DNA of 27,027 nt, from positions 1 through 27,027 of the IMG/VR virus record IMGVR_UViG_3300020183_000383. One strand, written 5' to 3'. The notes below the pieces were generated by a model. The model did not search any database. It saw nothing but the letters and a program-made list of their open reading frames with translations, and was not told the DNA's origin. The DNA comes from a virus. The stretch's first letter is position 1. Every line of letters starts with the position of its first letter. Made by a program: the position numbers and the translations under genes. This document shows, one piece after another, positions 1 to 27,027 of this stretch.

Positions 1-53
1 AAGTTCATAGGTTTTGGGTGTTTTGATTAGACAGCAGTCGTGCAAGCAGCAGG

Positions 54-96
54 AAGCCTCGCCAGAAGCTATTAGAAGCCCAAGGCGGGGCTTTCT
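54..96 (+). terminator. Terminator-like hairpin at the left edge
   Basis: AAGCCTCGCC (54-63) pairs with GGCGGGGCTT (84-93), a 10-bp stem with one G-U pair. The loop is 20 nt and contains GAAGC twice. A short T-rich stretch (TTTCTC) follows. It probably ends a transcript entering from the left, but the loop is long and the U-tract weak. Confidence 0.45.
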
Positions 97-160
97 CATA
101 TGCAGTAAGGTCGACCTATTACTCAATGCCTAACAGGGGCTTAAATCGCCTCTAATCGAT

Positions 161-179
161 CCGGACAGATTTTTGGTGG
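161..179 (+). repeat. Copy 1 of a 19-bp dispersed repeat
   Basis: CCGGACAGATTTTTGGTGG. The same 19 bases with one change recur at 387-405. The core CCAGATTTTTGG recurs at 186-197 and, inverted, at 2841-2852. All copies are in non-coding DNA. Confidence 0.6.
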
Positions 180-185
180 TCATTG

Positions 186-197
186 CCAGATTTTTGG
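186..197 (+). repeat. Core copy of the dispersed repeat, inside an inverted repeat
   Basis: CCAGATTTTTGG lies 6 bp after the first copy. Here the flanks extend it into an inverted repeat, TGCCA (184-188) and TGGCA (195-199). Confidence 0.5.
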
Positions 198-340
198 CAT
201 CGATACACCGATATTGCTTTATCGTTTTAGCAGACCATAGGTGCGCAACAACCAGTATGCAGATTGACAAAAATTTCGCGCCAAAAAATCATGGTATATC
301 GTTGTATGTATATCGCTGATTGCCTACAGCATGTGTATAT

Positions 341-376
341 GGGCTGGGTGGGTCACGGTCGGCTGGGTCGGCTGGG
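341..376 (+). other. G-quadruplex-type cluster of GGG runs
   Basis: GGG runs start at 341, 346, 350, 365 and 374. The first three are separated by 1-2 nt, the fourth by a 12-nt loop. GTCGGCTGGG is also tandemly repeated (358-376). This is a clear strand-biased G cluster in otherwise AT-rich DNA. Folding is inferred only from the pattern. Confidence 0.4.
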
Positions 377-386
377 TTTCCGAAGA

Positions 387-405
387 CCGGACAGATTTTT
401 GGCGG
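387..405 (+). repeat. Copy 2 of the 19-bp dispersed repeat
   Basis: CCGGACAGATTTTTGGCGG differs from the copy at 161-179 at one base. It is followed by GGGGTCCT, an A9 tract and AGGAACC, which can form a weak stem. Confidence 0.6.
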
Positions 406-671
406 GGGGTCCTAAAAAAAAAGGAACCAGTAGCCAAAAAAGTGCCAGGTGGCAAAAATGCCTCACATATAACAGAAATCCTGCATATGTAGCAAAAATG
501 CCCTATTTATGTCATATGTGGTAAAATTTACATGTATTCGGTATGGTTTGTTCAGCTGTTTGTGCCGTAACCATGCCATAAACGTCCAAAAAAACGTTAA
601 ATGACATAATCAACTGAAAAACAATTAAATAAGCAAGCAAAATAAAAATATGTGAAAATACTTTGTAGTTA

Positions 672-703
672 TTTGGAAATAGGTTTATTTTATCATATCT
701 TTG
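672..703 (+). promoter_or_regulatory. Bacteroidota-type promoter for the 726-2214 operon
   Basis: A -33 box TTTG (672-675) is followed, after exactly 20 nt, by a -7 box TATCTTTG (696-703). This matches the primary sigma consensus of Bacteroidota (TTTG, 19-21 nt, TAnnTTTG). Transcription would start near 709-712, about 15 nt before the ATG at 726. It is the best promoter match found in the window. Confidence 0.75.
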
Positions 704-725
704 TAGCTCACCAAATTTAAAAAAC

Positions 726-827
726 ATGGAACAATTCATTCAGTGCATTCAGGCCTTACTTGCTGGCGGCGTTATATCAATGTCCGCGTGTATCATTTTA
801 AATAAATTATTTACCGAAAAAAATTAA
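726..827 (+). CDS. 33-aa predicted membrane peptide
   Basis: The ATG lies about 15 nt downstream of a good promoter and the frame ends in TAA four bases before the next start codon. The peptide has a hydrophobic stretch at about residues 10-27 (ALLAGGVISMSACIILNK) and a short charged tail (LFTEKN), so one membrane span is predicted. No family is recognised. The size would suit a small phage membrane peptide or a holin-like accessory, but the distance from the lysin gene and the shortness make any role speculative. Support comes from promoter position and tight spacing to the next gene, not homology. Confidence 0.55.
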   Translation: MEQFIQCIQALLAGGVISMSACIILNKLFTEKN

Positions 828-831
828 TGAA

Positions 832-1059
832 ATGCAAGTTCAACCCATTCACCACGACTTTCACACTATTGATGTTTCCGATTATTGGCCCCAACTTCCA
901 ATGTCAGAAAAAATAGAGGTGCATTATTATTACCCCAACACCAAAACCTATCGGGTTTCTTTTGTGAGTCACGCCTATTACGAAAAATATGAATCGGAAC
1001 GCGACGAATATAGAATCGCAACGTTTTACCACCTTGAATCCTCAACAGAAACAATTTAA
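832..1059 (+). CDS. Hypothetical 75-aa protein
   Basis: This is the second gene of the promoter-led unit, starting 4 nt after the previous stop. The protein is rich in Tyr, His and Glu, with no membrane segment or signal peptide. It includes KIEVHYYYPNTKTYRVSF, which reads like a beta-hairpin, and a charged helix (YEKYESERDEYRIATFYHL). No family is recognised. The gene is credible because it is tightly packed between its neighbours and is followed by an A-rich leader to the next gene. Confidence 0.6.
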   Translation: MQVQPIHHDFHTIDVSDYWPQLPMSEKIEVHYYYPNTKTYRVSFVSHAYYEKYESERDEYRIATFYHLESSTETI

Positions 1060-1079
1060 CACAAAAAAAACACAACACA

Positions 1080-1946
1080 ATGAAACACGTACACACTAAC
1101 GCTATGGTTTGTCATCTATGGGCGAATCAATCACAAGAGAGCGCACGGAACAGGCAAGGAAACTTATTTTTTGAGGGTGATTGTATTTATAGTTATCGCA
1201 GATCATTCAAAATTGGCGAAATAGTCATAGCACCCAATGGACATAAATTCTATTTTATAAATAATAATAATTTTAGCAGAACGACGGGTAAGCATATTAA
1301 TGAACTCCACAATTCTTTGCCAGATGATGGAATTCGGGTCGAAGTAGACATGCAAAGTGAATTTTTTGGCTATTGCTATTTCAACACAGCCAATGCACAT
1401 AAATCGATCGATTATGTATCAAACGAAATTAATGATGCTCTTAATAAACAAACAAGGGCAATAAAGTATAGTAGGGAATTTGCAAGGGCGCATAGGTTAT
1501 ATCAAATTTACATATCATTATGCAGAGGATGGGGTAAAGAATACACAGCAATAAGCAAATTTCCCTCATACGACAAGGCAGCGCAAAGTGCAGAAATGTC
1601 GCAAAAAAGGGCAGAACAAGAAAGCATAAAAAAGGCACAAAAGGAACATCATAACCTGGAAAAATGGGTAAAACATGAATACAATGGCTATTTATACCAT
1701 TCGCCAATCCATCTCCGATTATCACCGAATGGCAACGAAATTCAAACCAGCAGAGGGGCTACTGTTCCCTTGGATGCTGCGATGTCCCTATGGGATGCAA
1801 TAACACAGAAGCAAGAAATAAAAGGCAAAAAAATTGGATCATTTACCTGCATAGCGAATGACGGGGAAACAATTAAGATAGGATGCCATAATATCCCAAT
1901 GGGAATAGCTGCACAATTCATGGAAAAATTAACCGTAAATCAATAA
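1080..1946 (+). CDS. Conserved phage-type protein of unknown function, 288 aa
   Basis: The start follows an A-rich leader (CACAAAAAAAACACAACACA), typical of Bacteroidota translation signals. The N-terminus has the pattern HTNAMVCHLWANQSQESARN, then NLFFEG and IYSYRRSFKIG. I recall this motif set from uncharacterised phage and metagenomic proteins, with no known function. Residues about 170-200 form a charged helix (SAEMSQKRAEQESIKKAQKE). The C-terminal third (from YNGYLYHSP) looks like a separate small domain. There is no signal peptide or membrane span. Function is unknown; recognition of the family is from memory. Confidence 0.75.
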   Translation: MKHVHTNAMVCHLWANQSQESARNRQGNLFFEGDCIYSYRRSFKIGEIVIAPNGHKFYFINNNNFSRTTGKHINELHNSLPDDGIRVEVDMQSEFFGYCYFNTANAHKSIDYVSNEINDALNKQTRAIKYSREFARAHRLYQIYISLCRGWGKEYTAISKFPSYDKAAQSAEMSQKRAEQESIKKAQKEHHNLEKWVKHEYNGYLYHSPIHLRLSPNGNEIQTSRGATVPLDAAMSLWDAITQKQEIKGKKIGSFTCIANDGETIKIGCHNIPMGIAAQFMEKLTVNQ

Positions 1947-1986
1947 ATGTAAAACATGTCACACACATTAAATAAAAAACCATAAA

Positions 1987-2214
1987 ATGAAATACATAAT
2001 ACAAGACCGAGAAACAGGTAACGTCATAGACGAATTTAGCACCATGACAGAAGCCGAAAAAACATTGGAAGATTATGAGAACCAAGACAAAGAGGACGGC
2101 ATATATAAGCCAGAATTTTATGAAATTGTCGAAAAAATAACGGCCAATTATTATCAGGACAAACATGACCTCATCAAGTACATAATTCAAGTGATCAATT
2201 CACAAAAGTTATAA
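1987..2214 (+). CDS. Small conserved phage-type protein, 75 aa
   Basis: The sequence MKYIIQDRETGNVIDEF followed by an acidic helix (EAEKTLEDYENQDKEDG) and YKPEFYEIVEK resembles short phage and plasmid proteins of roughly 50 residues with unknown function. Here it carries about 25 extra residues after EIVEK. The extra tail overlaps an open -1 frame (2169-2327) that reads like protein. The C-terminus may therefore be altered by a frameshift. It is the last gene before the terminator at 2346. Confidence 0.65.
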   Translation: MKYIIQDRETGNVIDEFSTMTEAEKTLEDYENQDKEDGIYKPEFYEIVEKITANYYQDKHDLIKYIIQVINSQKL

Positions 2215-2327
2215 CCAATCCACAATTCATTGACAACTGGCAGGAGGATGACGGTTCGACTTTTGACGAAAATAACGCAACAAACTTGCGCGATTACATA
2301 CTCCCGTCAAATTCAATAATTAAGTAA
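2169..2327 (+). other. Protein-like open -1 frame without its own start
   Basis: A 52-codon stretch is open in the -1 frame relative to the gene ending at 2214, running from just after a TGA (2166-2168) to TAA (2325-2327). It has no ATG or GTG start. Its translation includes TNPQFIDNWQEDDGSTFDEN and LRDYILPSNSIIK, which look like real protein. It may be the original C-terminus of the upstream gene reached by a natural frameshift, a decayed gene, or chance. Confidence 0.3.
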
Positions 2328-2345
2328 TAATTTCGCCGCATCTTT

Positions 2346-2373
2346 GGGGGGGGGGATATCCTCCCCTTTTTTT
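2346..2373 (+). terminator. Intrinsic terminator of the 726-2214 operon
   Basis: GGGGGGG (2349-2355) pairs with CCTCCCC (2360-2366) around an ATAT loop, with one G-U pair, and seven Ts follow (2367-2373). The G side is a homopolymer of ten Gs. It lies about 130 nt after the last complete gene of the unit and closes it. Confidence 0.85.
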
Positions 2374-3016
2374 ATGCCTTAACGTGTGGCATATATGCTA
2401 TATTTATTTAGACTTATTTATAGACGTTTTAAGACAGTAAACATGCTCATATGTATGTATATACATCAAAGTAAGTATATGCGCTTATATTGTCTTATAT
2501 ACGTTTATATTCGATTTATGTACAAGATCATATGTACATATATATGCGAATACTTATATATATATATGTATGTATACAAAAAAATATAAATGAGTAAGTA
2601 AGATATTATTCAGCGACAAAAAACGCGAAAGCAAAAAAATGTGCTTGGTTGTGCTAAACCGTTTTATCAAAACAGCAGAATTCTGATTAACATAATAATA
2701 CTTATTGGGTATATGACAAATTGGCAACATTAAAAATTATTGTAATATGTTGCGTAATGCTCTGAAATTTAATAAGTTAGCGCAGATGGTCCCAAATGTA
2801 AAAATTCAAGAACAGAAATCAAAAAACCCTGTGATGCCCCCCAAAAATCTGGTTCGTCCTATTAGTTTTTTAAAATCTGTTTAAATTGTTTTTTGTATTA
2901 CTAACTGATAATCTTGGCTAACTATATAATTGATATAACTGTATACATACTATATCATGTTGATGCGAATTGCTGCTGTAAACTTTCAAACTATAAAAAA
3001 CGCATAGATTTGTGTT
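2374..3016. other. AT-rich non-coding region with short palindromes
   Basis: No credible gene is present; the longest frame (2386-2589) is a Tyr/Ile low-complexity product of TA-rich repeats. The stretch 2390-2590 is dense in alternating TATA/TATG sequence and short palindromes such as TGTATATACA and TATGTACATA. CAGAATTCTG occurs near 2675-2690. An inverted copy of the CCAGATTTTTGG repeat lies at 2841-2852. A weak promoter-like pair, ATTG (2885-2888) and TAATCTTG (2909-2916) with 20 nt spacing, could serve the lysin operon. Confidence 0.5.
2841..2852 (-). repeat. Inverted core copy of the dispersed repeat
   Basis: CCAAAAATCTGG is the reverse complement of CCAGATTTTTGG at 186-197. It sits on the far side of the 726-2373 unit, so repeat copies flank that unit in opposite orientation. 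Confidence 0.5.
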
Positions 3017-3517
3017 ATGGATATACTTAGGTTATTGCAGGTGGCAGCAAAATATGTGGGTCAGCAGGAGACTGATGGCAATTCTGGATTTGTCAGCAAG
3101 GAGTTCCAGGATAAGATGGTGGCAACCGGTTGGCAGCCTTATCATAGCTGGTGTTGTTATTTTTGTGAACTGGTGGCCAAGGAGGCGGCAGGAGCCGGCA
3201 CGGAGGAGTGGATGCGATTTGATAAACTTTTTCAGCCAAGTTGTACGGCTACTTATGCAAATTTTGCTGGGTCTGAATATTATAGGGTTGGGCGAGTGCC
3301 TAGGCCTGGTAGCCTGATTGTATGGCGATATGGACAGGGATGGCGTGGGCATATTGGTATAGTAGAGTCTGCGCGAGACAAAATTATTAATACGATAGAG
3401 GGTAATACTAATAAATCGGGCAGTAGGGAAGGAACTCACGTTTTACGCAAACAACGGAAACTAGAGTTTACCGATCACATTGGCCTAAACTTAATAGGTT
3501 TTATCTATCTAGTATGA
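3017..3517 (+). CDS. Phage lysin, CHAP/NlpC-P60-like cysteine peptidase or amidase
   Basis: The predicted product cleaves cell-wall peptidoglycan at the end of infection. The 166-aa protein is a single catalytic domain. YHSWCCYFCELVAKEA (42-57) holds the candidate nucleophile Cys46. RPGSLIVW (96-103) precedes GHIGIVES with the catalytic His112, and TIEGNTN (126-132) supplies the polar third position. This order is the hallmark of phage CHAP-type endolysins. No signal peptide or separate wall-binding domain is seen. It overlaps the next gene by ATGA. A -7-like TAGATTTG sits only 4 nt before the ATG, leaving the promoter unclear. Confidence 0.8.
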   Translation: MDILRLLQVAAKYVGQQETDGNSGFVSKEFQDKMVATGWQPYHSWCCYFCELVAKEAAGAGTEEWMRFDKLFQPSCTATYANFAGSEYYRVGRVPRPGSLIVWRYGQGWRGHIGIVESARDKIINTIEGNTNKSGSREGTHVLRKQRKLEFTDHIGLNLIGFIYLV

Positions 3518-4488
3518 CTAAGACAGAGATGGCTAAGGCATATCGTATAAAGCACGGCGAGGGAATGCCAACCATGAAACTTGCAAGAATAATGTATAGT
3601 GAGAATGAGTTGCTTTTTAAGGATGTGGAGGATGCAAGGAGGTTTCTTCGATATATAGAAGGAAAATATCCGAATAAGCGTGGAGGTAAATGTTCCTATC
3701 CTAAGAAGCCAATTCGTGTGATGAATCCTTATGCCTTCCCTGCAAGCGATGCAACGAGTTATGAGCCATATAGCATAGAGGAAAGCAAGATTCTGATATT
3801 GTCTGATATACATATCCCATATCACGATATAGAGGCTTTGACGGCTGTGTTTGAGTATATGGAGGTACAAGGGTGCGAAGCTATCTTGCTAAATGGAGAT
3901 ATATTGGATTTTTATGGTCTGAGTCGTTTTGTAAGGGACCCAAAAGCAAGATCCATATCAGGCGAGTTGGAAATTTTGGAACAATTTTATGACATTCTTA
4001 AAAAGCATTTTAATGTTAACATTTATTACAAATTAGGTAATCACGAGGAACGATACGATCACTTTTTATTTATGAAGGCAGCAGAATTGACGGGTGTTCC
4101 AGAGTTTAACATAGAAACTGTTATAGAAAATAGAATGCCTGGTGTTAAAATTATTAAAGACAAAAGAATAGTCCAGTTTGGTAGTTTAAACATCATACAT
4201 GGTCATGAATACAATACAGGTATATTTCAATCTGTAAATGTTGCTCGTGGGCTGTTTTTAAAGTCTAAGGTATCCAGTTTACAAGGTCATGCTCATCAAG
4301 TATCAGAGCATACGGAGACGGATATGAATGGTAATATAACGACCACCTGGAGTGTCGGTTGCTTGTGTAATATGCACCCAGATTATGCCAAACTAAATCG
4401 TTGGTCACAGGGATTTGCGGTGGCGCAGAGAAAAGGAGGAGATTTCTCGGTGAAAAACTACCGGATTCATAAAGGTGTAATCCTATGA
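3514..4488 (+). CDS. Calcineurin-like metallophosphoesterase, 324 aa
   Basis: The two-metal active-site motifs are all present in order: D98-x-H100 (LSDIH), G128-D129 (LNGDILD), G175-N176-H177-E178, H231 (IHGHEY) and G258-H259-A260-H261. It should therefore hydrolyse a phosphomono- or phosphodiester with Mn, Fe or similar metals. The substrate cannot be read from sequence. Residues 1-85, rich in Lys and Arg, precede the catalytic domain and may bind nucleic acid. It starts within the last codons of the lysin gene (ATGA overlap), so the two are translationally coupled. It could act in nucleic-acid metabolism, host takeover or removal of a signalling nucleotide. Confidence 0.85.
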   Translation: MTKTEMAKAYRIKHGEGMPTMKLARIMYSENELLFKDVEDARRFLRYIEGKYPNKRGGKCSYPKKPIRVMNPYAFPASDATSYEPYSIEESKILILSDIHIPYHDIEALTAVFEYMEVQGCEAILLNGDILDFYGLSRFVRDPKARSISGELEILEQFYDILKKHFNVNIYYKLGNHEERYDHFLFMKAAELTGVPEFNIETVIENRMPGVKIIKDKRIVQFGSLNIIHGHEYNTGIFQSVNVARGLFLKSKVSSLQGHAHQVSEHTETDMNGNITTTWSVGCLCNMHPDYAKLNRWSQGFAVAQRKGGDFSVKNYRIHKGVIL

Positions 4489-4691
4489 GCGAAGAAGTAG
4501 TAGAAGAAGAAGAAGAAACAGTAACAATAGACTATTTACAAATCGTAGAAAGTCAGTTGAGTATTTTAAGTAGCGTAACAGAATATTCTGATGATTTGTA
4601 TGACGAGATGCAACAAAGCAAAATAAGGACTGCCTCGTTGGCGTTTAAGATCATCAACAAGATACAAAAGAATATACTGGAGTCTATTTAA
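4485..4691 (+). CDS. Small acidic protein, 68 aa, unknown function
   Basis: It starts in an ATGA overlap with the metallophosphoesterase gene. The N-terminus is a run of Glu (SEEVVEEEEE, encoded by a GAA/GTA triplet tract at 4488-4516). A helical, coiled-coil-like remainder follows (IDYLQIVESQLSILSSV and TASLAFKIINKIQKNI). No family is recognised. Its 3' end overlaps the 3' end of the leftward cluster by 4 bp, so it marks a convergent boundary. Confidence 0.65.
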   Translation: MSEEVVEEEEETVTIDYLQIVESQLSILSSVTEYSDDLYDEMQQSKIRTASLAFKIINKIQKNILESI

Positions 4692-4912
4692 GGTCTGCGT
4701 AGCTGTATATGACAGCAGAAAAGCGCAGAATACATTTTACGGTAGGTTTTCTTAGAATTGACATTATTATACGCTGCCGTTGATACTGCTTTAAAGTTAG
4801 CAGCCATTGCCGTTCCTTCTCTAGCAGCCAGTTCTTCTTTTGCGAACTGAAAAACAGAAGGAAATTGCCTTACAGGATTTTCTAAATCAGTAGCTAAATA
4901 GACGTTTACCAT
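4688..4912 (-). CDS. Hypothetical 74-aa protein, last gene of leftward cluster
   Basis: The product (MVNVYLATDLENPVRQFPSV, then FAKEELAAREGTAMAANFKA) has a soluble N-terminal half with an Ala-rich helix. Its basic C-terminus contains a Cys pair (FCCHIQLRRP). No family is recognised. It starts 14 nt after the stop of the gene upstream, with a T/A-rich leader. The convergent 4-bp overlap with the acidic protein gene fits compact phage packing. Confidence 0.55.
   Translation of the reverse strand: MVNVYLATDLENPVRQFPSVFQFAKEELAAREGTAMAANFKAVSTAAYNNVNSKKTYRKMYSALFCCHIQLRRP
4694..4729. terminator. Nested hairpin at the convergent gene boundary
   Basis: TCTGCG (4694-4699) pairs with CGCAGA (4724-4729). 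Inside it, GCTGT (4702-4706) pairs with ACAGC (4712-4716) around ATATG. The structure lies right after the rightward stop codon, inside the 3' end of the leftward gene. It may slow or end transcription from both sides. No long U-tract follows, so this is weak. Confidence 0.35.
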
Positions 4913-4926
4913 AATATTTTTTGGTA

Positions 4927-5334
4927 CTAAGGTAAATTTTTTTTGATATATGATCTTTTTGTGATCTGGTATAGAATTGTGCCAGCAGCATCATCGAGGC
5001 TAAACGTTTTTGTGTCTATGCTTAAATAGTATGGATCATAAGATATATGCAGATATTGCATATAAAGTTCTTCCATTCTTATTCTATACAGTTGTAAAAG
5101 AGGTTTATATATATATATGTTAAAAAGGGGTGCATTGCGCAGTTGCCCTCTCAGCCTGTAACGATACATATAGCTAGATGTGAAGCCTATATGCAATTTT
5201 TTTTGGGTCAGGTTGCTATACAAAGGTGCATCAGTATAAACAAAGTTAAATTTTGTGTGTCTCTGCGGCTGTATGCCAACCCAGACAATATAATCGCGTG
5301 GATGTGTAGCGTATTCTGGCAGTTCGTGTAGCAT
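4927..5334 (-). CDS. Hypothetical 135-aa protein in leftward cluster
   Basis: The start codon shares one base with the upstream stop (TAATG), so translation is probably coupled. The protein is rich in Tyr and aromatic residues and looks like a beta-strand-rich soluble domain (DYIVWVGIQPQ, KFNFVYTDAPLY, LHIGFTSSYMYRYRL). The Lys-rich C-terminus is KRSYIKKNLP. There is no signal peptide, membrane span or recognisable family. Confidence 0.6.
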   Translation of the reverse strand: MLHELPEYATHPRDYIVWVGIQPQRHTKFNFVYTDAPLYSNLTQKKLHIGFTSSYMYRYRLRGQLRNAPLFNIYIYKPLLQLYRIRMEELYMQYLHISYDPYYLSIDTKTFSLDDAAGTILYQITKRSYIKKNLP

Positions 5335-5558
5335 TAGAAATTAGTTAAATCGTAGTCATAAGAATTAAAATTTTGCTCATAATAGTCTTCGCCATTAATA
5401 TAGCGTTTATTGTTAAGAATTTCTTCCATTGCACAGGCATTAAAAGCGTCTATAATCATTTTGCGCTCCAGTTCGAGGAACTGGTCTATATCATCGACTA
5501 ATACTTTTAGATCACCGTAATGATCCTCGATTAAAATTTGCAATGGTGTACGTTTCAT
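5334..5558 (-). CDS. Small phage-type protein with helical core, 74 aa
   Basis: It starts in an ATGA overlap with the gene upstream and ends in a TAATG overlap with the gene downstream. A charged helix (ELERKMIIDAFNACAMEEIL) is followed by NGEDYYEQNF. This arrangement (helix with KMIxDA, then a GExYYxxxF-like tail) is familiar from small uncharacterised Bacteroidota phage proteins. The resemblance is from memory and no function is known. Confidence 0.65.
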   Translation of the reverse strand: MKRTPLQILIEDHYGDLKVLVDDIDQFLELERKMIIDAFNACAMEEILNNKRYINGEDYYEQNFNSYDYDLTNF

Positions 5559-5818
5559 AATTCTTCATTTATGGCATCATAAAAGTTTGATTCTTCTCGC
5601 ATACAAGCTTCATGTATAGCCTGGTTCTGTTCAATAGTGTACTTGGTTTCATCCCAAGTATAGTCTTCTATCAACCAGCCCATTTGCACGTCATTGCCCT
5701 TATAGCCCCAATACTCGTAACTACCAATGCCATGATTGCCATAACTTGCATCTACAGTCACTGTGACCATGAGTATGTCTTCGGCAAACTCTACTGGAAT
5801 GTCAAATGTTCTTGTCAT
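5555..5818 (-). CDS. Small phage-type protein, 87 aa
   Basis: The N-terminal half is beta-rich (FDIPVEFAEDILMVTVTVDA). It is followed by a Gly/aromatic segment with GSYEYWGYKGNDVQMGW and a C-terminal helix with acidic residues (QNQAIHEACMREESNFYDAI). The Gly-rich motif resembles small conserved phage proteins of unknown role. Both ends overlap neighbouring genes by ATGA, supporting the start chosen here. Confidence 0.7.
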   Translation of the reverse strand: MTRTFDIPVEFAEDILMVTVTVDASYGNHGIGSYEYWGYKGNDVQMGWLIEDYTWDETKYTIEQNQAIHEACMREESNFYDAINEEL

Positions 5819-6045
5819 ATTTCTATTTTTAATGAGAGTGGACGTATTTGACGATCAAAAATATCTACAATCCATAATGCGTAGTTTGAATTAAAATAGT
5901 TTAACGGCTGCTCACCATATTTACGTTTAATAAATAATTGTATTTCTGACATATACATAGGTGGGGTTAAAATGCAGTTATCTGCGGTTAGTTCAAGTAT
6001 GCAAAATTTATGGTCTGTTCCTGATTTTGTAAGATGGTTCGACAT
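5815..6045 (-). CDS. Hypothetical protein, 76 aa or 47 aa from an internal start
   Basis: The longest form overlaps the upstream gene by 58 bp. The alternative start at Met30 (5958) would remove the overlap and leave a 47-aa protein with 29 nt spacing. The segment before Met30 (HKFCILELTADNCILTPPMY) looks like genuine protein, so the longer form is kept here. The body includes SEIQLFIKRKYGEQPLNYF and ALWIVDIFDRQIRPLSL. No family is recognised. Confidence 0.5.
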   Translation of the reverse strand: MSNHLTKSGTDHKFCILELTADNCILTPPMYMSEIQLFIKRKYGEQPLNYFNSNYALWIVDIFDRQIRPLSLKIEI

Positions 6046-6296
6046 AATTTGTACTTTACTTGTATAATACTGACATAATCGTTTAATACGTCTTGTTCTA
6101 TTGTATCGTGGTAATTGTTAAGTATCATATGTATGGCTCTGTCATAGATGTCTCGCAATATGTCTAACTTTGTTTGCGCCGACATAGCATCTAGTATTAA
6201 TTTGCATTCGTAGTCAAGTTGATCATATATGTCCATAGCAAACACTTTACCTGTAGCATAGAAACACACCAGCAATATAATGATAATGTCTATCAT
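5988..6296 (-). CDS. Small membrane-anchored or secreted protein, 102 aa
   Basis: This is the first gene of the leftward cluster. Residues 2-18 (IDIIIILLVCFYATGKV) form a hydrophobic segment consistent with a membrane anchor or uncleaved signal. After it comes an alpha-helical region (DIYDQLDYECKLILDAM, then KLDILRDIYDRAIHMI). A second possible start, Met21, would give a soluble 82-aa protein. The membrane form could be a lysis accessory, given the lysin gene nearby, but no motif proves it. Confidence 0.6.
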   Translation of the reverse strand: MIDIIIILLVCFYATGKVFAMDIYDQLDYECKLILDAMSAQTKLDILRDIYDRAIHMILNNYHDTIEQDVLNDYVSIIQVKYKLCRTILQNQEQTINFAYLN

Positions 6297-6309
6297 GCTA
6301 CAAATATAT

Positions 6310-6317
6310 CAAAGATA
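6310..6317 (-). promoter_or_regulatory. -7 box for the leftward cluster
   Basis: On the minus strand the sequence is TATCTTTG, a perfect TAnnTTTG -7 box, and it would start transcription about 8 nt before the ATG at 6296. A second match, TATATTTG, lies at 6301-6308. No clear TTTG box sits 19-21 nt upstream. The 51-bp gap between divergent genes must carry promoters for both sides; I see no good one for the rightward operon. Confidence 0.4.
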
Positions 6318-6347
6318 TAAACAAAAATTATTAAAATATACTTAAAA

Positions 6348-6749
6348 ATGGACGAACTGGCTATACAAAATATGCAATTCCAGTTCCTTGATATGCTCAG
6401 AATATGCAAAGGCAACATCGGAGAGGCCTGTAGATCAATGAAATTGGGCAGGGATATGTACCTGCGATGGCTTAATGATGACCGAGATTTTCGCTTTCAG
6501 GTCATGGTATTGATTGAAGAAATAGGAGATAATGTTGAAGATCAGTTAATGCGAAGAATACAAGAGGGTGATACTCAAGCTATTATATTCTACTGCAAGA
6601 CAAAGCTGAAGCATAGGGGTTACCAAGAGGACCCTAAGGCAGCAGCCAATGTGCCAACGAAAACCAAGATTAACGTCATGGTCAATTTGCCAAAAAACGA
6701 GACTATACAAATAAATGCCGATGGCGCGGAAGAAATTACTGATTCCTGA
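6348..6749 (+). CDS. Terminase small subunit
   Basis: The predicted product recognises phage DNA and delivers it to the packaging motor. The N-terminal 50 residues form a helix-turn-helix (LRICKGNIGEACRSMKLGRD, then MYLRWLNDD), typical of small terminases. The middle (DQLMRRIQEGDTQAIIFYCK followed by TKLKHRGYQED) is the conserved GDxxAIxFYLKxKxxxRGY-like element of this group. At 133 aa it is of usual size. It is the first gene of the morphogenesis operon and overlaps the large-subunit gene by 35 bp. Confidence 0.85.
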   Translation: MDELAIQNMQFQFLDMLRICKGNIGEACRSMKLGRDMYLRWLNDDRDFRFQVMVLIEEIGDNVEDQLMRRIQEGDTQAIIFYCKTKLKHRGYQEDPKAAANVPTKTKINVMVNLPKNETIQINADGAEEITDS

Positions 6750-7983
6750 AAATGCGGAATACCACATCTCCCGAGAGACTGGTAGGCTTGCTAAGGGAAT
6801 CGAGAAAGCTGAAGAACTTGTAACTGTAGGTGTCGAAAAAAAAATCGACATTGGCACAACTATAGTGTATCACTACTTAGAGAACTCAAAGAAAGAGATT
6901 ACGATACTGCAAGGTGGCGCACGATCCGGTAAGACGGTAAATACCCTAATATGGTTTTGCATCAAGTTAATGGGCGAAGAAAACAAGGTGCTATCTATAT
7001 GCCGTGCATCGCTCCCTACAATTAGAGGCACAATCCTTAGAGACTTTAAGGATGTAATGCTTAAACTTGGCATCTGGGATGAAAATCGCTTTAACCAGAC
7101 TCAGCTAACCTATGAGATGGGTAGCAATCTTATTGAGTTCATAAGTACAGACCAACCACAAAAAATTAGGGGTCGGAAGCGCAATTACCTGTACATGAAT
7201 GAAGCCAATGAGATAGAAAAAGAGTCTGCCATGCAGTTAATTCTGCGTACAACCGAGAAAACGGTTTTAGATTTTAACCCATCTGATGATGAAGGCTGGT
7301 TCTATGATTGGCAAAGTAAACCAGAATCCGATTTTTACATTACAACATATAAAGACAATCCGTACCTCGAAGAGACGCTAGTAAAGCGCATCGAAAGCAT
7401 GAAAGATGCGGATGACAACTACTGGCGGGTATTCGGCATGGGTCTTAAAGGGGTTAGCCTGCATAAAATATTTACGCATTGGAAAATGGTTCCAAGGTTC
7501 CCAGATGACTGCCAAGATGTGGTCTATGGTGTAGACTTTGGTTTCAATGCGCCATCTGCCGTTGTCAAGGTTGGATTTAAGGATGACAAGGTGTTCGCGC
7601 ATGAAGTTATCTATGAAAAGAGTCTAACAACTGCCGACCTTATAGTAAAGCTGGATATAGAGGGTGTCTACAAGGAAGACTTGCTTTATTGTGATGCAGC
7701 AGCAGCAGAAAGCATAGAAGAACTTCTTAGGGGTGGATGGAATGCCATAAAGGCAGATAAGGACGTTTTAGAGGGCATACGGAAGATAAAATCGTTGCCG
7801 TTCTATGTTACTGAGTTTTCATCTAATTTTATGGCCGAATTAAAGGGGTATTGCTGGAAATTAGATAAGTCTGGTAGTCCTATGGATGTACCTGTAAAGT
7901 ACAAGGACCACCTGATCGATGCGTGCCGGTACGCTGTATTTACACATTCAAAGGTGGACCAACCTGACTGGTATGTAATCTGA
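6715..7983 (+). CDS. Terminase large subunit
   Basis: This is the ATP-driven packaging motor and nuclease. The ATPase domain has Walker A G67-GARSGKT-74 and a Walker B at 159-163 (LYMNE). DFNP follows at 186-189. The RNase H-like nuclease domain supplies three acidic residues, D274 (GVDFGFN), D327 (LYCDAAA) and D402 (HLIDACRYA). At 422 aa it matches the Terminase_3/PBSX XtmB-like group. ATG at 6715 is used; ATG at 6721 is equally possible. It abuts the portal gene through TGATG. Confidence 0.95.
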   Translation: MPMARKKLLIPENAEYHISRETGRLAKGIEKAEELVTVGVEKKIDIGTTIVYHYLENSKKEITILQGGARSGKTVNTLIWFCIKLMGEENKVLSICRASLPTIRGTILRDFKDVMLKLGIWDENRFNQTQLTYEMGSNLIEFISTDQPQKIRGRKRNYLYMNEANEIEKESAMQLILRTTEKTVLDFNPSDDEGWFYDWQSKPESDFYITTYKDNPYLEETLVKRIESMKDADDNYWRVFGMGLKGVSLHKIFTHWKMVPRFPDDCQDVVYGVDFGFNAPSAVVKVGFKDDKVFAHEVIYEKSLTTADLIVKLDIEGVYKEDLLYCDAAAAESIEELLRGGWNAIKADKDVLEGIRKIKSLPFYVTEFSSNFMAELKGYCWKLDKSGSPMDVPVKYKDHLIDACRYAVFTHSKVDQPDWYVI

Positions 7984-9389
7984 TGACACTTATAGACCGC
8001 ATAAAGGGTATCTTCCAAAGCGAAAAAGCCCTACCATACATTCCTGTACCGCAGACAACTATGACTGATTTATATCAGTACAGGCCAAGGATGTATCAGC
8101 AAGATTTATTGAACTATCGATATGCTAAGACATACAATACGCATGAAGGCATTTATGCCATAGTATCGATGTTAGCGCAGAAATTTAGTTCATTTCCTGT
8201 ATATGTTTATGAGATCAAGGACTTGCAAAAATTCTCGCAGTATAAAGCCATGAATCCAAGCGGATTTCTTACAGGATCTAACATGGAGCGTGCCTTAATG
8301 CTGAAGAATCTGTCAATGGAGGTAGTCGTAGAAAATGATTTGTCAAGGCTACTTGAACAACCTAATGAGTACCAATCGCTGACAGAACTATTAGAAAACT
8401 ACTACGGCTACAAACTAATCTTTGGAGAAGGCGATCTATACCTAAATACAGGTGGTTTAGCAGGTGGCAGACCTTTAGAGATGCAGGTGATTCCTCCACC
8501 TATGGTAGGTGTGCTTACTAAGACTAATGACGTATTTGGTGTCGATGGTTTCTATATTAAGCAGGGTGGCATACCAGTTTTGACAGTCGACAAAAAGGAT
8601 ATGATTGTATGGAAATATTTTAACCCTGTTGTGGATGACGTAGAATATATGCACCTGCGAGGATTAAGTCCATTGACAGCCGCCATGAATATCTTGGACA
8701 ATAGCATTAATGCGCAGAAGGCTTCTGGAGGTATGTACGTCAACAATGGCGCAAAAGGTGCTTTGTTTGGTAAATCATTGCCTAGGACAATGTCAAGGGA
8801 CCAGATGCACAACATAATGAATGACATTAATGAGCGCATCAACAATACAAGTCAGAAAGGTGCTGTCGCTGCTATAGCCGGTGATTGGGGTTATCATAAC
8901 TTTGGAATGACATCTATCGATATGCAGTTGCTAGATGCACAGCGTTTAAATTTGCAGCGACTTTGCAATATCTACGGTGTTCCTACGGTCTTATTTGATG
9001 CCGAGCATACGACCTATAACAACTACGAATCAGCCATTAAGCAGTTGATTGTAAACAAACTTTTGCCTGAATGGAAATCGCTGCGCGATATACTAAATCG
9101 TCAGCTAACGCCTCGTTTCTCGGTCGCTAAGGGCAGAAAACTGTACATTGACTTTGATTATACAGAACTTCCAGAAATACAAAAAGACCTTAAAGACCTT
9201 AATGATTCTGTAAGGGATGCGCATTGGCTGACCTATAATGAGCGTAGGGCAGTTTTACGTTATGGTGCAAGGCCTGAGCCAGAGATGAATATGATTTATA
9301 TTCCTTCAGGTTTTCAGCCGATACAGGATATGCAACCAATACCAAACGGAAATGTATTTGGCAGAGATTTGGATGCAAGTGATGTCTAA
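7983..9389 (+). CDS. Portal protein, HK97/SPP1 type
   Basis: It should form the dodecameric ring at one capsid vertex through which DNA enters. The 468-aa length suits the family. The C-terminal half has the portal pattern: YVNNGAKGALF, then AAIAGDWGYHNFGMT, LLDAQRLNLQRLCNIYGVP, and TYNNYESAIKQLIVNKLLPE. The start shares a base with the terminase stop (TGATG), and the gene order terminase, portal, head protein, protease, capsid is standard. Confidence 0.93.
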   Translation: MTLIDRIKGIFQSEKALPYIPVPQTTMTDLYQYRPRMYQQDLLNYRYAKTYNTHEGIYAIVSMLAQKFSSFPVYVYEIKDLQKFSQYKAMNPSGFLTGSNMERALMLKNLSMEVVVENDLSRLLEQPNEYQSLTELLENYYGYKLIFGEGDLYLNTGGLAGGRPLEMQVIPPPMVGVLTKTNDVFGVDGFYIKQGGIPVLTVDKKDMIVWKYFNPVVDDVEYMHLRGLSPLTAAMNILDNSINAQKASGGMYVNNGAKGALFGKSLPRTMSRDQMHNIMNDINERINNTSQKGAVAAIAGDWGYHNFGMTSIDMQLLDAQRLNLQRLCNIYGVPTVLFDAEHTTYNNYESAIKQLIVNKLLPEWKSLRDILNRQLTPRFSVAKGRKLYIDFDYTELPEIQKDLKDLNDSVRDAHWLTYNERRAVLRYGARPEPEMNMIYIPSGFQPIQDMQPIPNGNVFGRDLDASDV

Positions 9390-9531
9390 GTATCCTAAGA
9401 TACCTGAGGAACGTAAATGCATTATAGAAAAAAGGCTACGCGATGAAGCCAGAAGGGTTTATTACGAAAAACTATTATTACGGCACACAGCGACAAATGA
9501 TACAGAAGATCAACTGGAGAGAACTGATTAG
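9382..9531 (+). CDS. Overlapping 49-aa basic protein between portal and head genes
   Basis: The ATG lies within the last codons of the portal gene (8-nt overlap) and the frame runs to TAG at 9529-9531. The product is strongly charged (SKYPKIPEERKCIIEKRLRD, then EARRVYYEKLLLRH) and predicted helical. It overlaps the next gene by 89 nt if that gene starts at 9443, or by 35 nt if it starts at Met19 (9497). The position, between two structural genes without any gap, supports a real small gene. No family is recognised. Confidence 0.5.
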   Translation: MSKYPKIPEERKCIIEKRLRDEARRVYYEKLLLRHTATNDTEDQLERTD

Positions 9532-10360
9532 ACCTTCTGTAAGCCATGAATCGACTGTATTAAACGCTATGTATAAAGCTATACGAAAGCGTTTTAAGGA
9601 TACTGCGACAATAGTCAGAGATAGGGGTATAAGCGTAGCAATAGCTAACACATCAAGGCTTTTATATGATGACAGCATCTTTGAGCCATTGATGAAAATG
9701 TATATGGATGTAGGTTTGTACTATGCTAAAAAAACATACCGAGAACTTATAAATCGATCAGAAAGTACTAACAAGGGACTAAAAATGCCACCGGCATGGA
9801 AGTCTATAACGCGCTTTGAATCTATCTGGAAAAGTTCTATCAATACATTTTTGCAGCAGCATGGAGTTACTTTTGTTGGCGATATAAACCAAACTACTCG
9901 CAAGGATTTGTTAAGAATACTTGGCAATGCAGCAAGCGCAAACATGAAAGAATCAGATGTTGTTGCATTGTTGTTAAAGAGCAATATACCTAGCGTTAGA
10001 GCAAATAGAATAGCCAGAACTGAAGTCACAAGGGCTTTAAATGCAGGAATATTACTTGCGGCAGCAACATTGCCATTTGAAGTATATAAGGAGTGGATTA
10101 CCGCAGAAGACGAAAAGGTACGATCTAATCCTTTTAGTCATGCCGCTCTGCACGGAACTGTTCTACCTTTGAATGTTGCTTTTAATAATGGCGAAGAAAT
10201 TAGATTTCCTGGCGATCCACTTGCAAGTGCAGATAACGTCATAAATTGCAGATGCGTATTAAACATACTTCCAAATTTAGATGCGCTTGGAAGGCCTATT
10301 ATGAGGGAACAAAACATATTAGACACAGATATTTTATTTAGATTAACTGATTTATTTTGA
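9443..10360 (+). CDS. Phage head morphogenesis protein, Mu gpF-like
   Basis: The C-terminal domain is diagnostic: IARTEVTRALNAG, then VYKEWITAEDEKVRSNPFSH, AALHGTVLP, RFPGDP and INCRCVL. This RTE...H..LHG..PGDP...NCRC arrangement defines the Mu F-like/SPP1 gp7 minor head proteins that bind portal and ejected DNA. The N-terminal 200 residues are helical. The start may be later: Met19 at 9497 (MIQKINWREL) would reduce the overlap with the small gene upstream. Length is 305 aa as drawn, 287 aa from Met19. Confidence 0.88.
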   Translation: MKPEGFITKNYYYGTQRQMIQKINWRELIRPSVSHESTVLNAMYKAIRKRFKDTATIVRDRGISVAIANTSRLLYDDSIFEPLMKMYMDVGLYYAKKTYRELINRSESTNKGLKMPPAWKSITRFESIWKSSINTFLQQHGVTFVGDINQTTRKDLLRILGNAASANMKESDVVALLLKSNIPSVRANRIARTEVTRALNAGILLAAATLPFEVYKEWITAEDEKVRSNPFSHAALHGTVLPLNVAFNNGEEIRFPGDPLASADNVINCRCVLNILPNLDALGRPIMREQNILDTDILFRLTDLF

Positions 10361-10385
10361 AAAAGCCGAAAAAACCGAAAAAGTA

Positions 10386-11516
10386 ATGCCTGTCCGTTCA
10401 TGCGGAGATGGTACTTATCGCATAGGCGATGGACCTTGTAAGTACACCAGCAGAGAGTCTGCTGTTAGTGCTTATGTAGCATTTTTGGCACAAGAAGAAG
10501 ATGAAGAAGAAGATTCTAAGTCTTTTAAAGCCGAAACCTATAGCGATTACCCAGAAGCAGCCAGCAACAATGCCAAACGTGCATTGAAGTATAAAGAGGA
10601 AAATGGGTCATCGTGTGGTACGCCCGTGGGCTGGACTCGCGCTCGTCAATTGAGTGAGAGACAGGCCATCAGCCGCGACACGATCGCACGAATGGCGTCG
10701 TTCAAGCGTCATCAGCAGAACAAAGATGTACCCTATGATCAGGGCTGTGGTGGCATTATGTGGGATGCCTGGGGTGGCGATGCTGGTATTGAATGGGCTA
10801 TCAAGAAGTTGGAACAAATAGACAACAAGAATATGATATACGGATACAAGTCATTTGGTCAGAGCATCAAGGATGTCGATGCTAAAAAGGGCATTGTCAC
10901 CGGCTATTTCTCTGCATTTAATATAAAGGATTCTGACGGAGACATAATTCGTCCTGGAGCCTTCAAGCGCAGCATTGACGAATGGTTTCCAAAGGGTCGT
11001 ATTAAGCATTTGATGAACCATGACCCTAGCAAACCTCTTGGTATGCTGCAAATTCTGAAGGAAGATGAATATGGCCTTTATTATGAATCCAAAGTCGGTA
11101 CACATAATCTCGGACAAGACTTTATTAAAATGGTTGAATCCGACCTTGTAAAGGAGCATAGCATTGGATTTTCGGTTGTCAGAGAACAAAAGGGTCAAGA
11201 CGGTAACGAGATGTTTGATCTAAAACTTTATGAAGGTTCTTCCCTGACGGCTTGGGGAGCCAATGAATTTACTCCTATGCTTGGCATGAAAAGTACAAAG
11301 GACATAAAGGATCGAATTAAAACCTTTGAGAAGTTTGTGCGTAATAGCAATGCCACAGATGATGCCATTGAAATGTGTCTATTGGAGATCAAACAACTAT
11401 ATCAGGTAGTAGAGACTATGAGTAGCAAAGAGGTAGTCGATGAGACACCAATTGAGCAAAAGAGTGAAACTGACTTGATTGATGCAGTAAATCTCATATC
11501 TCTTAAACATTTTTAA
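10386..11516 (+). CDS. Prohead serine protease (S78) with two N-terminal extra domains
   Basis: Residues about 150-300 are the HK97 gp4-like maturation protease: GYFSAFNIKDSDGDIIRPGAF, then the catalytic His212 (MNHDP) and the nucleophile Ser259 (KEHSIGFSV). It would cleave the capsid delta domain and itself. Ahead of it are a Cys-containing cap (RSCGDGTYRIGDGPCKYTS, 4-22), an acidic linker (EEDEEEDS) and a 90-residue domain. That domain has YPEAASNNAKRALKYKEENG, CGTPVGWTRARQLS, ISRDTIARMASFKRH and CGGIMWDAWGG. It also occurs, from memory, in other Bacteroidota phages. The C-terminal 70 residues are helical and could act as scaffold. Met150 (10833) could start a shorter protease. Confidence 0.88.
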   Translation: MPVRSCGDGTYRIGDGPCKYTSRESAVSAYVAFLAQEEDEEEDSKSFKAETYSDYPEAASNNAKRALKYKEENGSSCGTPVGWTRARQLSERQAISRDTIARMASFKRHQQNKDVPYDQGCGGIMWDAWGGDAGIEWAIKKLEQIDNKNMIYGYKSFGQSIKDVDAKKGIVTGYFSAFNIKDSDGDIIRPGAFKRSIDEWFPKGRIKHLMNHDPSKPLGMLQILKEDEYGLYYESKVGTHNLGQDFIKMVESDLVKEHSIGFSVVREQKGQDGNEMFDLKLYEGSSLTAWGANEFTPMLGMKSTKDIKDRIKTFEKFVRNSNATDDAIEMCLLEIKQLYQVVETMSSKEVVDETPIEQKSETDLIDAVNLISLKHF

Positions 11517-11526
11517 AAAAATAACA

Positions 11527-12681
11527 ATGAACGAAACAGTAAAAGCAATTACCGACGTTCTTGACCCTAAGATTAAGGGTTACAAGGACGAGTTGACTGC
11601 CGAGTTCGCCCGCATCAATAAGGATGTCGAAGCGAAGGTGGCACAACTCAACGAAGATTCTGCCAGCAGGGGCCAGACTCTCGTAGAACTAAAGCAGAAT
11701 GTTGATCGTCTGCTCGCTGACTCCGGAAAAGTTAAAACAGCTATTGTCGCTGACTACAAGACTGGATGGAGCAACTCCGATCACCTAAAGCAGGCTGTCA
11801 TTGACATCGTAAACGACAACTTCGATTCTATTAGAAGCGAAAAGTCTTTTATGTCTATGAAGGCTGTAGGAACCATGAACCTGACTGATAACCTTACTGG
11901 CACTTCCCAGATCAGTTATACGCAGAATCCCATCATGCGTTCTTTCTATAATCCTCATCTGTACGATGTCTTCCGCATCATTCCGACTGCAACCGGCAAC
12001 GTGTCTTTCCCTCGTGGAAAATCCCCCGTTGGCGAAGGTTCTTTTGGACAGCAGACTGAAGGCAGCGACAAAGCCCAGATTGATTACGATGTAGAGATGG
12101 TGAACACTTCGGTTCCCTTCATCGCTGGTTATGTCAAAGTAACCCGTCAGATGCTGCAGGACCTTCCGTTCCTCCAATCCTACCTCAGCCAATCGCTGGT
12201 AGAGGACTGGAACCGTGCCGTCAATACCCGTTTTCTGAATAACATCGCTACCAACTCTACTGCCCTCTCCACTTCGGAGACCATAACAGTTGCCAAGATG
12301 ATTTCGGGTCTCGCCCAGCATGGTGACCTCGGCCTCGGTATGGCTAACCTAATTCTGACTACTTGGGATGCGTGGAGCAAAGTACTACTCACTAAGCCTA
12401 GTGACTACAGCGTTCCTGCTTCAGTAGCTATTGATGCAAACGGTACTGTCCGTATTAATGGTGTACCCGTAGTACCTCATAGCCAAGTTACTGGCAGTAG
12501 GTTCTACATCATCAACTCCGATGCTTTTGCTATCGCACAAGCTTCTGGTTTCCAGGTTCGTTCTACTGAGTTTGATCAATCAGACTTCATTAAGAACCTT
12601 GTTACCTACCGTGCAGAGGCTCGCATCGAACTACTGAGTTTCCAGCCAAAGGCTGCTGTTTACGGCACTACAGGAACATAG
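11527..12681 (+). CDS. Major capsid protein, HK97 fold
   Basis: The 384-aa product forms the icosahedral shell. Residues 15-68 form a charged coiled coil (ELTAEFARINKDVEAKVAQL), the scaffold-like delta domain. The shell domain follows from about residue 105, with GYVKVTRQMLQDLPFLQSYL (201-220) and a C-terminal FYIINSDAFAIA segment. The protease encoded next door probably removes the N-terminus around residues 100-112; the exact site is inferred. Codons are clearly more GC-rich and uniform (CGT, CTC, ACC, GGC) than in neighbours, as expected for the most abundant protein. A strong terminator follows 28 nt after the stop. Confidence 0.93.
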   Translation: MNETVKAITDVLDPKIKGYKDELTAEFARINKDVEAKVAQLNEDSASRGQTLVELKQNVDRLLADSGKVKTAIVADYKTGWSNSDHLKQAVIDIVNDNFDSIRSEKSFMSMKAVGTMNLTDNLTGTSQISYTQNPIMRSFYNPHLYDVFRIIPTATGNVSFPRGKSPVGEGSFGQQTEGSDKAQIDYDVEMVNTSVPFIAGYVKVTRQMLQDLPFLQSYLSQSLVEDWNRAVNTRFLNNIATNSTALSTSETITVAKMISGLAQHGDLGLGMANLILTTWDAWSKVLLTKPSDYSVPASVAIDANGTVRINGVPVVPHSQVTGSRFYIINSDAFAIAQASGFQVRSTEFDQSDFIKNLVTYRAEARIELLSFQPKAAVYGTTGT

Positions 12682-12709
12682 TTTTATCTTGTTTTGGTTT
12701 TGAGTTTGG

Positions 12710-12739
12710 GAGGTGTACCTTTGGGTACGCCTCTTTTTT
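12710..12739 (+). terminator. Strong intrinsic terminator after the capsid gene
   Basis: GAGGTGTACC (12710-12719) and GGTACGCCTC (12724-12733) form a 10-bp stem with one G-U pair, a TTTG loop and six Ts (12734-12739). The next start codon, ATG 12740, begins at the base right after the T-tract. As structural genes continue downstream, it probably acts as an attenuator that makes capsid mRNA exceed downstream mRNA. Confidence 0.85.
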
Positions 12740-13366
12740 ATGTTCCAGAACTTCTACGATATAGTCATAGTGCTAAGTCAAAAGCACAGAAAGGACCGCA
12801 AGACTGCTTTCGAGCGCAATGCTGACGAGATAGGACTCATGTATGTATGGTTTGATTCCATAGATAAAGACACCCCCAGGGAGTCTTTTAACTATTCGCA
12901 TCGCAAAATAATAGAAGATTGCTTTACTGATAGATATGAAAAAGTTCTTGTCTTAGAGGACGATTGCTGTTTCCGCAGGATGGATAAGTTCTGGGATGTA
13001 CATAATGAACTCAATGCTATGCAATGGGATTGGGTGTATTATGGTGCAAATGTAAGGCCATATCCAGAGCACTTGCAGCCCTTGCCTTGTACAAGCCATC
13101 TAAGGACCATTAGGAGCGCATTTACGACCCATGCAATAGGATACACACACAAGGCCATAAGTGCCATCCATAGCTATTACAAGCCCGAAACAGGGCAGAT
13201 GTATGACGCATGGCTCGATAAGTTCCTTTTGCCCTCTATGCCCGCACAGATTAGCTGTCCATTTCTTTGCGTACAGAAGCCCGCTTTTTCTGACCTTTGG
13301 AATAGAAACGTTGACTATACTGATACTTTTAGTGAATCAGAAAAATACATACGCGATATATGCTAA
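12740..13366 (+). CDS. GT25-like glycosyltransferase
   Basis: The 208-aa product starts IVIVLSQKHRKDRKTAFERN, like the N-terminus of GT25 (LPS galactosyltransferase-type) enzymes. It has the metal-binding segment KVLVLEDDCCF with E73-D74-D75. YEKVLVLEDD followed by WDWVYYGAN and THAIGYTHKAISAI fits a GT-A fold. An upstream GTG at 12713 would place the start within the terminator hairpin, so ATG 12740 is preferred. Acceptor and sugar are unknown. It is the first of four sugar-transferase genes inserted between capsid and connector genes and overlaps the next by 7 bp. Confidence 0.8.
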   Translation: MFQNFYDIVIVLSQKHRKDRKTAFERNADEIGLMYVWFDSIDKDTPRESFNYSHRKIIEDCFTDRYEKVLVLEDDCCFRRMDKFWDVHNELNAMQWDWVYYGANVRPYPEHLQPLPCTSHLRTIRSAFTTHAIGYTHKAISAIHSYYKPETGQMYDAWLDKFLLPSMPAQISCPFLCVQKPAFSDLWNRNVDYTDTFSESEKYIRDIC

Positions 13367-14073
13367 AGCATATCACCTACTCGTCTGGAAACATGGACAA
13401 GGCAGCAACCCTTGCTAGCAAGAGTGCCTTGCAGTACGGAGCAGATCAGTCTGTCATCTATACCCCAAAAGACATAGACAAGGACTATTATGAGGACTAT
13501 AAGCATATCCTACGGCAGCCAAGAGGCGCAGGTTATTGGCTATGGAAGCCTTATTTCATAGAAGCCAATCTCAAGGACATGAAAGATGGCGATATGCTGC
13601 TATATACAGATGCAGGAGTTGAAATCGTAAATGATTTAAAACACCTGACCAATCTAAGAAAAGATATATTACTTTTTCGTAATATGTACATACATGAACA
13701 TTGGTGCAAGATGGATGTCATGTATCGTATTGCTGGCTGGAGATCTATGCCCATAAAGCAAGTACAGGCATCGGCAATGTTGTTTATAGCCGGAGAAGCA
13801 AGTTTACAATTGGTAAACAAATGGCATCTATGGTGTACGATCTGCGACATGATAGACGATACGCCATCAAAGATGAACAATGCGCCAGGTTTCCAAGAGC
13901 ATAGGCATGACCAATCAATTCTTACCTGTCTGGCGCACAAATATCAAGTCAAGACCTATTGGTGGCCGGCACACTATAATAACGGGGCATTTATATATGA
14001 CGATGGCATAAATGATAGAATATATCCGGTCATCTTTCATCATCATCGGAAACGTGACAATGAATGGCAATAA
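13360..14073 (+). CDS. GT-A-like glycosyltransferase, second gene of the cassette
   Basis: The 237-aa product carries RGAGYWLWKPYFI (55-67), then GDMLLYTDAG (77-86) as the DxD-like site, QASAMLFIAG and HRHDQSILT (181-189). This motif set belongs to a group of uncharacterised bacterial and phage glycosyltransferases related to GT8/GT32-like folds. The assignment to a numbered family is uncertain. The gene overlaps both neighbours (7 and 10 bp), so the cassette is translated as a coupled unit. Confidence 0.75.
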   Translation: MLKHITYSSGNMDKAATLASKSALQYGADQSVIYTPKDIDKDYYEDYKHILRQPRGAGYWLWKPYFIEANLKDMKDGDMLLYTDAGVEIVNDLKHLTNLRKDILLFRNMYIHEHWCKMDVMYRIAGWRSMPIKQVQASAMLFIAGEASLQLVNKWHLWCTICDMIDDTPSKMNNAPGFQEHRHDQSILTCLAHKYQVKTYWWPAHYNNGAFIYDDGINDRIYPVIFHHHRKRDNEWQ

Positions 14074-14813
14074 CATTTAATTCTCTTGGCAGGTATGGCA
14101 GGCTGGGGAATCAGATGTTCCAGATAGCTTCTATCGTAGGTATTGCAGAAGCAAATGGTTATCAATACAGTTTTCCAGAATGGGTCAACTACGATGCCTT
14201 GGAAAGATTTGGAACAAAAGAAGACATATCAATAGCAAAGTATTTTAAAAATCAGCTACCTGAGCAAGCAGAAGAACATAAGAGTCTGCCAGAATATCAT
14301 ATAAATTGGGGATGGCAAGGATTAGAGCATCCGGATGGATACAGTTATTCTGGCCATTTGCAATCCAGCAAATACTTTGAGCATATTTCGACTTTAATTA
14401 GGCACTATTTTACTTTGGAAGAAGAACATGAAGAATTAGCATATACATCCATACATATCCGCATGGGGGATTATGGCAGTAATTACCATCCAATCTGCAC
14501 AAAGGAATACTATCATCAGGCTATGGCGATACTACCTGGTCCATACATGGTTTTTTCTGAAGATATATATAAAGCCAAAGAGCATTTAGGACAATTGCCT
14601 CACGGAGATCATTGGTTCTATGATGGAAATACAATTGATTCCTTTAGGGTTATGAAAGCCTGCAAAGCGCACATTATAGCAAATAGTACATTTAGTTGGT
14701 GGGCAGCGTGGCTTAAAAATGGAGATATTATTGCACCTAAACAATGGTTTGGACCTGATGCTGCACATTTAAATACACGAGATATATACTGCGAAAACTG
14801 GAAAATCATATAA
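14064..14813 (+). CDS. GT11-family alpha-1,2-fucosyltransferase-like enzyme
   Basis: It should transfer a sugar, probably fucose from GDP-fucose, to a hydroxyl on a glycan. The GT11 signature motifs are complete: GRLGNQMFQ (12-20), GHLQSSKYF (97-105), HIRMGDY (131-137, the HxRxGD donor motif) and MVFSED (162-167). CKAHIIANSTFSWWAAWL (200-217) completes the set. Length 249 aa is near the usual. GT11 enzymes act on O-antigen, capsule or milk-type glycans in bacteria; a phage copy is less usual. No GDP-fucose synthesis gene is in the window, so the donor would come from the host. Confidence 0.88.
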   Translation: MAITFNSLGRYGRLGNQMFQIASIVGIAEANGYQYSFPEWVNYDALERFGTKEDISIAKYFKNQLPEQAEEHKSLPEYHINWGWQGLEHPDGYSYSGHLQSSKYFEHISTLIRHYFTLEEEHEELAYTSIHIRMGDYGSNYHPICTKEYYHQAMAILPGPYMVFSEDIYKAKEHLGQLPHGDHWFYDGNTIDSFRVMKACKAHIIANSTFSWWAAWLKNGDIIAPKQWFGPDAAHLNTRDIYCENWKII

Positions 14814-14814
14814 A

Positions 14815-15834
14815 ATGACAATACTTTCCTCGATCCATTTGTATCCACCGCATCATGTATGTGGCGCAGAAATGATGCTGCATCAGCTAAACAAGTATTT
14901 ACAGTCTAAAGGACATACTATAAAAGTATTGCTAAAACAAGCAAACCAATTTAAAATAGAAAGTCATTATATCTGGGAAAACATTGATATTTTCCCGCCA
15001 GATCAATACAACGAAACGATGCTATTTCAGCAGGCAGATGCAATCATAACCCACTTAGACTATTCTGCATGGACACAGGCTCTTGCTGGTATATATAAGA
15101 AACCAGTTTTCCAAATTATACATAATTCATTCCCAAGAGAGCATATTAAGAACGCAGAATTGCAGCAATATATTGTCTACAATTCTAATTGGATAAAGGA
15201 AGAATTACAATATCCGCATCCATCTATTGTTTTCCATCCACCTACTGACTACAGATATTATGACATTAAACAGGATCCATGGGATGGACAATACATTACA
15301 CTAATAAATTTAGACCAAAACAAGGGAGGAGAGATTTTGCGCGATATAGCCTGTAAAATGCCGGATTACAAGTTTCTTGGTGTCAAGGGTTCGTATTCTG
15401 AACCCATGAAAATTGGTCAAATAACAGACCAGCCACCGAATGTGCTTATTATGGATAAGCAGGTAGATATACTTCCTATATACAAAATGACCAAAATCCT
15501 CATAATGCCAAGCTTGTACGAGTCATGGGGTCGTACTGCGACAGAGGCTATGTGTAGCGGCATACCAGTCATAGCAAGTTATACACCAGGACTGAAAGAA
15601 AATTGCGCAAATGCAGGTATATTTGTGTCGGATAGAATGAATATAGACGAATGGGTCAAGGCGATTGAAAAATTGCATAACGAGAAAACCTATCGCAAGT
15701 GGAGTGATAAGGCTAAAGCCAGAAGCCGAGAACTTGATCCACAGCAGGAATTGGCAGAAATAGAGCGTTGGATTACAGAAATAGCAACAAAATATCAAAA
15801 CGGCAATGTCAATAAATACGGTATTAAGCACTAA
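14815..15834 (+). CDS. GT4-family glycosyltransferase (GT-B fold)
   Basis: The N-terminal domain begins with a Rossmann strand and the acceptor-side loop PPHHVCGAEMMLHQLNKYL (11-29). The C-terminal donor domain has MPSLYESWGRTATEAMCSG (231-249), containing the EX7E motif Glu236 and Glu244, followed by PVIASYTPGLKE. At 339 aa it is a compact GT4. The sugar is not predictable. It starts 1 nt after the GT11 stop and its 3' end overlaps the connector gene by 29 bp, locking the cassette to the structural operon. Confidence 0.88.
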   Translation: MTILSSIHLYPPHHVCGAEMMLHQLNKYLQSKGHTIKVLLKQANQFKIESHYIWENIDIFPPDQYNETMLFQQADAIITHLDYSAWTQALAGIYKKPVFQIIHNSFPREHIKNAELQQYIVYNSNWIKEELQYPHPSIVFHPPTDYRYYDIKQDPWDGQYITLINLDQNKGGEILRDIACKMPDYKFLGVKGSYSEPMKIGQITDQPPNVLIMDKQVDILPIYKMTKILIMPSLYESWGRTATEAMCSGIPVIASYTPGLKENCANAGIFVSDRMNIDEWVKAIEKLHNEKTYRKWSDKAKARSRELDPQQELAEIERWITEIATKYQNGNVNKYGIKH

Positions 15835-16348
15835 GATTACCGACACAGGTTCGGAACCAATAACTGTTGAGCAGGCGAAACTACATGCTTCTATTGATTA
15901 TACAGACTATGACAGCATTATACCCATCTATATTAGTGCTGCGAGAATGGCTGTAGAGCAATCTACAGGATTGGCTCTTGTAGAGAAAACAGTAAGGCAA
16001 ACTGTAAAGATTCATGCAGACGTTCCATTCCAATTATCTTATTCGCCTGTAAAGCAATTTAGCTATGCCTATTGTGACCCTGATCAGACCGGTCCAAACT
16101 ATTGGTTTAATGCCGAACTACCCAGCAACTTTGGGGCTAATGATGAGATAATAGAAGTCGACAGGGATGGCATTTATGAGATAGAGTATAAGGCAGGATA
16201 TACGACTGTACCCCCAGATCTAAAACTCGCTGTGCTACAAATGTTTGCCTTTGTTTTTAATCATCGAGGCGAATATCAGGAAGGTAAATTAGAGACAAGC
16301 ATGGAAGCGCAACGTATAATTACGAACGTCAGAAGGTTTGCCGTATGA
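15806..16348 (+). CDS. Head-tail connector protein, HK97 gp6-like
   Basis: The 180-aa product probably binds beneath the portal and helps close the head. The N-terminal helices read EPITVEQAKLHASIDYTDYD, then IPIYISAARMAVEQSTGLAL, the standard start of the gp6/DNA-packaging family. A beta-rich insert follows, then a C-terminal helix (LKLAVLQMFAFVFNHRGEY). ATG 15806 lies within the GT4 gene; the overlap and the early family motif support this start. Confidence 0.85.
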   Translation: MSINTVLSTKITDTGSEPITVEQAKLHASIDYTDYDSIIPIYISAARMAVEQSTGLALVEKTVRQTVKIHADVPFQLSYSPVKQFSYAYCDPDQTGPNYWFNAELPSNFGANDEIIEVDRDGIYEIEYKAGYTTVPPDLKLAVLQMFAFVFNHRGEYQEGKLETSMEAQRIITNVRRFAV

Positions 16349-16656
16349 TAGGGCAAAAGATAGCATTTCAGACATCTACGCCAACCAGCCAGGATTCTGG
16401 CGGGGCTGTAGAAACTATGACTACGGTCTATGAGACTTTTGCATGGGCAAGGCCTACTAGCAGCAATAGGACGTTCCTGCACAATGAAGGGGTCATAATT
16501 GACTCGTACAACTTCGATGTACAATACACTACGAATTTCACGCCTACCAAGAGCCATACCATATTGTACAGAGGCAAAAGATACGCCATCAATGGTATTA
16601 CCAATTTGCGAGAAAAAAGGCGTATGTGGCGCATATTTGCTATAGCCGAAGTATAA
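16345..16656 (+). CDS. Head closure protein (SPP1 gp16 / head-tail joining type)
   Basis: The 103-aa beta-barrel-type product includes KIAFQTSTPTSQDSGGAVET near the start, then FAWARPTSSN, TLLY-like strands (SHTILYRGKRYAINGITNL) and RMWRIFAIAEV. This is the usual layout of the Phage_H_T_join family. Overlaps of ATGA with the gene before and TAATG with the gene after fit the connector cluster. Confidence 0.8.
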   Translation: MIGQKIAFQTSTPTSQDSGGAVETMTTVYETFAWARPTSSNRTFLHNEGVIIDSYNFDVQYTTNFTPTKSHTILYRGKRYAINGITNLREKRRMWRIFAIAEV

Positions 16657-17219
16657 TGCCCGATAACATAAAAATAGAGATCAAGAATCAGACACTTGTG
16701 CTGAACTATATAAAAAGGTTTCCAAAGCAAGTGAAGGCAGAGATTTACAATGTAGTCGAGAGAGAACTAAATGAAGCAGCGGTAGCAGCAAAGGCAACGG
16801 CATCTGCATCAAGATACACAGGTGACTTAGCAAATAAAATTAGTGTAGTCAGAGAGAAGGATGTAGTTAAATATCAATCTCTGTCGGAACACGCAGCCTT
16901 TGCGGAGTTTGGGATACGCAGCCAAGTCAGGCCTACTAGAAGATATGCCAATATAGCCCTGAATTTTAAGGGTGTTAAAACAAACTCGTCTGGTAAATCT
17001 GCGAAGGAAAGCATCTATGCTTGGGCAGAATTTAAGGGTATATCTAAACAATTTTGGTATCCCATATACATGAAAATCATAGGGAAACCAATTAAGGGTG
17101 TGCAAACTGGCTTTGCGCCAATTGACAACGGAAGGGGTTACTTCTTCGTAAATTTGGATAATGCAATAAAGAACATACTGCGCAAGAGTAAAGATATCAT
17201 ACAAAAAGCAGTAAAATGA
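16656..17219 (+). CDS. Neck / tail-completion protein, HK97 gp10-like
   Basis: The true start is ATG 16656 in a TAATG overlap; an ATG 30 nt upstream would extend into the previous gene. The 187-aa product has a helix (ELNEAAVAAKATASASRYTG), then DLANKISVVRE and HAAFAEFGIR with an RPTRRYAN stretch. These are the features of gp10-type proteins (AAxxEFG motif). A C-terminal helix is basic. It probably joins connector to tail. Confidence 0.82.
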   Translation: MPDNIKIEIKNQTLVLNYIKRFPKQVKAEIYNVVERELNEAAVAAKATASASRYTGDLANKISVVREKDVVKYQSLSEHAAFAEFGIRSQVRPTRRYANIALNFKGVKTNSSGKSAKESIYAWAEFKGISKQFWYPIYMKIIGKPIKGVQTGFAPIDNGRGYFFVNLDNAIKNILRKSKDIIQKAVK

Positions 17220-17659
17220 TTTTTCAGGATCCGGAAAAGATATTTAGAAAGGCGGTGTATAATGCTTTACATGCCAATATAACCTATAATGGTACTTATG
17301 TGCCAGTCTATGACGAATTTGCTTCAGATACAGCACCTAATCTTTTTATAGTGCTTGGAAATCAGTATGCAGACGATAGAAGAAATTATCATAAGTTTGT
17401 GACCGGAAGCGTATTGGTCATTGACATTTGCCACCACCAGAACAGGGCTATGACTAAGGATGTTGTAGATACTGTTTCAAACTCCATAAAGGGTATTTTA
17501 ATGCCCAATTTGGCATCGTTTGGCATCTCATTAGATGCAGGATGGTCGGTCAATGGATTGTATCGGGAAACTTCCAGCTACTTATCGGAGCAGAACAATA
17601 CAAAATGGGTAATCCGAAAGGTGGAACGCTACAGATGCGAAATACAACAGGACATATAA
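17216..17659 (+). CDS. Tail terminator / tail-completion protein (DUF3168-like)
   Basis: The 147-aa product should cap the tail tube at the head end. It begins with IFRKAVYNALHANITYNG and continues with VPVYDEFASDTAPNLFIVLG, the small-domain pattern of DUF3168 and lambda gpU-type proteins. Gene position, directly before the major tail protein and after gp10, is characteristic. It overlaps the previous gene by ATGA. Confidence 0.82.
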   Translation: MIFQDPEKIFRKAVYNALHANITYNGTYVPVYDEFASDTAPNLFIVLGNQYADDRRNYHKFVTGSVLVIDICHHQNRAMTKDVVDTVSNSIKGILMPNLASFGISLDAGWSVNGLYRETSSYLSEQNNTKWVIRKVERYRCEIQQDI

Positions 17660-17669
17660 AAACAAAAAA

Positions 17670-18083
17670 ATGGCAGCAATAGATTCAATCAATGCCCCAT
17701 TAGAACTTTCAGTTGATGGGGTAAACTTCAGCACTCTTGTTTGTTTAACTTCTACCGGCTCTAACATGAGCCGTGACGTAACGTCCACCGAGACGTTCTG
17801 CGGAATCAGCGTATCGCTTGGGAACCTGCAGGTGACTGTACCTTTTGCAGCTATCTGCGAAACTGCCCCTACGGCTGCGCAGGTAACCTATAAGAATATG
17901 CTCAACTGGATGAGCAATGGTACGCTGCTGTACTGGAGGATTTACAATGGCACTTCTGGCAACAACTTCTTTACTGCTGGTTCTGCCTATGTGACCTCTC
18001 TCGACCTTACTGGCGATGCTGGTGCTACCCTGACGTTCAGCGGTGAACTGACGATGACGGGTAACCTTGACATTACCTTCTAA
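17670..18083 (+). CDS. Major tail tube protein
   Basis: The 137-aa product is beta-rich and low in charge, with Ser, Thr, Gly and Asn abundant (LVCLTSTGSNMSRDVTSTET, then SLDLTGDAGATLTFSGELTM). It matches the major tail tube type (TP901-1/phi13 group). Codons become GC-rich and uniform as in the capsid gene, consistent with high expression. It sits between the tail terminator and the assembly chaperones, as in other siphophages. Confidence 0.85.
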   Translation: MAAIDSINAPLELSVDGVNFSTLVCLTSTGSNMSRDVTSTETFCGISVSLGNLQVTVPFAAICETAPTAAQVTYKNMLNWMSNGTLLYWRIYNGTSGNNFFTAGSAYVTSLDLTGDAGATLTFSGELTMTGNLDITF

Positions 18084-18100
18084 ACCAAACCACGCGATAT

Positions 18101-18463
18101 ATGAACAACGGTACACTAACAGTATCCGTTGCTGACAAGACCTTTGGGATTCGCTTTGGAATGCAAGCAATCATCGGACTAAGCGCAGAAGGCGCATTCG
18201 ATGAAATCAGCGAGACAAGCGATGGCCAGAGGGCTTTTATGACAGCAGCGCAGATTTCTAAGATGGCATGGCACGGATACCTTAATTGGTGTCTATATGT
18301 CGATGAATCATCAATGAGCAGAGGAGATTTCTTTGAGATGTTAGATCAAGCATACCTGGAGGACCCGAATCTATTTCAAGCTATTGTCAAAACCTTTAGC
18401 GATAGCAAGCTCCTTAATAAAAACAAGGAGGCTGAAAAAAAAAGGAAAGCGACAATGAAGTAG
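18101..18463 (+). CDS. Tail assembly chaperone, short form (G-like)
   Basis: The 120-aa product is the unshifted form. It begins with a beta-rich segment (TLTVSVADKTFGIRFGM), then a helical domain (DGQRAFMTAAQISKMAWHGY, NWCLYVDES), and ends in a Lys-rich tail (EAEKKRKATMK) encoded around a 9-A tract. It is the analogue of lambda gpG, which binds the tape measure during tail assembly. No homology to lambda is claimed, only position, size and the frameshift arrangement. Confidence 0.8.
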   Translation: MNNGTLTVSVADKTFGIRFGMQAIIGLSAEGAFDEISETSDGQRAFMTAAQISKMAWHGYLNWCLYVDESSMSRGDFFEMLDQAYLEDPNLFQAIVKTFSDSKLLNKNKEAEKKRKATMK

Positions 18464-18798
18464 AGTTCAAAGAGTTATTCGGGTATGCTATAGGGCAAAT
18501 GCAAATGCGACCCAAAGACTTCTACTGCATGACTTTGTGGGAGTTCTCGGTAGCGAAGGAGCATCACGAGAGGAGTACAGTAGAAAGTTGGAGGCAGACC
18601 CGGTTGACAATACATACAATGGTTAAAGTAATGGGAGGAAGCAAATCGGTCACCAATGACCTGACCAAATTCCTCCCATTGCCATTTGATGACAACGAGC
18701 CAAAGAAACTGAATAGAGAAAAAGACATAGAAAATCTCTTGATTATTGAGAAATTTAAACGTGCAGGATATTTAAAGCCTTTGGCAGATGGCGAATGA
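18101..18798 (+). CDS. Tail assembly chaperone, frameshifted long form (GT-like)
   Basis: A -1 shift on the A tract near 18442 fuses 114 residues of the short form to about 118 residues of the second frame, ending at 18798, for a protein of about 232 aa. The C-terminal part has QMQMRPKDFYCMTLWEFSVA, then MVKVMGGSKSVTNDL. The second frame has its own ATG at 18499, but the segment before it (ESDNEVEFKELFGYAIGQ) is clearly coding and has no ATG. As in lambda gpG/gpGT, the fused form should be made in small amounts to recruit the tape measure encoded next, which overlaps by 11 bp. Confidence 0.85.
18436..18442 (+). promoter_or_regulatory. -1 programmed frameshift site A AAA AAA
   Basis: Nine As (18435-18443) precede GG. 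The zero frame reads GAA AAA AAA AGG. Slipping back one base gives AAG GAA AGC GAC AAT GAA GTA GAG, which stays open and joins exactly the frame of the downstream ORF starting at 18499. The upstream stop TAG is at 18461-18463. No strong downstream hairpin is evident. Confidence 0.85.
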
Positions 18799-20884
18799 CA
18801 ATCAGTTAATTATTAGTGTAAGTGCCGAGACAATAGAATTAGTCAGAGGTTTCGCTACCGCTACTAATGGATTGGAAGACTTTGCCAAAGAGGGCAAGAC
18901 TACAGCAGCTACGATTACTTCTGCTTTATCTGCAATAAACAAAGAAGCAAAAAATACATTTGATGTAACAACATTAGGGGCTTTTAACAGATCTACAAAA
19001 GAACTTAGAGGCACATTAAGTGAGATAAGAAATATAGGCGTTGGACCAGCCATAAAGGAACTAGGAGATCAATCAAAAAAAGCAAGACTAGCCGTATATG
19101 GTCTAAACCAAGTTGTTAGGGATTTGCCATTTGGGTTTATAGCAATATCTAACAACCTACCAATATTATTCGATCAATTAGGGTCACTTAAATCACAAAC
19201 TGGAAGCGTAGGTAGCGCATTCAAAGCATTTAGGACTACCTTATTCGGACCTGCGGGAATTTCAATTGCAATTAGTGCTGTAATAGGCGTTGTAACTGCG
19301 CTTGTACAAAAGTATGGTTCATTAGGTAAAGCAGTAGATGCCCTTATTGGAAGTACTGGTCAATTAAGTGAAGAACAAACAAATTATGCAAAGAAATTAG
19401 GAGGAGAAATAGCTGAGGTTGCGGTATTAGTAAACGCATATCCTAATTTATCTAAAAGCAGAACAGACCAAGAAGGCATATTAAAAAAACTAAATCAGAT
19501 TGCTCCAGAATACTTTAGCAATCTTAATACTGAGAAAACAACAATAGACGAATTAACTAAATCGTATGATAAATATATAAAGAGTTTTGTTGCTAAAATT
19601 TTTATAGAACAACAAACAAAACAATTAGAGCAATTAGCAAGTTCTTATGCTCAAGAATTATTGAAATTACTTGAAAGAGAAAAAGCAATAAGAGAGGAAA
19701 GGCAAAAGACTGCAAACCAGACTAAAGAAAATATAAAACGACAGGAGGAGTTATTAAATATAAAACCTCGTGGCGATATTGTAGTAGGAGTAAAAATTTT
19801 AGTAAAAGAACCACCAAAAACATTTGCGCAACTAATTGATGAACTGACTGGTAAGTTTAATGTAAATACAAAAAAATTACTTGAGTCGCAAAAATCATTT
19901 TTTAATGCGATAGATTTTACTGGCGTATTTTCGGATGTAGACAAAAATGCAGCAGAAAAATTAGCAGCAGAAAATAAACGCAGGTTAGCTTTAACAGAAA
20001 AGGAAATAGCGAAAGAAAAGAAATTAGAAGAAGATATTTTAAAATTTAAAATACAAGGATATAAAGATAGAATAAATGCTCTCGACCTATTTGCTTCAGA
20101 TGCTATAAAGATATTTCAAGATTTAGAAAAAGCAGAGTTTGATTTAGCAGTTATTGAAGCAGGAAAATTGTTTAAAGATGATGAATTAAAAGCACAGGTA
20201 AAAATCTTAAAAAAGCAAGTATTTGAAAAATCAGCGGCAGATTATCGAGATTATTTAAAAGAAAGAGAAGACTATATAAAGGGATTAGAAAAATCATTTA
20301 ATAAAGAATTAGATATTGTTAATAAATATATAGACGATACAACAGAAGCATACAATAAATTAGATCCAGGTGGTGTACTAAGAAGACAAAAAGAGTTTTT
20401 CAAAAATCTCGATGAAGAAAATAAGAATTTTGCTGATGCCACAGAAAAGAATAAAGTAAACTTACGAGAACTCGGTGCTATTGTAGGTCAACAACTTGGA
20501 AGCGGGATAGATGTTTTTTTAGACGGTATAAAAGAAGGCAAAAGTGGTGCAGATGCTTTAAGGGATTCATTTAAAAAAGTAGGAGATGAATTAAAGAAAA
20601 TTATCATAAAACTTGCGGTCATAGAAGGCATTAAGGTTCTTGCACGAATCCTTGACCCAAGTGGTACAGCGAGCAAGGGATTAGGAGCGGTACTGAGCAG
20701 AGGGCTTGGCGTACCTGACTTAACTGGGTTGTTTGGTGCGCAAAAATCTGCTGCGCCTATAAGAGGAATACAAATCGGACCTGGTGGACTTGCATTGGCA
20801 GGTCAGGTGACATTTGTACAAAGAGGGTCTGACCTTGTTGGTGTCCTTGCACAGGCAAATAATCGTATAAATCGAGTTAAATAA
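18788..20884 (+). CDS. Tail tape measure protein
   Basis: The 698-aa product sets tail length and is ejected ahead of DNA. It is rich in Lys, Glu, Ala and Leu with long coiled-coil stretches (about 265-305, 395-425 and 480-560). A hydrophobic region lies at 152-173 (LFGPAGISIAISAVIGVVTA), typical of the tape measure membrane segment. The C-terminus ends QRGSDLVGVLAQANNRINRV, a familiar ending in Bacteroidota tape measures. With about 1.5 A per residue, the tail would be near 100 nm. It overlaps the next gene by TAATG. Confidence 0.92.
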   Translation: MANDNQLIISVSAETIELVRGFATATNGLEDFAKEGKTTAATITSALSAINKEAKNTFDVTTLGAFNRSTKELRGTLSEIRNIGVGPAIKELGDQSKKARLAVYGLNQVVRDLPFGFIAISNNLPILFDQLGSLKSQTGSVGSAFKAFRTTLFGPAGISIAISAVIGVVTALVQKYGSLGKAVDALIGSTGQLSEEQTNYAKKLGGEIAEVAVLVNAYPNLSKSRTDQEGILKKLNQIAPEYFSNLNTEKTTIDELTKSYDKYIKSFVAKIFIEQQTKQLEQLASSYAQELLKLLEREKAIREERQKTANQTKENIKRQEELLNIKPRGDIVVGVKILVKEPPKTFAQLIDELTGKFNVNTKKLLESQKSFFNAIDFTGVFSDVDKNAAEKLAAENKRRLALTEKEIAKEKKLEEDILKFKIQGYKDRINALDLFASDAIKIFQDLEKAEFDLAVIEAGKLFKDDELKAQVKILKKQVFEKSAADYRDYLKEREDYIKGLEKSFNKELDIVNKYIDDTTEAYNKLDPGGVLRRQKEFFKNLDEENKNFADATEKNKVNLRELGAIVGQQLGSGIDVFLDGIKEGKSGADALRDSFKKVGDELKKIIIKLAVIEGIKVLARILDPSGTASKGLGAVLSRGLGVPDLTGLFGAQKSAAPIRGIQIGPGGLALAGQVTFVQRGSDLVGVLAQANNRINRVK

Positions 20885-22911
20885 TGTCATTTAAGTTTCA
20901 ACTAGACTTTATAAATGCGCAGGAAGTTCCATGCAATGTAAAGTTCTATGTAGATGATACTATATATAGCGATCACCCTATTATTATATACGGAGGAGCA
21001 AGACCATTTGTGTTACAAGAATTTAATGTTGACAAAGATTTATTTAAACCAATTAGGCCACAGCAGGCAACAATAGAGATATTAGCATCTGCAAGCGGTG
21101 TTAACATAAATGATTTCTTTGTTGAAGATGATGATAAAGCAATGAAGGTAATATTCACATATGGATATTATGGGGCATATTGGTATGGTATTGTATCGCA
21201 AGATGATATATCAGAAAATTGGATTGGACAGAATCATATTATCACTATAAGGGCAGACGATGGATTTGGATCTTTGAAAAATGTAAAATTACAAGACGAT
21301 GACGGTAACGCATTAGTAGGCAGATATACTCTTTATTCTTTGCTAAAATATGCAATGCAGAATACAGCACAGGTCACAGAATTTTGGAATGTAATTAGCA
21401 ATCTGTATTATATAGGAATGAATGATGGGAACAAGCAGACTGGTCTCGACCAATGCAAGGTTGATGTTCAAACATTTCAATCTGACCCTGGAGTTTTTGA
21501 AGATTCATATACTGTAATAGAAAAAATTAACAGTGCCTTCAATCAAACAATTTTTCAATATAAAGGGCAATGGTGGATTTTAAGACTTACAGAATTGTTT
21601 ATACCACAAGCAGGCACTCTTTCTGGATTTAAAGATAACACACCAAGTTTTGGTTCTCGCGGAAACATCTTAGATAGATTTATGCTTAATGTTGGCGTAG
21701 AACAGTTAGTGAAACCCATAATGCCTGAAATGATTAGATCACTCAACAAACCGTCAAAAGATACTATTGTAAAATTTGAATACGAACCAGAAGAAGAAGC
21801 CGTATGTAATCAATCATTTCAGTCTGGCGATTTTACATCGGAAATAACAGTTAATAATGTTATTAATTTTATCTATAATGTCGACAGTTGGGTACACAAA
21901 AAAGATTTGCCTGGTCCAACAGTATTTTTGAGTACTAAAGAGTTTAAAAGATATGTATTGCTAGGGGTCGGTATTGAAGATGAATATGTAAAAGTAGAAG
22001 TCGAAGACAATGACCAGGATTCATATATACAGAGTTGTGAAACAAAAGTTACTGCAAATTATTTGATGAAAATAAATTTTTTGCAAAAGTGGGCCGATAT
22101 AAATGCCGGACAGATTGGTTCAGTAGATAGAGTTGCACAAATTCTTTTAGTTAGCACGGCTAACATAACATATGCTTATACAAATTTAAATACATGGGAA
22201 GAATTTATTTTACCTGCACCTATACAAAATCCTAGCAAATACTATATAACCAAAACAATTGTTGACAAAGAAGATGTAGAGTTCCAAAAAGTAGAGAAAG
22301 AAATAACTATACCATATTCGGGTACTCTTATTATTAGACTTTGTGTAAGAAAGTCAACTGGTTCATATTACAAGCTATTTAAGGACTTAAACATAAATTT
22401 TATACCACCAATAGATATATTAAGGTTTAGAACTGTAAGTGGAAGCTATATTAAATGGACAATACAAAAAAATTTAAATAAAATTAGCGAATCACAAATA
22501 TATCTTGACAATGGATATGATGGTTATAAGGGAACAATATATTTATCAGATGGAATAACCAAGACCGCGAGTGTATGGTATAACAAGAACCTTCCTGCAT
22601 ATTTATTTGACTTTAAAGAACAAAATTCGCGTTCACGTCTATTTATAAACAGGCGTTACAGAAATTATATTGAAGCTAATTTCTTTGGGCTTGAATGGCA
22701 AAAGGATGACCCTATAGGCATTATAAATACTGTCAGGTTTGTCGATGATGATCCAGATAAAACCTATGCGATTGTCAATATGCGTGAAATTGATTTTATG
22801 AACTGTACTTGGAGTGCAGATTTGTTAGAAATTTGGGATGAAGACATTGACACTAATATATTGCCTGATGCGTATGACATTCGTAAAATTGACGTATTTT
22901 TTAATAGATAA
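20884..22911 (+). CDS. Large minor tail protein, putative distal-tail/hub component
   Basis: The 675-aa product follows the tape measure directly, the place of Dit/Tal-type baseplate proteins. The N-terminus (VLQEFNVDKDLFKPIRPQQA, then TIEILASASGVNINDFFVED) and WYGIVSQDDISENWIGQNH, IITIRADDGFG are a pattern I recall from tail proteins of Bacteroidota phages. The remainder is beta-rich with many Tyr, Asn and Asp. No enzymatic motif is visible. The hub role is inferred from position and size. Confidence 0.7.
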   Translation: MSFKFQLDFINAQEVPCNVKFYVDDTIYSDHPIIIYGGARPFVLQEFNVDKDLFKPIRPQQATIEILASASGVNINDFFVEDDDKAMKVIFTYGYYGAYWYGIVSQDDISENWIGQNHIITIRADDGFGSLKNVKLQDDDGNALVGRYTLYSLLKYAMQNTAQVTEFWNVISNLYYIGMNDGNKQTGLDQCKVDVQTFQSDPGVFEDSYTVIEKINSAFNQTIFQYKGQWWILRLTELFIPQAGTLSGFKDNTPSFGSRGNILDRFMLNVGVEQLVKPIMPEMIRSLNKPSKDTIVKFEYEPEEEAVCNQSFQSGDFTSEITVNNVINFIYNVDSWVHKKDLPGPTVFLSTKEFKRYVLLGVGIEDEYVKVEVEDNDQDSYIQSCETKVTANYLMKINFLQKWADINAGQIGSVDRVAQILLVSTANITYAYTNLNTWEEFILPAPIQNPSKYYITKTIVDKEDVEFQKVEKEITIPYSGTLIIRLCVRKSTGSYYKLFKDLNINFIPPIDILRFRTVSGSYIKWTIQKNLNKISESQIYLDNGYDGYKGTIYLSDGITKTASVWYNKNLPAYLFDFKEQNSRSRLFINRRYRNYIEANFFGLEWQKDDPIGIINTVRFVDDDPDKTYAIVNMREIDFMNCTWSADLLEIWDEDIDTNILPDAYDIRKIDVFFNR

Positions 22912-22923
22912 TAATTTTGCTTT

Positions 22924-23601
22924 ATGTCTGATATAGTCAAGGCAAGCGGCATTGTGATTTACCATAAACTTGGGTCTGCCTATTATCCTATTGCCTGTGG
23001 AACATCGGCCACAATTAGCATAACTACAGATAAACTTGAACTTGCTCCTTATTTAAGCGGTAAATGGAGGGCCTATGAATATGCTAGAATTACAGGCACT
23101 ATTAGTACATCAGGTCTTATTAAAATAAACGCAGGTGCTAATAATTATAGCCCTATAGATTTACTTGATTATCAACTTGCTTGCAAAAAAGTTCTGACTA
23201 AATATGTAATAACAGACCCCAATAATAATAGTCGCACCTATGAGGTAAATTGCCTTGTAGATGATTTTACCATAGAAACAGAAGCTGGAGGTGTTGCGAC
23301 TTATTCTATGTCAATGACAATGACATCTGATCCTGCATTTATACAGACTGCTCCAGATCCAGGTGGCACAGATGTCGATGCTTGGGAATACAATGCTACT
23401 GGTGGTGAAACAACAATATCGAATCCTGATATTATTAATGATGAGGTACTTGATGTACGCAGAAATGGTATAGGCCTAGAGGTTATATTTGCAGGCGTAC
23501 CAACAGGTTCACAGGTAAAATATATTACTGCTACCGGCAGTTTTGAGTTTGGTATGCCGTTAGGTGTAGGTGAATGGATTGTTGTCATATATGTAGATTG
23601 A
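22924..23601 (+). CDS. Second tail-tube-like protein with C-terminal beta domain
   Basis: Residues about 20-145 (CGTSATISITTDKLELAPYL, WRAYEYARITGTISTSGLIK, VATYSMSMTMTSDP) look like a tube-fold domain distantly resembling the major tail protein, but beyond the tape measure. After a Pro/Gly linker (PDPGGTDVDAW) a C-terminal domain contains TGGETTISNPDIINDEVLDV and MPLGVGEWIVVIYV. It may form the ring between tube and baseplate or a decoration. No enzymatic motif is present. TGATG joins it to the next gene. Confidence 0.55.
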   Translation: MSDIVKASGIVIYHKLGSAYYPIACGTSATISITTDKLELAPYLSGKWRAYEYARITGTISTSGLIKINAGANNYSPIDLLDYQLACKKVLTKYVITDPNNNSRTYEVNCLVDDFTIETEAGGVATYSMSMTMTSDPAFIQTAPDPGGTDVDAWEYNATGGETTISNPDIINDEVLDVRRNGIGLEVIFAGVPTGSQVKYITATGSFEFGMPLGVGEWIVVIYVD

Positions 23602-24449
23602 TGTACAAGGCATTAGCATATAAAGTTGTCATATCACAGCCATATATTTCCATAGCTGGTGTATATGCTGCAAACGTCACCATTGTTGACCGTAATGGCA
23701 TAGGAATAAAGCATGGCACTACCTTTTCTGGTGGAGCGATAGGCGTAGACGTTTACACATATTTGTACTATCAAGTCAAACCTACACAGATAACGGCTAA
23801 CGACTATATTATTGCTATAACAGAAAACTTTGTCCTTGACCCAAGATCGATTGATACTGTATATGAATTTGGTCCTTCTCCTACAGTAGGATTAATTTAT
23901 TCTATTTATTTTGGTAATTTAGTTGCTAAGTACAAGGTGCAAGCTGGTAATACAGTACAAGATGTCAGAAATGGCATAGAGGCTGCTATAAATGCCTTAG
24001 CTTTTCCTGGCGGAACCACAGTCACCACAACTGCTATATCGGGAAATAGGCTACAAGTACAAATTACAGGAGATTTTACATATCCTACTATTGTGCTTGG
24101 CGCAGAAAAGTATAAAAAGGGATATTATAGTGAATATGCTGGTAAGTATTATATGTTGGTAGAAGCAGAATCTACCACAGCATTTCCAAATTTACCTGCT
24201 GTGGCTGCAAACTATGCTATCAATGCAGTAACAGTACTGCCATTAAATGTCACACCACTAGGATATTTATCTGAGCCTAATGCAACATACACATATACTG
24301 ATAGCGTAACAAATACTACAACTTTGACTGAGATTCCGGCCATTGGGAATGTCAATCCTGGAGAGTGCGTAATAGATTATTACAATCAGCGAGTTTGGTT
24401 TAATGGCAATTTGAATGTAGGCGAAACAATAAAAATCTTCCAAAAATGA
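23601..24449 (+). CDS. Minor tail/baseplate protein of unknown type, 282 aa
   Basis: ATG 23601 sits in a TGATG overlap and is preferred to the longer form starting 27 nt upstream. The product is beta-rich (SIAGVYAANVTIVDRNGIGI, GAIGVDVYTYLYYQV, GNRLQVQITGDFTYPTIVLG). It ends GECVIDYYNQRVWFNGNLNV, which reads like a repeated beta-hairpin domain that might bind partner or fibre. No family is recognised; the tail role rests on location between tail genes. It overlaps the fibre gene by ATGA. Confidence 0.6.
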   Translation: MYKALAYKVVISQPYISIAGVYAANVTIVDRNGIGIKHGTTFSGGAIGVDVYTYLYYQVKPTQITANDYIIAITENFVLDPRSIDTVYEFGPSPTVGLIYSIYFGNLVAKYKVQAGNTVQDVRNGIEAAINALAFPGGTTVTTTAISGNRLQVQITGDFTYPTIVLGAEKYKKGYYSEYAGKYYMLVEAESTTAFPNLPAVAANYAINAVTVLPLNVTPLGYLSEPNATYTYTDSVTNTTTLTEIPAIGNVNPGECVIDYYNQRVWFNGNLNVGETIKIFQK

Positions 24450-27027
24450 AGCGTTTTCTATTTTGTTGCTCACTTTTTGCGTTTTTTGTGTCACAAGCGC
24501 AGCAAATTAATCCTGTGCCAGACTATGTATTCCGCAACCAAATGTCTGTTGGTAGGAATGCTGTTACTGATACTGCTGCCTATTTTTCAGTAGGTCCGCG
24601 TTTTGGCGCAACAAAGGGTATGATGCCCCCTATGGTAGTAGATACGGCTACGTTTTCCTACAGCAAAAGGAACGGTCTACTTATATTTTCCGTTCAGAAG
24701 AACAAATATCTTTATTGGGATTCAGTCAGGGTACAATGGTCAGATATGGCAGGATCTAGCGGTCAGTACATTACCGGTACTGTGACTTCTGGCAAAATAC
24801 CAAAGGCTACTTCCTCTACGGTCATTACTGATTCTAGGATGTCAGAGTCTGGCTTGTTAATTTCTGCTCCGAGATTTAAGGCAGATTCAATGTTTTTCTT
24901 GCCAAAGATGTCTACTACGCCTACTGATACTGGGGCTGTGCGCTATTCTCTGACCGATTCTACGGCTTATCTATGGACAGGATACCAATGGATTAAGACA
25001 GGTATATCTAAGCAGGACACCGCATCCATGCTGACGTCATATCTACGCAAGGTCGATACGGCTACAATGCTATCTCCTTATCTACGGAAGATTGACACGC
25101 TGACGATGCTCTCTCCCTATGTGCGTGCTGCTGGCTATGGCTTGACGAAGAGCGGTCAGTCGTTGCTGGTGGATACAGCTGCTATGGCTACGAGGGCGAG
25201 GGTGCAGAAAGCGGTAGATAGCCTGGGCGGTGTCATATCTACAGGTATTACAGGAACAGGCACTACCAACTACATACCAAAGTTTACTTCTCAAAGTGCA
25301 ATAGGAAATAGTATTATTAGTGAAGGCTTCAATGTTATAAATGTAAACGGAGATATAACAGTACCCGTTTATTATGCAGTCAAGTTTGGTGGTAGTTCTG
25401 CGACTGCATATATGGGTGATTTTAATGCAAATGGTAATATAAATTTTGCAACAGGTTCATCAACAAAGATGCTTTTAAATTCCTCTGGAGAATTACTTGT
25501 AAATACAACTTCTGACGCCGGGGCATACGCACTACAGGTTGCTGGAAGCATATACAACACAACAGGCGCGGATATAGGGGCATCGTCTGGTAGTTTACGT
25601 ATTGGTACTACCGTGACAAATCAAGTATATGGCACAACACCTATTTTGCAAGTAGCTGGTGATGCCGGATTTGGTATATTTCAACGTTTTCAAAATAATA
25701 GTTTTGGCTCGGTAATAGGATTTACAAAATCAAGAAATTCGACAAAGGGAAGCCATACTATTTTACAGGATGCAGACCAGTTAGGTCGCTTAGGTTTTTT
25801 TGGTAGCGATGGCTCTGCATTTATTCCGGGTGCCACGATTGAATCTTCGATAGATGGTACGCCATCGTCAAATGTTATGCCAGCAAGGCTACAATTCTTT
25901 ACAACGCCTGCTGCATCTGGAACACCATCCGAACGTATGCGTATCACATCAGGGGGAAATGTAGGTATAGGTACGATTTCCCCGGTTTATAAGTTAGCAA
26001 TTAACACAAGTACAGCAGCCGGAACATATGGTAATTCAATAGAATGGCAAAAGTATAATAATGCTTCTGCTTTTGTTGGGATAAGTTATGATGATACAAA
26101 TGATGGTTTAAGTTTTAATGCAAGTGTTGGTGTTGTTGGTTTTAATAGACAATATATGTTTATTAACAGAAATACGGGGAATGTAGGTATAGGTACTACA
26201 AATCCAGTCACGAATTTAGATATAAAAGCGTCTATATCAGGTGCATATACTACATCTTCATCACAAGCACCATTAAGAATATATAATGTTACTAACGCAG
26301 GAGGTATAAATAGTTCTGTTATTACATTTCAGTCTAGCACCGATAACGAATCATCTAATCCAGTGGCAAGAATCGGAGTAGTAGGAGAGAGTGCTGGTAC
26401 TAATCTTGGTGCAATGATTATGATGACCAGAGATGCCTCTGGTGTTATCGAACGCATGCGCATCACGTCCGCTGGCGAATTACTTGTGAACACGACCTCT
26501 GATGCAGGGGACTATAAGCTACAAGTGAATGGGAATGTGTATGTAGGGGGGCACACTACTGCTTTTGGTGGCGGTTATTCTCCTAATGCATATATATATA
26601 GTGACCCAGATATAATGAGAATTGTATCAAGTAGTAGTTCATCAACTAATAAAGATATACAATTTTGGACAAAATCAGATGTAAGCGGACAAAGAATGGT
26701 AATAACCGCAGGGGGTAATGTTGGTATATCCACAACATCTCCCGGTGCAAAAGTACATTCATCCACATCAGCTAATTCCATAAACTTATTTTTATCTGCT
26801 CCATTATATGATGCTGGAGGGGCATCTTATTCATATTATACAGAATTAAAATTAGGTAATGATCATAGTGGTCTTACAAGCATTGGACAATCTGCAATAA
26901 GAAGTTATGCAAATGTTTGGAGTAATTCTGGTAGTATTATGACGTTTGCAACTAGTACAGACGGTGGCACACTTACTGAAAGATTGCGCATATCCTCATC
27001 TGGAGAGTTACTTGTGAATACGACCTC
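24446..27027 (+). CDS. Tail fibre / adhesin with signal peptide, incomplete at right edge
   Basis: The frame is open from ATG 24446 to the window end (over 860 codons), so the C-terminus is missing. It begins with a Sec-type signal peptide (MKRFLFCCSLFAFFVSQAQQ, cut near 19). At 191-229 a 13-residue motif DTxxMLxxYLRKx occurs three times (DTASMLTSYLRKV, DTATMLSPYLRKI, DTLTMLSPYVRAA), a trimeric-coil style shaft. The rest is fibre-like with two alternating repeats, SGELLVNTTSDAGxYxLQV (from residues 347, 676 and 852) and GNVGIGTxxPxxxL (N505, N579, N758). Most are preceded by ERMRIT. Repeats of this kind are common in Bacteroidota phage and adhesin fibres. It should bind the host surface. Confidence 0.82.
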   Translation, partial: MKRFLFCCSLFAFFVSQAQQINPVPDYVFRNQMSVGRNAVTDTAAYFSVGPRFGATKGMMPPMVVDTATFSYSKRNGLLIFSVQKNKYLYWDSVRVQWSDMAGSSGQYITGTVTSGKIPKATSSTVITDSRMSESGLLISAPRFKADSMFFLPKMSTTPTDTGAVRYSLTDSTAYLWTGYQWIKTGISKQDTASMLTSYLRKVDTATMLSPYLRKIDTLTMLSPYVRAAGYGLTKSGQSLLVDTAAMATRARVQKAVDSLGGVISTGITGTGTTNYIPKFTSQSAIGNSIISEGFNVINVNGDITVPVYYAVKFGGSSATAYMGDFNANGNINFATGSSTKMLLNSSGELLVNTTSDAGAYALQVAGSIYNTTGADIGASSGSLRIGTTVTNQVYGTTPILQVAGDAGFGIFQRFQNNSFGSVIGFTKSRNSTKGSHTILQDADQLGRLGFFGSDGSAFIPGATIESSIDGTPSSNVMPARLQFFTTPAASGTPSERMRITSGGNVGIGTISPVYKLAINTSTAAGTYGNSIEWQKYNNASAFVGISYDDTNDGLSFNASVGVVGFNRQYMFINRNTGNVGIGTTNPVTNLDIKASISGAYTTSSSQAPLRIYNVTNAGGINSSVITFQSSTDNESSNPVARIGVVGESAGTNLGAMIMMTRDASGVIERMRITSAGELLVNTTSDAGDYKLQVNGNVYVGGHTTAFGGGYSPNAYIYSDPDIMRIVSSSSSSTNKDIQFWTKSDVSGQRMVITAGGNVGISTTSPGAKVHSSTSANSINLFLSAPLYDAGGASYSYYTELKLGNDHSGLTSIGQSAIRSYANVWSNSGSIMTFATSTDGGTLTERLRISSSGELLVNTT

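Follow-up and report, generated by a model that had tools for sequence, protein, structure and literature searches.

A modular glycosyltransferase slot between the capsid and connector genes of uncultured phages, with virion glycosylation as the favoured function

Between the capsid and head-tail connector genes of an uncultured phage lie four glycosyltransferase (GT) genes, which represent one version of a modular slot that related phages carry at the same place around an invariant GT4 gene. The window analysed is the whole of the 27,027-nt IMG/VR virus record IMGVR_UViG_3300020183_000383, which contains a siphovirus-like head and tail block. The favoured reading, to which we assign a probability of roughly 0.55, is that enzymes made late and at a low level build a variable and often methylated glycan on a virion protein. 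Virions of cassette-bearing phages would thus probably wear a sugar coat differing from phage to phage, because more than 100 relatives keep such a cassette in this position while combining different enzymes in it.

Layout of the cassette

The four genes are encoded on one strand, and all lie between the major capsid protein (MCP) gene and the connector gene (Table 1). A preliminary description of this DNA had delimited four closely packed GT genes, and the open reading frames agree with it to the base: the GT25-like and GTb genes overlap by 7 nt and GTb and GT11 by 10 nt, GT11 and GT4 are separated by 1 nt, and GT4 overlaps the connector gene by 29 nt, such that the connector start codon falls within the GT4 gene. 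The late position that it proposed is supported. The GT4 stop codon is estimated to overlap the connector gene in 28 of 51 relatives, and translational coupling of cassette and connector via this overlap is likely. The ATG of the GT25-like gene directly follows the T-run of the preceding terminator; a longer version starting from a GTG at 12713 would begin within the terminator hairpin.

Table 1. Coordinates of the cassette and its borders in the window
Feature	Position	Strand	Evidence and remarks
Major capsid protein (MCP), HK97-type	11527..12681	+	PF05065 9e-16; upstream border of slot
Intrinsic terminator, 12-pair stem (12708-12735) then TTTT	12708..12739	+	Between MCP and cassette
GT25-like glycosyltransferase, GT-A fold	12740..13366	+	PF01755; invariant E73-D74-D75
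GTb, GT-A-fold glycosyltransferase without Pfam family	13360..14073	+	AF2 and Foldseek
GT11-family glycosyltransferase	14064..14813	+	PF01531 1e-19; PHROG_2644 1e-54
GT4 glycosyltransferase, invariant core gene of slot	14815..15834	+	PF00534 9e-16; PHROG_26352 4e-61
Head-tail connector (gp6-like)	15806..16348	+	PF05135 4e-7; PHROG_442 9e-18; downstream border

Enzyme families

The family assignments made earlier were recovered by profile for the GT25-like, GT11 and GT4 proteins and by predicted fold for GTb, and the catalytic motifs are intact, being invariant across 18-19 diverse homologues of each enzyme. No transmembrane segment was detected in any of the four (max KD19 1.06).

The GT25-like protein by itself falls below the PF01755 cut-off (21.9 bits, 1.8e-4; cut-off 24), and 15 of its 19 homologues match the family (best 1.5e-6), with the EDD motif invariant among them. 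Profile searches retrieved mimivirus R655 (4e-11) and human COLGALT1 (8e-10) far ahead of an LPS-type GT25 structure (0.1), and with the AF2 model (pLDDT 95) Foldseek placed COLGALT1 at the top, it and R655 ranking over a bacterial beta-1,4-galactosyltransferase. The homologue profile matches, the motif and the GT25 enzymes as top fold matches together place the protein in GT25. COLGALT1, a collagen hydroxylysine galactosyltransferase, acts on a protein acceptor, and the activity of R655 itself is unproven (PMC9546862). Although these two are the best matches in both sequence and fold, identity to the pair is only 16-19%, and to COLGALT1 16-18%, so that a protein-directed activity, which the GT25-like enzyme may have, is a lead and not proof. 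The COLGALT1 match raised the idea of a collagen-like acceptor, and a search of the window for Gly-X-Y repeats returned one short run of four triplets and nothing beyond, so the idea was set aside.

GTb matched nothing in Pfam or PHROG and could be assigned to no CAZy family, and a common profile revealed no similarity between it and the GT25-like enzyme. Its membership of the GT-A fold is established by a confident AF2 model (pLDDT 91), by Foldseek matches to LARGE1, the GT6 alpha-Gal/GalNAc transferases and BoGT6a (E 1.6e-7 to 5e-6), and by the D84-A-G86 motif, part of the invariant residues Y82-x-D84-A-G86 and E180-H-R-x-D184-Q185. GTb also has cellular homologues in genomes of the Chitinophagaceae family; one is located next to GT2-like genes on a 4-Mb chromosome.

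The GT11 protein scores 71.4 bits against PF01531 (cut-off 23.9) and shares with its 19 homologues the invariant residues H131xR133xG135-D136-Y137 and N207-S208; its matches to solved structures are weak (POFUT1, 0.002). Membership of GT11 does not fix the sugar that is transferred, and the fucosyltransferase known from O-glycan synthesis in Bacteroidetes is described as having a DXD motif, which sets it apart from the alpha1,2/1,6 superfamily (PMC8698959); the earlier suggestion of fucose was therefore overstated. The GT4 protein belongs to PF00534 (58.4 bits; cut-off 26.4), and its EX7E motif (E236-x7-E244) is invariant.

Conservation and modularity of the slot

When IMG/VR was scanned with the MCP, so that GTs were not selected for, 46 contigs had sufficient downstream sequence. 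GT4 was present in all 46, and the GT25-like, GTb and GT11 genes were each present in 43, as was the full set of four. MCP identity among these relatives is 61-96%, and gene order is retained even at ~22% (L009, L010, L011 and L015). Further contigs came from scans with GTb and GT4, the latter covering the best 80 loci of at least 599 stretches. Among the matches listed, GT4 lies immediately upstream of the connector gene in 107/107 distinct contigs showing both genes, and the MCP-GT4 interval holds glycosyltransferases and methyltransferases almost exclusively. It consists of GT25-GTb-GT11 in at least 24 contigs, of the same three genes with one extra before GT11 in at least 14, and of a single gene, mostly a methyltransferase, in at least 28; additional arrangements exist. 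The extras include a Methyltransf_23-type cluster (at least 32 members), a second methyltransferase cluster (at least 10), FkbM-like clusters (at least 8 and at least 6, the cluster of 6 named by inspection only), GT2 genes (at least 4) and an MptE-like gene; some methyltransferase assignments come from weak Pfam matches (L004, 0.002; L015, 0.001; L013, 0.005), and L110 has none. A DNA methylase (N6_N4_Mtase) occupies the inner slot in at least three contigs; at L094:10489-11097 and L103:4461-5063 a DNA N6/N4-type methylase replaces a glycan enzyme there.

The MCP-GT4 interval is thus a modular slot around an invariant GT4. The cassette of the preliminary description stands as four GTs and was incomplete as an account of the locus, in that relatives add methyltransferases and GT2s around the GT4 gene. 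The concern that it might be an isolated assembly artefact is removed by the same synteny in more than 100 contigs, its position being kept in dozens of independent ones; nor is the arrangement due to chance. One contig of 20.6 kb from a Chitinophagaceae-family-group genome reads MCP-GT25-GTb-FkbM-GT11-GT4-connector and is possibly mis-binned, since it appears to be phage throughout. No GT was found between MCP and connector in the distant relatives L153 (a contig of a Chitinophagaceae MAG), Cellulophaga phi10:1 or Flavobacterium 11b, where structural gene order is similar; glycosylation is therefore not needed for the virion architecture. No isolate with the cassette locus was present among the phage records searched.

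The phage host probably belongs to the Bacteroidota. The sole host signal is a Chitinophagaceae-type genome, and an MCP scan of a genome collection returned one match, at 33%. The earlier suggestion that mucosal or host glycans are mimicked is unsupported. A 1.18-Mb Chitinophagaceae-family chromosomal contig (L306:1075-8545) carries a capsid gene near primase-like and probable integrase genes, a region that appears to be a prophage or satellite-like remnant.

Terminator and expression

After the MCP gene, an equivalent hairpin is present in 92 of 115 distinct contigs, where mononucleotide shuffles predict 3.6, and the same scan after each of 12 other genes gave 0-3 matches. Across highly divergent contigs this terminator is kept by structure, with differing sequences. 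It is also present in phi10:1 and 11b, and therefore predates the cassette. The preliminary description had coupled production of the GTs to that of the virion proteins; with a conserved intrinsic terminator intervening, tight co-expression with the MCP cannot be maintained, and the cassette is instead late and probably expressed below the level of the capsid, as suits enzymes. A dedicated promoter before the cassette was looked for and rejected, sigma-70-like and TAnnTTTG motifs occurring there at chance frequency.

Selection and exchange of alleles

All four GT genes are under purifying selection (dN/dS ~0.02-0.3), which rules out decaying, non-functional morons. Between L083 and L087, dS is 0.25 for MCP, 1.23 for GT11, 0.21 for GT4 and 0.02 for the connector gene, while L097 and L099 have MCPs 99% identical yet GT25 and GT11 proteins only 65 and 68% identical. 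The GT11 tree places L145 outside the window clade (AU p = 0.009, for a clade partly chosen after the identities were seen), whereas for GT4 the same clade, with L145 in it, holds at 97% support. Individual GT alleles have been exchanged among phages that are otherwise nearly identical, as would be expected of enzymes that determine a variable surface structure.

Other genes of the window

Upstream of the terminase, at 3017-4488, an amidase/CHAP-like gene (by inspection) is followed by a calcineurin-like phosphoesterase (PF00149), and metallophosphoesterases recur in relatives. Gene g187 (16656-17219), between head closure and tail terminator, has 38% identity in L017 where its neighbours have 83-88%, which suggests that it has been replaced or is fast-evolving. 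Two Phage_tail_2 tail-tube paralogues (17670-18083 and 22924-23601) flank the tape measure and the next large tail gene, an arrangement also seen in phi10:1 and many relatives. A large, Ser/Thr-rich, fibre-like reading frame (24446-27025) runs off the contig; its N-terminus resembles a Sec signal (MKRFLFCCSLFAFFVSQAQQ), which is unusual in a virion protein.

Proposed function

The four enzymes, all soluble, would be produced in modest quantity late in the infection cycle, by read-through of the terminator behind the capsid gene together with translational coupling. GT4 would carry out a conserved, possibly priming, sugar step in the cytoplasm on a candidate virion protein (capsid, tail tube or fibre), the GT25-like, GT-A and GT11 enzymes would extend the glycan, and in relatives methyltransferases or GT2s might cap or lengthen it. 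GT4 probably acts on a conserved acceptor, because it is never missing and is paired with one other gene in at least 28 contigs. The swap of a single enzyme would then alter the surface glycan between near-identical virions and produce serotype-like variation. We infer a virion protein as acceptor, this order of steps and a benefit through altered adsorption, protection or escape from recognition. The tail tube, the fibre and the MCP are the acceptor candidates; Ser/Thr content is 25% in the tail tube and 24% in the fibre, levels that are common, and the MCP alignment revealed no Ser/Thr-rich insertion as an acceptor site. The second tail-tube paralogue was considered as a cassette-specific acceptor and discarded, phi10:1 having the paralogue without GTs.

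The proposal of virion glycosylation made in the preliminary description remains the leading hypothesis, although the two options that it offered, capsid or fibre and host surface, are inseparable by sequence alone. According to the second option, the enzymes would act late in infection on LPS, capsule or lipid-linked glycans, lengthening or capping them so as to keep progeny from adsorbing again to the dying cell and to cell debris. This is the strongest competitor, if an unlikely one: bacterial polysaccharide loci typically contain GT25, GT11, GT4 and methyltransferase genes, the chromosomal GTb homologue beside GT2-like genes fits such a role, and changes of enzyme would likewise follow variation in host glycans. 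Against it, the cassette lacks a flippase, a polyprenyl-linked GtrB, an acetyltransferase and any membrane segment, it is confined to the place between capsid and connector, and its minimal version comprises GT4 and one other gene, usually a methyltransferase.

It is improbable that the cassette is tolerated cargo, with the space after the capsid terminator serving as a hotspot where bacterial GT and methyltransferase genes of assorted cell-directed functions insert without forming one pathway. The gap is empty or differently filled in relatives, and the DNA methylase in some inner slots would suit this explanation, whereas a GT4 gene that is never absent (46/46), strong purifying selection and contents made up almost wholly of glycan enzymes and methyltransferases argue against it. 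Phages such as the T-even group also use GTs on DNA, but hypermodification of bases against restriction is very improbable here, for despite a C5-cytosine methylase in one relative and the DNA adenine-type methylase of the slot in at least three, the Pfam matches of 50 non-structural proteins, taken from the partial genomes of four relatives, include no hydroxymethylase or thymidylate-synthase-like enzyme, the genes sit in the late structural block, and four different GTs with methyltransferases are not the usual pattern.

Virion glycosylation, as the preferred reading, can be carried further, if tentatively: a large clade of uncultured Bacteroidota phages might display modular, often O-methylated, serotype-like virion glycans that a locus beside the capsid gene builds; the invariant GT4 of this locus could be a new phage protein-glycosyltransferase priming a structural protein directly, with the interchangeable upstream enzymes determining the glycotype.

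Comparison with known systems

Phage virion glycosylation has been shown in few systems so far; if the present reading is correct, it would be a widespread part of the lifestyle of a large group of uncultured phages. GT4 priming and glycotype swapping between near-identical virions are testable predictions, and the cassette offers new glycosyltransferases that possibly act on protein. A literature search, with most subscription journals outside its reach, found no account of a virion glycosylation locus in Bacteroidota phages.

Gtr serotype-conversion systems of temperate phages, which use the membrane proteins GtrA, GtrB and GtrX, are likewise phage genes that alter surface sugar. The present cassette differs in that its four GTs lack transmembrane segments and lie in the late region, and no Pfam match to a membrane flippase or polytopic GT was found in it; owing to the absence of such segments it is not a Gtr-type serotype converter. 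The general protein O-glycosylation of Tannerella and Bacteroides fragilis belongs to the same phylum as the inferred host and produces glycans with methylated sugars by means that include a fucosyltransferase (PMC8698959), but that system is cellular and multi-locus, and its fucosyltransferase is of the DXD-motif family and not GT11. Among isolated phages, the only GT4 match covering most of the query is gp20 of Streptomyces phage TurkishDelight (27-30% identity), which also lies between capsid and major tail protein, but is a far larger protein of an unrelated phage, with no GT25, GTb or GT11 companions annotated.

The closest parallel is provided by mycobacteriophages such as Che8 and Rita, whose capsid and tail-tube subunits have been shown to carry glycans (Freeman 2023, as cited in PMC12619734 and PMC11256854); a part for methyltransferases has been implicated as well (as cited in PMC12894461). 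Shared with the slot described here are phage-encoded GTs and this suggested part for methyltransferases, and the GTs of the cassette are linked to structural genes, a mark of virion glycosylation systems. The GTs of the Che8 relative Maravista are described as lying close to the genome's 3' end, whereas the cassette lies between MCP and connector; it further differs in host phylum and in its invariant GT4 and modular slot. Virion glycosylation itself is known, and the capsid-side locus, with its modular make-up, looks like a novel version of it.
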